64,000 bases of DNA, taken from Variovorax boronicumulans (GTDB taxonomy: Bacteria; Pseudomonadota; Gammaproteobacteria; Burkholderiales; Burkholderiaceae_C). The stretch covers positions 372,001 to 436,000 of the forward strand of contig NZ_JAUSSG010000001.1 of the NCBI RefSeq assembly GCF_030812215.1, written 5' to 3'. A program made the translations under genes and the position numbers. The notes below the pieces were generated by a model, which saw only the letters and a program-made list of their open reading frames with translations, was not told where the DNA came from and did no database searches. Below, in pieces: positions 1 through 64,000 of the stretch; the stretch's first letter is position 1, and each line of letters begins with the position of its first letter.

Positions 1-41
1 AAGCGACACGAAGTGCGCGAAGACTGGGGGTAAGTTTCATC

Positions 42-2666
<2,625 letters not shown>

Positions 2667-2920
2667 CTTTGGATTTCGTCTTCTGTCGAGGTCGACCTGG
2701 CGATGGCGACCTCTCGTCGAAACCACTGCGTTGAACCGACCTAACTGCTTGATTTGCTTGAACAAACGATTATAGGTTTGCCCATGGCGCCCGGGCGGCC
2801 CCGGGGCCAACTGCATGATCGGGGCGCCGCGGCTAATATGCGCCCTGGAGCCCGCGCGAACGAACCAAACGTGGCGGGCTTCGTCCTATTCATATGCACA
2901 ACATGAATCAAGGAGTCCGC

Positions 2921-3742
2921 ATGCCAGGTCTTGAGGCCGAACACTGGAAGATCGAGGACCTCGATTTCTCTCGCATCGCACTCGACAAGGTGCGTCCGGA
3001 CGAGAATCTTTTCTACCTCGTGACCTCCGCCTCGTTCATCGAAAGCGGCTCGGACCTGTACACGCACAACCTGGTGGATTTCTTCCGCGGCGACGACGAA
3101 GTCACCGATTGGCTCTCGAACTACTGGGAGCCCGAGGAGCTGCAGCACGGCCAGGCCCTGCGCGCCTATGTGCGCCATGTGTGGCCGGAGTTCGAATGGG
3201 ACACGGCCTACCGCGGCTTTCTGGAGGAGTACGCGACCTACTGCAAGGTCGAGCTGCTGGCCCCGACCCGCGCTCTCGAGATGACCGCGCGCTGCGTGGT
3301 CGAGACCGGCACCGCCACCTATTACCGCGCCATGGCCCGCGCCACCGACGAGCCGGTGCTGCACGACCTGGCCACCCGCATCGCGACCGACGAGGTCAAC
3401 CACTACAAGCACTTCTACCGGTTCTTCCGCCGCTACCGCGAACAGGAAAAACTGAGCCGCTTCCGCGTGGTCGGCACCATCGGCCGGCGCACGCTGGAGC
3501 TCAAGAGCGAAGACGCCGACTGCGCCATCCGACACGTCGTGAAGGCCCGGGCACCCCACCGCGCCGACGACACGGCCTATGTGCAGCAGTTGAGCGCGCG
3601 CATGAACAGCACCATCCGCACCAATCTGAGCGCCGGCAGCACGCTCAAGATGCTGATGCGGCCGCTGGAGCTGCCGGCCCGGGTGCAGACGGTGATTCAG
3701 TACCCGATCAAGCAGTTCATGCAGCACGTGTTCCTGCGTTAG
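2921..3742 (+). CDS. Ferritin-like domain protein
   Basis: A 273-residue, mainly helical protein of the ferritin-like superfamily, probably a di-iron protein. Two ExxH motifs characteristic of four-helix di-iron bundles are visible: EELQH in the first third and DEVNHYKHF later, with an intervening ETGTATYYRAM helix that could supply further carboxylate ligands. No signal peptide is seen, so it is probably cytoplasmic. An in-frame ATG lies 27 bases upstream (2894), but AAGGAG at 2910-2915 sits five bases before the ATG at 2921, which is therefore preferred. The gene stands alone between alaS and the kaiC-like gene. The substrate is unknown: desaturase-like, hydroxylase-like and iron-handling roles all remain possible. 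Confidence 0.8.
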   Translation: MPGLEAEHWKIEDLDFSRIALDKVRPDENLFYLVTSASFIESGSDLYTHNLVDFFRGDDEVTDWLSNYWEPEELQHGQALRAYVRHVWPEFEWDTAYRGFLEEYATYCKVELLAPTRALEMTARCVVETGTATYYRAMARATDEPVLHDLATRIATDEVNHYKHFYRFFRRYREQEKLSRFRVVGTIGRRTLELKSEDADCAIRHVVKARAPHRADDTAYVQQLSARMNSTIRTNLSAGSTLKMLMRPLELPARVQTVIQYPIKQFMQHVFLR

Positions 3743-3893
3743 CGGCCTCGGAGCCCCTCCCTCCCCTGGGCATCACGGGAAAAGTCGGTCCCCGCCGACA
3801 AGGGTTGGGCCATTTTTCCGGCCTTGTCCTGCATGGGTTTTTCGCGCTCGCATGATTGAATTTGGTATCCGAATTTTTCATGGAGCAACAACG

Positions 3894-5396
3894 ATGGAGG
3901 CCAAGGCATCACGCCTCGGGGGACGGAAAAGCCACCTGCTGGGCATCGGCGTGCCGGGCTTGGACGACGTGCTGGGAGGGGGCCTCGAGCCCAACCGCCT
4001 TTATCTGGTGGAGGGGACGCCGGGCGCCGGCAAGACGACCATTGCCCTGCAGTTCCTGCTCGAGGGTGCCGACCAGGGCGAGTCGGTCCTGTACGTCACG
4101 CTCTCCGAAACCGAGAACGAACTGCGCGGCGTGGCCAACTCCCACGGCTGGGACCTGTCGGGGATCCACGTTCGCGAGATGCTTCCCGCGCAGGACAGCC
4201 TCCAGCCCGAAGAGCAATACACCATGTTCCACCCCTCCGAGGTGGAGCTGAGCGAAACGACGCTGCGCATCCTCAGCGACGTGGACGCGCTCAAGCCCTC
4301 GCGCATCGTCTTCGACTCGCTCTCGGAATTGCGGCTGCTGTCCGGCACGTCGCTGCGGTACCGCCGGCAGATCCTCGCGCTCAAGCAGTTCTTCGCGGGC
4401 AGGCAATGCACCGTGCTGCTGCTGGACGACATGACGGCCACGGAGCACGACCTGCAGGTGCAGAGCATCGCGCACGCCGTGCTGCGGCTCGAGCAGCTCA
4501 ATTCGGACTATGGCTCGGCGCGGCGCCGCCTCCTGGTCGTCAAGTACCGCGGCCAGTCGTATCGCGGCGGCTTCCACGACTACAAGATCAACCGAGGCGG
4601 CCTTCAGGTGTTTCCACGGCTCGTGGCCTCCGAACACGCGACCAACGGACCGCTGCTCAAGATGCCCAGCGGCATCGCGGAACTCGACGACCTGCTGGGA
4701 GGCGGCCTCGAGAAGGGAACGAGCACCCTGTTCGTCGGTGCGCCGGGCACGGGCAAATCGTCGGTGGCGGTGCAGTTTGCCATTGCAGCCGCGCAGCGTG
4801 GCGAATGCGCCGCGCTTTTCATCTTCGACGAGAGCGTCAACACGCTGCGCACGCGCTGCGCCGGCCTGGGGATGGACCTGGAGCCGTACCTCGCGTCGGG
4901 ACACCTGCGCATCAAGCAGGTCGACCCCGCCGAACTCTCGCCCGGCGAGCTGGTCCACGAGATCCGCCTGGCCGTGACGCAGCATGCCGCGAAGGTCGTG
5001 GTCATCGACAGCCTGAACGGTTATCTCAACGCCATGCCCGACGAGCGCTTTCTCATCGTCCAGCTGCATGAACTGCTGACCTACCTCGGGCAGGCCGGCG
5101 TGGCCACGCTGCTGGTCGGCGCGCAGCACGGGTTGATCGGCATGCAGATGCAGACGCCGGTCGATGCCAGCTACCTGGCGGATGCGGTCGTCCTGCTGCG
5201 CTACTTCGAATTCGAGGGCGAAGTCCGGCAGGCCATCTCGGTGCTCAAGAAACGCGGCGGCGCGCATGAGCGGACCATTCGCGACTTCTCGATGACCGGC
5301 AGCGGGTTGCATGTGGGCGAGCCCCTGCGCCATTTCAGGGGCATCCTGAGCGGCATTCCGGTGCCTATCGATGGCGTCACCGCCACCCCGCCGTGA
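3894..5396 (+). CDS. KaiC-like dual RecA-fold ATPase
   Basis: 500-residue protein with two tandem KaiC/RadA-type ATPase domains. The first Walker A is GTPGAGKTT (about residues 41-49), after the family signature GVPGLDDVLGGGLEPN. The second is GAPGTGKSS (about 282-290), after GIAELDDLLGGGLEKG. Walker B-like strands RIVFDSLSE and VVVIDSLNG follow each. Cyanobacterial KaiC is the circadian ATPase/autokinase; non-cyanobacterial homologues are thought to act in stress signalling, and no kaiA or kaiB is present here. The start at 3894 is chosen because GGAG lies 8 bases upstream; an ATG 42 bases earlier has no such site. The stop overlaps the next gene's GTG start by 4 bases (GTGA), so the two are probably translationally coupled. 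Confidence 0.88.
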   Translation: MEAKASRLGGRKSHLLGIGVPGLDDVLGGGLEPNRLYLVEGTPGAGKTTIALQFLLEGADQGESVLYVTLSETENELRGVANSHGWDLSGIHVREMLPAQDSLQPEEQYTMFHPSEVELSETTLRILSDVDALKPSRIVFDSLSELRLLSGTSLRYRRQILALKQFFAGRQCTVLLLDDMTATEHDLQVQSIAHAVLRLEQLNSDYGSARRRLLVVKYRGQSYRGGFHDYKINRGGLQVFPRLVASEHATNGPLLKMPSGIAELDDLLGGGLEKGTSTLFVGAPGTGKSSVAVQFAIAAAQRGECAALFIFDESVNTLRTRCAGLGMDLEPYLASGHLRIKQVDPAELSPGELVHEIRLAVTQHAAKVVVIDSLNGYLNAMPDERFLIVQLHELLTYLGQAGVATLLVGAQHGLIGMQMQTPVDASYLADAVVLLRYFEFEGEVRQAISVLKKRGGAHERTIRDFSMTGSGLHVGEPLRHFRGILSGIPVPIDGVTATPP

Positions 5397-6964
5397 CGAC
5401 GAACGCGACGGCATCCCCCATCACGCAAGAAGACACGCAACTGCGCGTCCTGCTCAGGACGGCAACTTCGAGGGACGCCGTGATGGCGACGGCCGTGCTC
5501 GAACGCGCTGGCATCCCCACCCGGGTCTGCGCCACGCTGCACGAACTGGTGCTGGAAATCAGCCAGGGCGCGGGCGCCGTGCTGGTCTCCGAGGAAATGC
5601 TCTCGGGCAACGACGCCGCCGCTTTGTCCGACGCGGTCTCGATGCAGCCACCCTGGTCGGACCTGCCGGTGCTGGTACTGGCCAAGCAAGGCGCCGATTC
5701 GCGCGCCGTTGCCGTGGCGATGGAAGGCATGGCCAACGTCACGGTGCTGGAGCGGCCGATCCGCGTGGCGGCGCTGGTCAGCGCATTGCGAAGCGCCTTG
5801 CGGGCCCGGCGCCGGCAGTACGAGCTGCGGCGGATCCTCAATGACCTGAACGAGGCCGACAAACGCAAGACCGAGTTCCTCGCCACGCTGGCGCACGAGC
5901 TTCGCAATCCGATGGCGCCGTTGAGCACGGCGCTCGCCATCCTCACGCGCAAGACGCTCACGCCCGAGGCCGCACTGCCCTACTACCAGCTCATGGGCCG
6001 CCAGATCGACCACATGGTGCGCCTGGTGAACGACTTGATGGAGGTATCGCGGATCACCCGCGGGAAGATCGAACTCCAGCTCGGCGAATTGAAGATCGAC
6101 CAGGTGATCCGCGATGCGGTGGAGCTCAGCCGGCCGCTGATGGACGCCGGCCGGCACCGGCTGGAGGTGCACGCAGCAGATGCTCCGCTGGCCGTGGAAG
6201 GCGATGGGGTGCGGCTCACGCAGGTGTTCTCGAACCTGCTGAACAACGCGGCCAAGTACACGCCCGAAGGCGGCCGGATCGATGTGTTCGTCGAGCACGA
6301 CGGCGCGAATGCGGTAGTTCGCGTCCGCGACAACGGCGCCGGCCTTCCGCCCGACATGCTGGCGTCGATCTTCGAGATGTTCGTGCAGGTAAGCGGCACG
6401 GCCAGGGCCGCCCAGGGAGGCCTGGGCATCGGGCTCACGCTGGTGAAGAGCCTGGTGGAACTGCACGGCGGCACGGTCAGCGCGAAGAGCGAAGGCCTCG
6501 GCCGGGGTAGCGAGTTCGTGGTGACGCTGCCATTGGCGATCGCGCACGACGCGGGGACCGGGAAGCGCCCGATTCCCTCTACCGAGGCAGCCATCGCCCG
6601 GCACGACATCCTGGTGGTTGACGACAACCGAGACGCGGCGGAGTCGCTGGCGGCGCTGCTGGGCCTCCTCGGGGCGCGCACCGCGGTGGCGTTCAGTGGC
6701 GCCGAAGCGCTGGAGATCGCAGAAGGTTTTCGCCCTTCGCTGGCGATCCTGGACATCGGCATGCCCGGAATGGACGGCTGCGAACTGGCCCGCAGACTCA
6801 GGGCCGACCCGACGCACAGCGGGCTGACGCTGATCGCGCTGACCGGCTGGGGCCAGCCGGACGACAGGGTACGCATTGCCCAGGCCGGCTTCGACCATCA
6901 CCTGCTCAAACCCGTCGACATGGAAGAGCTGTCGATGGCGCTGCGGCGGCTGGCGCAGCGTTAG
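5393..6964 (+). CDS. Hybrid sensor histidine kinase with C-terminal receiver domain
   Basis: 523-residue cytoplasmic signalling protein with no membrane segment. Residues 17-135 look like a degenerate receiver fold without the acceptor aspartate. Next come a HisKA domain with the phospho-accepting His168 (LAHELRNPM), a HATPase domain with N-box FSNLLNNAAKYTPEG (279-293) and G-boxes DNGAG and GLGIGL, and a true receiver domain (about 405-520) starting ILVVDDN with acceptor Asp454 in LDIGMPGMDG. The start is GTG at 5393, overlapping the kaiC-like stop. KaiC-like ATPase plus soluble kinase is a recurrent pairing outside cyanobacteria, and the KaiC-like protein is presumably its regulator or sensor. 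No output DNA-binding domain is encoded nearby. Confidence 0.9.
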   Translation: MTTNATASPITQEDTQLRVLLRTATSRDAVMATAVLERAGIPTRVCATLHELVLEISQGAGAVLVSEEMLSGNDAAALSDAVSMQPPWSDLPVLVLAKQGADSRAVAVAMEGMANVTVLERPIRVAALVSALRSALRARRRQYELRRILNDLNEADKRKTEFLATLAHELRNPMAPLSTALAILTRKTLTPEAALPYYQLMGRQIDHMVRLVNDLMEVSRITRGKIELQLGELKIDQVIRDAVELSRPLMDAGRHRLEVHAADAPLAVEGDGVRLTQVFSNLLNNAAKYTPEGGRIDVFVEHDGANAVVRVRDNGAGLPPDMLASIFEMFVQVSGTARAAQGGLGIGLTLVKSLVELHGGTVSAKSEGLGRGSEFVVTLPLAIAHDAGTGKRPIPSTEAAIARHDILVVDDNRDAAESLAALLGLLGARTAVAFSGAEALEIAEGFRPSLAILDIGMPGMDGCELARRLRADPTHSGLTLIALTGWGQPDDRVRIAQAGFDHHLLKPVDMEELSMALRRLAQR

Positions 6965-6977
6965 CGGAAGGGGCGCT

Positions 6978-7196
6978 TCAAGCGCCGCCGAAACGGCGCA
7001 GCGTGCGGTGGCCGAGCCGGGTGAGTTCGATCACCGTTGCCATGGGCACGCCATCCTTGTCGGCGCGTGCCTGTGGAAACACCGCCTTGACACAGCCCTC
7101 CTGCTGCAGCGCCTGCACAGCCGCGATGCCCTGCGCGCCTGCGACGGTGGCTGGCAATCGCTGCGTGGAAAGGTAGTGCAACAACGTGTGGCGCAT
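6978..7196 (-). CDS. Small hypothetical protein
   Basis: 72-residue unrecognised protein, beginning MRHTLLHYLSTQRLPATVAG and ending LTRLGHRTLRRFGGA, convergent with the histidine kinase gene and only 13 bases from its stop. It is basic, with no signal peptide or membrane segment. A weak AGGG lies about 13 bases before the ATG. Codon use matches high-GC neighbours (third-position G/C), which is the main support. No function is proposed. Confidence 0.45.
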   Translation of the reverse strand: MRHTLLHYLSTQRLPATVAGAQGIAAVQALQQEGCVKAVFPQARADKDGVPMATVIELTRLGHRTLRRFGGA

Positions 7197-7492
7197 CTTT
7201 TTTGAATCCCTGGACGCTCGATGGAGATGCGGGGAGCGCGGACGGAGAAAGAAATCTTGACGACCTTCAGCCTCGAGGAACCGCTCTCGGTGAGCGGGTG
7301 CAAAAGCGGGATGCAGAAGCGACCTCTACCAACGCCGGAAGACCGTCAAGATTCAGTATCGTTCTCCAACCTTAAGCCGGGCTGAAAACCGATGTCTGCC
7401 CTTGCAAACAAGGTCACAAGGTTAGTGGGAGGCCCGGCCGCTCGCCAGTGCCGAAAGTCATCTGCGGCCGACCGCCTTCCTGATCGAGCTTC
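7197..7492. other. Intergenic, no gene seen
   Basis: About 300 bases between two minus-strand small genes. Frames on the plus strand lack ribosome-binding sites and have the composition of shadows. No convincing hairpin terminator or tRNA was found; it may hold the promoter of the 72-residue gene. Confidence 0.5.
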
Positions 7493-7570
7493 TTACAGGT
7501 GCTGCGCGACGATCACCACAGCACCGGCCAGCGAGATGGCCCCACCAATGATTTTTCTCAACGTCTTCAT
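7493..7570 (-). CDS. Possible 25-residue membrane micropeptide
   Basis: Reads MKTLRKIIGGAISLAGAVVI followed by VAQHL and a TAA stop. A positively charged start (K2, R5, K6) is followed by one hydrophobic segment of about 15 residues, the pattern of small single-span membrane peptides. CTGGAGAG lies 6-13 bases upstream of the ATG as a ribosome-binding site. The peptide is too short for a codon-bias test and no homologue is recognised; a chance frame cannot be excluded. Confidence 0.35.
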   Translation of the reverse strand: MKTLRKIIGGAISLAGAVVIVAQHL

Positions 7571-7657
7571 GCGACTCTCCAGCAGTGAGTCGTCATGGTG
7601 CCGCGCCTGTGCCTGCCGCGGGTTTGACAATATTCATCCCGGGGATAGGGACGACCA

Positions 7658-7942
7658 TCAGGTCGCGGAGGTCAAGCCCGGCTTGCGGTTGCCATCCAGC
7701 GAATACAGCTGCGGCCGGTCCTCCGCGAGGACGTCGGCAGGTCCGTGCTCCGCGCCTCGCGGCTGCCGATAGAGCTCGCTCTCGAGTCGCCTGACGCGCT
7801 CTGCGTACATTCGCGCCAATGCGCTGTGGTGCTCCGCGGCCGCCTGGTGCTCGATGCGGGCCATCTGTGCTTCCTCGAGCAATGCCGACGCCCTTTTGAG
7901 GTATGCGGTATGGCTGGGACGAAACAAGAAGTCGAAGGTCAT
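7658..7942 (-). CDS. Small hypothetical protein with helical coiled-coil segment
   Basis: 94-residue protein beginning MTFDFLFRPSHTAYLKRASA. Residues about 12-60 form a heptad-like, Ala/Glu/Arg-rich amphipathic helix (LLEEAQMARIEHQAAAEHHS), probably a coiled coil, followed by a proline/charge-rich tail. A good AAGGAG lies 8 bases upstream of the ATG. No signal sequence or enzyme motif is seen. Its neighbours are other small unassigned genes in a low-density region. The gene call is well supported; the function is unknown. Confidence 0.6.
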   Translation of the reverse strand: MTFDFLFRPSHTAYLKRASALLEEAQMARIEHQAAAEHHSALARMYAERVRRLESELYRQPRGAEHGPADVLAEDRPQLYSLDGNRKPGLTSAT

Positions 7943-8239
7943 TTCATGCTCCTTGCCGCAAGAGTGCGGTGCAGAGATGGTCCTCCCGCGAGCCCATGAC
8001 GTCTGTCAGCGCGCACCTACCCCGATTTATGCAACCACCTTTTACCTAGCACATGACCGTGTCACGTTTTCCATTTTCAATGGGGACAATGTTGTGGAAA
8101 ACCATGTGTGAAGAGTTCAAGATCGTTGCCTGGCGTGGCCTGCAACACGATGCCTGCAAAAGCAGCAGCGGGCGAAAAATATTTGGACGGACTGCAGATT
8201 TCGTTCCTTGCCGGGCACAAGAACGCCATCGGGTACAAT
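7943..8239. other. Intergenic region before the candidate small RNA
   Basis: Lower-GC, gene-free stretch. A TACAAT hexamer at 8234-8239 resembles a sigma-70 -10 element. A TTGCCG at 8208-8213 is spaced 20 bases from it, which is long for a -35 element. The short frames on both strands here lack ribosome-binding sites. Confidence 0.4.
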
Positions 8240-8423
8240 CCGCGTCGCCCGGACTTGCTCCGGGTGTTGCCTGGCCAGGCAAGCCGAATCTCACACCGGC
8301 GCGTCGAAGTCACTGCGACGAAAAAATAACAGGTGGCTTCCGCAATTGAACATTTGCCGTAACCGTGGACCGCGTGAGAGTTCACGACCACATTCCCAAA
8401 GCCTGCCTCGTGCGGGCTTTTTT
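8240..8423 (+). ncRNA. Candidate small structured RNA
   Basis: A run of hairpins follows the -10-like TACAAT. CCCGGA-cttgc-TCCGGG lies at 8248-8264, the 16-base palindrome TTGCCTGGCCAGGCAA at 8267-8282, and CGTCG-aagtcactg-CGACG at 8302-8320. The segment ends in an intrinsic terminator at 8398-8423. The third hairpin matches one in the leader near 36.79 kb (CGTTG-aaatcactg-CGACG) with a compatible C-to-T change in the stem. No open frame with a ribosome-binding site lies inside. I infer a terminated transcript of about 180 nt. The family is not identified with certainty; C4-type antisense RNA is one possibility. Confidence 0.4.
8398..8423 (+). terminator. Rho-independent terminator
   Basis: AAAGCCTGC-ctcgt-GCGGGCTTT stem (one G-T pair) followed by a further T run. 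Confidence 0.7.
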
Positions 8424-8440
8424 CATGGCCAACGATGAGG

Positions 8441-8812
8441 CTAGCCCGGGAGTTCGCTCTCGAGTTCCTGCCCCGCCCCGCGCGGAAGCTCGGCCAGGAA
8501 CGTCGACACGATGATGGCCGCAGCCCGATCCACCTCGAGCACATCGGTGATCCCGAACTTGAGCGAAGCCGTTTTGCTCGTGGAGCCGAGCGGCCTGCGC
8601 AACTCCAGAAGAACCTCGGCCGCCAGTTCACGATCAGTGCGCGCGCGGCCGTCCGGCCGCATCACCCATTGATCGACCTGGTCGAACGGCATGCCGCGAA
8701 AAACCCCGACGACGGGAAAATACTGGAACCGCTCTTCATCGAGCCGGACCGGAATGCTGAAGCGGCACACGAATGTGTCCACCTCAGGTGACAGTTCATT
8801 CATAACTCCCAT
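8441..8812 (-). CDS. Hypothetical protein
   Basis: 123-residue unrecognised protein beginning MGVMNELSPEVDTFVCRFSI and containing a DEERFQYFPVVGVFRG segment. It has the alternating hydrophobic pattern of a small alpha/beta fold, with no signal peptide. The start is uncertain: ATG at 8812 has AGAGG about 6 bases upstream, an internal ATG 9 bases on is preceded by GGGAG too close, and the frame also extends upstream. The gene lies convergent to the candidate small RNA. Codon use is high-GC and looks coding. No function can be assigned. Confidence 0.55.
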   Translation of the reverse strand: MGVMNELSPEVDTFVCRFSIPVRLDEERFQYFPVVGVFRGMPFDQVDQWVMRPDGRARTDRELAAEVLLELRRPLGSTSKTASLKFGITDVLEVDRAAAIIVSTFLAELPRGAGQELESELPG

Positions 8813-8962
8813 GAGACACCTCTTTTTGTTGCAAAGAGTGTGCTGCAGCGATCCGCACATTGGGAATGGTTAGCCTGCGACATAAGGCACACCAAGACAC
8901 ATTTACACAAACTTGATGGCTTGAAATGGCATTAATTCACAGCCGTTCGGAACCCAAAGCCC

Positions 8963-8989
8963 AAAAAAAACCCAGCACCAGGCTGGGTT
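8963..8989 (-). terminator. Rho-independent terminator (minus strand)
   Basis: A perfect 8-bp stem, AACCCAGC/GCTGGGTT with loop ctggt in the transcript sense, followed on the minus strand by eight T. It would end a transcript coming from about 9.0-9.2 kb, where no convincing gene is seen, or run-through from further upstream. Confidence 0.75.
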
Positions 8990-9294
8990 GAATCTCTTTA
9001 AGTGCTGTCACACACAGAGAACTCGCAGTTCGAAGCGAGTTCGCAAAATCTAGGGCTTCGCACAAGCTGCCTCTGTAAGACGAGACCGACACTTCGAATC
9101 TATCCCCCGTCCGACGGGCTCCAGCGCCTGCCAAATACTTCACGTTTTTAAGTGTGTCCTACGCGAACAGCCTATTTTTGGCTTACAGCCGATAACAACT
9201 GATCCAACGACGATCAAGGGGCTGTCACGCAACAGGGCCGCATAGAAGAAGAGCTCTCTGTTTCGTCCTTAGAGCGCCCTCCAGGGCTCCTCGA

Positions 9295-9318
9295 ACCCGC
9301 TTCGGCGGGTATTTTTTT
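9295..9318 (+). terminator. Rho-independent terminator
   Basis: ACCCGC-ttcg-GCGGGT stem with a TTCG tetraloop followed by A and seven T. A second hairpin (GCCCT-CC-AGGGC) lies just upstream. Confidence 0.8.
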
Positions 9319-9483
9319 GCCCGAAGGGTTGATGCGCGACATCTGTTCAATGGAGGATCCCGAGCCGGTATTCAAGCCGATTCCTCCCAGAAGTCTCCTA
9401 ATTCGACATCCATGATGGCGTTGCCCGTCGCTTCCTGCTGTGACGGGTTCCTCCCTCCGGCCCCGCGCAAGTACGGGCCATTC

Positions 9484-9512
9484 AGCCCGCCTCGTTGTGG
9501 GCTTCTTTTTTT
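9484..9512 (+). terminator. Rho-independent terminator
   Basis: AGCCCGC-ctcgtt-GTGGGCT stem, then TCTTTTTTT. The loop and stem closely resemble the terminator at 8398 (gcctgc-ctcgt-gcgggc). Confidence 0.75.
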
Positions 9513-9664
9513 GTGCACAGGGCCAGCTTCGACATGGCCAAACCCGACGCCGGACTGTGCCGTTTGCGCTTTGCGCTTTGGAAAAGGAATTGAGTCAGGA
9601 ATCGATGAATTGGCGCGGGCAAAGGGAACCGAAGTGCAGCGTAAAAGCCGCAACGGCCCGAACC

Positions 9665-10576
9665 TCAGTCGGCGGCAAGGACCTGCGCCGGCGCATATGC
9701 CATCGGATCGGCATCGAAGCGCTCGAACCCGCAGTAGCAAAGAAAGTGACGACCAGCGGCACGCCCGAACAGCGTCATGCCGAGCTTCTTTGCCAGTTCA
9801 TGCCCCATCGCAGTGACGCCATTGCGCGAAACGATGATCGGCACGCCCATGTGAGCGGACTTCATCACCATCTCGCTCGTCAAACGCCCCGTCGTGTAGA
9901 AGACCTTGTCGCCGCCGTCGATGCCATGGACCGCCATCCAGCCGGCGATGGAGTCGATGGCGTTGTGCCGTCCGACATCCTCCACGAACACCAGCATGTC
10001 GGTTCCGCTGAAAAGCGCGCAACCGTGCACCGACCCTGCCTGCCGATGCACGCTGTCGCGCGATTTCATCAGTTCGAGAATGCGCAGCAGCGTGCCTTGC
10101 GCGATGCGTGCCGACTGCGCCGTCGGCAGCCGGACGGCGCCGATCTGGGCCATCGCATCGCCGAAAACGGTGCCTTGCCCGCAGCCGGTGGTCACGACCC
10201 GGCGCGCGGTCTTCTCTGCAAGGCCGTCGATGCCGCGATGCGTCTTCACGGCCGCCGCGTCCACGCTCCAGTCGACATCGATGCTCTCGACATCGCTCGC
10301 ATGCCGGATCAGGTCCTGGTTGAGCAGATAGCCCAGCACCAGCAAGCCGGGCGCGGCGCCCAGGGTCATCAGCGTCACGAGTTCGCGCTTGTCCACGAAA
10401 ACCGTCAACGGCCGCTCCGCCGGAATATCGATGTCGCGGCGTTCTCCGTGCTGATCGACGATCTCGATGCGGCGCAGCAGCGTGCCGCGCACCAGATTCA
10501 GCCGAGGCGCGTCGGCACGCCGGGGCAACTGGACCGCATCGAAAGCCAGTGGCTCTTCGTCTTCAAGTGTGGGCAT
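9665..10576 (-). CDS. fdhD: Formate dehydrogenase accessory sulfurtransferase FdhD
   Basis: 303-residue FdhD, which transfers sulfur from IscS-type desulfurase to the Mo/W-bis-MGD cofactor before its insertion into formate dehydrogenase. Family landmarks seen are RPLTVFVDKRELVTLMTLG, the GCGQGTVFGD loop, TTGRLTSEMVMKSAHMGVP, VSRNGVTAMGHELAKKLGMT and the C-terminal cysteine-containing HFLCYCGFERF. E. coli FdhD uses a CxxC (Cys121/Cys124); here only the first cysteine, Cys132, is retained and the second position is glycine. The gene is last in the minus-strand fds operon, 8 bases after fdsA, so it probably serves FdsA and perhaps the divergent FDH3 as well. Confidence 0.93.
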   Translation of the reverse strand: MPTLEDEEPLAFDAVQLPRRADAPRLNLVRGTLLRRIEIVDQHGERRDIDIPAERPLTVFVDKRELVTLMTLGAAPGLLVLGYLLNQDLIRHASDVESIDVDWSVDAAAVKTHRGIDGLAEKTARRVVTTGCGQGTVFGDAMAQIGAVRLPTAQSARIAQGTLLRILELMKSRDSVHRQAGSVHGCALFSGTDMLVFVEDVGRHNAIDSIAGWMAVHGIDGGDKVFYTTGRLTSEMVMKSAHMGVPIIVSRNGVTAMGHELAKKLGMTLFGRAAGRHFLCYCGFERFDADPMAYAPAQVLAAD

Positions 10577-10584
10577 GCGAAATC

Positions 10585-13458
10585 CTACGCCACCACGGAT
10601 TCCGCCTCCGTGCTTTCCCGGCCATAGCCCGTTGTCGGCGCCGGGGTTCCCCCGGCCACGATGGCCACGGCGCAGTACTTGAATTCGGGAATCTTGCCGA
10701 ACGGATCCAGCGCCGCGTTCGTCAACAGGTTGGCGGCCGCCTCGTAGTAAGCGAATGGAATGAACACCGCGCCCGTCGGCGTGCCGTCATCGCGCCGCAC
10801 GCTCAGCGCGACCTCGCCACGACGAGACTTCACGGTGATCACGTCGCCCGCCTCGACGCCCAGCTTGCGCAGGTCGCCACCATTCATCGATGCGGTGGCA
10901 ATCGGTTCGATGGCATCGAGCACGCTGGCCCGCCGCGTCATGCTGCCGGTGTGCCAGTGCTCCAACTGGCGGCCAGTGATCAGGACGAAGGGAAATGCCG
11001 CGTCGGGCCGCTCATCGGCAGGAATGATGTCCGCCGGCACCAGCTTGACGCGACCGTCCTTCGTCGCGAACGTGTCGATGAACACGGTGGGCTGCCCCGG
11101 ATCGTCCTCGGACAGGCAGGGGTAGGTCACGCTCTGCTCGCGTTCGATGCGCTCCCATGTGACGCCTTCGATCACGGCATGCATCGCCTGGCGCATTTCC
11201 TCGTAGACCGCCGCGACGCCGCACTCGGGGCCTTCGTAGTTCCACGACAGGCCCAGGCGTTGCGCAATCTGCTGGATGATCCACAGGTCGGGCTTCGCAT
11301 CGCCGGGCGGGTTCAGCGCGCGACGGCCCATCTGGATCATGCGGTCCGTGTTGGTGACGGTCCCGGTCTTCTCCGGCCACGCGCTCGCCGGCAGCACGAC
11401 ATCGGCATACCAGGCGGTTTCGGTCATGAAGATGTCCTGGACGACCAGATGCTCGAGCGAGGTCAGCGCATGGCGCGCATGGTTCAGGTCCGGGTCGCTC
11501 ATCGCGGGGTTCTCGCCCATGATGTACATGCCGCGGATCTTGTGCGGATCGCTGTCCGGCGCAAGCGCCTTGTGCATGATCTCGACGACGGTGTAGCCGG
11601 GCTTGTCGTCCAGCGGCGCGCCCCAGAAATCTTCGAACCACGCATTCACGCCCGGATCGTCCACGCGCTGGTAGTTCGGCAGCATCATGGGGATCAGGCC
11701 GGCATCGCTGGCACCCTGCACGTTGTTCTGTCCGCGCAGCGGGTGCAATCCGCTGCCGGGCTTGCCGATCTGCCCGGTGACACTGACGAGTGCGATGAGG
11801 CAACGCGCGTTGTCGGTGCCGTGCACGTGCTGGCTGATGCCCATGCCCCAAAGGATCATCGAGCCCTTGCTCGTCGCGAACTCGCGCGCAACCTCGCGAA
11901 TCGTCTCGGCCGGAATGCCGCAGATCGGCGCCATCGCCTCCGCGGAATACCCCTGCACATTGGCCTTCAGCGCCTCGTAATTGCTTGCGCGACGGGTCAG
12001 GAAGTCGGCGTCGACCAGGCCTTCGTCGATCACGGTGTGGATCAGCGCGTTGAGCAGCGCCACGTCGGTGTCGGCGCGGAACTGCAGCGTGCGCCAGGCA
12101 TGCCGGCCGATGTCCGTCACCCGCGGATCGGCGAGCACGATCTTCGTGCCGCGCTTCGCAGCGTTCTTCATCCACGTCGCGGCGACCGGATGATTGGCCG
12201 TCGGGTTCGATCCGATCACCAGGATCAGCCCGGCGTGCTCGACGTCGCTGACCTGGTTGCTCACTGCGCCGGAGCCGACGCCTTCGAGCAGCGCGGCGAC
12301 GCTGGAAGCGTGGCACAGCCGCGTGCAGTGATCGACGTTGTTGCTGCCGAAGCCGGTGCGCACCAGCTTCTGGAACAGATAGGCCTCTTCGTTGCTGCCC
12401 TTGGCCGATCCGAAGCCGGCCAGGGCCTTGAGGCCATGCGTGTCGCGCAAGGACTTGAGCTTGCTGCCCGCCAGGTCGAGCGCCTCTTCCCAGGTTGCCT
12501 CGCGGAACACCTTGCTCCAGTCAGCCGGGTCGCCGATCGCATCGGGGTCCTTGGGCACGCCGGCCCTGCGAATCAGCGGCTTGGTCAGCCGTTGCGGATG
12601 GTGTGCGTAGTCGAAGCCGAAGCGGCCCTTGACGCACAGGCGGTTGTGGTTGGCCGGACCGTCGCGGCCGTCGACGCTGACGATGACTTCGTCCTTCACG
12701 TTGTAGGTCAGCAGGCAGCCGACGCCGCAGAACGGGCACACCGAGTCGACCTTGCGATCCACCTCCTGGGCGCCGATATGGCTTTTCGGCATCAGGGCAC
12801 CGGTCGGGCAGGCCTGCACGCATTCGCCGCAGGCCACGCAGGTGCTGTCGCCCATGCCGTCCTGCAGGTCGAACACGATCGCGCTGTCGTGGCCGCGGAA
12901 GGCGTAGCCGATCACGTCGTTGACCTGCTCCTCGCGGCACGCGCGCACGCAGCGGTTGCATTGGATGCAGGCATCGAGATTGACGGCCATGGCTGGATGC
13001 GACAGGTCGGGCGCGGGTTGCGTCCGGCTGATGGCCGCAAGCGCGGGGCGGACTTCGACGTCCATGCGGGAGGCCCATTCGCTCAGCTCGCCATGCTGCA
13101 GCGTCTCGTCGTTGCCGATCCACTTGTGCCCCTTCTGCGGCATGTCCGACAGCAGCATCTCGAGCACCATCTTCTGGCTCTTGAGGGCGCGCTCGCTTTT
13201 CGCTTGCACCTTCATGCCGGCGACGGGCGCACGGCAGCAACTGGGCGCCAGGGTGCGCTCGCCATCGATCTCGACCATGCAGGAGCGGCAATTGCCGTCC
13301 GCCCGGTAACCCGGCGTGTAGCAGAGCCGCGGAATCTGGACGCCGTGCCGATCCGCCACCTGCAGAATCGTTTCGCCCTCGTAGCCTTGGACCGGCTTGC
13401 CGTCGAGCTCGAACTCGACGACGGCGGGCGTCAGGAGGGTTCCTTCGCGTGCATTCAT
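10585..13458 (-). CDS. fdsA: NAD-dependent formate dehydrogenase, alpha (Mo/W) subunit
   Basis: Catalytic subunit (957 residues) of the soluble, NAD-linked formate dehydrogenase; it oxidises formate to CO2 and passes electrons through an Fe-S chain to FdsB. The N-terminal NuoG-like part has a [2Fe-2S] site (Cys46, 57, 60 and 74/75), then a ferredoxin-like pair CIQCNRCVRAC (164-174) and CVACGECVQAC (207-217). The proximal [4Fe-4S] is CPFCGVGC (241-248) plus Cys275. The molybdopterin domain follows, with Cys382 in the metal-ligand position (TRLCHASS), so the enzyme uses cysteine, not selenocysteine. The ATG lies immediately before the fdsGB stop codon, indicating tight operon coupling. Confidence 0.96.
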   Translation of the reverse strand: MNAREGTLLTPAVVEFELDGKPVQGYEGETILQVADRHGVQIPRLCYTPGYRADGNCRSCMVEIDGERTLAPSCCRAPVAGMKVQAKSERALKSQKMVLEMLLSDMPQKGHKWIGNDETLQHGELSEWASRMDVEVRPALAAISRTQPAPDLSHPAMAVNLDACIQCNRCVRACREEQVNDVIGYAFRGHDSAIVFDLQDGMGDSTCVACGECVQACPTGALMPKSHIGAQEVDRKVDSVCPFCGVGCLLTYNVKDEVIVSVDGRDGPANHNRLCVKGRFGFDYAHHPQRLTKPLIRRAGVPKDPDAIGDPADWSKVFREATWEEALDLAGSKLKSLRDTHGLKALAGFGSAKGSNEEAYLFQKLVRTGFGSNNVDHCTRLCHASSVAALLEGVGSGAVSNQVSDVEHAGLILVIGSNPTANHPVAATWMKNAAKRGTKIVLADPRVTDIGRHAWRTLQFRADTDVALLNALIHTVIDEGLVDADFLTRRASNYEALKANVQGYSAEAMAPICGIPAETIREVAREFATSKGSMILWGMGISQHVHGTDNARCLIALVSVTGQIGKPGSGLHPLRGQNNVQGASDAGLIPMMLPNYQRVDDPGVNAWFEDFWGAPLDDKPGYTVVEIMHKALAPDSDPHKIRGMYIMGENPAMSDPDLNHARHALTSLEHLVVQDIFMTETAWYADVVLPASAWPEKTGTVTNTDRMIQMGRRALNPPGDAKPDLWIIQQIAQRLGLSWNYEGPECGVAAVYEEMRQAMHAVIEGVTWERIEREQSVTYPCLSEDDPGQPTVFIDTFATKDGRVKLVPADIIPADERPDAAFPFVLITGRQLEHWHTGSMTRRASVLDAIEPIATASMNGGDLRKLGVEAGDVITVKSRRGEVALSVRRDDGTPTGAVFIPFAYYEAAANLLTNAALDPFGKIPEFKYCAVAIVAGGTPAPTTGYGRESTEAESVVA

Positions 13459-15246
13459 TCAAAGCACCTCGTGGGGGAAGTATTTCTGGACGCAGCGCAC
13501 CGGATTCGGCGCCGCCTGACCGAGGCCGCAAATCGACGCGTCGATCATCACCTGGTTCAGGTCCTCCAGCGTGGCATGGTCCCAATGGGGTTCCGCCATC
13601 AACCGGGCTGCCTTGCCGGTACCGACACGACACGGCGTGCACTGGCCGCAGCTCTCGTGCTCGAAGAAATGCATCATGTTCAGCGCGGCGTCGCGGGCCC
13701 GGTCCTGCTGGCTCAGCACGATGACGGCGGCCGAGCCGATGAAGCAGCCGTGCGGCTGCAGGGTGTCGAAGTCGAGCGGAATGTCGCTCATGCGGGCCGG
13801 CAGGATGCCGCCCGAGGCTCCGCCGGGCAGGTAGGCATACAGCTCGTGCCCCGGGAGCATCCCGCCGCAGAATTCGTCCACCAGTTCCTGCAGGGTGATG
13901 CCTGCCGGCGCCAGCTTGACGCCAGGCTCCCGCACCCGGCCGCTCACGCTGAACGATCGGAGGCCGTGGCGTCCGTTGCGGCCGAAATCGCTGAACCATG
14001 CCGCGCCGCGCTCGACGATGTCGCGCACCCAATAGAGGGTCTCGAAGTTGTGTTCGAGCGTCGGCCGGCCGAACAACCCGATCTGCGCGATGTAGGGCGG
14101 CCGCATGCGGGGCTCGCCCCGCTTGCCTTCGATGCTCTCGATCATCGCGGACTCCTCGCCGCAGATGTAGGCGCCCGCGCCACGCCGAAGCTCGATGCGC
14201 GGCAACGCGCAAGGCGGATTTGCCTGCAGCAGTGCGAGTTCGCGCTCGAGGATCGCGCGGCAGCCGTGGTACTCGTCGCGCAGATAGACATAGCACGCGT
14301 CGATGCCGACCACCGTGGCGGCAATCAGCAGCCCTTCGAGGAATCGATGGGGGTCGCGCTCCAGATAGGTTCGATCCTTGAACGTCCCGGGCTCGCCTTC
14401 GTCGATGTTGACGGCCATCAGGCGCGGAGCCATCTGCTGCCGCACGATGCTCCACTTGCGCCCCGCGGGGAAACCCGCACCGCCAAGGCCGCGCAAGCCG
14501 GAATCGGTCATTGTTTTCAGAACATCGTCTGCCGGCTTCGCGCCAGAGGCCACCGCGGCCGCGAGCCGATAGCCACCGCGCGCCCTGTATGCCTGATAGC
14601 CGACATAGGCAGGTGCCGTCTCATCTGGCGATGAGGTGATGGACGCCGGCCCTGCCGCTGCGGCATCAAATACCCCGTCGTCGGCAGGCAGCGCATGCGT
14701 CTTCGCATCCTGGTCGACTGCCGTCCTGACATTGGCTGTCGTGGCCCTGGCCACAGGGGCCTGGCCGACCACCGCCACCGGCGCCTGCTCGCAGCGCCCG
14801 ACACACGGCGCCGCGATCACCCGCACGTCGGCGCCGAGCAATGCCGGCAGGCGCTGCAGCAGGTCGCGGGCACCCGCCAGTTCGCAGGAGAGCCCGTCGC
14901 AGACGCGCACGGTCAGCGCGGCAGGCTGCTCGTCGCCCCGAAGCACTTCGAAGTGATGGTAGAAGGTCGCCACTTCGAAGACCTCGGCCATCGGGAGGTT
15001 CATTTCCCGAGCGAGCGCAACGAGATGCCGGTCGTGCAGGCATTGCCACTCGTCGTTCAGGCGGTGCAGGTTCTCGATCAGCAGATCCCTCCTGTGCGGC
15101 CCGGGCCCGAGCAACGCCTGGACCTCCTCGAGTGCCGCATGGTCGGGCTGGCGTCCCTTCAGCTTGCTCTTGCGGCGTATCTGCCCGCGAAGTTCGTCTA
15201 ACGTGGCTAGTCGCACCGGTTCAGGTGAGCGCATGGCTGTGGTCAT
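13459..15246 (-). CDS. NAD-dependent formate dehydrogenase, fused gamma-beta subunit
   Basis: Diaphorase part of the soluble formate dehydrogenase, 595 residues. The first about 150 residues are NuoE/FdsG-like with a thioredoxin-fold [2Fe-2S] site (VCDGLSCEL ... APCVGRCEQAP). The rest is NuoF/FdsB-like with FMN and NAD motifs (GLRGLGGAGFPAGRKW, NIDEGEPGTFKDR, GAGAYICGEESA) and a C-terminal [4Fe-4S] site in SCGQCTPCRVG. In many fds operons these are two genes; here one continuous frame joins them through an Ala/Asp-rich linker. The start is uncertain: the frame is open a further 41 codons upstream without family similarity, and neither MTTAM nor MRSPEP has a clear ribosome-binding site. It is first in the operon with fdsA and fdhD. 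Confidence 0.93.
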   Translation of the reverse strand: MTTAMRSPEPVRLATLDELRGQIRRKSKLKGRQPDHAALEEVQALLGPGPHRRDLLIENLHRLNDEWQCLHDRHLVALAREMNLPMAEVFEVATFYHHFEVLRGDEQPAALTVRVCDGLSCELAGARDLLQRLPALLGADVRVIAAPCVGRCEQAPVAVVGQAPVARATTANVRTAVDQDAKTHALPADDGVFDAAAAGPASITSSPDETAPAYVGYQAYRARGGYRLAAAVASGAKPADDVLKTMTDSGLRGLGGAGFPAGRKWSIVRQQMAPRLMAVNIDEGEPGTFKDRTYLERDPHRFLEGLLIAATVVGIDACYVYLRDEYHGCRAILERELALLQANPPCALPRIELRRGAGAYICGEESAMIESIEGKRGEPRMRPPYIAQIGLFGRPTLEHNFETLYWVRDIVERGAAWFSDFGRNGRHGLRSFSVSGRVREPGVKLAPAGITLQELVDEFCGGMLPGHELYAYLPGGASGGILPARMSDIPLDFDTLQPHGCFIGSAAVIVLSQQDRARDAALNMMHFFEHESCGQCTPCRVGTGKAARLMAEPHWDHATLEDLNQVMIDASICGLGQAAPNPVRCVQKYFPHEVL

Positions 15247-15711
15247 AGCATCGGCGAGGTGATCAGGCCTCGCAGCAGTGGGTGGGGCAAAGGAACGTTG
15301 GGACCAACATGACGCCGAAGGCGGCACATTCCGTGTGCCGGGGACGGACAACAAGTCCTGCTTGGCCACCCGGTTGAGTGGCGATGCTGATGGGTGCCCG
15401 AGGCCAGGTCATTGATCGTGGTCAACTTATTGCAGCACGGCGATCGGGCGATACCCGAAGCTCGCCGTGCAGCGGAGTGGCCTCGGCGTTTGCCATGCGA
15501 CTCCTTATTTGCGCGGCATGCTACCCCATGTATTCCTCTCGCGTATCGGCGAGGCGGCGGCCATGCTGCCCTCGCACGGGCGCGAAGGTGGTGCCGTGCG
15601 ATCGATCTGCCGCAGCCGGCGCACTCCCGCCGGGGCATGGCATTCACCGATGCGCTCTTCGAGGGCTGCGCCACGCGCATGACCATCCCGGCGAAACTGG
15701 ATATCAGCAGA
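15247..15711. promoter_or_regulatory. Divergent promoter region between two formate dehydrogenase operons
   Basis: 465 bases separating the minus-strand fds operon from the plus-strand FDH3 operon. Both strands carry long frames without ribosome-binding sites or recognisable families, so I treat them as non-coding. The region must hold both promoters; no specific regulator site (LysR, sigma-54 or FNR type) could be assigned by eye. Confidence 0.5.
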
Positions 15712-16335
15712 ATGTCTGCTGCGCCATCGACTATCGTTCGCCCCATGCCTTCCCCGGAAACTCCTGCGATCTCCGCCGCCGGCCGCCCGACACTCGACGT
15801 CGCGGTCGTCATGCGCCGCGAGCGGCTGCACGGCCCGTCCAGCCATTGGCAACCCTGGCGTTGGACGCTCGACAGCGTGGTGCCCGACGAGCCCGGGTTC
15901 GGAACCGAGCCGCGCTTGCTGCACGACGACGAAGGCGAGCAACGCTGGCTGCATCCGGGCTTCCAGGTCGAGTTGTTCCGCGACGAGGCCGAGGGCTACC
16001 ACCTCAACGCGACCACGCCGACGCCCTGCTGGTTCGTGCTCTGGCGAATGGACGAGGTGGCGACGCTCGGACCCGAGCCGATCCCGCGTCCGGTCGTCGT
16101 GACGCTCAGCTACTACGAGGCCGGGCGCTGGCTCGACGCGCAGGAGACTGTCGAACAAGTGCCGGCGCCTTCGGAGGTGATCGACTGGGTGCGCGTTTTC
16201 GTGGATGAGCACTACGTGATCGAACCGAAGCGCCGTCGTCGGCCCGAGAGTTTCCGGTCGCTGGTCGATCGCTTCGGCAACGCCGCGAGCGTGACCACCG
16301 AAAAGAAGCGCGGACGGGGAGCCGGGGATGTCTGA
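15712..16335 (+). CDS. DUF3305 domain protein (formate dehydrogenase cluster)
   Basis: 207-residue protein whose core, starting at LDVAVVMRRERLHGP and running through the WRWTLDSVV, WLHPGFQVELFRDEAEGYHL and PCWFVLWRMDEV segments, matches the DUF3305 family found beside FDH3-type formate dehydrogenases. The family's role is unproven and is thought to be assembly or maturation. No signal peptide is seen. The start is uncertain: ATG 15712 and ATG 15745 both precede the conserved core, neither has a strong ribosome-binding site, and the frame stays open further upstream. It overlaps the DUF3306 gene by 8 bases and heads the plus-strand operon. Confidence 0.75.
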   Translation: MSAAPSTIVRPMPSPETPAISAAGRPTLDVAVVMRRERLHGPSSHWQPWRWTLDSVVPDEPGFGTEPRLLHDDEGEQRWLHPGFQVELFRDEAEGYHLNATTPTPCWFVLWRMDEVATLGPEPIPRPVVVTLSYYEAGRWLDAQETVEQVPAPSEVIDWVRVFVDEHYVIEPKRRRRPESFRSLVDRFGNAASVTTEKKRGRGAGDV

Positions 16336-16963
16336 GGGTTTTCTCGGACGGTGGTCACGGCGCAAGCAAGAGGTGCGGGCGGCCGAGGCGGCCGTCGAGG
16401 CGAAGACCGTGCCCGAGCCGGTGCCTGCGCCGATGCAGGCGACCGAGCCCCCCCCTTTGCCGCAGGCTTTGCCCCCGCATGCCTCCCCTGCCTCCGAGAA
16501 CGAACCGGAGAAGGCGCCGCCACTGACACTCGTGGATGTGGAGGGGCTGGGCGTCGAATCGGACTACAAGCCCTTCCTGGCCAAAGAGGTGGCACCCGAG
16601 GTCAAGAACGCGGCCTTCCGCAAGCTCTTCTCCGATCCGCACTTCAATGTGATGGACGGTCTCGACACCTACGTCGACGACTATTCCAAGCCCACCCCGA
16701 TGCCCGACAGCGTGTTGCGCCAGATGGCGAGCGCCCGATTTCTGAAGCTCTTCGACGAGGAGCCCGAGAGCATTCCCCCTGAAACCCCCAAAGCCATGGG
16801 GACGCAGGACGTGGCACAGTCCACCGACCCTGGAGATCTTCCCAGCCCGCCGGTTGCCGATACGCAACCAGCCAGCCAAGAAAACGATGACCACCACGCT
16901 GATCTGCGACTGCAACCAGACGATGCCGCTCGAGCCGAAGACCCTCGGCGCGGCACTGGCTGA
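16328..16963 (+). CDS. DUF3306 domain protein (formate dehydrogenase cluster)
   Basis: 211-residue protein beginning MSEGFLGRWSRRKQEVRAAE, the typical DUF3306 N-terminus. After a Pro/Ala/Glu-rich low-complexity linker (about 25-65) comes the conserved KPFLAKEVAPEVKNAAFRKL segment and a FNVMDGLDTYVDDY motif. The C-terminal tail is disordered and overlaps the next gene's start by 77 bases. Always found with DUF3305 near FDH3 enzymes, it is presumed to help assemble the enzyme; no catalytic motif is visible. Confidence 0.78.
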   Translation: MSEGFLGRWSRRKQEVRAAEAAVEAKTVPEPVPAPMQATEPPPLPQALPPHASPASENEPEKAPPLTLVDVEGLGVESDYKPFLAKEVAPEVKNAAFRKLFSDPHFNVMDGLDTYVDDYSKPTPMPDSVLRQMASARFLKLFDEEPESIPPETPKAMGTQDVAQSTDPGDLPSPPVADTQPASQENDDHHADLRLQPDDAARAEDPRRGTG

Positions 16964-19001
16964 ATCTCTTCCCCTGCATTCGGCGCTCTGCCGCCGCGAA
17001 GCTGCTTCCTTTCAGCGCGCCATCCAGTCCGGCGACGAAGTGGTGGTCGCCTGCACCCAGGAAAAGCGACTGTTCGGCGAGCTCGCCACGCAGACGCCCG
17101 CTGCGACTTCGCCGATCCGCTTCGTCAACATCCGCGAGACAGGAGGATGGAGCCGCGACGCGAAGCGCGCGATGCCGAAGATCGCAGCGCTCCTGGCCGC
17201 GGCCAGCCTGCCCGAGCCCGAACCCGTCTCGACCGTGAGCTACAACAGCCAGGGCCGGCTGCTGATCATCGGGCCCCTCGACGAGGCCGAGCGCGCTGCG
17301 GCGCTGGTCGGCGACACGCTCGACGTGACCCTCATGGCGCAGGGTCCGGGCGCACTCGGCGGCACACAGGAGCGCCGCTGGCCGGTGATCGCGGGTCGCA
17401 TCGATTCGCTCGCAGGCTGGTTGGGCGCCTTCAAGCTCCGCTGGACGCGCGACAACGCGATCGACCTCGACCTGTGCACGCGCTGCAATGCGTGCATCGT
17501 CGCCTGCCCGGAACAGGCGATCGGCCTGGATTACCAGATCGACAACGCCCGCTGCACTTCGCACCGCGACTGCGAGCGCGCCTGCACCGTGGCCGGTGCG
17601 ATCAATTTCGCGCGCGAGCCTCAAGTGCTCGACGCGGCGTTCGACCTGGTGCTCGATCTTGGCGCCTCGCCGCGTATCGATTGGCACGCGCCACCCCAGG
17701 GCTACTTCCACCTGCCGGGCGGCGTCGCGCATGCCGAGGGCCTCCAGACGCTGTTGCGCTTGCGCGAACTGGTCGGGGAGTTCGAAAAGCCCAAGTTCTT
17801 CGACTACAAGCAGAGCCTCTGCGCGCACAGCCGGAACGAGGTGGTCGGCTGCAATGCGTGCGTCGAGGTGTGCTCGGCCCATGCCGTGACCAGCGACAGG
17901 CAGCGCCAGCGCATCGTGGTCAATCCGAACCTGTGCGTTGGCTGCGGCGCGTGCACCACGGTCTGCCCCACAGGCGCGCTGGGCTACACCTACCCTCGCG
18001 CGCCCGATCAGGGGCTCAAGCTGCGCAAGCTGCTCACCACCTATGCCGCAGCGGGCGGCCGGGATGCCGCGCTCCTTCTGCACAGCCAGGAAGGCGGCCA
18101 GGCGCTGGTCGAGCAGCTCGGGCGGCAGGCGCAACTGGGCAAGGCGCAAGGCGTGCCGGCCCGGGTCATTCCAGTGGGCCTCTTTCACGCGGCGAGCACC
18201 GGCATCGATCTGTGGCTCAGTGCGATCGCCTTCGGTGCTTCGCAGGTGGCCGTGCTTTGCACCCGCGAGGAAGCGCCGCAGTACCTGGCAGCGCTCAGGA
18301 AGCAGATGGAGATCGCACAGGCGTTGTTGCTGGGACTGGGTTACACCGGAACGCACTTCCGCGTGATCGAGACCGATTCGACGGCGGTGCTGGACGCCGC
18401 GCTGGCCGATTTGCGCACGACCACACAACGGGTCCCTGCAACCCCGGCACGTTTCGCAATCGGCGCCGTCAAGCGCGACAGGCTCGAGATGGCGCTCGAC
18501 CATTTGATGGATGTGGCGCCTGCCCTGCAGGCGCCTGCCGATGCGCCGCTGGCTTTCGAACTGCCGCGAGGCTCCCCCCTCGGTGCCATCGCGGTCGACA
18601 AGGAAAAATGCACGCTGTGCCTGGCCTGTGTCAGTGCCTGCCCGGCCGGCGCATTGCTGGACAGCCAGAGCGCGCCGCAGCTTCGCTTCATAGAGAAGAA
18701 CTGCGTTCAATGCGGCCTGTGCGAGACCACCTGCCCCGAGGATGCCGTTTCGCTCGTGCCACGTCTGCTGGCCTCGCCCGAACGCAAGCAGCAGGTGCTT
18801 CTCAACGAGGCAAAGCCCTGGGCATGCATCCGCTGCAGCAAGCCCTTCGGCACGCAGAAAGCGATCGAGGCCATGCTCGGCAAGCTGGCCGGCCATGCGA
18901 TGTTCCAGGGCGAAGCGCTGGAACGCCTCAAGATGTGCAGCGACTGCCGGGTCATCGACCTCTACAGTGCCTCCAACGAAGTGAAGATCGCCCCGCTATG
19001 A
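16887..19001 (+). CDS. Multi-cluster ferredoxin-like protein of the FDH3 operon
   Basis: 704-residue cytoplasmic iron-sulfur protein. At least five ferredoxin-type motifs are visible: CTRCNACIVACPEQA, CNACVEVCSAHA, CVGCGACTTVCPTGA, CTLCLACVSACPAGA and CVQCGLCETTCPED, plus an irregular CTSHRDCERAC. Near the C-terminus a further cysteine set, CIRCSKPFG ... MCSDCR, resembles a zinc or rubredoxin-like knuckle. There are no membrane helices. The start chosen is the ATG at 16887 (MTTTLICDCNQTM); it lies inside the preceding gene. Homologues travel with DUF3305/3306 and TorD-like genes. Electron transfer during assembly or with the enzyme is an inference. Confidence 0.82.
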   Translation: MTTTLICDCNQTMPLEPKTLGAALAESLPLHSALCRREAASFQRAIQSGDEVVVACTQEKRLFGELATQTPAATSPIRFVNIRETGGWSRDAKRAMPKIAALLAAASLPEPEPVSTVSYNSQGRLLIIGPLDEAERAAALVGDTLDVTLMAQGPGALGGTQERRWPVIAGRIDSLAGWLGAFKLRWTRDNAIDLDLCTRCNACIVACPEQAIGLDYQIDNARCTSHRDCERACTVAGAINFAREPQVLDAAFDLVLDLGASPRIDWHAPPQGYFHLPGGVAHAEGLQTLLRLRELVGEFEKPKFFDYKQSLCAHSRNEVVGCNACVEVCSAHAVTSDRQRQRIVVNPNLCVGCGACTTVCPTGALGYTYPRAPDQGLKLRKLLTTYAAAGGRDAALLLHSQEGGQALVEQLGRQAQLGKAQGVPARVIPVGLFHAASTGIDLWLSAIAFGASQVAVLCTREEAPQYLAALRKQMEIAQALLLGLGYTGTHFRVIETDSTAVLDAALADLRTTTQRVPATPARFAIGAVKRDRLEMALDHLMDVAPALQAPADAPLAFELPRGSPLGAIAVDKEKCTLCLACVSACPAGALLDSQSAPQLRFIEKNCVQCGLCETTCPEDAVSLVPRLLASPERKQQVLLNEAKPWACIRCSKPFGTQKAIEAMLGKLAGHAMFQGEALERLKMCSDCRVIDLYSASNEVKIAPL

Positions 19002-19615
19002 GCCAGCCTTTTCCTGCGTCCTCCGCACTCGACGAGGAGGTGGCCCGGGCCGAACTCTACGGCCTGCTTTCGCGCCTGTGGTACGCGGCACCCGATGCCG
19101 GGCTGCTGGAGGCTTTCCAGGTTGCGCCCACCGAGGCTCCGGCCACGGGCGCCTTTCTGGAGGAGCCGTGGCGCCAGCTGGTCGGCATCGCGCGCGACAC
19201 CAGCGTGGCCGCCGCGCACGACGAATACGACGCGCTCTTCGGCGGCATCGGCAAGCCCGATATCTTTCTTTTCGGCTCGCACTACCTGAGCGGCTTCCTC
19301 AACGACAAGCCACTCGTGCAACTGCGCCAAGACCTCGACCGGCTGGGTCTTGCGCGCACGGAGACCACCTACGAAACCGAGGACCACATCGCCTGCCTGT
19401 TCGAGGTGATGCGCTACCTCATCGCCGGCGAAGACGTGGAGGTCGCCAACCTTACACAACAACAGGCTATCTTCTCCAAGCACATCCAGCCCTTGCTGCC
19501 CGCGTTGTGCGACGCCGTCGCCCAGCATCCCAAGGCCCGGTTCTATGCGGCGCTCGCGGTCTTCACGCGCGCATTCGGCGAGGTCGAGGCGCAGGCTTTC
19601 GACATGCTGGCCTGA
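18998..19615 (+). CDS. TorD/DmsD-family molybdoenzyme chaperone
   Basis: 205-residue, all-helical protein of the TorD-like redox-enzyme chaperone family, which binds Tat signal peptides and holds the apo-catalytic subunit until the cofactor is inserted. Recognisable features are ARAELYGLLSRLWYAAPD at the N-terminus, the HDEYDALFGG and PDIFLFGSHYLSGF segments, and the late ETEDHIACLFEVMRYLI helix, typical of TorD/NarJ folds. ATGA overlap with the preceding Fe-S gene shows coupling. The likely client is the Tat-dependent FDH3 alpha subunit encoded two genes downstream. Confidence 0.88.
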   Translation: MSQPFPASSALDEEVARAELYGLLSRLWYAAPDAGLLEAFQVAPTEAPATGAFLEEPWRQLVGIARDTSVAAAHDEYDALFGGIGKPDIFLFGSHYLSGFLNDKPLVQLRQDLDRLGLARTETTYETEDHIACLFEVMRYLIAGEDVEVANLTQQQAIFSKHIQPLLPALCDAVAQHPKARFYAALAVFTRAFGEVEAQAFDMLA

Positions 19616-19717
19616 GGAAAGGGGAAATCGGGTTGCCCATGAAGTGATGCTGGTCTAGTATCCAAAAGCACACATCGGTTTCACATCGTGTCGAGCCTAG
19701 CCACTCCTGGAGTCAAG

Positions 19718-19942
19718 ATGCAGGACAGCCATAACGCCGGTCCCAAACCGGCCTCCCGTCGGGGATTCTTCCTCGGTGCCGCCACCGCTGGCGTCGCCGC
19801 AGCAGCCGTCACGGCGCTGCCTAAAGTTGTCGAGGCGCCCGTCGCCACCGCCGCTCCCTCCTTGCCGCCTGCGCCCGAAAACGGCGGCGGCTATTCCCTG
19901 AGCGAGCATGTCAAGCGCTACTACAAGACCGCTTCAGCCTGA
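19718..19942 (+). CDS. Formate dehydrogenase region Tat-signal peptide protein
   Basis: 74-residue protein with a twin-arginine motif SRRGFFLGAATAGVAAAAVT and a short tail ending HVKRYYKTASA. It belongs to the small Tat-target proteins always found just upstream of FDH3 alpha subunits; the function is unknown. TGGAGT lies 5-10 bases before ATG 19718, which is preferred over an in-frame GTG 30 bases earlier. The next gene starts 9 bases after the stop. Confidence 0.82.
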   Translation: MQDSHNAGPKPASRRGFFLGAATAGVAAAAVTALPKVVEAPVATAAPSLPPAPENGGGYSLSEHVKRYYKTASA

Positions 19943-19951
19943 GGAGTCCCC

Positions 19952-22933
19952 GTGCTTCTGACAAGAAAATCCCCGGGCAGCGCGAGTCAGCGCGACGCCG
20001 ATCCGACCACGTCACCCTTCGTCCACAGCCTGCGGCGCGGCCTCGGGAACGCATTGCCCACCATGGACCGGCGCGCCTTTCTTCGGCGCTCCGGCCTCGG
20101 GGTCGGTGTGGGCCTCGCCGCCAGCCAGCTCACGTTGATCCAGAAGGCGCGGGCGGCTGACGGCAGGCCCGTCGCCATCGGCGCCGGCAAGATCGAGGTG
20201 AAGCGCACCGTGTGTTCGCACTGCTCGGTGGGCTGCGCCTCCGATGCGGTGGTCGAGAACGGCGTGTGGGTGCGGCAGGAACCGGTGTTCGACTCCCCCA
20301 TCAACCTCGGCGCTCACTGCGCCAAGGGGGCCGCGCTGCGCGAACACGGCCACGGCGAATACCGCCTTCGCTATCCGATGAAGCTGGTCAACGGGAAGTA
20401 CGAGCGAATCAGCTGGGATACCGCGCTCGACGAAATCACCGCCAGGCTCAAGGAGCTCACCAAGGCCAGCGGTCCCGATGCGATCTACTGGATCGGCTCG
20501 AGCAAGCACAGCAACGAGCAGGCCTACCTGCTGCGCAAGTTCGTGAGCTTCTTCGGCAGCAACAACTGCGACCACCAGGCGCGCATCTGCCACTCGACCA
20601 CGGTCGCGGGCGTGGCGAACACGTGGGGCTACGGCGCCATGACCAATTCGTACAACGACATGCGCAATGCGAAGGTCGCGATGTACATCGGCTCGAACGC
20701 CGCCGAAGCGCACCCGGTGAGCATGCTGCACATGCTCCATGCGAAGGAAAACGGCTGCAAGATGATCGTGGTCGACCCGCGATTCACCCGCACGGCGGCC
20801 AAGGCCCACGAATACGTGCGCATCCGCTCGGGCTCGGACATCGCGTTTCTGTTCGGCCTGCTGCACCACATCTTCAAGAACGGCTGGGAAGACAAGCGCT
20901 ACATCAACGACCGCGTCTACGGCATGGACGAAGTGCGCGCGGACGTGATGAGCAAGTGGACGCCCGACAAGGTCGAGGAGGCCTGCGGCGTCAGCGAAGC
21001 GCAGGTGCTGAAGGTCGCCACGATGCTCCACGAGAACCGCCCCGGCACCATCGTCTGGTGCATGGGCCAGACGCAGCACACCATCGGCAACGCCATCGTG
21101 CGGGCGTCCTGCATCCTGCAACTGGCGCTCGGCAACGTCGGCAAGTCGGGCGGCGGCACCAACATCTTCCGCGGCCACGACAACGTGCAAGGCGCCACCG
21201 ACGTCGGCCCCAATCCCGATTCGCTGCCCGGCTATTACGGCCTGGTCGAGGGTTCGTGGAAGCACTTCGCCGCCACCTGGGGCGTGGACTTCGAATGGAT
21301 CAAGGGCCGCTTCGCATCGCCCGCGATGATGAGCAAGCCCGGCATCACGGTGTCGCGCTGGATCGACGGCGTGCTCGAGAAGAACGAGCTGATCGACCAG
21401 GACTCGAACCTGCGCGGCGTCGTCTATTGGGGCCATGCGCCCAACTCGCAGACCCGTGGTCTCGAGATGAAGCGGGCCATGGACAAGCTGGACCTGCTGG
21501 TCGTGGTCGACCCCTACCCTTCGGCCACCGCCGCCATGGCAGCGATGCCGGGACGACCCGAGGACGCCAATGCGAACCGCGCGGTCTACCTGCTGCCGGC
21601 CTGCACGCAGTTTGAGACCAGCGGGTCGGTGACGGCGTCGAACCGGTCGATTCAATGGCGCGAGAAGGTCATCGAGCCGCTGTGGGAAAGCCGCAGCGAC
21701 CACATGATCATGCAGCAGTTCGCCGACCGCCTGGGCTTCGGCAAGGAGCTCAGCAAGAACTACAAGATGCAGAAGGTCAAGGGCATGGACGAGCCCGTGC
21801 CCGACGACATCCTGCGCGAGATCAACAAGTCGTGCTGGGCCGTCGGCTACACGGGCCAGAGCCCGGAGCGGCTGCAGGCGCACATGCGCAACATGGCCGC
21901 CTTCGATGTGCGCACGCTCAAGGCCAAGGGCTCCGTGAAGGACAAGGTCAACGGCTACGACATGACGGGCGACTACTTCGGATTGCCCTGGCCCTGCTAC
22001 GGCACGCCCGAGCTCAAGCACCCGGGCTCGCCCAACCTCTACGACACGTCCAAGCATGTGATGGACGGCGGCGGCAACTTCCGCGCGAACTTCGGTGTCG
22101 AGCGCAACGGCAAGAACCTGCTGGCCGAAGACGGCTCGCATTCGATGGGCGCCGACATCACCACCGGCTACCCCGAGCTCGACCACCTGCTGCTCAAGAA
22201 GCTCGGCTGGTGGGACGAGCTGACCGAGGCCGAGAAGCCCAAGGCCGAAGGCAAGAACTGGAAGACCGACAGCTCGGGCGGCATGATCCGCGTGTTCATG
22301 AAGAACCACGGCTGCCATCCGTTCGGCAATGCCAAGGCGCGGGCCGTGGTGTGGAACTTCCCGGACGGCATTCCGCAGCACCGCGAGCCCCTCTACGGCA
22401 CCCGGCCCGACCTGGCCGCGAAGTATCCGACGCATGACGACAAGATGGCCTTCTGGCGCATGCCCACGCTCTACAAGAGCGTCCAGCAGAAGAACATCGC
22501 CGACAAGATCGCCGAGAAGTTCCCCTACATCATGACCTCGGGCCGCCTCGTGGAATACGAGGGCGGCGGCGAGGAAACGCGCTCCAACCCCTGGCTCGCC
22601 GAGCTGCAGCAGGAGATGTTCGTCGAGATCAATCCGAAGGTCGCGGCCGAGAAGAACATCCGCAACGGCGAGCGCGCCTGGGTGCACACCCCCACCGGCG
22701 CGAAGCTCAACGTGCAGGCCCTGGTGACCGAGCGCGTCGGACCCGACACGGTGTTCATGCCCTTCCACTTCTCGGGCCACTGGCAAGGCGCGGACATGCT
22801 TGCCTACTACCCCAAGGGCGCGGCGCCCATCGTGCGCGGCGAGGCGATCAACACCGGCACCACCTACGGCTACGACAGCGTCACCATGATGCAAGAGACC
22901 AAGACCACGGTCTGCAACATCGAGAAAGCATAA
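19952..22933 (+). CDS. FDH3-type formate dehydrogenase, catalytic alpha subunit
   Basis: 993-residue periplasmic Mo- or W-bis-MGD formate dehydrogenase subunit. The Tat signal is at residues 39-70 (DRRAFLRRSGLG, then a hydrophobic stretch and AxA). The proximal [4Fe-4S] site is Cys88, 91, 95 and 123 (CSHCSVGC ... AHCAKG). The metal ligand is Cys213 in ARICHSTTVAG, so there is no selenocysteine. Full molybdopterin and MGD-binding domains follow to the C-terminus. Translation appears to start at GTG 19952, preceded by GAGGAG; the leader before the Tat motif is unusually long (about 38 residues). The beta subunit follows after 9 bases. Confidence 0.94.
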   Translation: MLLTRKSPGSASQRDADPTTSPFVHSLRRGLGNALPTMDRRAFLRRSGLGVGVGLAASQLTLIQKARAADGRPVAIGAGKIEVKRTVCSHCSVGCASDAVVENGVWVRQEPVFDSPINLGAHCAKGAALREHGHGEYRLRYPMKLVNGKYERISWDTALDEITARLKELTKASGPDAIYWIGSSKHSNEQAYLLRKFVSFFGSNNCDHQARICHSTTVAGVANTWGYGAMTNSYNDMRNAKVAMYIGSNAAEAHPVSMLHMLHAKENGCKMIVVDPRFTRTAAKAHEYVRIRSGSDIAFLFGLLHHIFKNGWEDKRYINDRVYGMDEVRADVMSKWTPDKVEEACGVSEAQVLKVATMLHENRPGTIVWCMGQTQHTIGNAIVRASCILQLALGNVGKSGGGTNIFRGHDNVQGATDVGPNPDSLPGYYGLVEGSWKHFAATWGVDFEWIKGRFASPAMMSKPGITVSRWIDGVLEKNELIDQDSNLRGVVYWGHAPNSQTRGLEMKRAMDKLDLLVVVDPYPSATAAMAAMPGRPEDANANRAVYLLPACTQFETSGSVTASNRSIQWREKVIEPLWESRSDHMIMQQFADRLGFGKELSKNYKMQKVKGMDEPVPDDILREINKSCWAVGYTGQSPERLQAHMRNMAAFDVRTLKAKGSVKDKVNGYDMTGDYFGLPWPCYGTPELKHPGSPNLYDTSKHVMDGGGNFRANFGVERNGKNLLAEDGSHSMGADITTGYPELDHLLLKKLGWWDELTEAEKPKAEGKNWKTDSSGGMIRVFMKNHGCHPFGNAKARAVVWNFPDGIPQHREPLYGTRPDLAAKYPTHDDKMAFWRMPTLYKSVQQKNIADKIAEKFPYIMTSGRLVEYEGGGEETRSNPWLAELQQEMFVEINPKVAAEKNIRNGERAWVHTPTGAKLNVQALVTERVGPDTVFMPFHFSGHWQGADMLAYYPKGAAPIVRGEAINTGTTYGYDSVTMMQETKTTVCNIEKA

Positions 22934-22942
22934 GGAAATCCC

Positions 22943-23563
22943 ATGGCAAGAATGAAGTTCGTCTGCGATTCCGAACGCTGCATCGAGTGCAACGGCTGCG
23001 TCACGGCCTGCAAGAACGAGAACGAGGTGCCGTGGGGCGTGAACCGGCGCCGCGTGGTCACGCTCAATGACGGCCTGCCGGGCGAGAAGTCGATCTCGGT
23101 GGCCTGCATGCATTGCTCCGACGCACCCTGCATGGCGGTGTGCCCCGTGCAGTGCTTCTATCGCACCGACGAAGGCGTGGTGCTGCACGACAAGGACGTG
23201 TGCATCGGCTGCGGCTACTGCTCCTACGCCTGCCCCTTCGGCGCACCGCAGTTCCCGTCGCAGGGCACCTTCGGCGCGCGCGGCAAGATGGACAAGTGCA
23301 CCTTCTGCGCCGGCGGCCCCGAAGCCAACGGCTCCGAAGCCGAGTTCGAGAAGTACGGCCGCAACCGCCTGGCCGAAGGCAAGCTGCCGGCCTGCGCCGA
23401 GATGTGCTCGACCAAGGCGCTGCTGGCCGGCGACGGCGATGTGGTGGCCGACATCTTCCGCACCCGCGTGCTGCACCGAGGCACGGGCGCCGAGGTCTGG
23501 GGCTGGGGCACGGCCTACGGTTCGCAGCAGGCCGGCACGCCGCCCACCGGAGACAAGAAGTGA
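22943..23563 (+). CDS. FDH3-type formate dehydrogenase, iron-sulfur beta subunit
   Basis: 206-residue four-cluster ferredoxin subunit that carries electrons from the alpha subunit to the membrane cytochrome. The cysteine motifs appear in the usual order: CIECNGCVTACKNENEVPWG, CMHCSDAPCMAVCPVQC, CIGCGYCSYACPFG and KCTFC with a later CAEMCSTKAL. It lacks the C-terminal membrane anchor helix of FdnH. It is probably co-exported with the Tat-bearing alpha subunit, having no signal of its own. Its stop overlaps the following lipoprotein GTG. Confidence 0.94.
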   Translation: MARMKFVCDSERCIECNGCVTACKNENEVPWGVNRRRVVTLNDGLPGEKSISVACMHCSDAPCMAVCPVQCFYRTDEGVVLHDKDVCIGCGYCSYACPFGAPQFPSQGTFGARGKMDKCTFCAGGPEANGSEAEFEKYGRNRLAEGKLPACAEMCSTKALLAGDGDVVADIFRTRVLHRGTGAEVWGWGTAYGSQQAGTPPTGDKK

Positions 23564-23811
23564 GACGCGCGGCCCTGACCCTCTTCGCGCTCGCGTCGGG
23601 CGCCTTGCTGCTCGCGGCCTGCACCGAGAAGCCGCAGACGAACGCAGAGGGCGTCAAGCACGATGCGGTGCCCTGGAGCGGCACGGGCACGCAGGCCAAC
23701 ACCGGCACCGTCTTCACCGCGCCCGGCTGGAAGGTGGGCGACAAGACCGCCTGGGAGCAACAGATCAAGCTCCGCTCCAACGGCCAGAACGAATACACCA
23801 GAGAAAACTGA
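23560..23811 (+). CDS. Small lipoprotein of the FDH3 operon
   Basis: 83-residue protein starting with GTG that overlaps the beta-subunit stop by 4 bases. The N-terminus (VRRAALTLFALASGALLLAAC) is a classic lipoprotein signal with an LLAAC lipobox. The mature part is about 60 residues, contains an APGWKVGDKTAWEQQIKLRS segment and has no further cysteine. Its tight placement between beta and gamma subunit genes suggests an accessory subunit or assembly factor at the membrane. No family is recognised. Confidence 0.75.
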   Translation: MRRAALTLFALASGALLLAACTEKPQTNAEGVKHDAVPWSGTGTQANTGTVFTAPGWKVGDKTAWEQQIKLRSNGQNEYTREN

Positions 23812-23823
23812 GCCGGAGGCCGC

Positions 23824-25068
23824 ATGAGCGTCGTCACCATTCGCACCAGGCAAGCGTTCAGCGCGCTGTTGGCGACCGTGCTCCTGGGCTGCGGCGCAGT
23901 GGCGCTGGCGCAGGGCGCCAACCCTGCTGCAAGCGGTGCAGTCACCGCTGCACCCGCCGCGCCCCCCGCTCCCTCGGCGCCGCAAGCCAACGGCGGCATC
24001 CGCAGCCAGAACATCTTCGACGTCAAGCCCGAGGCCAGCGCCGACCCCAACTACCTCAACCAGACCAACGGCGAGCGCAACAAGGTCCAGCCCGGCAACA
24101 ACGCGCCGATGTGGCGCCAGGTCAGCGGCGGCGTCACCGGCTACAGCAGCCTGCCCGTGAGCGAGGCGCCCGAGGCCGGCAACCTGATCCAGGGCTTCGT
24201 GCAGTACCCGGGCTCGCGCTTCACCAACGCGGGCGAGGCGTGGCGCCAGGTGCGCAACAACTGGATCATTCCGTACGGCGCGGCGCTGCTGTTCGTCACG
24301 CTGCTGGCGTTGGCGATCTTCTACTTCACGCGCGGCCCGATCCGCCTGCACGAGCCGGAGACCGGCCGCAAGATCGAGCGCTTCACGCCCTTCGAGCGCG
24401 CCACGCACTGGTCGAATGCGATTGCCTTCGTCACCCTCGCGATCTCGGGCATCGTGATGGCCTTCGGCAAGTTCTTCCTGATGCCGGTGCTCGGCAGTTC
24501 GCTGTTCGGCTACCTCGCGTACGTGCTCAAGACCGTGCACAACTTCGTCGGGCCGCTGTTCGTGGTGACCACGCTGTTCATGATCTTCACCTTCATCCGC
24601 AGCAACTGGCCGCGCAAGGAAGACCTCACCTGGCTGCGCAAAGGCGGCGGCCTGTTCGGCGGCACGGAGCCTGCGTCGCACCGCTTCAACGCCGGCGAGA
24701 AGGCGGTGTTCTGGGGCGGCGTGCTGTTTCTCGGCAGCATCGTCATCGGCTCCGGGCTGTTCCTCGACAAACTGCTGCCGGGCTTCGTCTACACGCGCGG
24801 CGAAATGCAGATCGCGCACATGGTGCATGCGGTGGCCACGCTGCTGATGATGGCCATGATCATGGGCCACATCTACATCGGCACGCTGGGCATGACCGGC
24901 GCCTACAAGGCGATGCGCGAAGGCTACGTCGACGAGGCCTGGGCGCGCGAGCATCACAAGCTCTGGTACGACGACATCGAGGCCGGCAAGATTCCGGCGC
25001 AACGTTCGTCGCCGCCCGCCGCATCGGAGCCTGCGCGGCCGGTGCCAGTGCAAGGAACCTCCGCATGA
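23824..25068 (+). CDS. Formate dehydrogenase cytochrome b556 gamma subunit
   Basis: 414-residue membrane subunit that takes electrons from the beta subunit to quinone. An N-terminal signal peptide and an Ala/Pro-rich, periplasmic about 110-residue extension precede the first helix (IIPYGAALLFVTLLALAIFY). Four hydrophobic helices with haem-ligand histidines follow (ERATHWSNAIAFV, KTVHNFVGPLFV, IAHMVHAVATLLMM, GHIYIGT), as in FdnI/FdoI. The N-terminal extension is absent from E. coli FdnI and typical of the FDH3 type. ATGA overlap with the next gene. Confidence 0.92.
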   Translation: MSVVTIRTRQAFSALLATVLLGCGAVALAQGANPAASGAVTAAPAAPPAPSAPQANGGIRSQNIFDVKPEASADPNYLNQTNGERNKVQPGNNAPMWRQVSGGVTGYSSLPVSEAPEAGNLIQGFVQYPGSRFTNAGEAWRQVRNNWIIPYGAALLFVTLLALAIFYFTRGPIRLHEPETGRKIERFTPFERATHWSNAIAFVTLAISGIVMAFGKFFLMPVLGSSLFGYLAYVLKTVHNFVGPLFVVTTLFMIFTFIRSNWPRKEDLTWLRKGGGLFGGTEPASHRFNAGEKAVFWGGVLFLGSIVIGSGLFLDKLLPGFVYTRGEMQIAHMVHAVATLLMMAMIMGHIYIGTLGMTGAYKAMREGYVDEAWAREHHKLWYDDIEAGKIPAQRSSPPAASEPARPVPVQGTSA

Positions 25069-25463
25069 AGCACACGCTGACCCTTCTCTGCGCGCTGGCG
25101 CTCCCGCTGGCTGCACCTTCCGTCTTCGCCAAGCTGCCGGCTCCGTCGCCCGAAGCGCAAGCCAAGGCCGCCGACACCGCGGCCCGGACCGCGTGGAACG
25201 CCAAGATCGACGGCTACCTGCTCTGCAAGGCGCAAGACCAGGTCGCGGCCAAGTACCGCGCCAGCGCCCAGGCCGCAGGCAAGCCGGTGCCCGCGGCAAC
25301 GGCCACGCCGCCCTGCGTCGATCCGGGCCCTTACGCCGCGGCGCCTCCGGCCGAGACCAAGCCCATCGAGGCATCGGGCGCACATTCGCCGGCCCCCACG
25401 GCGGCGTCGCCGCCCAGCACGAACCAGACCTCGGCCCAGACGAATCCCGCACCGAAGAAGTAG
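25065..25463 (+). CDS. Secreted hypothetical protein of the FDH3 operon
   Basis: 132-residue protein with a cleavable signal peptide (MKHTLTLLCALALPLAAPSV, then FA/K). A mature helical region (AARTAWNAKIDGYLLCKAQDQ) with two cysteines is followed by a Pro/Ala/Thr-rich tail to the end. It overlaps the gamma-subunit gene by 4 bases, so it belongs to the operon. The two cysteines (in LLCKAQ and PPCVDP) could form a disulfide. No known family. Confidence 0.7.
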   Translation: MKHTLTLLCALALPLAAPSVFAKLPAPSPEAQAKAADTAARTAWNAKIDGYLLCKAQDQVAAKYRASAQAAGKPVPAATATPPCVDPGPYAAAPPAETKPIEASGAHSPAPTAASPPSTNQTSAQTNPAPKK

Positions 25464-25579
25464 GCCGGCGGCAGGTGCCGTTGGCCGCCTCTGCCCCCCT
25501 CGGCGGATGACTGGCCAGGCGATTGGCGAAGCGCGACGCGCGTCGAGGCCAGCGACACCCAACTTTCTATACTGGCCCG

Positions 25580-26833
25580 ATGCCCCCACCCGAACGACCC
25601 GTCTCGACCGATGTGCGTATGCGCGGCTTCAGCCAGCGCGCCGAGGTTCCCGCCGCCCTGGCGTGGATCGATGCCCATGCGGCGCTGCTGCCCGGCGAAT
25701 CCGTGGCGGTCGACGAAGCCACGGGACGCGTGCTCCTGCATGAGGTGATCGCGCCCATCGCGGTGCCCGAGTTCGACCGCGCGGCCATGGACGGCTATGC
25801 GCTGCGCGGCGGCGAGACCACGGGTGCCGGCGAATACAACCCGCTGGAGTTCCCGGTCGTGGGCCATGCCTGGCCGGGCCGGCCCTTCGAAGGCAACGTG
25901 CCCCCGGGCGCCGCCGTCCGCATCATGACCGGCGCACCGGTGCCATCGGGGCTGGACGCGGTGGTGCCCGCCGAATACGCGAGCGAGCAGGACGGGCGGC
26001 TTGCCATCACGCGGGCCGTCGCGCCCGGCCAGCACGTAGGCCACGTCGGCGAAGACATCGCGCGCGGCAGCGCGGCCCTCGCCGCAGGCCGCCGGCTTCG
26101 CCCGCAGGACGCGGGACTGGCGGCCTCGCTCGGTCTCGCGCAACTGCAGGTCGTGCGCCAGCCTCGCGTGCGGCTGCTCGTCACCGGCAACGAGGTACGG
26201 CCGCCCGGCACTCCCAAGGGCCCCTTCGAGATCTACGACGCCAACTCCGTGACCTTGCGCGGCCTGGTCGCACGCGACGGCGGGCTGCTCGAATCTCACC
26301 AGCGCCTGGGCGACGATCCGCAGGTCATTGCAGAAGCGCTTGCGGCTCCGGGTGCCGACGTGGTGCTCGTCTCCGGCGGCTCCAGCGTGGGTGCCGAGGA
26401 CCATGCGCCGCGCCTCCTGGCAGAACGGGGCGAGCTGGCCATCCATGGCATCGCGATGCGGCCTTCCAGCCCGGCCGGCATGGGCCGCATCGGCGACACG
26501 CTGGTCTTCCTGTTGCCGGGCAACCCTGTCTCCTGTCTTTGTGCCTACGACTTCTTCGCAGGCCGTGCGATCCGCCGGCTCGGCGGCCGGCCCGCCGACT
26601 GGCCCTACCCCCGCACGCGTGCGGCCGTCGCGCGCAAGATCGTCTCGCAAGTGGGGCGTGTCGACTATGTGCGCGTGAAGATCGGCCCGGAGGGCGTGGA
26701 GCCGCTCGCGCTCTCCGGTGCCTCCGTGCTGAGCTCGACCACGCGCGCCGACGGCTTCGTGGTCGTCCCTGCCGAAAGCGAAGGCTTCGGCGCGGGGACC
26801 GAAGTCACTGTCCATCTCTACGAATGCCCGTGA
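25580..26833 (+). CDS. moeA: Molybdopterin molybdenumtransferase MoeA-like protein
   Basis: 417-residue MoeA/gephyrin E-domain protein, which inserts Mo (or W) into adenylylated molybdopterin. Motifs seen are PEFDRAAMDGYALRGG (substrate/metal loop), PPGAAVRIMTGAPVPSGLDAVVP, LLVTGNEVRPPG, VVLVSGGSSVGAEDH and FLLPGNPVSCLCAYDFF. The start at ATG 25580 is preferred because family similarity begins soon after it; an earlier in-frame ATG (25523) lacks support. The 10-base overlap with the second moeA-type gene indicates coupling. Tandem moeA paralogues beside a tungstate importer suggest separate Mo and W insertion, an inference. Confidence 0.9.
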   Translation: MPPPERPVSTDVRMRGFSQRAEVPAALAWIDAHAALLPGESVAVDEATGRVLLHEVIAPIAVPEFDRAAMDGYALRGGETTGAGEYNPLEFPVVGHAWPGRPFEGNVPPGAAVRIMTGAPVPSGLDAVVPAEYASEQDGRLAITRAVAPGQHVGHVGEDIARGSAALAAGRRLRPQDAGLAASLGLAQLQVVRQPRVRLLVTGNEVRPPGTPKGPFEIYDANSVTLRGLVARDGGLLESHQRLGDDPQVIAEALAAPGADVVLVSGGSSVGAEDHAPRLLAERGELAIHGIAMRPSSPAGMGRIGDTLVFLLPGNPVSCLCAYDFFAGRAIRRLGGRPADWPYPRTRAAVARKIVSQVGRVDYVRVKIGPEGVEPLALSGASVLSSTTRADGFVVVPAESEGFGAGTEVTVHLYECP

Positions 26834-28767
26834 AAGCCCAATCCCAATTTCTCGATGTCGTCACGCGGGACGAGGCCGAGCGCCGTTTTCGCGAGCACCT
26901 GAACCTCGCGCCGCTGGGCCGCGAGAGCGTGCCGTTGCACGCGGCGCTGGGCCGCGTGCTCGCCGAAGACGTGGCCGCGCCGATCGACGTGCCCGGCTTC
27001 GACCGCTCCAACGTCGACGGCTTTGCCGTGCAGGCCGCCGACACCTGGGGCGCGATGGAAGAACAGGCGCGCTCGCTGGCCCTGATCGGCGAGACCCTGG
27101 CGCCCGGCATCGTGCCCCGGCGCGAAGTGGCGCACGGCCAGGCGACCGCGATCGCCACCGGCGGCATGCTGCCGCGCGGCGCCGATGCGGTGGTGATGGT
27201 GGAGCACACCGATGCCGACGATGGCCGGGTGCAGATCCGCCGCGCGGCCACCGAGGGCGAGAACGTCAGCTACGCCGGCACCGACATCGCACGCGGCGAA
27301 ACCGTGCTGCGCGCCGGCCAGCCGCTGAGCTCGCGGGAGATCGGCGTGCTCGCGGCGCTGGGCCTGGCCGAGGTGGGTGTGTATCGCAAACCGCGCGTGG
27401 CCATCTTCTCCACCGGCAACGAAATCGTTGCGCCCGGTGCGCCGCTGCCCACGGGCGCGGTGTACGACTCCAACGCCGCCATCATCGGCGCCGCGGTCGA
27501 GGAACTGGGCGGCCTGCCGGTGCGCCTGGGCGTGATTCCGGACGACGAGGCCCTGCTGTCGGCCGCCCTCGCGCGAGGGCTGGAATGCGATGCCGTGGTC
27601 TTCTCCGGCGGCACGTCCAAGGGTGAAGGCGACCTCTCGTATCGCGTGGTCGCCGCGCTCGGCGACCCGGGCATCGTGGCGCACGGCGTGGCGCTCAAGC
27701 CCGGCAAGCCGGTGTGCCTGGCGGTCACGGGCGGCAAGCCGGTCGTGATCCTGCCGGGCTTTCCGACCTCGGCGGTCTTCACCTTTCATGAGTTCCTCGC
27801 GCCCGTGATCCGCGCCTTCGCAGGCCAGCCGCCCGAGCGGCGCGAGCACATCGCGGCCACGCTGCCCATGCGCGTGAACTCCGAGCGTGGCCGCACCGAG
27901 TATTTGCTGGTGGGCCTGGTGCCCACCGACCGGGGCGTGGCCGCCTACCCGATGGGCAAGGGCTCGGGCTCCGTCACCACGTTCAGCAGCGCGGATGGCT
28001 TCATCACCATCGGCCAGCACACCGAAATCGTCGATGCCGGCGCGCCGGTGCAGGTGCAGTTGCTGGGCCAGGGGCTGGACCCGGCCGACCTGATCTTCAT
28101 CGGCAGCCATTGCGTCGGCCTCGATTGGCTGACCGGCGAGCTGATGCGCCAGGGCCTGCGCATCAAGGCCATGAACGTGGGCAGCACCGGCGGGCTCATG
28201 GCCGCCCGGCGGGGCGAATGCGATGTGGCGGGCATCCACCTGATGGACCCGGCGACCGGCGTCTACAACCTGCCGCTGCTCACACCGGCGCTCGAGCTGG
28301 TTCCGGGGTACGGCCGCATGCAGGGCATCGTCTACCGCCCGGGCGACAAGCGCTTCGACGGGCTCGATGCCGCCGCGGCCATCGCGGTCGCGACCACGCA
28401 GCCCGGCTGCACCATGGTCAACCGCAACGCCGGCAGCGGCACGCGCATCCTCATCGACCGCCTGCTCGGCAGCGCGAAGCCGCCCGGCTACGGTGTGCAG
28501 ACCAAGTCGCACAACGCGGTGGCGGTGGCCGTGGCCCAGGAGCGCGCCGACTGGGGCATGGCCATCGACACCGTCGCGCGGCAGTACGGCCTCGGCTTCA
28601 TTCCCGTGCAGGAAGAACGCTACGACTTCGTCGTACCCAAGGCGCGGCGGGACCGCGCGCCCGTGCAGGCCTTCGTTGCGCTGCTGCAATCGGCCGCGGC
28701 CCGCGAGGCGCTGCGCGGCCTGGGCTTTCGCGTTGACGACGCGCCCGGCGCAACTGCTGCGGCCTGA
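26824..28767 (+). CDS. MoeA fused to a periplasmic-binding-like domain
   Basis: 647 residues. The first about 400 are a complete MoeA-type domain (PGFDRSNVDGFAVQAADTWG, ATGGMLPRGADAVVMVEHTD, AIFSTGNEIVAPG, VVFSGGTSKGEGDLS, VILPGFPTSAVFTFHEF). The last about 230 are a PBP_like domain (DLIFIGSHCVGLDWLTGELM, GSTGGLMAARRGECDVAGIH, NRNAGSGTRILIDRLLG) related to LysR-type and molybdate-binding modules. The C-terminal module may sense the oxyanion or cofactor. This fusion architecture is known in archaea and bacteria. It sits between moeA and the tungstate-transport genes. Confidence 0.9.
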   Translation: MPVKAQSQFLDVVTRDEAERRFREHLNLAPLGRESVPLHAALGRVLAEDVAAPIDVPGFDRSNVDGFAVQAADTWGAMEEQARSLALIGETLAPGIVPRREVAHGQATAIATGGMLPRGADAVVMVEHTDADDGRVQIRRAATEGENVSYAGTDIARGETVLRAGQPLSSREIGVLAALGLAEVGVYRKPRVAIFSTGNEIVAPGAPLPTGAVYDSNAAIIGAAVEELGGLPVRLGVIPDDEALLSAALARGLECDAVVFSGGTSKGEGDLSYRVVAALGDPGIVAHGVALKPGKPVCLAVTGGKPVVILPGFPTSAVFTFHEFLAPVIRAFAGQPPERREHIAATLPMRVNSERGRTEYLLVGLVPTDRGVAAYPMGKGSGSVTTFSSADGFITIGQHTEIVDAGAPVQVQLLGQGLDPADLIFIGSHCVGLDWLTGELMRQGLRIKAMNVGSTGGLMAARRGECDVAGIHLMDPATGVYNLPLLTPALELVPGYGRMQGIVYRPGDKRFDGLDAAAAIAVATTQPGCTMVNRNAGSGTRILIDRLLGSAKPPGYGVQTKSHNAVAVAVAQERADWGMAIDTVARQYGLGFIPVQEERYDFVVPKARRDRAPVQAFVALLQSAAAREALRGLGFRVDDAPGATAAA

Positions 28768-28814
28768 CATCCGATGCATTTCCAACGCTTCCAACTCTTG
28801 AGGACCACCGCACG

Positions 28815-29645
28815 ATGACCTCCCGCAGACGCTCCGCCCTCCTCGCCCTTGCCGGCGTTCTCGCCGGCGCGCTCTTCGCACCGCTCGCGCAGGCGCAGGC
28901 CAAGTTCATCGTGCTGGCGTCCACCACCTCGACGGAGCAGTCCGGCCTCTTCAAGCACCTGCTGCCACAGTTCACGCAGGCCTCGGGCATCGAGGTGCGC
29001 GTGGTGGCCGTGGGCACGGGCCAGGCGCTGGACATGGCGCGCCGCGGCGATGCCGATGCGCTGTTCGTGCACGACCAGCCGGCCGAAGAGAAGTTCGTCG
29101 CCGAAGGCTTCGGGCTCCCGCGCCACGCGGTCATGTACAACGATTTCGTGCTGATCGGACCGAAAGCCGACCCGGCCGGCGTGCGCGGCAACGACATCGC
29201 GGCGGCACTCAAGCGGCTGGGCGCAACGGGCAGCGGCTTCGTCTCGCGCGGCGACAAGAGCGGCACCCATTCGGCCGAGCTGCGGCAGTGGAAGCTGGCC
29301 GGCATCGACCTCGCCGCCGCCAAGCCTGCCGGCTACAAGGAGTGCGGCTGCGGCATGGGCCAGGCGCTCAACATCGCCGCCTCCACCAATGCCTATGTGC
29401 TCTCCGACCGCGGCACCTGGCTCAACTTCAAGAATCGCGGCGACCTGGGCATCGTGGTCGAAGGCGACAAGCAACTGTTCAACCAGTACGGCGTGATCGT
29501 CGTGAACCCGGCCAAACATCCGCACGTCAAGAAGGAACTGGCGCAGGCCTTCTCCGACTGGGTGGTGTCGCGCGATGGGCAAGCCGCCATCGCCTCGTAC
29601 AAGATCGGCGGCGAGCAGCTCTTCTTCCCGAACGCGAACCAGTGA
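28815..29645 (+). CDS. tupA: Tungstate ABC transporter substrate-binding protein
   Basis: 276-residue periplasmic protein. Signal peptide about residues 1-29, ending AQAQA. The mature start KFIVLASTTSTEQSGLFKHL carries the TTS signature of TupA oxyanion binding, and GDKSGTHSAELRQWKLAGI is the second binding segment. TupA proteins prefer tungstate over molybdate; preference cannot be proven from sequence alone. The gene is 47 bases after the MoeA fusion and directly before the permease-ATPase fusion, so the operon couples metal import to formate dehydrogenase cofactor synthesis. Confidence 0.88.
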   Translation: MTSRRRSALLALAGVLAGALFAPLAQAQAKFIVLASTTSTEQSGLFKHLLPQFTQASGIEVRVVAVGTGQALDMARRGDADALFVHDQPAEEKFVAEGFGLPRHAVMYNDFVLIGPKADPAGVRGNDIAAALKRLGATGSGFVSRGDKSGTHSAELRQWKLAGIDLAAAKPAGYKECGCGMGQALNIAASTNAYVLSDRGTWLNFKNRGDLGIVVEGDKQLFNQYGVIVVNPAKHPHVKKELAQAFSDWVVSRDGQAAIASYKIGGEQLFFPNANQ

Positions 29646-29761
29646 ACGGCGGCAGTTTGGACGGAGAGGTTCCGGGTGCCGTGCCGTCCGGCTACGGCCT
29701 GCGGCCTCCATCGCTCGCTGCATGACCATGGCCTCGCGCTTGCAGCAATAGCCGTCCTGCG

Positions 29762-31252
29762 ATGAACACCATGACCGAAGGCTGGGCGCTGGCCTGGCAA
29801 CTCATCCGCCACGCCGACCCCGAACTCGTACGCATCACGGCGCTCTCGCTGCAGGTGAGCGCAACGGCCTGTGCGATCGGTGCGCTGTTCGGCCTGCTGC
29901 TGGGCGCGTGGCTGGCGGTCGCGCGATTCCCGGGGCATGTGCTGGCCGTGTGGCTGGTGAACACGCTGCTCGCCCTGCCCGCCGTGGTGGTCGGCCTCCT
30001 GGTGTACCTGCTGCTCTCGCGCTCGGGGCCGCTGGGTGAACTGGGCATTCTCTTCACGCCGACGGCGATGGTGGTGGCACAGAGCGTGCTCGTCACACCG
30101 CTGATCGCCGCCCTGTCGCGCCGGCTCGTGATGGCGGCGCTGGCCGATGGCGGCGACCAGCTGCGCTCGCTGGGCGCAGGGCCCCTCACCACCTCGCTGC
30201 TGATGCTGGTGCACGACCGGATGGGCGTGGCCACCGTATTGCTCACCGCCTTCGCGCGGGCCATTGCAGAAGTGGGCGCCGTGATGATCGTGGGCGGCAA
30301 CATCGCCGGCGTCACGCGCGTGATGACCACCACCATCGCGCTGGAGACCAGCAAGGGCGACCTGGCGCTCGCGTTGGCGCTGGGCTTCGTGCTGCTGGCG
30401 GTCGTCGGCGCAGTCAACGGCGCCATCGGGCTGCTTCAATGGATCGCCACCCGCCCGCTGCGCGCCGTACAGGTGGCGCCGCATGTTGCGGTGCCGAAGC
30501 CCAGCCTTCGCGCGCCGGTCGCGGCCGAGGCAACGCCTTTGATTCAGGCGGAGAACGTCACGGTGCGCTTCGGCACACTGGTCGCACTGGACGATGCCTC
30601 GCTCACCCTGAACCGCGGCGACCGGCTCGTCCTTGTCGGTGCCAACGGCTCGGGCAAGACCACCCTGCTGCGGCTGCTGCACGGCCTCCTGCCCTGCGAA
30701 GGCCGCTGCCAATGGTTGCCGCTGCAACCCGAAGGCCGCCTGCCACGCGCGGCCATGCTGTTCCAGCGCCCCTTTCTCTTGAGCCTTTCGGTGGAACGCA
30801 ATGTGCGCGTCGGCCTCTGGCTGGCCGGCGTTGCGGCGACCGAGCGCGGCCCGCGCTGCCGCGAGGCGCTGGCGCGCGTCGGCCTGCTCGAACTTGCGGC
30901 GCGGTCCGCCCGTTCGCTCTCGGGCGGACAACAGCAGCGCCTGGGCCTCGCGCGCGCCTGGGCGCTGCAGCCCGACATCCTGTTCCTGGACGAGCCGACC
31001 GCCAGCCTGGACCCCGGCGCCAAGAACGAGATCGAGGCCCTCATCGAAGAGGTCGCCAGCAGCGGCGTGACGATCGTGATGAGCACCCACAACCTCGGAC
31101 AGGCCAAGCGCCTGGCCACGCGCGTGGCCTATCTGCATGCAGGACGGATCGTCGTCGAGCGTCCGGTTGCGCACTTCTTCGATTCAGAGGATTTGCCTGC
31201 CGAAGCCGCCCAGTTTCTCCAGGGGGAACTTGGCTGGCACCTGCGGCCGTAG
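29762..31252 (+). CDS. Tungstate ABC transporter, fused permease and ATPase
   Basis: 496 residues joining two normally separate proteins. Residues 1-235 are a TupB-like permease with about five membrane segments and the EAA-type loop around ALADGGDQLRSLGAGP. Residues about 260-496 are an ABC ATPase with Walker A GANGSGKTT, Q-loop AMLFQRP, signature LSGGQQQRLGLARA, Walker B ILFLDEPTASLD and switch STHNLGQ. The frame is continuous through an Ala/Pro linker. It lies 116 bases after tupA and is the last gene of the formate/tungsten run. Confidence 0.9.
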   Translation: MNTMTEGWALAWQLIRHADPELVRITALSLQVSATACAIGALFGLLLGAWLAVARFPGHVLAVWLVNTLLALPAVVVGLLVYLLLSRSGPLGELGILFTPTAMVVAQSVLVTPLIAALSRRLVMAALADGGDQLRSLGAGPLTTSLLMLVHDRMGVATVLLTAFARAIAEVGAVMIVGGNIAGVTRVMTTTIALETSKGDLALALALGFVLLAVVGAVNGAIGLLQWIATRPLRAVQVAPHVAVPKPSLRAPVAAEATPLIQAENVTVRFGTLVALDDASLTLNRGDRLVLVGANGSGKTTLLRLLHGLLPCEGRCQWLPLQPEGRLPRAAMLFQRPFLLSLSVERNVRVGLWLAGVAATERGPRCREALARVGLLELAARSARSLSGGQQQRLGLARAWALQPDILFLDEPTASLDPGAKNEIEALIEEVASSGVTIVMSTHNLGQAKRLATRVAYLHAGRIVVERPVAHFFDSEDLPAEAAQFLQGELGWHLRP

Positions 31253-31343
31253 CGCTTCCACGCGGCACCGAGGCGTGGGCAGTCGCCAGCCGGCTACGCT
31301 CGATCTGCAGACCCGGCGCATGTCGCGGCATGGCAGGCCCGAT

Positions 31344-31739
31344 TCAGTTGATGATCTCTCCCATGCCTGCGCGCACACGCTCCTTGAGCTGCCGGATGTA
31401 CTCCGCATCAAAGAGCTCCCAGGTCTCCAGTTCGCCGACGATGCGAAGCGGCTCCCGACTGCGGTACGAACGTGTGGGATTGCCCGGAAACTTCTTGTCG
31501 GTGACGTTGGGGTCGTCCTCGAAGGCGCCCGTGGGTTCGACGATGTAGACGCGGCCACGGCCCTCGCCCTTCGCCATCTCGGCGGCCAGCCCGGCGCCCT
31601 TTGGCCACGCGGTGAAGTAGATGTGGTTCATCACGACGCGGCCGTCGTAGTTGGAGCGGAAGCCTGCGGTCAGCAGGTCGCCCACCTGGAGGTCCGCTCG
31701 CGTGCCATGGAAGTAAGGACCGGTGTCCAGGACAGTCAT
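31344..31739 (-). CDS. arr: Rifampin ADP-ribosyltransferase (Arr family)
   Basis: 131-residue NAD-dependent mono-ADP-ribosyltransferase of the Arr family, which modifies rifamycins. Characteristic segments: LDTGPYFHGTRADLQVGDLL, GRVVMNHIYFTAWPKGAGLA, GRVYIVEPTGAFEDDPNVTD, KKFPGNPTRSYRSREPLRIV. These cover the family's NAD-binding His (FHGT), Tyr (IYFTA) and Asp region. Length is slightly below the usual 135-150. It is convergent with the tungstate transporter and an isolated gene. Chromosomal Arr homologues are common in environmental proteobacteria; actual resistance is not shown by sequence. Confidence 0.9.
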   Translation of the reverse strand: MTVLDTGPYFHGTRADLQVGDLLTAGFRSNYDGRVVMNHIYFTAWPKGAGLAAEMAKGEGRGRVYIVEPTGAFEDDPNVTDKKFPGNPTRSYRSREPLRIVGELETWELFDAEYIRQLKERVRAGMGEIIN

Positions 31740-32045
31740 CGCCCATCGCTCCTCTGCAGTAAGAAAAGGCCGCGGAGTTTACTAGGGGCGTATTCACGTG
31801 AGAGGGCCAGCAGGACCTCCGGGCTACGCCGTGCTCAACGTGGAGGAAGTGAGGTCACCGAGGGAAGCCCTCATCGCCTACACGGCAGGAAGGTGAATCG
31901 ACTCGGCGTCGGGTTGGCGCCTTGTTCGGCTCGCGCGCTCGGCAAGTGGCGGCATGAGCGTCGAGGCGACTTGGATTTGTAGTGAGGCGGGTGGCTGGGT
32001 AAGCCCCAATCAACCGGCCGCAAACCCGCATGGCATATGGAGAGC
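31740..32045. other. Intergenic, nothing recognised
   Basis: About 300 bases between arr and tRNA-Gly. It must hold the arr promoter. Frames here lack ribosome-binding sites and family similarity. Confidence 0.5.
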
Positions 32046-32119
32046 TGGAGCGGGTGAAGGGAATCGAACCCTCGTATGAAGCTTGGGAAGCTGCCGTTCT
32101 GCCATTGAACTACACCCGC
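32046..32119 (-). tRNA. tRNA-Gly (anticodon CCC)
   Basis: Read on the minus strand: acceptor GCGGGTG pairs with CACCCGC, discriminator T, and CCA is encoded in the DNA (32046-32048). The T-arm GGGTTCGATTCCC is canonical. The anticodon loop TTCCCAA gives CCC, flanked by stem GCAGC/GCTTC with one C-T mismatch. Close to E. coli glyU in D-arm and T-arm sequence. No integrase gene lies beside it. Confidence 0.95.
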
Positions 32120-32240
32120 AGCAGGCGCGGATTCTACCGTCAGTGCCGACGGTCACCCGGTGGCGGTCTTTCAGACTGGGAAGGCTTGCATGACGACTCG
32201 ACGGCTTTGAACGGACAGAGAGTGATCGATCGATAGCCCA

Positions 32241-32397
32241 CCGCGACCGCCGCGCTGCTGGCGGCGCTGGGCGACATCGGCGATGCAGGGGCGCTGCCCG
32301 CACTCGAACTTGCTGCGGACGATCTTGATCCCGAAGTGCGCAAATCAATCGGCCCGGCTGGCCATCGTGCGGATCGGCGAGGCGACCTATGGCGCCT
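32241..32397 (+). pseudogene. Remnant of a HEAT-repeat protein
   Basis: Translation from 32241 gives TAALLAALGDIGDAGALPAL and then a DLDPEVRKS segment, the typical PBS-lyase/HEAT-repeat rhythm. The frame then breaks and resumes one frame over as ARLAIVRIGEATYGA with a TGA at 32395-32397. The break coincides with a tandem AATC AATC at 32343-32350; removing one copy restores a continuous HEAT repeat. A TAG lies directly upstream in frame and no start or ribosome-binding site is present, so the gene is both 5'-truncated and frameshifted. Its end overlaps the start of the DUF971 gene, as expected for a former operon partner. Confidence 0.6.
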
Positions 32398-32697
32398 GAG
32401 TCCATCGTCGATCACCGCGCGCGGGCTGCGCTGGAGTTTTGCTGGGGCGATGGGGAGCGGTATGTGGCGACGTACCGGATGCTGCGGGCCAGTTGCCCTT
32501 GTGCGGATTGCAAGGCGCTGCGTGCGGTTGGGGGCGATGGCGATGCGGGTGACGACGTGCAACTCGCGGACATACAGCCGGTCGGGGCTTATGGCGTGCA
32601 GTTCGTATTCAGCGATGGGCACGACCGGGGGATTTTTCCTTGGGGGTTTTTGAGGGACTTGCTGGCGGGACGTGTGCTATCGGCCGTGACACGCTAA
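32389..32697 (+). CDS. DUF971 domain protein
   Basis: 102-residue protein with the DUF971 (gamma-butyrobetaine hydroxylase-like N-terminal) pattern: ALEFCWGDGERYVATYRMLR, CPCADCKA, a GAYGVQFVFSDGH core and GIFPWGFLRDLL. The Cys-x-Cys-x2-Cys cluster with the later His resembles the small metal-binding site of this fold. Such proteins are often near Fe-S assembly or apbC-type genes. Its ATG overlaps the HEAT remnant. It probably remains functional: the frame is intact. Confidence 0.85.
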   Translation: MAPESIVDHRARAALEFCWGDGERYVATYRMLRASCPCADCKALRAVGGDGDAGDDVQLADIQPVGAYGVQFVFSDGHDRGIFPWGFLRDLLAGRVLSAVTR

Positions 32698-33105
32698 CCA
32701 CCTTATTGCCTTTTTTTGCTCCAAGGTCTGGATCTCAGCGGTCGGCCGAAAGCCGACACTCGCGTGGTTGCACTTGATGGATTCAGGAGTGTCTCCGCTG
32801 AACTACCAAGCCAAGTCGGGAAGGATCGTGTGCGGCATCTATTCAAAAGATTTCCACGCAAGTCGCTTGGGTGCATGCACATTGAGAAAGGGGCGTGAGC
32901 ACGAAAGCGCCTCCCCACAAACACGCACATTTTGGAGGCGTTCACCTCATCTGTATGTCGCCCGTCCCTGTTCCATTCTTCTGATTTCTAAGATGACTTC
33001 AGGCCGGCATCCAAAATCTACTTCTTGACCGAAGATGGATATACGGCGCAAAGGAAGTAATTTACTGCCCCTGACTCACGCGTGAAACTAGTCTTTAATT
33101 TTGGC
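32698..33105. other. Intergenic boundary of the AT-rich island
   Basis: About 400 bases with no convincing gene. It includes a GTCGGC-cgaaa-GCCGAC hairpin near 32740. GC falls from left to right into the defence-like block. No att-like direct repeat or terminator T-run was identified by eye. Confidence 0.5.
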
Positions 33106-34164
33106 CTAAATACTCGTTAGTATTCCGCTACCAGGAGTGCGTAGCGCTTTAAGCCAACGAGCAAGAGAGGCTCTTTCTTCAACCCTCACTGGATATGACC
33201 GTGCACTACACAAACGTTGAGACCCCGGAGCAATACGAGATGATGTAACTATTAATCCGGATTCTGCCCCTTCGTGAACAACATCAGCCCAAAGCGCTTT
33301 AACAATCACCTGCTCAATTGAGGATTTCTGCCTCTTGCATTGAATGAGAATTGTCGGAGGATTGCCATTTTTGTTAATTTTCGGTTTCCACACTCGAATA
33401 TCTACCCCGCCATCTCCGCGACCAGGCCCCATTTCCACATCGTATCCAGCACGTGAGAAAAATTCGCCAGACAAGCCTTCGAACTTTCGCCAATTCATTG
33501 TGTCAATGGCCGAAAAGTTTGCCCCTAAGTAGTCAAGAAATCTTTGATCGATGAAATGTCCATTAGGCGCATCCAATGATTCACTTGAAAATAACTCTTT
33601 TAATTCTATTGTGCCATTCCAATCTATTCGTCTGAAGCGGTCAAACTCGCATAAGGAGCCGATTCGATAAAGGTACATCATGTCAACGATCTCTTTTGCC
33701 AGTTCTTGCCCCAAATACCCCCATCTTTCTTCTGCATTTCTAAGAAATTGGCTCAACTCCAATCCTGGCTTTGGCAATAGCCAATCTTTCTCCCCTGCGA
33801 GTAAATCAAAAACTCCTTCGATCACTGACTGACGAATCGCGTCATTTCTAGGTGAAAACCGAAAGAACGTTGGGGCATGATAGGCGACCGGATGGGGCAA
33901 CACTCCCAATCGATGAAGAATCATCTGAAACGAATCCAGCAATTCGTGATGATGTATAGACACATGAGTGGCTTCGGCGCTGGAAAGCTGGGTGTGCAGC
34001 TTGCTTTTTATGTCGGTGTGCGATATCAACTCATCAAGCGACAAAGCCAATCCAGATTTAAATCCAATTTGTTCACTGATGTAGGCAACAAAGAGGTCGC
34101 GAGGCAAAAAGATGCCGCTCATAAAATCTCTTGGGGAGTCATTTATAATTGACTTCCATTTCAA
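33106..34164 (-). CDS. Mrr-like restriction endonuclease domain protein
   Basis: 352-residue protein. The C-terminal part (about 220-345) is an Mrr-type PD-(D/E)xK nuclease: WRKFEGLSGEFFSRAGYDVE, catalytic GRGDGGVDI (248-256, Asp255) and IQCKRQK (274-280, QxK), followed by the usual GLIVTSS strand. The first 200 residues are an unrecognised helical domain. Mrr-family enzymes cut modified or foreign DNA. Base composition is clearly AT-richer than the genome background, pointing to horizontal transfer. Same strand as the zinc-hook ATPase, 162 bases downstream of it. Target specificity is unknown. Confidence 0.85.
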   Translation of the reverse strand: MKWKSIINDSPRDFMSGIFLPRDLFVAYISEQIGFKSGLALSLDELISHTDIKSKLHTQLSSAEATHVSIHHHELLDSFQMILHRLGVLPHPVAYHAPTFFRFSPRNDAIRQSVIEGVFDLLAGEKDWLLPKPGLELSQFLRNAEERWGYLGQELAKEIVDMMYLYRIGSLCEFDRFRRIDWNGTIELKELFSSESLDAPNGHFIDQRFLDYLGANFSAIDTMNWRKFEGLSGEFFSRAGYDVEMGPGRGDGGVDIRVWKPKINKNGNPPTILIQCKRQKSSIEQVIVKALWADVVHEGAESGLIVTSSRIAPGSQRLCSARSYPVRVEERASLARWLKALRTPGSGILTSI

Positions 34165-34326
34165 AATGATGGAAATAAACGACGGCTCGAATAGAAGTTA
34201 ATCTACCTATCGGGATAGGGGCTGCGGCTTATTTCAATCCAAATTTCTGTTCCTGGTCGACTGCAGTCATATCGGCGCATCAATTATGATGCCGTGTGCC
34301 GATACCACTTTTCAGCGGGAGACCCA

Positions 34327-36426
34327 CTATTGGATCGTGGCAACGTATTTGTCGCATTCCTTGATAACGAAGTGCGGGACCAATTGGTATTCACGCGGGT
34401 TGAGTTGATAAATGTAGTTATTCTCGATGTGAAAAGCCTCGTTGATAAACTTCAAGATGACATTGGACTTGACCTGGTCTTCCTCATGATCAAAAAGAAT
34501 ACGGTAGAGGTGCAGCTTTTCGTAGTTGCTGAGTGAAGCATGGTAGAGCTGCTTCATTTGCTGTTTATCAGTGACCAGACTAAGGGCTGCCGCGTAACTG
34601 AAGTCGGGAATTTTTTCGAGGACAGCCTCACATCCCGCTTTGATTTCTTCGACAGTCATATCTCGCAGTTCTCCACCTTCGAATTTCTTTGGAGCGGGAC
34701 GCTTGTGAAAGACGTTTGACAGAATGTCAAACGCATTGCCCTTTTGCTGCGTCACCTCCAGCAGGCGGCGAAGGTAGACAAGTCTGTTTAAAAGCGGGAT
34801 CGGCTGTGCAATATTTTCATGATTGATGTCAATGAAAGTCTTAATCTGCGCCCGCGTAATGATCTTCTCGTAAAGAATGCCATCCTTGTTTTCAAGGAAG
34901 GCGACGGCGGGCTTGGTGAATCGGTCTGAATGGTGAACGACCATGTCCACCACGGGGTCAAGATCATGAGTCAGCAAAAGCACGGTTTTCCCGCGCAGTG
35001 ACTGCCCCCCTTGGAAGAGCATTTCGATGATGGCGTACTTCTTGTTCTTATCGAACGATGAAATGGGGTCATCCAGCACGATCAATTTGGGATCGGACCT
35101 GACCGCATCGAACATGAAAAGGACCAAGGCGATGGCGTTTCTTTCGCCAAAACTCAGGTGATCCCGCACATTGCTGACCGATTGCTCAGGAAACTCTAAA
35201 TGCGTGAGTAGTAGCTTGTGTTTGGAATCCGCACCTTCTCGCAATTCGACTCTATAAGAGTAGCCCGCATTCGCGAGGAAGTCATTAATGTGCGTGCTGT
35301 AGGCTTTGACTAGACGTTCGATCGTAGTTCGCTGCTTAGCAATGGCACCCTGCAATGCACCCGCCTTTTCGATCAGAATCTGAATACTCTCGTTGATGAT
35401 CTGAACCTTAGCTGCGGTTTCCTCCGATTTGAGGTGGTAATAAAGTCCCAAATCAATTTTGTACGATCCTAATTCGTCAATAACTTTTGTGACATCTTTG
35501 AGTGAGCCAAAGCCGATGGCTCGGTTTTGCTTGAACTTCCCGGCCAAGCGTTCAATTTGCGTTTTTACCTCATTCAGAAAGGCGACTTGCTCGTCCGTAT
35601 ATTTTTCAGTATTTTTGACGAATTCTGAAATCTTGTCTTTCGTGGCCGTTGAGAAGTATTTGTTAAGGCGGTCAAAAGTGCTGACAATTTTGTTGAGCGT
35701 TTCAATGGATTTCGGGTCGTAGGCTTGCGAGACCTTGTCTATTGTTTCGCGTTTGGTCTTGATGTCGCTGGTGCAGTACGGGCAATCAGAACCGAAAGGG
35801 AGGTAGCTTGCTCCCTCTTGCTGCCACCGAATCCACTTGTATCCGGATTCGTGGCGGATGTACGGTGTATATGCTTCCAGTCCGACAGGGATATTTGCAA
35901 CCTTGTTGCCGTCCTTGAAGGCCTTCGCGATGTTGCCGGCTGCATGGATACCGGTCTTCACCGGCTTGCCGAAACTGCTGCTAATCTCCTCAAAGTCGGC
36001 AAGAAGGATGTCGACTTCGGGGTCCGTCGAAATCGAACTCTTGAAGTCTTGAATCAGTTCCTCGATCTTCTGCAGGCCATCGTCGTAGTCCTGCGTCTTG
36101 ATGAATATCTCGAAGCTGCCCTTCAGCAAGTCATCTTGCTGAAAAACAAAGCCGTTGATGTAATCTTCGTTGAAGATCCTCGTGGACGCGATGTCGTCTA
36201 TACCCGTGATGCTGGGGACTGCTGTGGCAGCTGCGCGGTGTTTGAACGGGATTAGGTTGGCGAGTTTTTTCGCGGCACCATTTTTTTCTTCGACCGCGTA
36301 CGCTATTGCCTTTGCGATGGTGCTTTTGCCTGTGCCGTTGATCGCGTATTTGATGTTGAGTACGCCCTCGGTGATCGCGATCTGGCCGCGTTCGATGTTG
36401 TTGCAATGCTCTAGTTCGACCTGCAT
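34327..36426 (-). CDS. RloC/PrrC-like AAA ATPase with zinc hook (putative anti-phage nuclease)
   Basis: 699-residue SMC/Rad50-like ATPase of the AAA_13 type. Walker A is AINGTGKST (28-36), with Ala replacing the usual first Gly. A CPYC zinc hook lies at 215-218 and is followed by helical coiled-coil segments. Next are the ABC signature LSFGERNA (424-431), Walker B KLIVLDDP (447-454) and switch His487. The C-terminal about 200 residues contain R553-x3-E557 and His574 (in NVFHKR), similar in order to the Arg-Glu-His triad of the PrrC/RloC anticodon nucleases. RloC enzymes respond to DNA damage or phage and cleave tRNA. tRNA cleavage here is inference. AT-rich, likely transferred. Confidence 0.8.
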   Translation of the reverse strand: MQVELEHCNNIERGQIAITEGVLNIKYAINGTGKSTIAKAIAYAVEEKNGAAKKLANLIPFKHRAAATAVPSITGIDDIASTRIFNEDYINGFVFQQDDLLKGSFEIFIKTQDYDDGLQKIEELIQDFKSSISTDPEVDILLADFEEISSSFGKPVKTGIHAAGNIAKAFKDGNKVANIPVGLEAYTPYIRHESGYKWIRWQQEGASYLPFGSDCPYCTSDIKTKRETIDKVSQAYDPKSIETLNKIVSTFDRLNKYFSTATKDKISEFVKNTEKYTDEQVAFLNEVKTQIERLAGKFKQNRAIGFGSLKDVTKVIDELGSYKIDLGLYYHLKSEETAAKVQIINESIQILIEKAGALQGAIAKQRTTIERLVKAYSTHINDFLANAGYSYRVELREGADSKHKLLLTHLEFPEQSVSNVRDHLSFGERNAIALVLFMFDAVRSDPKLIVLDDPISSFDKNKKYAIIEMLFQGGQSLRGKTVLLLTHDLDPVVDMVVHHSDRFTKPAVAFLENKDGILYEKIITRAQIKTFIDINHENIAQPIPLLNRLVYLRRLLEVTQQKGNAFDILSNVFHKRPAPKKFEGGELRDMTVEEIKAGCEAVLEKIPDFSYAAALSLVTDKQQMKQLYHASLSNYEKLHLYRILFDHEEDQVKSNVILKFINEAFHIENNYIYQLNPREYQLVPHFVIKECDKYVATIQ

Positions 36427-36739
36427 TCCGCCCTCCGTTGTACGTACTGGTCACATATCGGAAGGGTAGCCGGAAACCCATGATATTTGCGCGTTCTTTT
36501 ATTAGGTATTTCCGCCGAAGATGAGCCGCTGTGCAGCGGCTATGCGCCACCTTCGCTCGGTCGAAGTGAACGTTGGCGCGGCTCTAACTGGCAACACACG
36601 AGCACATCATCGTTGTCCAACTAGCGGCCATGACCTTTGCCTCAGCATGAACGGATTGCTGGCTCGTCCTGATCTCAATAGCCGTACGTGGCAGCGACCA
36701 CCCGGACTGCAAAGGCAAACACATTCGCGTAGCTATACT
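36427..36739. other. Intergenic, divergent promoter region
   Basis: Lies between the minus-strand ATPase and the plus-strand structured leader. A TATACT at 36734-36739 resembles a -10 element for the leader, but no good -35 is placed 16-18 bases before it. GC rises back to the chromosomal level across this stretch, so the right edge of the island is probably here. No gene is recognised. Confidence 0.45.
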
Positions 36740-36993
36740 GCGCCCCGTCACGTCAGAACAGACGTGATCGGGATTGGCCTCCCGTTGAAATCACTGCGAC
36801 GCAAGCCGCAGTTACCCCCGCAGGGTCTGCGGCTTCGTCACTCTTGCTTCCTGTTTAGGCGGCTCGATGGGCGGGCGCAAGCCCGGCCGGTTTCACGCAA
36901 GTGGTTTCCCGGTAGGCCAACCCGTCGAGCCGCCGCCTCCGATTGGCCTCGGGTGCGTCGGTTTCAGTAAACCGAAACCCTTGGAGGCCATTC
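36740..36993 (+). promoter_or_regulatory. Structured leader RNA with Shine-Dalgarno-pairing segments
   Basis: Visible elements in order: TCACGTC-agaaca-GACGTGA (36748-36767); CGGGA-TTGGCC-TCCCG (36769-36784); a CGTTG/CGACG hairpin (36783-36801); AAGCCGCAG/CTGCGGCTT, 9 bp (36803-36835); a 10-bp stem GGCGGCTCGA/TCGAGCCGCC (36858-36934) enclosing two GCAA-loop hairpins; CCGA-TTGGCC-TCGG (36939-36952); TCGGTTT-cagt-AAACCGA (36958-36975). The Shine-Dalgarno segment GGAGGCCA (36983-36990) is complementary to TGGCCTCC at 36775-36782 (8 nt) and to TGGCCTC at 36944-36950 (7 nt). AGGCCAA at 36914-36920 can compete for either TTGGCCT. The layout resembles C4 antisense-type control of the gene at 36994. 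Confidence 0.55.
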
Positions 36994-37272
36994 ATGGCTC
37001 ACGTTCCCCCGCTCCCCGAATCCCTTGACCCCAGCAGCGCCGCATCGCTCGCGCTGCGGGCCTGCGACAACATCGACAGCCTGCACGACGTGCGGCTCGC
37101 CTACGCGTGCATCGAAAAGCTCGTCGTTCCGCAGCATGTGAACGACACAGAAGAAATCCACCCCATCCGCAGCGAGCTGGGCGCCCTGATGCAGCTGGTG
37201 AACGAAGAACTGCAGCGCCGCATCGACACGGCCGACGCCACGATTCAATCGCTGCGTCTGGCGCTGGGCTAG
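36994..37272 (+). CDS. Small helical hypothetical protein under leader control
   Basis: 92-residue protein beginning MAHVPPLPESLDPSSAASLA and ending IDTADATIQSLRLALG. Mostly amphipathic helices with three conserved-looking blocks (LALRACDNIDSLHDV, LAYACIEKLVV, ELGALMQLVNEELQRRID). No signal peptide or membrane span. TTGGAGG six bases before the ATG is a good ribosome-binding site, but the leader can pair over it. An in-frame ATG 51 bases upstream lies inside the leader and is rejected. Family unknown to me; small regulators or phage-derived proteins are possible. Confidence 0.7.
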   Translation: MAHVPPLPESLDPSSAASLALRACDNIDSLHDVRLAYACIEKLVVPQHVNDTEEIHPIRSELGALMQLVNEELQRRIDTADATIQSLRLALG

Positions 37273-37382
37273 ATGTCCCTGTGATGAGGTAGCGCCGCTG
37301 CTGCAGCGCAGATCAATGGACTGATTCGTCCTCTGCCCGGGTCTTCGGCTCGCACGGCGCGAACCGAAGACCTCGACTCCCC

Positions 37383-38747
37383 TCAAGGCGCCAGCGTCAG
37401 CTTGAAGATCTGGTTGCCATTGGATGCCCCCACATAGATCGTCTGGTCCTCAGCCACCGCCACACCGATCGGGAAATTGAACGACAACGCCGCGCCGGTG
37501 CTGTCCCGCAGCGTGCTGATCTCGCCCGCGGGCGTGACCATGCGCACCACGCCGTCCCAGGCATGCGTGAGGAACACGTTGTCATGCGCATCCACCGTCA
37601 CGCCGTAGGAGTACCCGAGCCCGGCCGGCGTGGCGGCCGTTCCGTCGACGACGCCGGGGCCCGTGCCGGTGCTGCAATCGCCCAGCAGCGTGCTCACCGT
37701 GGCGCTGGCCACGTCGATCTTGCGCAGGCACAGACCGTCGGTGTCCGTGTCGTACAGCGTGCGGCCATCGCGGCTGATCGCCAGGCCCTGCGGGCGTGCG
37801 AGCTGGGCGCTCGTGCCGACGCCGTCGAGGTAGGCCTGCGTGCCGTCGCCCGCCAGCGTGCTCGTGGTGCCATCGGCCGCGACCTTGCGCACGCGCTTGT
37901 TTTCCAGGTCCGCCACGAACAGGTTGCCCGCGCCGTCCAGCGCGATGCCGGCAGGGGTGTTGAACATCACCGCGGCCGGGCTGTCGGCATACCCGCTGCT
38001 GCCGGTGCCGACCCAGGTGCTGTAGGTCGTGGCGTTGGGAGTGATCCTGTTGATGCGATGCTGGTCGCTCACGTAGAGCGTGCCGTCGGCGGACAGTGCA
38101 AGGCCGAATGGCGTGTTCATGCTCATGCCGGGCGTCACCTCGGCGCCGCTGCCGCTGGCCGTGTCGATCCTGTAGACCGCGCCATTGCCTCCCATGGCCA
38201 CGTACAGGTTCGCGCCGCTGGCGTCCACGACCATCTGATAGGGACGGTTGTAGGTCACCCCGGTCGTCGCCAGCACGGTGGCGATCCAGGGCTTGACCGT
38301 CAGCGTGGCGGCATGGCTGGTCACGCTGCCGTTCGCGCCCGCCACCTGCACGCGCAGTTGCTGGCCGCTGTCGGCCAGTCGATTGGCCGCCGTGGTGAAG
38401 CTGTCGCCGGTGGCGCCCGGCACATCGGTCCAGCTGGTACCGCCATCCACGCTGCGCTGCCACTGGTAGGCCGTCGCGTGCGTGGCCTGGACCTTTAACG
38501 TGGCGGCCGCGCCCTGCCCCACCGTGGTGTCCGACGGCTGCGTGGTGATGGCGGTCGTGGTGTCTTCCCGCGTGGGCGGCGGTGTGCCCTGGGCGGCTGG
38601 GGCCGGGGCCGGTGCGGGAGCGACGGCGAAGCCGGGGAAGCCAGCGCCTGCGCCTCCGCCACCACCGCAAGCCACCAGCACCATGTTCATCATCAGCAGT
38701 GCGGCGGGTGTACGCCATGCACGGGAAACGGTACGACGGGTATTCAT
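37383..38747 (-). CDS. Lipoprotein with Ig-like domain and NHL beta-propeller
   Basis: 454-residue exported protein. The signal ends in a lipobox, MVLVACGGGGG, followed by a Gly/Pro/Ala-rich linker. An Ig-like domain (about residues 65-150: ITTQPSDTTVGQGAAATLKV, AYQWQRSVDGGTSW) precedes an NHL-type six-bladed propeller with repeated blades such as FGLALSADGTLYVSDQHRIN and AGIALDGAGNLFVADLENKR. The start at 38747 is fixed by AAGGAGG eight bases upstream; the longer frame lacks a site. A surface or periplasmic binding role is likely; the ligand is unknown. Stands alone, downstream of the two-component pair. Confidence 0.85.
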   Translation of the reverse strand: MNTRRTVSRAWRTPAALLMMNMVLVACGGGGGAGAGFPGFAVAPAPAPAPAAQGTPPPTREDTTTAITTQPSDTTVGQGAAATLKVQATHATAYQWQRSVDGGTSWTDVPGATGDSFTTAANRLADSGQQLRVQVAGANGSVTSHAATLTVKPWIATVLATTGVTYNRPYQMVVDASGANLYVAMGGNGAVYRIDTASGSGAEVTPGMSMNTPFGLALSADGTLYVSDQHRINRITPNATTYSTWVGTGSSGYADSPAAVMFNTPAGIALDGAGNLFVADLENKRVRKVAADGTTSTLAGDGTQAYLDGVGTSAQLARPQGLAISRDGRTLYDTDTDGLCLRKIDVASATVSTLLGDCSTGTGPGVVDGTAATPAGLGYSYGVTVDAHDNVFLTHAWDGVVRMVTPAGEISTLRDSTGAALSFNFPIGVAVAEDQTIYVGASNGNQIFKLTLAP

Positions 38748-38858
38748 GAAAGGCCTCCTTTTTTCCAAGTGGAGTGGATGAGAAGGCCTCCACGTTAGGT
38801 TCGGCGATACCCTCGATCCAGTGTCGAAGGTCATCCGCCCGCGGCAATAAATCCTTGC

Positions 38859-40643
38859 TCAGGAGCGCGTGCAAACGGGCTGCGCATCGTGCTGCACCAG
38901 CGATGCCAGCGCCTGCAGCAACCGGTCGGCGGCCACGGGCTTGAGCAGCACCTGCAACCCGGCGTCGAGCATCTGCTGCTGTCGCTGCGGCGCGGTTTCC
39001 CCGGTGATCAACAGCACCTGCAGGCCGGAGCCGGAACGCGCGCGCAGCCGCTGGGCCGCGGCCAGGCCGTCGGCACCGTCGGCCAGCCGCACGTCGCACA
39101 ACAGCACTTCGACCGGGAGCCCCTCCTGCGAGGCCTGCGCCAGCACGGCCTCGGCTTCGGCTTCGCCCGCTACGGCGTCGATGGCCACGCCGTGAGCCTG
39201 CAACAGCCCGGTCACGGCCTGGCGGATCGCGGCTTCGTCATCGATGAGCAGCACGCGCTGCGGCAACGGCAAGGCAGCACCCGGACATACGGCGAGCGGC
39301 ACGACGCCCGAGGCCGTCACCGCCGGAAGCACCAGCCGAAAGTGACTGCCGCGATGCAGCCGGGAGCGCACCTGCAGCGGATGCCCCAACAGGCGCGAGA
39401 GCCGCTGGACGATAGACAGGCCAATGCCCAGCCCCTTGGCCCGGTCGCGCCCCGGATTACCGATCTGGTAGAACTCGTCGAAGATGCGGCCCAGGTGCTC
39501 GTGCGCGATGCCAATGCCGGTGTCGCGCACATCGATCCACACCAGCGGGCCACGCGCACGGGCGGCCACCACCACGCCGCCGCGCGGCGTGTACTTGAGC
39601 GCGTTGTCCACGAGGTTGGACAGCAGCCGCTGCAACAACTGCAGGTCGCTGAGCACCCAGCAAGGCGTGGCGAGCAGCCGCAATTGCAGATCCCGGTCGG
39701 CCGCCTGCGCCGCGAACACATTGTTGAGCGCAAGGAACAGAGGGTTCAGTTCCACGGGACGAATCTGCGGCGACACCTCGCCGGCATCCAGCCGCGAGAT
39801 GTCGAGCAGGGTGTCCAGGGAGTCGCCGAGCGTTCCGACCGCATCCATCAGCCGCGCCGCGTGGTGCCATTCCTCGCTGCCCTGCAGCTTCTTCTCGATG
39901 ACGGCCCCGAACAGCGCGATGGCGTGCAGGGGCTGGCGCAGGTCGTGGCTGGCCGCGGCAAGAAACCGCGTCTTCTCCGCGCTGGCACGCTGGGTGGCGG
40001 CAATCTGGTGGCTCAGTTGCTCGGCCAATGCCTCCTTCTCGAAACGCATGGTCAACGCGGCGGTCAGCAGCCGATGGTGCTGCAGCGCGAAGATGATCAT
40101 GACGCACATGTACAGCAGGCAGCCGGTCGCCAGGAACAGGTGCACGGTGTCGCCGCGCCAGGCCAGCGCCAGGGTCAGGCTCGCCATGCTGGGCACGATG
40201 AAGCGGGGGATGTTGCGCTTGAGAACCGCCAGCGACAGCGCGCCGCCGGCACAGCCGCCCATCATCATGACGATGACCATGACCCACAGCCCCAGGTTGC
40301 GCCCCGGCGGAACGCACAGCCAGGGCGCCAGGCCCCAGATGCAGGAGCGCAGCAGCACGTTGCGCGCATTGAAGCGTGCCCAGTACTCGGGCTGCGCCGC
40401 CGCATCGGGGCTGCGCTCGTAGCGCCGGTACGCGCGCCGCAACGTCAATGCCAGGTGCAGCGCCATCCACAGCAGGACTTGCCAGCGCCGCGTGGCGACG
40501 AACAGGCCGATGCCCAAGGTCTGCGCGGTGAGGAGGTCCGCGAGATAGGCCGCCGGTGCGTTGGCATGCACCGCGGCGACCTGCTCGCGCAGCACCCGCT
40601 GGGTCAATCCCGGTGGATGCACGTCGGCGTTCATCGCAGCCAT
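38859..40643 (-). CDS. Membrane hybrid histidine kinase with receiver domain
   Basis: 594-residue hybrid kinase. The N-terminal part has about five to six hydrophobic segments (LLTAQTLGIGLFVATRRW, VLLWMALHLALTL, LGLWVMVIVMMMGGCAG, TVHLFLATGCLLYMCVMIIF). A HisKA domain with AAASHDLRQPLHAI (His about residue 233) follows, then HATPase boxes LLSNLVDNALKYTPRG, DTGIGI and GLGIGLSI, and a C-terminal receiver domain starting VLLIDDE with an acceptor in LLCDVRLADGADG. The start is not certain: ATG 40643, ATG 40634 and an earlier one all lack a strong site. The LuxR-type regulator gene lies 43 bases upstream on the same strand. Confidence 0.9.
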   Translation of the reverse strand: MAAMNADVHPPGLTQRVLREQVAAVHANAPAAYLADLLTAQTLGIGLFVATRRWQVLLWMALHLALTLRRAYRRYERSPDAAAQPEYWARFNARNVLLRSCIWGLAPWLCVPPGRNLGLWVMVIVMMMGGCAGGALSLAVLKRNIPRFIVPSMASLTLALAWRGDTVHLFLATGCLLYMCVMIIFALQHHRLLTAALTMRFEKEALAEQLSHQIAATQRASAEKTRFLAAASHDLRQPLHAIALFGAVIEKKLQGSEEWHHAARLMDAVGTLGDSLDTLLDISRLDAGEVSPQIRPVELNPLFLALNNVFAAQAADRDLQLRLLATPCWVLSDLQLLQRLLSNLVDNALKYTPRGGVVVAARARGPLVWIDVRDTGIGIAHEHLGRIFDEFYQIGNPGRDRAKGLGIGLSIVQRLSRLLGHPLQVRSRLHRGSHFRLVLPAVTASGVVPLAVCPGAALPLPQRVLLIDDEAAIRQAVTGLLQAHGVAIDAVAGEAEAEAVLAQASQEGLPVEVLLCDVRLADGADGLAAAQRLRARSGSGLQVLLITGETAPQRQQQMLDAGLQVLLKPVAADRLLQALASLVQHDAQPVCTRS

Positions 40644-40686
40644 GCCGGAATCGTCATCTCGAAGGCCGCCCGGCAAGCCAGCGTCG

Positions 40687-41370
40687 TCACCTCAGGCTGC
40701 TGATGAGCTGGGCGCGCGAGCGCATGCCGAACAGCAGCAACAGGGTGGACACGTGGTTCTTGACCGTGCCCTCGGTCAGGTGCGAGAGCTGCGCGATCTC
40801 CTTGTTCGACTTGCCGGCCAGCAGCCAGTCGAGGATCTCGACCTGGCGCACGTTGAGCTGCGGCGGCAACTCGGTGGTCGCCGGTTTCGCATGCACGGCG
40901 ACGGGGGCCGCGGACGGCAGCGCCGGCAGGCCGACCAGATCGTTGTCCCGCACATAGCGCAGCACCTCGCCCAGGTGACCGGTCTTGGGCAGGAATGCCT
41001 GCGCCCCGAGCGCCATCGCCCCCTGCACGAGCGCGTGACTGTCCTTGCCCGAGAGCACGACCACGCGCGATGCGGGAAAGGCGCGCTTGAAGCGCACCAG
41101 GGTGTCCAGTCCCTGGGCGTCGGGCAGGTCGAGATCGAGCAGCACCAGGAAATGCAATGTCAGATGGCGCTCGTAAAGATGCAGTGCATCGGCCAGGCTG
41201 CGCGCCTCGTACACCGGCACGCTGGCGGTCTCCGCCAGCAGCAGCGCCCGCAGGCCCAGGCGCACCAGCTCGTGATCGTCGACCACCAGGATGCCCCGTG
41301 CGGGGATCGCAAAGCCGATTTCACTGCGCAGCGGTGTAGCGTGCGGCGGCTGTGGTGTGGCGGTGCCCAT
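40687..41370 (-). CDS. LuxR/NarL-type response regulator
   Basis: 227 residues. The receiver domain starts GILVVDDHELVRLGLRALLL, with the acceptor Asp in LVLLDLDLPDAQGL and Lys in FLPKTGHLGE. The C-terminal LuxR helix-turn-helix is LNVRQVEILDWLLAGKSNKE followed by IAQLSHLTEGTVKNHVSTLL. It is probably the partner of the hybrid kinase encoded just downstream, and targets may include the nearby lipoprotein, although no site was identified. Confidence 0.92.
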   Translation of the reverse strand: MGTATPQPPHATPLRSEIGFAIPARGILVVDDHELVRLGLRALLLAETASVPVYEARSLADALHLYERHLTLHFLVLLDLDLPDAQGLDTLVRFKRAFPASRVVVLSGKDSHALVQGAMALGAQAFLPKTGHLGEVLRYVRDNDLVGLPALPSAAPVAVHAKPATTELPPQLNVRQVEILDWLLAGKSNKEIAQLSHLTEGTVKNHVSTLLLLFGMRSRAQLISSLR

Positions 41371-41486
41371 GGTCCGGGCATGTTAGTGCGGGCGGTTGCG
41401 AATCTGAAATGACCAAAGTCATGAAGGACGCGATCCTGGCACGCAGGAAGACATACGCAAGAAGGCATATGCCTTGGGCTGCAGCC

Positions 41487-43235
41487 TCAACGCGCCAGCA
41501 CCAACACCCCCACCAACGCGACCGACACCACCGCCAGCAGCGCCGTCGCCCCTTGCCAGAACCGCACCGGATGCCGCTCGATCAACGGCGGCATCCGCGC
41601 ACGCAGAAACTCCCGCCCGGGCGCGCGCAGGTCATGCACAAATTCGGACACGGCCTCCTGCCGTTTCGTCGGGTTCGGGTTCAGCGCCTTCTGCAGCACC
41701 GCATCGACCCACTCGGGCAGGTCGGGCCGCAGATGGCGAACGGGCATGTAGCGCAGCCGGTTCACATCAGCGGGCGACCGCACCCGCGACACCTGCAGCC
41801 CATACGGCAACTGCCCCGCAAGCATCTGGTAGACGATCACCGCCATCGAGAACAGGTCAGACCGCGCACTGCCGCCATTTCCGGTGAAGTACTCCGGCGC
41901 GGTGTACTGCAGCGTGCCGGTGATCGCGAGCGGCCTGCCCTCGCCCGCCCCGTCTGCGAGCCCCGCCACGTGCGTCGTCGCGAGGTCGATGATTCGCACG
42001 GTGCCGGTGCGGTCGATCATCACGTTCTCGGGGCGCACGTCCTGGTGCAGCATTTCCTTGCCGTGCAGCGCCTGCAGCCCGCTCGCCAGTTGCTCGGCGA
42101 TGCGGCGCACGCTGTCGAGCGACGGCTTGGGGTTGTCGACCATCCACTGCGCCAGCGTCTGGCCGTCGACGTATTCCATGGCGACGTACAGATGGCCGCG
42201 CGTGCGGTCGATCGCGCTTGCCTTCAGCACATGAACGTTGTCGATGCGCCGCGCCACCCACTCTTCCAGCACGAAGCGGTCGAGGTACTCCGGGTCGTCG
42301 CGCAGATCGACCGAGGGCAGCTTCAGCACGACCTGCTGCCCGCTCGCGTCGTCCACCGCAAGGTGCACGTGGCTGCGCGAACTCACATGGAGTTCGCGCA
42401 CGAGGGTGAAGCCTTCGAAGCGGGTGCGGGGGGCGAGCGGCGGTGCGATGGCGAGGCCTTCGCGTTGCAGCGGAAGCTGCGCGGCGTCGGCCGGCGGCAG
42501 TTCGTCGATGCGCACGAGCTGCACTGTGCAGTCGTCGTCGCTGCCGCGGGTTCGCGCGGCCTCGGCCAGCAGCCGTGCGGCTTTGTCCAGATCGTCGCCG
42601 CTGCGCGCCATCGCGTCGTGTACCGCAGCGGCATCGATGTGCGTGTAGGCGCCATCGGTGGCCAGCAGGTAGACCTCGCCCACCTCCGCCTCCCAGCAGC
42701 GGTAGTCGATCTCCACGTTCGGCCCCGCGCCGAGTGCTCGCCCGAGGTACGACTCGACCGACGACAGATGCACCCGGTGGTCTTCGGTGAGTTGTTCCAG
42801 CCCGTTCGGATGCAGCCGATGGATGCGCGCATCGCCCACGTGCAGCATGTGCACGTCGCGGCCCTTGAAGACGAGCGCGCTGAAGGTGCAGACGTAGCCG
42901 CTGTCCTTGTCGAAGCGCGCGTCGCTGCGCATCGTTTGCGCGTGCAGCCACGAGTTGGTCGCGCCCAGCACGCGCTGGGCTGCGCGGCGCACCGACCATG
43001 CATCGGAGGTGGCGTAGTAGTCGTCGAGAAAGCCTCGCACCGCCGCCGCGCTCGCCACCTGGCTCACGCGGCTGGAGCCGATGCCATCTGCCAGCGCCAC
43101 GGCGATGCCCTTGGACATGCGCAGCGTTCCCTCGGGCAGCATCGCGCCGTGGAAGTCCTGGTTCACCGCGCCCGGCTTGGCCAGCGAGTGCTGGCCGAGC
43201 GTCACGCGCAGCGCCTTGTGCACAGGCATCAGCAT
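41487..43235 (-). CDS. Bifunctional PP2C phosphatase / Ser-Thr kinase, membrane-anchored
   Basis: 582 residues. Residues 1-245 are a PP2C phosphatase with metal-site motifs NQD (25-27), ADGIGSS (49-55), VGDARIHR (133-140), ATDGAYTH and SDDDCTV (232-238). Residues about 275-535 are a Hanks-type kinase with Lys305 (VVLKLP), catalytic loop HQDVRPEN (397-404, HQD instead of HRD) and IDLA at 417-420 in place of the usual DFG. A single membrane helix at 561-581 anchors it. Such fusions recur beside nitrate/nitrite genes in Burkholderiales. Kinase activity is uncertain because Gly of DFG is lost. Encoded 44 bases downstream of the nitrite channel gene. Confidence 0.9.
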   Translation of the reverse strand: MLMPVHKALRVTLGQHSLAKPGAVNQDFHGAMLPEGTLRMSKGIAVALADGIGSSRVSQVASAAAVRGFLDDYYATSDAWSVRRAAQRVLGATNSWLHAQTMRSDARFDKDSGYVCTFSALVFKGRDVHMLHVGDARIHRLHPNGLEQLTEDHRVHLSSVESYLGRALGAGPNVEIDYRCWEAEVGEVYLLATDGAYTHIDAAAVHDAMARSGDDLDKAARLLAEAARTRGSDDDCTVQLVRIDELPPADAAQLPLQREGLAIAPPLAPRTRFEGFTLVRELHVSSRSHVHLAVDDASGQQVVLKLPSVDLRDDPEYLDRFVLEEWVARRIDNVHVLKASAIDRTRGHLYVAMEYVDGQTLAQWMVDNPKPSLDSVRRIAEQLASGLQALHGKEMLHQDVRPENVMIDRTGTVRIIDLATTHVAGLADGAGEGRPLAITGTLQYTAPEYFTGNGGSARSDLFSMAVIVYQMLAGQLPYGLQVSRVRSPADVNRLRYMPVRHLRPDLPEWVDAVLQKALNPNPTKRQEAVSEFVHDLRAPGREFLRARMPPLIERHPVRFWQGATALLAVVSVALVGVLVLAR

Positions 43236-43278
43236 CGGACGATGCGTGCGTGGTGCGTGAGTGAGGAGTGACCGGTGC

Positions 43279-44091
43279 TCAGCTGGCCTTGCGCTTGGGC
43301 GCCGTCTTGTAGTGCGTCGAATACAGCGTCAGACCCACGAAGGTCAGGCCGCCGACGAGGTTGCCGATGACGGTGGGAATCTCGTTCCAGATCAGGTAGT
43401 CCATCAGCGTGAACTTGCCGCCCAGCAAGAGGCCGGTGGGGAACAGGAACATGTTGACGATCGAGTGTTCGAAGCCCATGTAGAAGAACACCATCACCGG
43501 CATCCACATGCCGATGGCCTTGCCCGACACGGTGGTGGACATCATGGCCGCGACCACGCCGGTGGAGACCATCCAGTTGCACATCACGCCGCGGATGAAC
43601 AGCGTCAGCATGCCGGCGGCGCCATGCGCCGCATAGCCGACGGTGCGGCCTTCGCCGATGTGGCCGAGCTTCTCGCCGATGGCGTTGGGTGCCTCGCTGA
43701 AGCCGAAGGTGAAGATGATCGCCATGAACACCGCCACGGTGAGCGCACCGGCGAAGTTGCCCACGAACACCAGGCTCCAGTTGCGCATGACGCCGCCCCA
43801 GGTGGCGCCAGGACGCTTGTCGAGCACGGCGAGCGGTGCGAGCGTGAACACGCCGGTCAGCAGGTCGAAGCCCAGCAGGTACAGCATGATGAAACCGACC
43901 GGGAACAGCATCGCGCCCACCAGCGCATTGCCGGTGTTCACGGTGATGGTCACGGCGAAGGCCGCGGCCAGTGCCAGGATCGCACCGGCCATGTAGGAGC
44001 GGATGAGCGTGTCGCGGGTGGACATCAAGAGCTTGGATTCGCCGGCATCGACCATCTTGGTCACGAACTCGGCGGGGGCTAGGTAGGCCAT
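43279..44091 (-). CDS. Formate/nitrite transporter family channel (NirC-like)
   Basis: 270-residue FNT-family membrane channel with six helices. The FNT signature regions are FVTKMVDAGESKLLMST, LVFVGNFAGALTVAVFM, RGVMCNWMVSTGVVAAM and GFEHSIVNMFLFPTGL. Passes nitrite or formate as anion/acid. Its location between nirD and the PP2C-kinase gene favours nitrite import; formate import would also fit the formate enzymes elsewhere in the window. AAGGA precedes the ATG. Part of the nirBD operon (58 bases from nirD). Confidence 0.93.
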   Translation of the reverse strand: MAYLAPAEFVTKMVDAGESKLLMSTRDTLIRSYMAGAILALAAAFAVTITVNTGNALVGAMLFPVGFIMLYLLGFDLLTGVFTLAPLAVLDKRPGATWGGVMRNWSLVFVGNFAGALTVAVFMAIIFTFGFSEAPNAIGEKLGHIGEGRTVGYAAHGAAGMLTLFIRGVMCNWMVSTGVVAAMMSTTVSGKAIGMWMPVMVFFYMGFEHSIVNMFLFPTGLLLGGKFTLMDYLIWNEIPTVIGNLVGGLTFVGLTLYSTHYKTAPKRKAS

Positions 44092-44148
44092 CGGGATTCC
44101 TTGGAGAAGCGAAAAAGCGAAGAAGAAAAGAAAACGAAGACGGCCGGC

Positions 44149-44490
44149 TCAACCCAGCGCTACGAGCACGCGGCCCTCATGAACACGCACCGCATGGGCG
44201 CGCACCGAGTACTCGGGCGCCTCCAGGCATTCGCCGCTGCGCAGGTCGAAGTGGTTCTTGTAGAGCGGCGAGGCGACCACGATGCGGTCCCCCAGGCTGC
44301 CCACGAGGCCGCGCGAGAGCACGCTGGCGCCGGCCTTCGGGTCCACGTTGTCGATGGCGTACAGGGCCTGCTCCCGGCCCACGCTGAAGATCGCGACATG
44401 CACGCCCTCCACCAGCGCGCAGACGCCGGTGTCGGGAAGGATGTCGGTGGCCGCGCACACGGCGGTCCATTGGAGGGTGTCGGTGGTCAT
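44149..44490 (-). CDS. nirD: Nitrite reductase (NADH) small subunit
   Basis: 113-residue NirD, a Rieske-fold subunit that partners NirB in cytoplasmic ammonia-forming nitrite reduction. Segments seen: TGVCALVEGVHVAIFSVGRE, LYAIDNVDPKAGASVLSRGL, ASPLYKNHFDLRSGECLE. As in the standalone NirD family the Rieske Cys/His ligands are absent. 21 bases after nirB; same operon. Confidence 0.95.
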   Translation of the reverse strand: MTTDTLQWTAVCAATDILPDTGVCALVEGVHVAIFSVGREQALYAIDNVDPKAGASVLSRGLVGSLGDRIVVASPLYKNHFDLRSGECLEAPEYSVRAHAVRVHEGRVLVALG

Positions 44491-44511
44491 CGTGGAGATC
44501 CTCGGTTTTCG

Positions 44512-47040
44512 TCAGACGGTTTCGGCGTCGGCTTCGGTGCTGCGCTCTTCGGCGCGGGCCGGGCGGATCTGGCCGCGCTCCTTCACGAACACGATGTGCT
44601 CGTCGGGCTTCTCGCTGTTGACGAAGGAGCGGAAGCGCTGGCGCGTTGCGGGGTCGTTCACCGCGGTCTTCCACTCGCACTGGTAGGTGTCGACCACGCT
44701 CTGCATCTGCGCCTCGAGTTCGCCGGCGATGCCCAGGGTGTCCTGCAGCAGCACGCCCTTGAGGTAGTCGAGCCCGCCTTCGAGGTTTTCGCGCCAGGTG
44801 CTGGTGCGCTGCAGGCGGTCGGCGGTGCGCACGTAGAACATCAGGAAGCGGTCGATGAGCTGGATGAGCTGCGCCTTGGTGAGGTCGGAGGCGAACAGTT
44901 CGGCATGGCGCGGCTTCATGCCGCCGTTGCCGCACACATAGAGGTTCCAGCCCTTCTCGGTGGCGATGATGCCGACGTCCTTGCCCTGCGCCTCGGCGCA
45001 TTCGCGGGTGCAGCCCGAGACGCCGAACTTGATCTTGTGCGGCGCGCGCAGGCCCTTGTAGCGGTTCTCCAGCTCGACGGCGAGGCCCACGCTGTCGTCC
45101 ACGCCGTAGCGGCACCACGTCGAGCCCACGCAGCTCTTCACGGTGCGCAGCGACTTGCCGTAGGCATGGCCCGACTCGAAGCCCGCGGCGATGAGCTCTT
45201 CCCAGATCGAGGGCAACTGCTCGACGCGCGCGCCGAACATGTCCACTCGGGCGCCGCCGGTGACCTTGGTGTAGAGGCCGTACTTCTTCGCGACCTGCCC
45301 CACGGCGATGAGTCCGTCGGGCGTGACTTCGCCGCCCGGCATGCGCGGCACGACCGAGTAGGTGCCGTCCTTCTGGATGTTGCCGAGGAAGTAGTCGTTG
45401 CTGTCCTGCAGGCTCGCGAGATTCTTCTTCAGCACGAACTCGTTCCAGCACGAGGCGAAGATGCTCGCCGCCGTGGGCTTGCAGATGTCGCAGCCCAGGC
45501 CCTTGCCGTGCTTGGCGAGCAGGTCTTCGAAGCTGCGGATTTCGCCGACGCGGATCAGGTGATAGAGCTCCTGGCGCGAGTACGCGAAGTGCTCGCACAG
45601 GTGGTTGTTCACGGCCATGCCGCGCTTGGCCATCTCCACCTTCATCACCTGCCCCACCAGCGCCACGCAGCCACCGCAGGTGGCGCCGGCCTTGGTGCAG
45701 GCCTTCATCTCGGCGACGGTGCAGGCGCCCTCGCCCACGGCCGCGCAGATCTGGCCCTTGGTCACGTTGTTGCACGAGCAGATCTGGGCGGTGTCGGGGA
45801 GCGCATCCACCCCGAGGCCGGGGCGCGCCTTGCCGTCGCTTGAGGGGAGGATCAAGAACTCCGGGTCCGCCGGCAGCGCGATGCCGTTGAGCGCCATCTG
45901 CAGCAGCGTGCCGTATTCGGTCGCATCGCCGACCAGCACCGCGCCGAGCAGCTGCTTGCCGTCTTCGCTCACCACGATCTTCTTGTAGATCTGCTTGTGC
46001 TCGTTGATGTACTGGTAGGTGCGCGAATGCGGCGTCTTGCCGTGCGCGTCGCCGATGCTCGCGACGTCCACGCCCATGAGCTTGAGCTTGGTGCTCATGT
46101 CCGCGCCGACGAAGGCCGCCTCCTGCTGGCCGGCGATGTGCTTGGCGGCAACGCGGGCCATGTCGTAGCCAGGCGCCACGAGGCCGAAGGTCTGTTCGTT
46201 CCACGACGCGCACTCGCCGATGGCGTAGATGTCGTGGTCGCTGGTGCGGCAGTGGCTGTCGATCGCCACGCCGCCGCGCGGGCCGATGGCCAGCACCGAC
46301 TGACGGGCCAGCTCATCACGCGGACGGATGCCGGCGGAGAACACGATCATGTCGGTCTCCAGGTACGTGCCGTCGGCGAACACCATGCGGTGCCGCGCGG
46401 CGGCGCCGTCGGTGATTTCCACCGTGTTGCGGCCCGTGTGCACATGCAGGCCCAGCGCCTCGATGCTGCTGCGCAGCGCGCGGCCGCCGCCCTCGTCGAC
46501 CTGCACGGCCATGAGACGCGGGGCGAACTCGACCACGTGCGTCTCCAGGCCCATGTCGCGCAGCGCCTTGGCGCATTCGAGGCCCAGCAGGCCGCCGCCG
46601 ACCACCACGCCGCTCTTGGAGCGCGCGCCGCAGGCCTTCATCGCTTCCAGGTCTTCGATGGTGCGGTAGACGAAGCAGTTGGCGCGGTCGCGCCCGGGCA
46701 CGGCCGGCACGAACGGCGAGGAGCCGGTGGCCAGCACGAGCTTGTCGTAGGCCACCACTTCGCCATCGGCCGTGGTGAGCGTGTTATTGCGGCGCTCGAT
46801 GGCCACGGCCTTCGCCGCCAGGCGCAGCGTGAAGCCGCTGCGCTCGAAGAAGCCGGGCTCCACGAGCGAGAGGTCTTCGGCGGTCTTGCCTGCGAAGAAC
46901 TCGGAGAGATGCACCCGGTCGTAGGCCGCGCGGGGCTCTTCGCAGAACACCGTGACCTCTGCATCGGCAACGCCGAGTTCGTGGAGCTGCTCTAGAAACT
47001 TGTGGCCCACCATGCCGTGGCCAATGACTGCGATTTTCAT
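44512..47040 (-). CDS. nirB: Nitrite reductase (NADH) large subunit
   Basis: 842-residue siroheme enzyme reducing nitrite to ammonia with NADH. The N-terminal FAD/NAD(P) domain has VIGHGMVGHKFLEQL and VVVGGGLLGLECAKALRDMG. A central BFD-type [2Fe-2S] site is CSCNNVTKGQIC ... TCGGC. The C-terminal siroheme/[4Fe-4S] ligands are CVGSTWCRYG and GCTRECAEA. Full length; first in the operon with nirD, the FNT channel and the PP2C-kinase. The promoter must lie in the 47041-47471 region shared with a MarR gene. Confidence 0.97.
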   Translation of the reverse strand: MKIAVIGHGMVGHKFLEQLHELGVADAEVTVFCEEPRAAYDRVHLSEFFAGKTAEDLSLVEPGFFERSGFTLRLAAKAVAIERRNNTLTTADGEVVAYDKLVLATGSSPFVPAVPGRDRANCFVYRTIEDLEAMKACGARSKSGVVVGGGLLGLECAKALRDMGLETHVVEFAPRLMAVQVDEGGGRALRSSIEALGLHVHTGRNTVEITDGAAARHRMVFADGTYLETDMIVFSAGIRPRDELARQSVLAIGPRGGVAIDSHCRTSDHDIYAIGECASWNEQTFGLVAPGYDMARVAAKHIAGQQEAAFVGADMSTKLKLMGVDVASIGDAHGKTPHSRTYQYINEHKQIYKKIVVSEDGKQLLGAVLVGDATEYGTLLQMALNGIALPADPEFLILPSSDGKARPGLGVDALPDTAQICSCNNVTKGQICAAVGEGACTVAEMKACTKAGATCGGCVALVGQVMKVEMAKRGMAVNNHLCEHFAYSRQELYHLIRVGEIRSFEDLLAKHGKGLGCDICKPTAASIFASCWNEFVLKKNLASLQDSNDYFLGNIQKDGTYSVVPRMPGGEVTPDGLIAVGQVAKKYGLYTKVTGGARVDMFGARVEQLPSIWEELIAAGFESGHAYGKSLRTVKSCVGSTWCRYGVDDSVGLAVELENRYKGLRAPHKIKFGVSGCTRECAEAQGKDVGIIATEKGWNLYVCGNGGMKPRHAELFASDLTKAQLIQLIDRFLMFYVRTADRLQRTSTWRENLEGGLDYLKGVLLQDTLGIAGELEAQMQSVVDTYQCEWKTAVNDPATRQRFRSFVNSEKPDEHIVFVKERGQIRPARAEERSTEADAETV

Positions 47041-47471
47041 GTCGGATCCTGCGTGCAGCCGGCCATGCGTCAGTCCGCCGCAGACCGCGTCGGAAAGACG
47101 ACAGTCAGGGCGAGCCCCCGCAAGGGACGGATGCGAATCGGGTTGGAACGGACGTACTGCCGGCCTTGGTTGAACAAAGCTTGCAGTGCGCTCGGGTCCG
47201 CCGTCGTTAGCGGAGGCACTGTGAGTGCCGCGGCGGCGTTGCCGCGGAACAGTGCAAGACCCTGCGCAACATCCGTGCCAGGCGATTCAGCCTGCGGTCA
47301 GGTCCCCAGGCCTCCGGCCGCACCAAATACGACGCCCCATGGCCGCATCGCCCTGCGCCATGCGCCGTTGTGGCGCATGCGTCGCCCCGTTTGGTGCGGC
47401 CCAAAGGCCCGGAGGCGCCCCGGCGCGCGCTGCTACATTGCTTGCCGTTCGCACCTCACTTTGGAAACGCA
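47041..47471. promoter_or_regulatory. nirB-marR divergent regulatory region with nested inverted repeat
   Basis: GGCCGCACCAAA at 47316-47327 and TTTGGTGCGGCC at 47390-47401 are perfect 12-bp inverted arms. Inside them lies a second hairpin with ATGCGCC-gttgt-GGCGCAT arms around 47363-47381. The arms extend imperfectly outwards (CCTCC ... GGAGG). No FNR box (TTGAT-N4-ATCAA) is seen. The symmetry could be an operator, or a hairpin in the nirB leader transcript. Confidence 0.5.
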
Positions 47472-47888
47472 ATGGCCAGCCTACGGGGAAGCGTCGGGAA
47501 GCAGCACTTGGAGGCACTGTCCGATTTCAGGTTCAGGCTGCGCAGCTTTCTGCGTTTCAGCGAGGACGCGGCCAGGGCCGAAGGCATCACGGTGCTGCAA
47601 TACCAGCTGATGCTTCACACGCAGGGATTTCCAGGACGGGAATGGGCCACGGTCAGTGAAATCGCCGAGCGGTTGCAGGCCCAGCCGCACGGCGTGGTCG
47701 CGCTCGTGTCGCGCTGCGAGGAAGCGGGTCTGGTCAAGCGCAAGCCCAGCAGCACCGACCGGCGGCAGGTCGAGGTGCACCTGCTGGCCGCGGGGCGCAA
47801 GAAGCTGGAGACGCTGGCCGCCCTGCACAAGAACCAGGTGGCCAAGCTCGCGGAAGTCGTGGCGCTCGTGAACAAGGACGGCGCCTAG
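47472..47888 (+). CDS. MarR-family transcriptional regulator
   Basis: 138-residue winged-helix regulator. Helix-turn-helix region: WATVSEIAERLQAQPHGVVA followed by LVSRCEEAGLVKRKPS, and wing STDRRQVEVHLLAAGRKKLE, all typical of MarR. The ATG at 47472 is chosen because family similarity begins just after it; an upstream in-frame ATG has none. Divergent from nirB, so it may act on the palindromic region between them. The effector is unknown. Confidence 0.88.
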   Translation: MASLRGSVGKQHLEALSDFRFRLRSFLRFSEDAARAEGITVLQYQLMLHTQGFPGREWATVSEIAERLQAQPHGVVALVSRCEEAGLVKRKPSSTDRRQVEVHLLAAGRKKLETLAALHKNQVAKLAEVVALVNKDGA

Positions 47889-47950
47889 CAAGAAAAAGCA
47901 AGGCGGCGGGCCGGTCCTTTTTTCGAGGACACGACCCGTCGCGCAGGCAA

Positions 47951-48844
47951 TCAACGCCCCGTGGAAACCTCGATTTCGACGCGCCGGTTCGGCGCCAGGC
48001 AATCGATCAGTGCCGCGCGGCTGGCCTGCGCGCACTGCACCTTGGGCTCCGATTCGCCCCTGCCCTGCACCTGCACGCTCTGCGCCGGCACGCCGGCCTG
48101 CACGAGGTAGTCGCGCACGGTCGTCGCGCGCGCCAGCGAGAGCGCCTGGTTGTAGCTTTCGCTGCCGAGCCGGTCGGTGTGGCCGGTCACCCGGACCGCA
48201 TCCACCGGCCTCGGGCTGGCCTTGATGTCGCTCGCCAGCGCATCGAGCTTGCGCCGGCCGTCGGGCAACAGATCGGCCAGCGAACGGCCATCGAAGCGGA
48301 AGAGCCCGTCGGCGCCCAGGGTCGTCGTCCTCGCGGGCGCCGGCGCAGGCTGGATGACCGCAACCGGCCGCGCCGCTGCGGGCGGCGGCTTGAGCAGGTC
48401 GGCGCAGCCCGGGCCCTTCCAGTACGAGCCATTGACCAGCACATCCGCATTGAAGCGAACCATGTACTGGCAGGTGATGTATTCCGGACCGGCGCCGGTG
48501 CGGAAATGGAAGATGTAGTTCCACTCGCGCACGCCGGCCAGCCCTTCGCTGAAGTGCGGAAAGCCCAGCAGCTCGCGCACTTGGTCCTTGCCCATGCCGG
48601 TGCGCATGGTGCGCAGGGCCTCCAGGTTCGGGAAGGCGCCCTGCCGCCACGTGGCCGAATCGAGTGCGGGGAAGTCCTCGTCCTTCGGCGGCGGCGGGTT
48701 CTCCGAAGCGGCGCGGGCCTGCATCTCGGGCGTGATGGTGTAGCTCGTCGCGCAGCCGCCGGCCAACAGCGCGGCAAGGCAGAGCGCGGCGAGCGGCGTG
48801 GCGCGAATCGCGACGGAGGTCCTGGCTTGAGAAAGCTTGTTCAT
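47951..48844 (-). CDS. OmpA-family lipoprotein with BamE/SmpA-like domain
   Basis: 297-residue outer-membrane lipoprotein. The signal peptide ends in LLAGGC (lipobox). A middle region resembling SmpA/OmlA/BamE (NLEALRTMRTGMGKDQVREL, LGFPHFSEGLAGVREWNYIF) is followed by an OmpA C-terminal peptidoglycan-binding domain (VRVTGHTDRLGSESYNQALS, LARATTVRDYLVQAGV, NRRVEIEVS). The ATG at 48844 fits the signal peptide; the frame opens further upstream. It starts 31 bases after the trimeric autotransporter stop, so the two form an operon and it may help adhesin assembly or anchoring. Confidence 0.88.
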   Translation of the reverse strand: MNKLSQARTSVAIRATPLAALCLAALLAGGCATSYTITPEMQARAASENPPPPKDEDFPALDSATWRQGAFPNLEALRTMRTGMGKDQVRELLGFPHFSEGLAGVREWNYIFHFRTGAGPEYITCQYMVRFNADVLVNGSYWKGPGCADLLKPPPAAARPVAVIQPAPAPARTTTLGADGLFRFDGRSLADLLPDGRRKLDALASDIKASPRPVDAVRVTGHTDRLGSESYNQALSLARATTVRDYLVQAGVPAQSVQVQGRGESEPKVQCAQASRAALIDCLAPNRRVEIEVSTGR

Positions 48845-48875
48845 GGTGAGTTCGTCCAGTTCTTCTCGATGGCGA

Positions 48876-51800
48876 TCAGTTGAAGACCCATTCCGCGCCG
48901 ACGGTCGCGCCCACCCCGGCACGGCTGGTGGCCACGCCGCCGGTGATGCTCCAGGCGTTGTTCTCGGCGGTGCGCCGGAAGCTGATGCCCACCGCGCTCT
49001 CGCCCTTGAACGAACCCGCGCCGATGCGCATCACCGTCTTGCCGGGCACGTAGCTGCCGGGCATCTGCAGCGCCATGGCCGCGGCCACGCCGGCGTAGGC
49101 GTTCTTCTCGACGCCGTCGATGCGGTCGTTGACCGCGTTGATGCGGTTGTTCAGGCCGCTGCCGAGCGCGTTCAACTGGTTCACGTTGACGGCGTCGGTG
49201 CCCGCCACGCCGGGCGCCACGTTGCGCACCGTGACCGGGCCGGTGGCATTGCTGCCGCCCATGCTCACGCTGTTGTAGTTGACCGAGCCGTCGGCGTTGC
49301 TGTCGTACTTGACCGTCGACTGGTCGATCGCCGCGACCGTGCCCTGCACGCCCCGCAGTTGCGAGACGTTGACCGCATCGCTGTCGGCCGTGCCCGCGGC
49401 CACGCCGGTGATCTGGCGGAACTGGCCGCTCGCCGCATTGCCCACCGAGACGGCCGCCAGCGTGCTGGTGGTCGCGCCGATGGCGATGCGCTGCGCGTCG
49501 GTGGCCGTGGGCGGCACGTAGCCCGCCACGCCCGCGGCCGTCGAGGCGACCGAGCCCGCGCCCAGTGCCACGCCGCCTGCCTGCGTCACGCTGCTGCCCG
49601 CGCCCATCGCCACGCCCTGCACGCCCGCGGCCGATGCCCCGGTGCCCATCGCGATCGAATCGGCCAGGTGCGAAGTTGCGCCCTGCCCGATCGCGATGCC
49701 GCCCGGTGCGCTCTGCTGCACCACGGCGCCGTTGCCGATGCCCACGCCGTTGTTGCCGTTGACCACCGTCTGCGGCCCGACCGCCACCGACTCCGCGCCG
49801 ACCGCGAGCGAATCGGCCGCGGTGGAGTTGGCATGGAAGTACTTGATCGGCGTGACGGCGAAGGACTGCAATGCACCGCTGAGCTGCCGCACGGTGACCG
49901 CGTCCTGCGCCTGGGTGCCGTCCGCCACGTTGGTGATCTGGCGGTAGGTGGTGGCGCTGCCCACCGACAGCGCGCCCAGCAGGGTGCGGTCGGCGGTGTT
50001 GAACGGGATCAGCGCGCTGCCTGCGGGAATGTTGCCGCTGCTGCTTGCGACCGCCCGGTCGGACACCGCGCCCGAGCCGATGGCCACGGCGCCGTTGACG
50101 GTCGCGCTGGCATCCTTGCCCGACGCAATGGCATCGGCCCCCGTGGCACCGAGGTTGTCCTCGTTGCCGCCCCCCGTCGAGTTGACGCTGTAGTACTTGA
50201 TCTTGTTGGCCGTGATCGTGGTGCTCAGGTTCTCGATCGACTGGTTGGTGGCGAACAGCTGCGAGCCGTTGATCGCGTCGGTCGAGGAGCCGGAGATCCG
50301 GCCTGCCGCCACGTTGGTGAGCGTGCGTTCGCCGCCCACCGTGCCGACGCTGACCGTGCCGATCGGCGAGACGCCCTGGAAGTTGTAGACCGTGCCGTTG
50401 ATCGTCGTGCTGGCCGTGCCCACCGCCGCGCTCGTGGCCGAGCCCGCGCCCAGCGCCACGCTGTTGGCGTCGCCCGCCGTCGCGCCCAGGCCGATGGCCA
50501 CCGCCGAAGCACCGGCCGCCGCCGCGTTCTTGCCCGACGCGATGGCGTCGGCGCCGGTCGCGCCGAGGTTGTCCTCGTTGGTGCCGCCCGTGGAGTTGAC
50601 GCTGTAGTAGCGCGTCTTGTTGGCGGTGACCGTGGTGCTCAGGTCTTCGATCGACTGGTTGGTGGCGAACAGCTGCGAGCCATTGATCGCATCGGTCGAG
50701 GTGCCGGAGATCCGGCCGGCCGCGACGTTGGTGATCGTGCGCTCGGCGCCGCCCGAACCGACGCTGACCGTACCCACCGGGGTGACGCCCTGGAAGTTGT
50801 AGGTCACGCCGTTGATCGTCGTGCTGGCGGTTCCGACAGGCGTGGCTGTGGACGAGCCCGCACCCAGTGCCACGCTGTTGGCCGTGCCGGCCGTCGCGCC
50901 CAGGCCGATGGCCACTGCCGAAGCACCGGCCGCGGTCGCGTTCTTGCCGGAGGCGATGGCATCGGCGCCAGTCGCGCCGTCGTTGGCCTCGTTGCCGCCG
51001 CCGGTCGAGTTGACGCTGTAGTACTTGGTCTTGCTGCCGGCCACCGTGGTGTTCAGCTGGTCGACGTTCACGCCGTCGGTGCCTGCCACGCCGGGTGCCA
51101 CATTCGTGATCTGCGTGCCCCCCGCGTTGATGCCGGTGGTCGTCACGCTAGGTCCACCCACGATGGTCAAGCCGCCGTTGTCGATCTTCGTGTTGCCTGT
51201 CGTCACGGAGTTGAAGATCGGATCGGCCACCACATCGACCCTGATCTGGTTGCCCGTGCGGGTGACGGTCGTGTTGCTGCCGTCAGCGAAGTCCGCCGTT
51301 CCGCCGGGGGCGATGTTCTGCGGCGTCGCTTCGCCATTGGCGCTCAGGTTCCAGCCCTTGCCCGCCGTCGTCGCGACGTCGGCGATCGACTGGTTGGTGG
51401 CGAACAGCTGCGAGCCGTTGATGGCGTCGGTCGAGGTGCCGGAAATACGGCCCGCTGCCACATTGGTGATCGTGCGTTCGCCGCCCACCGTGCCGACGCT
51501 GACCGTACCCACCGGCGCGACGCCCTGGAAGTTGTAGACCGTGCCGTTGATCGTCGTGCTGGCAGTTCCCACCGGCGTGGCCGTGACTGAACCCGAGCCC
51601 AGCGCCACGCTGTTGGCCGTACCAGCCGTCGCGCCCAAGCCCATGGCAACGCTGGAAGCACCAGCGGCCGTGGCGTTCTTGCCCGATGCAATGGCATCGG
51701 CACCGGTCGCGCCGTCGTTGGCTTCGTTGCCGCCGCCAGTCGAGTTGACGCTGTAGTACTTGGTCTTGCTGCCAGCCACCGTGGTGTTCAGCTGGTCGAC

Positions 51801-54800
51801 GTTCACGCCGTCAGTGCCCGCGACGCCCGGCGCCACGTTGGTGATCTGCGTGCCGCCGGCATTGATGCCGGTGGTCGTCACGCTCGGTCCGCCCACGATG
51901 GTCAAGCCGCCGTTGTCGATCTTGGTGTTGCCCGTCGTCACCGAGTTGAAGATCGGATCTGCAGACACATCGACCCGAATCTGGTTGCCCGTGCGCGTGA
52001 CGGTCGTGTTGCTCCCGTTGGCGAAGTCCGCCGTTCCGCCGGGGGCGATGTTCTGCGGTGTGGCCTCGCCATTGGCGCTCAGGTTCCAGCCCTTGCCTGC
52101 CGTCGTTGCCACATCGGCGATGGCCGAGTTGGTGGCGAACAACTGCGAGCCGTTGATCGCATCGGTCGAGGTGCCGGAGATCCGGCCCGCCGCGACGTTG
52201 GTGATCGTGCGCTCCGCACCTCCGGCGCCCACGCTGACCGTGCCCACTGGGGTAGTGCCCTGGAAGTTGTACGTTGTGCCGTTGATCGTCGTGCTGGCGG
52301 TTCCCACCGCAGCAGCCGTTGAGGAGCCCGCACCCAGTGCCACGCTGTTGGCTGTACCGGCCGTTGCACCCAAGCCCATGGCAACACTGGAAGCACCAGC
52401 AGCCGTGGCGTTCTTGCCCGAGGCAATGGCATCGGCGCCGGTCGCGCCGTCGTTGGCTTCGTTGCCGCCGCCAGTCGAGTTGACGCTGTAGTACTTGGTC
52501 TTGCTGCCAGCCACCGTGGTGTTCAGCTGGTCGACGTTCACGCCGTCGGTGCCCGCAACGCCCGGCGCCACGTTGGTGATCTGCGTGCCGCCGGCGTTGA
52601 TGCCGGTGGTCGTCACGCTAGGTCCACCTACGATGGTCAAGCCGCCGTTGTCGATCTTCGTGTTGCCTGTCGTCACCGAGTTGAAGATCGGATCGGCAGA
52701 CACATCGACCCGAATCTGGTTGCCCGTGCGCGTCACGGTCGTGTTGCTCCCGTTGGCGAAGTCAGCCGTTCCGCCGGGGGCGATGTTCTGCGGCGTGGCC
52801 TCGCCATTGGCGCTCAGGTTCCAGCCCTTGCCTGCCGTCGTTGCCACATCGGCGATGGCCGAGTTGGTGGCGAACAGCTGCGAGCCGTTGATCGCATCGG
52901 TCGAGGTGCCGGAGATCCGGCCTGCAGCCACGTTGGTGATCGTGCGCTCCGCGCCTCCGGCGCCCACGCTGACCGTGCTCGTCGGCGCAACGCCCTGGAA
53001 GTTGTAGACCTTGCCGTTGATCGTTGCGCTCGGCGTGCCCACCGCCGCGGCCGTGACCGAACCGGAGCCCAGTGCGACGTCGCCTGCGTTGTTGGCCACC
53101 GCCGTGTCGCCGAACGCCACCGCGCCCGCGGCCAATGCCTTGCTCGTGCTGCCGATCGCCACACTGCCCTGGCCCACCACCGTGTTCTGGAAGCCGATGC
53201 CCACAGCGCCCTGCGCCGCCGTGCCGGGGACGCTGACGTCCTGTCCGCCGCCACCGACCTTGTTGGTATTGCCCATCGCCACAGAGCCGTTGCCGGTGGC
53301 CGTGTTGTCCTTGCCCTGGGCCACCGCGCCGTCGCCGGTGGCGGTGTTCGGGTCGCCGATGGCGACCGCACCGTTGCCGTTGGCGACGTTGCCCGCGCCC
53401 ATCGCCACCGCGCCGGTGCCGCCCAACACCCGCGAGTTGCTGCCGGCAGCGATCGAGCCCACGCCCGCTGCCGCAGCGACCGTGTTGCTATCGCCCAGCG
53501 CCAGGGTCGAAGCCGCCAGCGCCTGCGAGCCGTTGCCGATCGCCGTCGCATTCGTTGCCGATGCACTGGTGGACGCGCCGATTGCAACGGCGCCGCCAGC
53601 ACTCGCGTTGGCCGAGGTGCCCATGGCCACAGCCGAAGTGGCGAGAGCCTTCGAACCTTGTCCGACCGCCACGGCCTTGTCCGCCGCGGCATTGGCGCCG
53701 GGGCCGATGGCTGTGGAGGTCACGCCGCTCGCCCTGGAGAAGACGCCGACAGCCACGCTGTTGGTTGCAAGGGCGTTGGCACCCGCACCGATGGCGGTCG
53801 AACCGCTGGCGCCAGCGGCTTTCGCCCCGACGCCCAGCGCGACGGATTGGTTGGCCGAGGCCTCCGCGGCATCGCCGATTGCCACCGACTGATTTCCGGT
53901 CGCGTTGGACTGGAAACCGGCCGCGGTCGAGTGCGTTCCGGAAGCGCGAGCCGCAACGCCGGCCGCCAGGGAGTTGGCCCCCGTCGCGCCATTGTTGGTG
54001 TAGTTCGCCTGCTGTATGCCGCTGTCGTTCACGCTGTAGTAGTGCGTAGGCGTGCTGGCGGCGATGGCCGCGATGGCCTGGTTGGTGGCGTACAGCTGCG
54101 AGCCGTTGATGGCGTCGGTCGAGGTGCCGGAGATCCGGCCGGCCGCCAGGTTGGTGATGGTGCGCTCGGCACCCGGGGCACCGACGCTCACCGTCGAGGT
54201 CGGCGTCGTGCCGGCGAAGAGATAGGTCGTGCCGCCGATCACGGTGCTGGGCGTGCCGACCGCCGTGTCGGTCTTGGAGCCCGAACCCAGTGCGACGTCG
54301 CCTGCGTTGTTGGCCACCGCCGTGTCGCCGAACGCCACCGCGCCCGCGGCCAGTGCCTTGCTCGTGCTGCCGATCGCCACACTGCCCTGGCCCACCACCG
54401 TGTTCTGGAAGCCGATGCCCACAGCGCCCTGCGCCGCCGTGCCGGGGACGCTGACGTCCTGTCCGCCGCCGCCGACCTTGTTGGTGTTGCCCATCGCCAC
54501 AGAGCCGTTGCCGGTGGCCGTGTTGTCCTTGCCCTGGGCCACCGCGCCGTCGCCGGTGGCGGTGTTCGGGTCGCCGATGGCCACGGCGCCGTCGCCGCTC
54601 GCGACGTTGCCCGCACCGATGGCCACCGCCTTGCCCCCGGTAGCGGTGGAACCGTTGCCGATGGAGACGGCATCCGCGGCATCGGCGATGGCGTTGGTGC
54701 CCATCGCGATCGCGTTGAGTGCCGAGGCCTTGGCGCTGTTGCCGATCGCGACCGCCTGGTTGGCGGAGGCAAGGGCGAGCGCACCCACGGCGGTCGCGTT

Positions 54801-56348
54801 CTGGCCGCCCGCCGCCGTGCCGAAGCCCAGCGCGGTGGAGCGCGAGAGCGTCGCCGCGGCGTTGTTGCCCACGGCGACCGCGCCGTCGGCCGCGGCGCTG
54901 GCGCCCGACCCCGCCGCGACCGAACCGACGCCGGCCGACACCGCCTGGTTGCCCATGGCGAGCGAGAAATCCGCCGACGCGTTGGCGAGATTGCCGAGCG
55001 CGGCCGAACTGATTCCTGAAGCGTTGGACCGGGTGCCGATGGCTGCGGCATCAACGCCGCTTGCGCTGCTGCCCCAGCCGCCGGCAAACGCACGGCCGCC
55101 GCTGGCGCTCGAGCTGACGCCGACCGCCGTGGAGTTCCCTCCCGACGCGTTGGCAAAGGTGCCCAAGGCGCTGTCCCCGGCTCCTGTGGCGGTGGCGGAA
55201 GCGCCCAGCGCAACCGTATTGATATTGCTTGCGACCGTGCCGGTCCCCACCGCCACTGCAGAGGTGGCCGAGGCCGCGGCGTTGAGGCCGATCGATGTCG
55301 TCGCATTTCCAGCAACGGCAATGCCTGCGTTGGTGCCGATAGCGACGTTGTCGTTGCCGCTTACCAGGCTGCCCGCAGCAGCGTCCAGGTTGGCGTCGTA
55401 GGCGACCGTGCCGTCACCCGTACCCAACGCGACGTTGCGCGTTCCCGTGACGCCTGAACCCGCGCCTCGCATCACGCTAGGAATGCCTCCCCCCATGGCT
55501 GTGTTCTGCGCGCCGCTGACCAGCGTTCCCGCGGCAATGCCGACTGCGACCGACCCCGTATTGGCGGTCGTCGAACCCGCACCCGCCCCCTGGCCGACCG
55601 CAACTGTGCTGGCTCCCATCGCCAGCGCTTGCGCTCCAAGCGCAAGCGAGCTGTTTCCTTGCGCTCGCGCGCTGTTCCCGACGGCGGTGGCAGCCTCGTC
55701 GGTTGCTGTTGCCTCGTTCCCGACCGCGACGCTTCGTAGCGCGGTCGCTCTTGTGGAGTAGCCGACGGCGGTGGCGAAGTTGCTGCCTGCAACAGCTATC
55801 GTGCCAACGGCAATGGCATTGCCGCCATTCGCGGTCACATCCGTGCCGATCGCGATGGCGCCACCGGCCAATGCGCCGGTCGTGGGCCCCGTGCGTGCCC
55901 CCAGGTAGATGGAGTTGATGCCGGCGGAATAAGCTCCGAAACCCAACGAGATGGAGTTCTGCGCGGCGCTGTGGGAGGAATAGCCGACAGCGAGGCCGCC
56001 GAGCACATCGCTCACGGCAAGCGAACCCAGCGCGGTGGCGCCGATGCCCGATGCCTTGGAGCTCAGGCCCATGCACGAGGCGGTACCGTTGTACGCGTTG
56101 TACGGCGCCACGCTGCAATCCACCGCCTGCGCCTCGGCGAAAGAAGTCCACCCGAGGGCGCTGAGGGCCACCAGCGCAGTCGCGAGTCCCGCTCGCAGCC
56201 GCCGCGCCGGAAGCGCCGCAAACACGCTTCCTGCCGCGGCCAGCGCCACGAGACTGCCGCCGCGTTTTCCGCGGGCGTGGGAAATCTCCGATGCCGCAAC
56301 CCAGGCACCAAGGGACTCATTCCAGAGCGAGCGGTAAGTTCTATTCAT
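48876..56348 (-). CDS. Giant YadA-like trimeric autotransporter adhesin
   Basis: 2490-residue surface adhesin (type Vc secretion). The N-terminus MNRTYRSLWNESLGAWVAAS is an ESPR-type extended signal followed by a hydrophobic core ending near ASFAEAQA. The passenger is almost entirely YadA-head 14-residue repeats (SxAxGxxAxA pattern) broken by neck/connector motifs (ERTITNVAAGRISGTSTDAI, NGSQLFATN). The C-terminal YadA anchor (LNALGSGLNNRINAVNDRID, then GKTVMRIGAGSFKGESAVGI, ending AEWVFN) forms the membrane barrel. Contains three near-identical 245-residue units and a second duplicated head block. The frame is open 15 codons upstream, but ESPR similarity sets the start at 56348. High GC, unlike the AT-rich promoter region. 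Confidence 0.95.
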   Translation of the reverse strand: MNRTYRSLWNESLGAWVAASEISHARGKRGGSLVALAAAGSVFAALPARRLRAGLATALVALSALGWTSFAEAQAVDCSVAPYNAYNGTASCMGLSSKASGIGATALGSLAVSDVLGGLAVGYSSHSAAQNSISLGFGAYSAGINSIYLGARTGPTTGALAGGAIAIGTDVTANGGNAIAVGTIAVAGSNFATAVGYSTRATALRSVAVGNEATATDEAATAVGNSARAQGNSSLALGAQALAMGASTVAVGQGAGAGSTTANTGSVAVGIAAGTLVSGAQNTAMGGGIPSVMRGAGSGVTGTRNVALGTGDGTVAYDANLDAAAGSLVSGNDNVAIGTNAGIAVAGNATTSIGLNAAASATSAVAVGTGTVASNINTVALGASATATGAGDSALGTFANASGGNSTAVGVSSSASGGRAFAGGWGSSASGVDAAAIGTRSNASGISSAALGNLANASADFSLAMGNQAVSAGVGSVAAGSGASAAADGAVAVGNNAAATLSRSTALGFGTAAGGQNATAVGALALASANQAVAIGNSAKASALNAIAMGTNAIADAADAVSIGNGSTATGGKAVAIGAGNVASGDGAVAIGDPNTATGDGAVAQGKDNTATGNGSVAMGNTNKVGGGGQDVSVPGTAAQGAVGIGFQNTVVGQGSVAIGSTSKALAAGAVAFGDTAVANNAGDVALGSGSKTDTAVGTPSTVIGGTTYLFAGTTPTSTVSVGAPGAERTITNLAAGRISGTSTDAINGSQLYATNQAIAAIAASTPTHYYSVNDSGIQQANYTNNGATGANSLAAGVAARASGTHSTAAGFQSNATGNQSVAIGDAAEASANQSVALGVGAKAAGASGSTAIGAGANALATNSVAVGVFSRASGVTSTAIGPGANAAADKAVAVGQGSKALATSAVAMGTSANASAGGAVAIGASTSASATNATAIGNGSQALAASTLALGDSNTVAAAAGVGSIAAGSNSRVLGGTGAVAMGAGNVANGNGAVAIGDPNTATGDGAVAQGKDNTATGNGSVAMGNTNKVGGGGQDVSVPGTAAQGAVGIGFQNTVVGQGSVAIGSTSKALAAGAVAFGDTAVANNAGDVALGSGSVTAAAVGTPSATINGKVYNFQGVAPTSTVSVGAGGAERTITNVAAGRISGTSTDAINGSQLFATNSAIADVATTAGKGWNLSANGEATPQNIAPGGTADFANGSNTTVTRTGNQIRVDVSADPIFNSVTTGNTKIDNGGLTIVGGPSVTTTGINAGGTQITNVAPGVAGTDGVNVDQLNTTVAGSKTKYYSVNSTGGGNEANDGATGADAIASGKNATAAGASSVAMGLGATAGTANSVALGAGSSTAAAVGTASTTINGTTYNFQGTTPVGTVSVGAGGAERTITNVAAGRISGTSTDAINGSQLFATNSAIADVATTAGKGWNLSANGEATPQNIAPGGTADFANGSNTTVTRTGNQIRVDVSADPIFNSVTTGNTKIDNGGLTIVGGPSVTTTGINAGGTQITNVAPGVAGTDGVNVDQLNTTVAGSKTKYYSVNSTGGGNEANDGATGADAIASGKNATAAGASSVAMGLGATAGTANSVALGSGSVTATPVGTASTTINGTVYNFQGVAPVGTVSVGTVGGERTITNVAAGRISGTSTDAINGSQLFATNQSIADVATTAGKGWNLSANGEATPQNIAPGGTADFADGSNTTVTRTGNQIRVDVVADPIFNSVTTGNTKIDNGGLTIVGGPSVTTTGINAGGTQITNVAPGVAGTDGVNVDQLNTTVAGSKTKYYSVNSTGGGNEANDGATGADAIASGKNATAAGASAVAIGLGATAGTANSVALGAGSSTATPVGTASTTINGVTYNFQGVTPVGTVSVGSGGAERTITNVAAGRISGTSTDAINGSQLFATNQSIEDLSTTVTANKTRYYSVNSTGGTNEDNLGATGADAIASGKNAAAAGASAVAIGLGATAGDANSVALGAGSATSAAVGTASTTINGTVYNFQGVSPIGTVSVGTVGGERTLTNVAAGRISGSSTDAINGSQLFATNQSIENLSTTITANKIKYYSVNSTGGGNEDNLGATGADAIASGKDASATVNGAVAIGSGAVSDRAVASSSGNIPAGSALIPFNTADRTLLGALSVGSATTYRQITNVADGTQAQDAVTVRQLSGALQSFAVTPIKYFHANSTAADSLAVGAESVAVGPQTVVNGNNGVGIGNGAVVQQSAPGGIAIGQGATSHLADSIAMGTGASAAGVQGVAMGAGSSVTQAGGVALGAGSVASTAAGVAGYVPPTATDAQRIAIGATTSTLAAVSVGNAASGQFRQITGVAAGTADSDAVNVSQLRGVQGTVAAIDQSTVKYDSNADGSVNYNSVSMGGSNATGPVTVRNVAPGVAGTDAVNVNQLNALGSGLNNRINAVNDRIDGVEKNAYAGVAAAMALQMPGSYVPGKTVMRIGAGSFKGESAVGISFRRTAENNAWSITGGVATSRAGVGATVGAEWVFN
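50200..53010. repeat. Tandem 735-bp repeats inside the adhesin gene
   Basis: Three successive units begin at about 51025, 51760 and 52495 with an exact 735-bp (245-codon) period. Each encodes the connector ERTITNVAAGRISGTSTDAI, a TTAGKGWNLSANGEATPQNI block, the TTGINAGGTQITNVAPGVAG segment and a YYSVNSTGGGNEANDGATGA head. Two shorter, related units lacking the central block occupy about 50200-51020. Differences between copies are mostly silent or single residue, so recombination between copies would change length in frame. Confidence 0.85.
53068..53370. repeat. Duplicated adhesin head block, copy 1
   Basis: Near-identical to 54286-54588, offset 1218 bp (406 codons). It encodes the QDVSVPGTAAQGAVGIGFQN and VVGQGSVAIGSTSKALAAGA segments. 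Confidence 0.8.
54286..54588. repeat. Duplicated adhesin head block, copy 2
   Basis: Second copy of the block at 53068-53370, with only a few base changes. Confidence 0.8.
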
Positions 56349-56679
56349 GGGATCCATCCATCCGTTGAAAAACCATTGAATGGCAGGCGCCATTCCGCTC
56401 CCTGGGCATTTTTTTGAAATTTCGTTTTGAAATTAATCTTAATAAACGAATGGAGTGCCGCAATGACTCATGTCGCATTTTGGAGTCATTTTGTCGAACC
56501 TATTTGTATTTTCAATTGACTCATAAACACGAATAGTAATATGAAGTTACTAACGAATAAAACTCTTACCACATCCATCGATGGAGTTCAATATAGTTAT
56601 TATTTCTAATCATCATTTGGATATCGATTGATATCGAAATCATGATCTCTCGGAGGAGATTTACCCGCCTCCCTTGGCA
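56349..56679. promoter_or_regulatory. AT-rich region upstream of the adhesin
   Basis: Sharply AT-rich against the surrounding high GC. It contains the arm pair ATGACTCAT ... AGTCAT near 56463-56493, repeated GATATCGA-type stretches near 56625 and an ATCTC-tcggag-GAGAT hairpin near 56645. It must include the adhesin promoter. The composition fits a xenogeneic-silencer (H-NS/MvaT-like) target, an inference. No gene is seen. Confidence 0.5.
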
Positions 56680-56942
56680 TTCAATTTCCATTTGATGTGA
56701 AAATCGTATTTATTCGGCGTCAAATGAATATCAATAAATACTCCCGCCAAATTGATCAAATTGGAAAAAAATGCGGGCACCCCGGCGTGCAGCCGGTGTG
56801 AAATGACGAGTTCGCTATTTGGCAGGCGCCTTGCCAATTCGTGCGTATTGCTGCTCGGCAGCATGCGGCCGCTCCCCATTGGCGAGCGACCAGAAAGCGC
56901 TGTGAATCCCGAAAAAGATCCACAGGCTTTTTTCTGCCCCAA
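56680..56942 (-). pseudogene. Decayed C-terminal end of an alpha/beta hydrolase
   Basis: On the minus strand one frame reads MLPSSNTHELARRLPNSELV followed by a disrupted HAGVPAFF, resembling the typical hydrolase ending DxMxPxxNxxxLAxxLPNAxLVxxxxAGHG. A second frame just upstream reads SLANGERPH, which fits the preceding NGExD strand, implying a frameshift between them around 56865. No start codon with a ribosome-binding site is present and the catalytic histidine segment is degraded. The assignment rests on short motifs. Confidence 0.4.
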
Positions 56943-57026
56943 AAGGCGCTGGGGCTTTCAATTGCACGCCACCCGCGGTGGTCGTGCGCGTTGGAACGTT
57001 CTTTCAGATCACCGGCGAGTCTTGCT

Positions 57027-57704
57027 TCAAGACACCGCCATGCCTCGCCTGACCTGCTGCGTGATTTCGTCGGCCAGCACTTCGTCCTGGCCGGCTTCGA
57101 GCCCGTCGAGCGCACGCCGGACGATGTCCTCGGGGCTGGACTTGGGCACGTCGAAGCTGCTGGTCATGTCGGTGTCGACATAGGCCATGTGCAGCCCCAG
57201 CACCTGGGTCTTCTGCGGCGCGAGTTCGCTGCGCAGCGCGTTGGTGAGCGACCAGGCCGCGGACTTGCTCGCCGAATACGCGGCCAACTCGCCGCCGTTC
57301 ACCCACGAGGCGACCGACAGCACATTGAGCAACGCGCCGCCGCCGTTGGCCGCGAGCACCGGCGCAAAGGCCTTGCTCATGCGCAGCACGGCGAAGAAGT
57401 TGGTCTCCAAGAGGCGGCGCGCGACCTCTTCGCTGTCGGGCGCGAGAAAACCTCCGGCCTGCGCGATGCCGGCGTTGTTGATGACCAGCGTCACGTCCGA
57501 GGCCAGCGCCGCGGCGGCGGCCACCTCGTCGGGCTTGTTGACGTCGAGCCGCAGCGGCTCGACGCCGGCCTGCGTGACGGTGGCGGGGTCGCGTGCACCG
57601 GCGTAGACCTTGCGGGCGCCGCGGGCGAGCAATTCGCGCGTGAATGCGAGGCCGAGGCCGCGGTTGGCACCGGTGACGAGGACGACTGCATTTTCGATCT
57701 TCAT
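57027..57704 (-). CDS. Short-chain dehydrogenase/reductase
   Basis: 225-residue classical SDR. Cofactor motif VTGANRGLGLAF, structural NNAG (VINNAGIAQAGG), catalytic Ser in VLSVASW and YSASK (Tyr-x3-Lys). Arg in ANRG and in GARD near beta-2 favour NADP(H). CTGGAG before ATG 57704 sets the start; the longer frame upstream lacks a site and overlaps the neighbouring gene's tail. Encoded 37 bases downstream of an oxidoreductase gene and in the same direction as a TetR gene, which probably regulates it. Substrate unknown. Confidence 0.93.
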   Translation of the reverse strand: MKIENAVVLVTGANRGLGLAFTRELLARGARKVYAGARDPATVTQAGVEPLRLDVNKPDEVAAAAALASDVTLVINNAGIAQAGGFLAPDSEEVARRLLETNFFAVLRMSKAFAPVLAANGGGALLNVLSVASWVNGGELAAYSASKSAAWSLTNALRSELAPQKTQVLGLHMAYVDTDMTSSFDVPKSSPEDIVRRALDGLEAGQDEVLADEITQQVRRGMAVS

Positions 57705-57741
57705 GAAATATCTCCAGGGGGTTGTGGGTTGAAAAACAGGT

Positions 57742-58743
57742 TCACTTGAGCTTGATGACGACCTTGCCCTTGGCACGGCCGGCTTCGACATAGGCGAGCG
57801 CCTCGTTGGTCGAAGCGAAGGGAAAGACGCGATCGATCACCGGGCGGATGGCGCCGGACTCGATGAGCCGGGCGATCTCGCGCAACTGGCCGCCGTTCGC
57901 CCTCATGAAGAGGAACGAATAGCCCACGCCGCGGGCGCGCGCCCGGCGCCGGATGCCGGCGCTCAGCAGCCGGATGACCAGCCGCACGAAACCGGGCGCT
58001 GCGATCGCCTCGCCGAATTCTGGATCGGGCGGCCCGGAAATGGAGATGAGCTTTCCGCCGCACTTGAGCACGCGCAGGGACTTCTCGAGCGTCTTGCCGT
58101 CCTGGCTGTTCAGCACGACGTCGCAGCCGCTCAGGATGTCTTCGAAATCCTGCTTGCGGTAATCGACGACGACGTCCGCACCCAGGCGCCGGACGAACTC
58201 GACATTGGACGTGCCCGTCGTCGTGGCGACGGTGGCGCCCAGGTGCTTCGCGAGCTGGATGGCAAAGGTGCCTACGCCGCCGGAGCCCGCCTGGATGAAG
58301 ACCTGCTGCCCCTTCCCGAGCCCCGCCTTCTCAACGAGCGCCTGCCATGCGGTCAGGCCGACCAGGGGGATGGAAGCGGCCTCCTCCATCGTGAGGTTCC
58401 CGGGCTTGAGCGCGAGCGAGGCTTCCTTCACCGGTACGAACTCCGCGAAGGTGCCGATGCGGAAATCGTCGGTCCGCGCATAGACCTCGTCGCCCACCTT
58501 GAACTGCCGCACCTGCGGCCCGGTCTTGACCACGACGCCGGCCACGTCGTGCCCCAGCACGAGCGGCAGGCGGTACGGCAGGATGAGCTTGAACTCGCCG
58601 TTCCTGATCTTGGCGTCCAGCAGGTTCACACCCGCGGCGTGGACCTCGACCAGGACCTCGTCGTCGCGCAGGCTGGGCATCGGCATGTCCGCCGATCGCA
58701 ACGCACCTTTCTTGCCGTACCGATCGAGAACAAATGCCTTCAT
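57742..58743 (-). CDS. NADP-dependent quinone oxidoreductase-like MDR enzyme
   Basis: 333-residue medium-chain reductase of the zeta-crystallin/quinone oxidoreductase type, without the catalytic zinc cysteine ligands. N-terminal GroES-like fold (AAGVNLLDAKIRNGEFK, VLGHDVAGVV). Rossmann motif VFIQAGSGGVGTFAIQLAKH. Start MKAFVLDRYGKKG at 58743 is the family N-terminus. It precedes the SDR gene and follows the TetR gene by about 97 bases, a likely detoxification set for reactive carbonyls or quinones (inference). Confidence 0.92.
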   Translation of the reverse strand: MKAFVLDRYGKKGALRSADMPMPSLRDDEVLVEVHAAGVNLLDAKIRNGEFKLILPYRLPLVLGHDVAGVVVKTGPQVRQFKVGDEVYARTDDFRIGTFAEFVPVKEASLALKPGNLTMEEAASIPLVGLTAWQALVEKAGLGKGQQVFIQAGSGGVGTFAIQLAKHLGATVATTTGTSNVEFVRRLGADVVVDYRKQDFEDILSGCDVVLNSQDGKTLEKSLRVLKCGGKLISISGPPDPEFGEAIAAPGFVRLVIRLLSAGIRRRARARGVGYSFLFMRANGGQLREIARLIESGAIRPVIDRVFPFASTNEALAYVEAGRAKGKVVIKLK

Positions 58744-58785
58744 GGTGTTTCCTTGGGATTGGCGGAGGAAAAAATCGAACTTCGC

Positions 58786-58799
58786 ATGATGTTCATCAT
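58786..58799. promoter_or_regulatory. Short inverted repeat before the oxidoreductase gene
   Basis: ATGATG-tt-CATCAT, 6-bp arms, about 43 bases upstream of the oxidoreductase ATG. A possible binding site or core promoter element; its arms do not match the TetR-gene palindrome. Confidence 0.3.
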
Positions 58800-58840
58800 A
58801 TTTAAAGGCAAGCAAATGGCCGGCATCCTCCAGGTTGAAA

Positions 58841-59434
58841 TCAGGCGCCGGCGGGAAGCAGCCGCTGGAGGGCCGTCTCGAGCAGGCGCTCGGACAGCGC
58901 GGGCTCGTCGACCGCGCGGGCCAGCGTCAAGGCGCCGACCATGGTGGCAATCGTCACCAGCGCCTGCTCGTGGGCGCCGGGCTGCCCCCAATCGGGCAAC
59001 TGGCGGGCGACCAGGTCGACCATCGCCTTGATGTGCCGGGTCGTCGCGCTGCGCACTTCAGGCGCCTGCCGCGGGGTTTCCGAGCCCAGCGCGGCCAAGG
59101 GGCAGCCGATGTCCGCGTGCTCCTGGTGCTCTTTCGAGAGGTAGGCGCGCAGCATGCGCTCCAGGGCCTTGCCGGTGGGGACACTGGCCGCGGCGTCCGT
59201 TGCTGCGGCCGCCGACTCCGCGCACGCCCGGACGGCAGCTTCGGCCAGCATGGCTTCGCGCGACGGGAAATGCGCGTAGAACGCGCCGTGCGTCAGGCCC
59301 GCCTCTTTCATGATGTCGGCGACGCCGGTGCCGTCGTAGCCGCTGCGGCGAATGGCCTTGGCGGCCACGGCCACGATGCGTTCGTGCGAAGCCTCCTTGG
59401 CGGCACTCCTGGCGTTGATTTTCGAGTTTGGCAT
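58841..59434 (-). CDS. TetR-family transcriptional regulator
   Basis: 197 residues. N-terminal TetR DNA-binding domain: AAKEASHERIVAVAAKAIRR, GYDGTGVADIMKEAGLTHGA, FYAHFPSREAMLAEA. C-terminal ligand domain of the AcrR/LmrA type (GCPLAALGSETPRQ). MPNSKINARS at 59434 is taken as the start; another ATG 12 bases earlier is possible. A perfect palindrome covers the start region, suggesting autorepression. Likely represses the following oxidoreductase and SDR genes. Confidence 0.9.
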   Translation of the reverse strand: MPNSKINARSAAKEASHERIVAVAAKAIRRSGYDGTGVADIMKEAGLTHGAFYAHFPSREAMLAEAAVRACAESAAAATDAAASVPTGKALERMLRAYLSKEHQEHADIGCPLAALGSETPRQAPEVRSATTRHIKAMVDLVARQLPDWGQPGAHEQALVTIATMVGALTLARAVDEPALSERLLETALQRLLPAGA

Positions 59435-59452
59435 TACGCGCATCATGCCAAA
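59427..59452. promoter_or_regulatory. Palindromic operator over the TetR gene start
   Basis: TTTGGCAT at 59427-59434 and ATGCCAAA at 59445-59452 are perfect 8-bp inverted arms with a 10-base spacer, covering the candidate start codons. Size and position fit a TetR-type operator. Confidence 0.6.
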
Positions 59453-59492
59453 TTAACCGGGCAAGCGCAAGACGGCTGCCAACTGCCGCTTC

Positions 59493-59930
59493 TCAACCCA
59501 GTGCGTCGTTCACCTGCTCGTTGAATTCCGTCTGGCTGAGCGCCGCGCCGATTTCCCGCGGCATCGCATCGCGCACCGAGAACACGCCCAGGATCTTCGC
59601 CCCCGACACCAGCGGCAGGTGGCGAAAGCCGCGCTCCAGCATCAGCACGACCGCGTCGGACACCAGCGTCTCGGGCGGCACGCAGATCGGGTTGGGCGTC
59701 ATGACCTCTCGCACCGGCGTGCGGTCGGGGTCGAGCCCCTTGGCGAGCACGCGGGTCATCAGGTCGCGCTCGGTGAGGATGCCCAGCAGCGTGTCGGGCA
59801 GCTCCATGACGAGCACGCTGCCGCAGTTGGCACGCGTCATCACGCAGGCGGCGTCGCGCACGCTGGCCTGCGGACCCAGGCTGACGACGTGCTTGCGCGT
59901 GACGGATTGGAAAACGGTGCGCTCGGCCAT
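59493..59930 (-). CDS. CBS-pair domain protein
   Basis: 145 residues made of two CBS motifs: VVSLGPQASVRDAACVMTRA with LLGILTERDLMTRVLAKGL, then VREVMTPNPICVPPETLVSD with LPLVSGAKILGVFSVRDAM. CBS pairs bind adenine nucleotides and regulate partners. Located 45 bases downstream of the beta subunit of the 2-oxoacid oxidoreductase on the same strand; it may sense energy status for that enzyme, an inference from position. Confidence 0.9.
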   Translation of the reverse strand: MAERTVFQSVTRKHVVSLGPQASVRDAACVMTRANCGSVLVMELPDTLLGILTERDLMTRVLAKGLDPDRTPVREVMTPNPICVPPETLVSDAVVLMLERGFRHLPLVSGAKILGVFSVRDAMPREIGAALSQTEFNEQVNDALG

Positions 59931-59975
59931 GGTGCGCCCTCCGGAAGTAAGGTCGATGGTGCCGCCGGCGCCGGC

Positions 59976-61031
59976 TCAGCGCAAGGAGGCGTTCAGCTTT
60001 TCCAGCGCGGTCGCGCCGGGGCACAGCGCGTCGGCGTCCAGCGTGTTGAGCGGCCGGCTGGAGGTGTTGAGCGCCGTGTGCAGGTCGGTGGCCAGCGGGT
60101 CGACGTAGAGCAGCCCGGTCACCACCTCGCCCATCTCGTGGTGGCGCTGCATGTAGGCCATCGCGGCGTAGCGGTCGCCGGGGTTGTAGTCGGGGTGGAG
60201 GCTGCGCAGCCGCAGCAGCGTGCCGTCGTGCTGGCGCACATCCATCACCTCGCCCGGGCCGATGTCGGCGGTGATTTCCTCGCGCCCGCTGATGAAGTCG
60301 ATGCGGCTCACCGCCTCGTTGTGCTCGCGCACGTAGTCGTAGCTCTTGGTGCTGCCGGGGTGGTTGTTGAAGGCGACGCACGGGCTGATCACATCGATGA
60401 AGGCCGAGCCGCCGTGGCTGATCGCACCCTTGATGAGCGGCACCAGCTGCGCCTTGTTGCCCGAGAAGCCGCGCCCCACGTAGCTCGCGCCCAGTTGCAG
60501 CGCCAGCGCCACCAGGTCCACCGGGCTGTCGGTGTTGACCACGCCCTTCTTGCTCTTGGAGCCCTGGTCGGCCGTGGCCGAGAACTGGCCCTTGGTGAGG
60601 CCGTAGACGCCGTTGTTCTCCACGATGTAGGCCATGCGCACGCCGCGCCGCATGGCATGCGCGAACTGGCCGAGGCCGATGGAAGCCGAGTCGCCGTCGC
60701 CCGAGACGCCCAGGTACAGCAGGTCGCGGTTGGCCAGGTTGGCGCCGGTCAGCACGCTGGGCATGCGGCCGTGCACGGTGTTGAAGCCGTGCGAGGCGCC
60801 GAGAAAATAGTCCGGCGTCTTCGAGCTGCAGCCGATGCCCGAGAGCTTGGCGACGCGGTGCGGCTCGATGTCCAGCTCCCAGCAGGCCTCGATGATCGCG
60901 GCGGAAATCGAGTCGTGGCCGCAGCCGGCGCACAGCGTGGAGATCTTGCCCTCGTAGTCGCGCCGCTTGTAGCCGACCTTGTTGGTGGCCAGCGTCGGAT
61001 GGTGCAGCCGTGGCTTGGCGAGATAGGTCAT
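59976..61031 (-). CDS. 2-oxoacid:acceptor oxidoreductase, beta (TPP) subunit
   Basis: 351 residues. Thiamine diphosphate motif GDGDSASIGLGQFAHAM ... IVENNGVYGLTKGQ. Cluster-ligand cysteines lie in STLCAGCGHDS and SGIGCSSKTPDY, plus a later Cys in SPCVAFNNH. The start at 61031 overlaps the alpha-subunit stop by 4 bases. With the alpha subunit it would convert a 2-oxoacid plus CoA to acyl-CoA and CO2, donating low-potential electrons. Resembles KorB of Thauera-type 2-oxoglutarate oxidoreductase; the substrate is not fixed by sequence. Confidence 0.92.
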   Translation of the reverse strand: MTYLAKPRLHHPTLATNKVGYKRRDYEGKISTLCAGCGHDSISAAIIEACWELDIEPHRVAKLSGIGCSSKTPDYFLGASHGFNTVHGRMPSVLTGANLANRDLLYLGVSGDGDSASIGLGQFAHAMRRGVRMAYIVENNGVYGLTKGQFSATADQGSKSKKGVVNTDSPVDLVALALQLGASYVGRGFSGNKAQLVPLIKGAISHGGSAFIDVISPCVAFNNHPGSTKSYDYVREHNEAVSRIDFISGREEITADIGPGEVMDVRQHDGTLLRLRSLHPDYNPGDRYAAMAYMQRHHEMGEVVTGLLYVDPLATDLHTALNTSSRPLNTLDADALCPGATALEKLNASLR

Positions 61032-62878
61032 GCGGATTCCTTCGCAGTGGCGACGCCGGCCGTCTTCCGCACATGCGCGGCGATGGCCTGGCCGATGAAG
61101 CGCGCGGTGATCGGCGTGCCGTCGAAATGCAGCACGCGCACCAGCCGGGCCGGATCGAACTCCAGCTCGTTGACCAGCAGGCTGCGCATCTGCGCATCGC
61201 GGTTCTGCTCGACCACGAACACCTGCCGGTGCGCGGCGAGGAACTCCGCCACGCTCTCGGGGAACGGAAACGCGCGCAGCCGCATCGCATCGAGGTGGAT
61301 GCCCTCTTCTTCCAGCGCCTCGAGCGCCTCGTGCATCGACGGGCTGGTCGATCCGAAATAGATCACGCCCAGGTCGGTCTTCTCTGCCGCGGGCCGCAGC
61401 ACCGGCTGAGGCACCAGCGTGGCCGCGGTGGCGAACTTCTTCAGCAGCCGCTCGACGTTGTAGATGTAGTCCGGCCCGCGCTCCGAGTACCGCGCATACG
61501 CATCGCGCGTGGTGCCTCGCGTGAAGTAGCTGCCCTTGGTCGGGTGCGTGCCCGGCAGCGTGCGCCATGGAATGCCGTCGCCGTCCACGTCCTTGTAGCG
61601 GCCGAAATCGCGGCCCGCCTCCAGCTCTTCGGCGGTCATCACCTTGCCGCGGTCGTAGGCCTTGGCGTCGTCCCATGCGAAGGGCTCGCACAGGCGCTGG
61701 TTCATGCCGATGTCCAGGTCGGTCATGAGGAACACCGGCGTCTGCAGCCGGTCGGCCAGGTCCAGCGCGGCCGCCGCATGTTCAAAGCACTCGTGCGGGT
61801 CTTCGGGGAACAGCAGCACATGCTTGGTGTCGCCGTGCGAGGCATAGGCGCACGAGAGGATGTCGGCCTGCTGCGTGCGCGTCGGCATGCCCGTGGAAGG
61901 CCCGCCGCGCTGCACGTTGATGAGCGTGACCGGAATCTCCGCGAAGTACGCGAGGCCGATGAACTCGGTCATGAGGGAGATGCCCGGCCCCGAGGTCGGC
62001 GTGAAGGCGCGCGCGCCGTTCCATCCGGCGCCCACCACCATGCCGATGGAGGCGAGCTCGTCTTCGGCCTGCACGATGGCAAAGCGGTGCTGGCCGGTGG
62101 CGGGGTCCACGCGGAACTTGGTGCAGTACTTCTGGAAAGCCTCGGCCACCGAGGACGACGGCGTGATCGGGTACCAGGCCGCCACCGTCGCACCGCCATA
62201 CACGCAGCCCAGCGCCGCCGCGCTGTTGCCGTCCACGAAGATGCGGCTGCCCACGCGGTCGGCGCGCCGCACCTGGATGCCCAGCGGTTCGCGCAGGTGC
62301 TCGCGCGCGAAGTCGCAGCCCAGGTGCAGCGCCTGCACGTTGGAGGCCAGCAGTTTTTCCTTGCCCTTGTACTGCTCGCCGAAGAGCTTCTCGACCACCT
62401 CGGGCTCGATGCCCAAAAGGATGGCCAGCGCGCCGACGTAGACGATGTTCTTGAAGAGCTGCCGCTGGCGCGGGTCCTGATAGACCGCGTTGCAGATCTC
62501 GGTGAGCGGCATGCCGATCACGCGGATGTCGTCGCGGAACTTCGAGGGCGGCAACGGCCGCGTGCTGTCGTAGAAGAGATAGCCGCCGGGTTCCAGCTCG
62601 GCCAGGTCGGCGTCCCAGGTCTGCGGGTTCATCGCCACCATCATGTCGGTGCCGCCGCGGCGCCCGAGATGGCCCGCTTCGGTCACGCGCACCTCGTACC
62701 AGGTCGGCAGGCCCTGGATGTTGCTCGGGAAGATGTTGCGCGGGCTCACCGGCACGCCCATGCGCAAGATGGCCTTGGCAAACAGTTCGTTGGCCGAGGC
62801 CGAACCCGAGCCGTTGACGTTGGCGAACTTGATGACGAAGTCGTTGATGCCTTCGATCTGCGGAACAGGTGCGCTCAT
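61028..62878 (-). CDS. 2-oxoacid:acceptor oxidoreductase, fused gamma-alpha subunit
   Basis: 616 residues. The first about 190 are the gamma domain (FVIKFANVNGSGSASANELF, VTEAGHLGRRGGTDMMVAMN). The rest is the alpha pyrimidine-binding domain (GGATVAAWYPITPSSSVAEA, GPGISLMTEFIGLAYFAEIP, QRGGPSTGMPTRTQQADIL). Gamma-alpha fusion is the rule in KorA-type enzymes. It overlaps the next upstream gene by 4 bases and the beta subunit by 4 bases, so all three are one operon. Confidence 0.92.
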   Translation of the reverse strand: MSAPVPQIEGINDFVIKFANVNGSGSASANELFAKAILRMGVPVSPRNIFPSNIQGLPTWYEVRVTEAGHLGRRGGTDMMVAMNPQTWDADLAELEPGGYLFYDSTRPLPPSKFRDDIRVIGMPLTEICNAVYQDPRQRQLFKNIVYVGALAILLGIEPEVVEKLFGEQYKGKEKLLASNVQALHLGCDFAREHLREPLGIQVRRADRVGSRIFVDGNSAAALGCVYGGATVAAWYPITPSSSVAEAFQKYCTKFRVDPATGQHRFAIVQAEDELASIGMVVGAGWNGARAFTPTSGPGISLMTEFIGLAYFAEIPVTLINVQRGGPSTGMPTRTQQADILSCAYASHGDTKHVLLFPEDPHECFEHAAAALDLADRLQTPVFLMTDLDIGMNQRLCEPFAWDDAKAYDRGKVMTAEELEAGRDFGRYKDVDGDGIPWRTLPGTHPTKGSYFTRGTTRDAYARYSERGPDYIYNVERLLKKFATAATLVPQPVLRPAAEKTDLGVIYFGSTSPSMHEALEALEEEGIHLDAMRLRAFPFPESVAEFLAAHRQVFVVEQNRDAQMRSLLVNELEFDPARLVRVLHFDGTPITARFIGQAIAAHVRKTAGVATAKESA

Positions 62879-64000
62879 GCCGCCACCCCCTGCTCATGCG
62901 CTTGGCCCGCCGGCGTCATCTTCAGCAGGAATTTCTGCATGTCCCAGGCCCCCGTGGGGCAGCGCTCGGCGCACAGGCCGCAGTGCAGGCAGACGTCCTC
63001 GTCCTTCACCATCACGCGTCCGGTCTTCAACCCGCCGGACACGTACAGGTCCTGCGCAAGATTCAACGCGGGCGCCTTGAGCCGGCCGCGCAGGTCGGCC
63101 TCGTCGCCGTTCTCGGTGAAGCTGATGCAGTCCATCGGGCAGATGTCCACGCAGGCATCGCACTCGATGCAGGCGGGTTCGGTGAACACGGTCTGCACGT
63201 CGCAGTTGAGGCACCGCTCGGCCTCCTTGAAGGCGGTGGCGGCGTCGAAGCCCAGCTCCACCTCCACGCGGATGCTCGCGAGCGCCGTCTCGGCCTTGGC
63301 CCACGGCACCTTGTAGCGCAGGTCGTTGGAGGTGTCGTTGTCGTAGCTCCACTCGTGGATGCCCATCTTCTGCGACACCAGGTTGGTCATGGGCGCGGGG
63401 CGCACGTACACCGGCTCGGCGCGCAGCAGCTTGTCGATCGACACGGCCGCCTCATGGCCGTGGGCCACGGCCGTGATGATGTTCTTCGGGCCGAAGGCCG
63501 CATCGCCGCCGAAGAACACGTTCGGCACCGTCGACTGGAAGGTGTTCTTGTCGAGCGTGGGCAGGCCCCACTTGTCGAAGGCGATGCCGCTGTCGCGCTC
63601 GATCCACGGAAAGGCGTTTTCCTGTCCCACCGCGACCAGCACCTCGTCGCATTCGAAGAAGGCATCGGGCTCGCCGGTGGGCACCAGCGAGCGGCGGCCC
63701 TTGTCGTCGTACTCGGCGCGGACCACCTCGAAGGTCATGCCCTTGAGCTGACCCTGGTCATGCACAAAGGCCTTGGGCACGTGGAAGTTGACGATCGGAA
63801 TGCCCTCGTGCTGCGCGTCTTCCTTCTCCCACGGCGAGGCCTTCATCTCGTCGAAGCCGCTGCGCACGATCACCTTCACGTCGGTGCCGCCCAGGCGCCG
63901 CGCCGAGCGGCAGCAGTCCATGGCCGTGTTGCCGCCGCCCAGCACGATCACGCGCTGGCCGATGCGCGTGATGTGGCCGAAGGACACGGAGTTGAGCCAG
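62875..64000 (-). CDS. GltD-like FAD/NAD(P) oxidoreductase with ferredoxin domains (partial)
   Basis: The frame runs off the window edge; the 5' end is missing. The visible 375 residues include the NAD(P)-binding Rossmann motif VIVLGGGNTAMDCCRSARRL and FAD motif NVFFGGDAAFGPKNIITAVA. Typical GltD-family spacing is followed by a Cys cluster (CLNCDVQTVFTEPACIECDA) and two [4Fe-4S] motifs (CIECDACVDICPMDC, CLHCGLCAERCPTGA). Comparable to KorC, the NAD(P)H:ferredoxin oxidoreductase of Thauera korABC. It probably passes electrons between NAD(P) and the KorAB-like enzyme. Overlaps the alpha gene by 4 bases. Confidence 0.88.
   Translation of the reverse strand, partial: WLNSVSFGHITRIGQRVIVLGGGNTAMDCCRSARRLGGTDVKVIVRSGFDEMKASPWEKEDAQHEGIPIVNFHVPKAFVHDQGQLKGMTFEVVRAEYDDKGRRSLVPTGEPDAFFECDEVLVAVGQENAFPWIERDSGIAFDKWGLPTLDKNTFQSTVPNVFFGGDAAFGPKNIITAVAHGHEAAVSIDKLLRAEPVYVRPAPMTNLVSQKMGIHEWSYDNDTSNDLRYKVPWAKAETALASIRVEVELGFDAATAFKEAERCLNCDVQTVFTEPACIECDACVDICPMDCISFTENGDEADLRGRLKAPALNLAQDLYVSGGLKTGRVMVKDEDVCLHCGLCAERCPTGAWDMQKFLLKMTPAGQAHEQGVAA

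Follow-up and report, generated by a model that had tools for sequence, protein, structure and literature searches.

A chromosomal relative of the phage P1 C4 antisense RNA region in the leader of a small-protein gene of Variovorax

The closest described systems are the C4 regions of phages P1 and P7, as set out in the relevant passages of PMC5320573 and PMC8198154. In the annotated P1 record, a1 (48255-48261), b1 (48269-48276), C4 (48343-48419), a2 (48423-48429), b2 (48452-48459) and icd (48470-48691) follow one another, and the Icd protein inhibits growth and Z-ring formation, according to the portion of PMC11897509 that deals with it. C4 RNAs also occur outside phages: multicopy chromosomal C4 RNAs with variable a' loops are described in Acinetobacter baumannii as Group 1 sRNAs in the corresponding part of PMC5320573. 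A further point of comparison is the isrK locus of Gifsy-1, which is reported in PMC4825925 to work by alternative structures.

Here we describe a leader in a 64,000-nucleotide stretch of Variovorax boronicumulans DNA (the window, whose positions are used throughout), lying before an open reading frame (ORF) of 92 codons. We read it, by sequence and by analogy, as a chromosomal relative of the P1 c4-icd region in which C4 probably represses its own downstream ORF, and we put the probability of this reading at roughly 0.8.

A C4 RNA before a small open reading frame

A cmscan of the whole window returned two matches above cut-off, one tRNA and one C4 RNA (RF01695), the latter at 51.5 bits against a gathering cut-off of 45 and spanning model positions 1-87. 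Close-up scans of the sequence just upstream gave c4-a1b1 (RF03163) at 23.7 bits and isrK (RF01394) at 26.7 bits, below their respective cut-offs of 46.7 and 50; in related loci c4-a1b1 matches in 13 of 17, at 23.8-42.9 bits. Across 54 clustered modules the C4 helices carry compensatory changes (pair 16-31 is AU, GC or CG, and pair 19-28 is GC, CG or AU), and the outer stem, the tetraloop hairpin and the b' hairpin are all present with covariation, in a collection for which the search pattern had predetermined parts of the outer and b' stems while leaving a1 and a2 free. The a' and b' elements of C4 complement a2 and b2 just before the first ORF, with b2 at the Shine-Dalgarno (SD) segment. Judged from its sequence, the leader is a phage-P1-type C4 antisense RNA region.

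A preliminary description of this DNA had proposed C4-type antisense control of the 92-residue gene, and the Rfam score, the compensatory helices and the co-variation of a' and b' with a1, a2 and b1, b2 (below) all support that proposal. It had pointed to the Infernal comparison with Rfam that here places C4 above its gathering score, and to helices which prove to be conserved, with covariation, upstream of homologues of the 92-residue gene. What it saw as a 10-bp stem enclosing two GCAA hairpins is the C4 stem (GGCGGCTCG/CGAGCCGCC), and its AGGCCAA segment, able to pair with either loop, is the a' key of C4, to which the copy's own a1 and a2 are complementary. It missed the second key (b', GCAAGTGGTTTC, with b2, GAAACCCTTG), the b1 copy at 36787-36798 and the known-family status of AGGCCAA.

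The cassette extends over about 545 bp of the forward strand (36726..37275), its elements arranged in a P1-immI-like order: -10-like box, a1, b1, hairpin, C4, a2, b2 touching the SD, and ORF (Table 1). In a blastn comparison with 11 loci representing nine distinct copies, seven of the nine align from 36726-36729 to 37238-37275, the homology between them beginning at the -10 region and ending near the stop codon; the exceptions are the C18 copy (L002), whose alignment begins at 36794, and L038, a mosaic. Both L038 and L039 carry a remnant C4 directly upstream of another module, and in the L038 remnant 84 bases align with the window C4 at 98.8% identity, against 75-82% in the other aligned parts of that locus, as if the C4 core had been exchanged. 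Transcription would be expected to start at about 36746, although no consensus promoter and no terminator was called at the cassette, the hairpin at 36803-36835 included. The trinucleotide GGC is present at the 5' end of the C4 stem (36858).

Table 1. Elements of the cassette in window coordinates
Feature	Position	Strand	Basis or remark
-10-like box TATACT	36734..36739	+	Position; similar box at the same place in most copies, by eye
5' hairpin GTCACGTC-AGAACA-GACGTGAT	36747..36768	+	Sequence, fold
a1 hairpin CGGGATTGGCCTCCCG	36769..36784	+	a1 key TTGGCCT at 36774-36780
b1	36787..36798	+	Complementary to the C4 b' loop
Terminator-like hairpin AAGCCGCAG...CTGCGGCTT	36803..36835	+	Between a1b1 and C4; without a T run
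C4 antisense RNA (RF01695)	36852..36940	+	Rfam match, covariation
C4 stem GGCGGCTCG/CGAGCCGCC	36858-36866/36926-36934	+	Encloses two GCAA hairpins
C4 b' loop	36892..36908	+	Contains CAC-GCAA-GTG; b' key GCAAGTGGTTTC at 36897-36908
C4 a' key AGGCCAA	36914..36920	+	
a2 target TTGGCCT	36943..36949	+	Within hairpin CCGATTGGCCTCGG, 36939-36952
Short inverted repeat CGGTTTCAGTAAACCG	36959..36974	+	Between a2 and b2; sequence; paired in the leader fold too
b2 target GAAACCCTTG	36974..36983	+	Overlaps the first base of the SD
Shine-Dalgarno segment GGAGGCC	36983..36989	+	GGAGGCCA at 36983-36990
CDS of the 92-aa protein	36994..37272	+	Unnamed family; two predicted helices

Matching keys within and between modules

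Modules were gathered from near relatives (C4 is present in 15 of 41 such genomes), by a DNA pattern run over named genome contigs, and from fetched stretches. The DNA pattern returned 85 stretches; among the 80 listed, 64 are from Variovorax and the rest mostly from other Burkholderiales, with some distant taxa. A C4-core pattern yielded 125 distinct modules, 123 of them with full flanks. Within these 123, the 7-nt a' key exactly complements its own a2 in 110 and its own a1 in 115, the 7-mer being inexact in the remaining 13 and 8, against exact matches on foreign a2 in 14.9% and on foreign a1 in 15.7% of 15,006 cross pairs; no more than 34 exact a' matches occurred in any of 2000 shuffles. 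After clustering at 90% identity the own matches stand at 44 of 54 (a2) and 48 of 54 (a1), versus 13.9% and 15.2% for cross pairs. By parsimony, the first key found upstream of family genes undergoes 48 changes (155 of 165 genes typed; weakly resolved FastTree protein tree built from few columns), yet the own pairing is kept in most modules, which we count in favour of the C4 model. One natural mixed module, L054 2506 (-), combines a C4 and a2 of the TTGGAAG key with an a1 of the TTGGCGT key.

For key b, b2 was scored as the 14 bases before the SD plus four more, in the 119 modules left once the 4 of 123 without a recognised SD were dropped. The mean energy of b' with its own b2 is -14.6 kcal/mol versus -7.4 kcal/mol for cross pairs, and the own b2 lies within the best tenth of targets in 111 of the 119 modules; with b1, which directly follows the a1 hairpin, the corresponding values are -18.3 and -10.4 kcal/mol (48 modules).

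The V. boronicumulans genome itself holds five C4 copies at or above the cut-off, on five contigs, with a' keys AGGCCAA, AGACCAA, ACGCCAA (twice) and CTTCCAA, along with which a1 and a2 vary; the C18 copy has no a1. Each a' is exact on its own a2, and both ACGCCAA copies also match each other's a2. By key a, most of these copies are predicted from sequence to silence mainly themselves, C18 and C24 sharing a key. By b energies the own pair is not always the best: the b' of C11 beats the own b' on the window and C24 targets (-21.1 versus -11.9 kcal/mol on the window target), and that of C3 equals the window copy's own on the window target (-12.1 versus -11.9 kcal/mol), a' being mismatched on that target in both cases. 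With respect to possible selection for differing keys within one genome, same-key pairs number 13 versus 18.4 after permutation (9% of permutations as low), and pairs sharing both a and b number one versus 3.2 (17% as low). A trans network, in which a C4 would silence family genes of the same key that lack a C4 (below), was not supported: a C4 of the same key is present in the genome for 10 out of 27 typed C4-less genes, where 13.0 +/- 2.5 are expected, the C4 sets per genome being incomplete, and with 16 typed genes the result was 6 versus 6.2 expected.

Pairing at the ribosome-binding site and a proposed mechanism

The 266-nt leader (36740-37005) folds at -134.1 kcal/mol, versus -102.1 +/- 5.2 kcal/mol for dinucleotide shuffles (z -6.2; none of 200 shuffles reached so low an energy). 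Its minimum-energy structure joins a2 (36944-36949) to the SD (36985-36990), in line with the earlier proposal, and the a' and b' strands of C4 to a1 and b1. The strings on which that proposal was built, CGGGATTGGCCTCCCG, CCGATTGGCCTCGG, AGGCCAA, TGGCCTCC (36775-36782) and GGAGGCCA, all lie where they had been placed, and TGGCCTCC is in the window copy the perfect complement of GGAGGCCA. Together with predicted energies in this copy of -16.3 kcal/mol for the a1 loop and -13.8 kcal/mol for a2 on the SD, and with a1:SD energies of -14.0 and -12.3 kcal/mol retained in copies C3 and C24, these pairings speak for an RNA switch acting in cis, in which the a1 or a2 loops would pair with the SD directly. 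The complement alone is modest evidence, because perfect complements of GGAGGCCA arise by chance in 0.6% (8 nt) and 5% (7 nt) of 5000 Markov-sampled 240-nt sequences, and the comparison across modules tells against such a switch. Two of the 119 modules, each keyed TTGGCCT, have an exact complement of at least 7 nt between a1 loop and SD, and the a1:SD duplex averages -8.3 kcal/mol with the own and -8.4 kcal/mol with a foreign partner (116 modules). Its energy runs by key from -14.5 kcal/mol (TTGGCCT) through -11.8 (TTGGTCT), -10.2 (TTGGCGT) and -7.4 (TTGGACT) to about -5 kcal/mol for the common keys TTGGAAG, TTGACAG and TTAGCAG; in copy C11, a1:SD and a2:SD fall to -4.6 and -3.2 kcal/mol while the a' and b' pairings persist. 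Since own equals foreign and the energy varies by key, the loop:SD pairing is a by-product of the key and not itself a retained feature; we therefore rejected a conserved loop:SD pairing and regard the cis switch as very unlikely. An RNA switch of the kind proposed earlier, in which GGCC pairings exclude one another at the SD, is possible in the window copy without being a conserved feature. With the leader uncut, the fold engages a' and b' with a1 and b1 while a2 lies over the SD, so this copy may be subject to cis effects.

Nested co-folding gave no contact of b2 or the SD with the own C4 in any of the five own-genome pairs, its one strong contact being a foreign pair (the C4 of C11 on b2 and SD of C24); because the same method misses the P1 pair too, we take it as uninformative.

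From what the sequence itself provides (the C4 match, the six key elements, their co-variation and the purifying selection described below), we infer a transcription start, processing and translational repression along the following lines. A single transcript, probably from the start given above, would carry in succession a decoy target (a1b1), C4, the real target (a2b2) and the 92-codon ORF, and RNase P would be expected to cut out C4. The released RNA would pair a' with a2 and b' with b2, and since b2 touches the SD, ribosomes could then not start. Translation of the ORF would be low at steady state, rising when C4 is scarce, as in DNA newly arrived in a naive cell, or is titrated, for example by a1b1 RNA.

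Activation of the IsrK type is a possible, if doubtful, addition to this scheme: a short a1b1 RNA, ended at the hairpin between b1 and C4, would activate translation in trans by displacing or titrating C4. Gifsy-1 isrK is reported to use such alternative structures in the part of PMC4825925 on that locus, and both the sub-threshold isrK match and the pairing of a1 and b1 with C4 a' and b' in the full-leader fold point the same way, whereas the score stays below its cut-off and the hairpin has no T run and was not called as a terminator. Such activation would be compatible with repression by C4.

The gene family, its surroundings and known systems

Pfam and PADLOC give no match to the 92-aa protein at E 0.01, NCBIfam none near a cut-off and PHROGs only weak ones (best E 0.027); tblastn against 50,697 phage and 72,556 plasmid records was negative at the same E threshold, and no match was confirmed in viral contigs searched with the window protein. 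Its AlphaFold2 model consists of two helices (pLDDT 78.5), for which Foldseek found no structural match in the PDB (best E 4.3). Of 100 genomes of the genus, 46 carry the family, with as many as 8 matches per genome. From ungapped segments of 130 genes, in pairs 80-96% identical, the ratio of mean pN to mean pS is 0.36 for pairs with C4 (240 pairs), 0.49 for mixed pairs (134) and 0.45 for C4-less pairs (27); by this measure the family is under purifying selection.

The fetched stretches held 166 distinct family genes, one with too short a flank; among the 165 scored, 131 have a C4 upstream and 34 have none. Of these 34, 25 match the a1 hairpin pattern and 27 hold a known key. Typically a C4-less gene follows a -10-like box, an a1 hairpin and a b1 directly before the SD, as in G456, where the gene is some 3.7 kb away from the NHL gene flanking the window cassette, and in the sixth family gene of the V. 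boronicumulans genome (L281, C10, 3180-3620, minus strand), whose order is -10-like box, hairpin, a1 TTGGCGT, b1, SD and ORF. A cmscan of eight C4-less loci matched c4-a1b1 below the cut-off in five (L275, L304, L309, L327, L332) and not in L281, L301 and L353. Parsimony on a FastTree tree of few columns gives 21 changes in the presence of C4, and starred branches give at least 12. By eye, similar C4-less genes stand in several genomes behind a similar upstream gene that we take to be coq7-like (L305, L306, L310, L343, L352).

These C4-less genes bear on whether the cassette is a type I toxin-antitoxin-like addiction system, the small protein being a growth inhibitor and C4 its antitoxin. The window ORF stands in the position of P1 icd, whose product offers the precedent of an inhibitor of growth and Z-ring formation (the portion of PMC11897509 cited above); yet 34 of 165 genes do without an upstream C4 and C4-less pairs still show constraint (pN/pS 0.45), which would be surprising in a strong toxin unless a1 were repressed by other means. 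The lack of a Pfam, PADLOC or structural match also stands against addiction and says little. We consider addiction unlikely.

The gene after the window ORF encodes an NHL-repeat protein on the opposite strand. With this neighbour, and an ORF that has no Pfam or phage tblastn match and only weak PHROG ones, the cassette shows no downstream antirepressor gene within a phage or prophage of the kind that characterizes a P1-type immI operon. On the other side, an Mrr-type nuclease gene and an AAA_13 ATPase gene adjoin the cassette (33106-36426, minus strand); the ATPase matches the PADLOC candidate defence model PDC-S06 at 869 bits, and the region is likely a defence island. Four relatives with the NHL gene show no homology to the Mrr/AAA_13 region in the 7-8 kb fetched on that side. 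Around modules generally, 120 of 174 distinct neighbour proteins were scanned, giving 85 Pfam families; the best 25 of the 85 largely concern metabolism and regulation and include no integrase, transposase or capsid, and the best 25 of 29 PHROGs include one DNA primase and two DNA methyltransferase families. Most such cassettes in related bacteria seem to lie outside phages. No transposition footprint was seen, there being no shared word longer than 7 nt between 36427-36740 and 37270-37400 and no direct repeats.

The same C4 pattern occurs in 15 predicted viral contigs, some of them near-duplicates, with a' matching the own a2 in 14 of 15 and the own a1 in 13 of 15. Behind the viral leaders (loci L365-L379), six of eight scanned proteins are AntA, Bro-N, KilA-N or Rha proteins and two are unknown; in a profile search of 15 proteins, the small viral-contig protein of L373 matches the window family (E 1.8e-9). 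Since viral contigs carry closely similar leaders, the leader is one that temperate phages have too, the window copy being in no recognisable phage. These viral parallels would suit a leftover of a prophage immunity region without present function, which we nevertheless judge most improbable: integrase, transposase and capsid are missing from the best 25 of the 85 neighbour families, the keys co-vary, and the ORF family is under purifying selection. The idea that chromosomal C4s provide ready-made immunity against the viral contigs was not supported, a matching a' with a b' at least equal to the contig's own being found for only 2 of 15 targets.

In the C4 reading preferred here, a phage antisense RNA, described elsewhere in phages or, in the literature covered, as chromosomal copies with targets at most proposed, is joined to a target next to it and to a gene family that lies outside recognisable phages, and its natural key variants make antisense specificity directly testable. 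A far-reaching extension, which we offer as speculation and think quite unlikely to hold as a whole, is that the 545-bp keyed cassette is a self-contained unit dispersing through Variovorax chromosomes, with every copy silencing its own protein by a private a-plus-b key whose matching sites switch together; that the cassette descends from or feeds temperate-phage immunity regions with the same alphabet of keys; and that the small protein would be set free once the matching C4 is drained, whether by the C4-type target RNA of a phage or by arrival in a naive cell, making the cassette a resident sensor of C4-controlled phages.

The same C4 layout precedes another set of small-protein genes. In 20 DUF6124 loci (L236-L255), Rfam places C4 at or above the cut-off upstream in 14 and c4-a1b1 only in three more; a cruder pattern had given C4 in 15 of 56 loci of Pseudomonas type, of which these 20 are part. 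DUF6124 reaches 29 matches per genome, and some DUF3077 genes directly follow a C4 too, in genomes presumably of Pseudomonas type. The protein families are not detectably related to that of the window ORF: DUF3077 and DUF6124 are absent among Pfam matches of 15 family members at E<=1, and hhalign of the window family with DUF6124/DUF3077 gave a probability of 0.2 of 100. Near the DUF6124 genes of L243 and L246, a TwoAYGGAY RNA scores above cut-off. Across a phylum sample C4 occurs in 62 of 398 genomes, several of which have at least 10. The shared layout suggests a wider, little-studied control of orphan small proteins; the literature covered, which includes few subscription journals, holds no work joining C4 to the window family or to DUF6124.

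Among known systems, P1 and P7, where C4 goes with c4-a1b1, share with the window cassette the C4 family and the order a1-b1-C4-a2-b2-SD-small ORF, and the P1 a' sequence CTGTCAA is one of the Variovorax keys, recurring in 18 of 125 modules. Unlike those of P1 and P7, the window cassette lies in no recognisable phage, its 92-aa ORF belongs to another family with no ant gene after it, many dispersed copies carry different keys, and C4-less relatives exist. IsrK of Gifsy-1, as described in the part of PMC4825925 concerned, resembles the window cassette in that the leader RNA has a hairpin ahead of the ORF section and pairs at long range with RNA further downstream; it differs in that the window leader scores below the isrK cut-off and has neither anrP nor antQ beside its ORF. 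The Group 1 sRNAs of A. baumannii likewise combine many C4 copies per chromosome with variable a' loops, but their targets are proposed and not identified in the section of PMC5320573 on them, whereas each C4 described here comes with a matching target next to it and with an ORF family. Both C4 and its multicopy occurrence were known before; the privately keyed chromosomal cassette is a new form.
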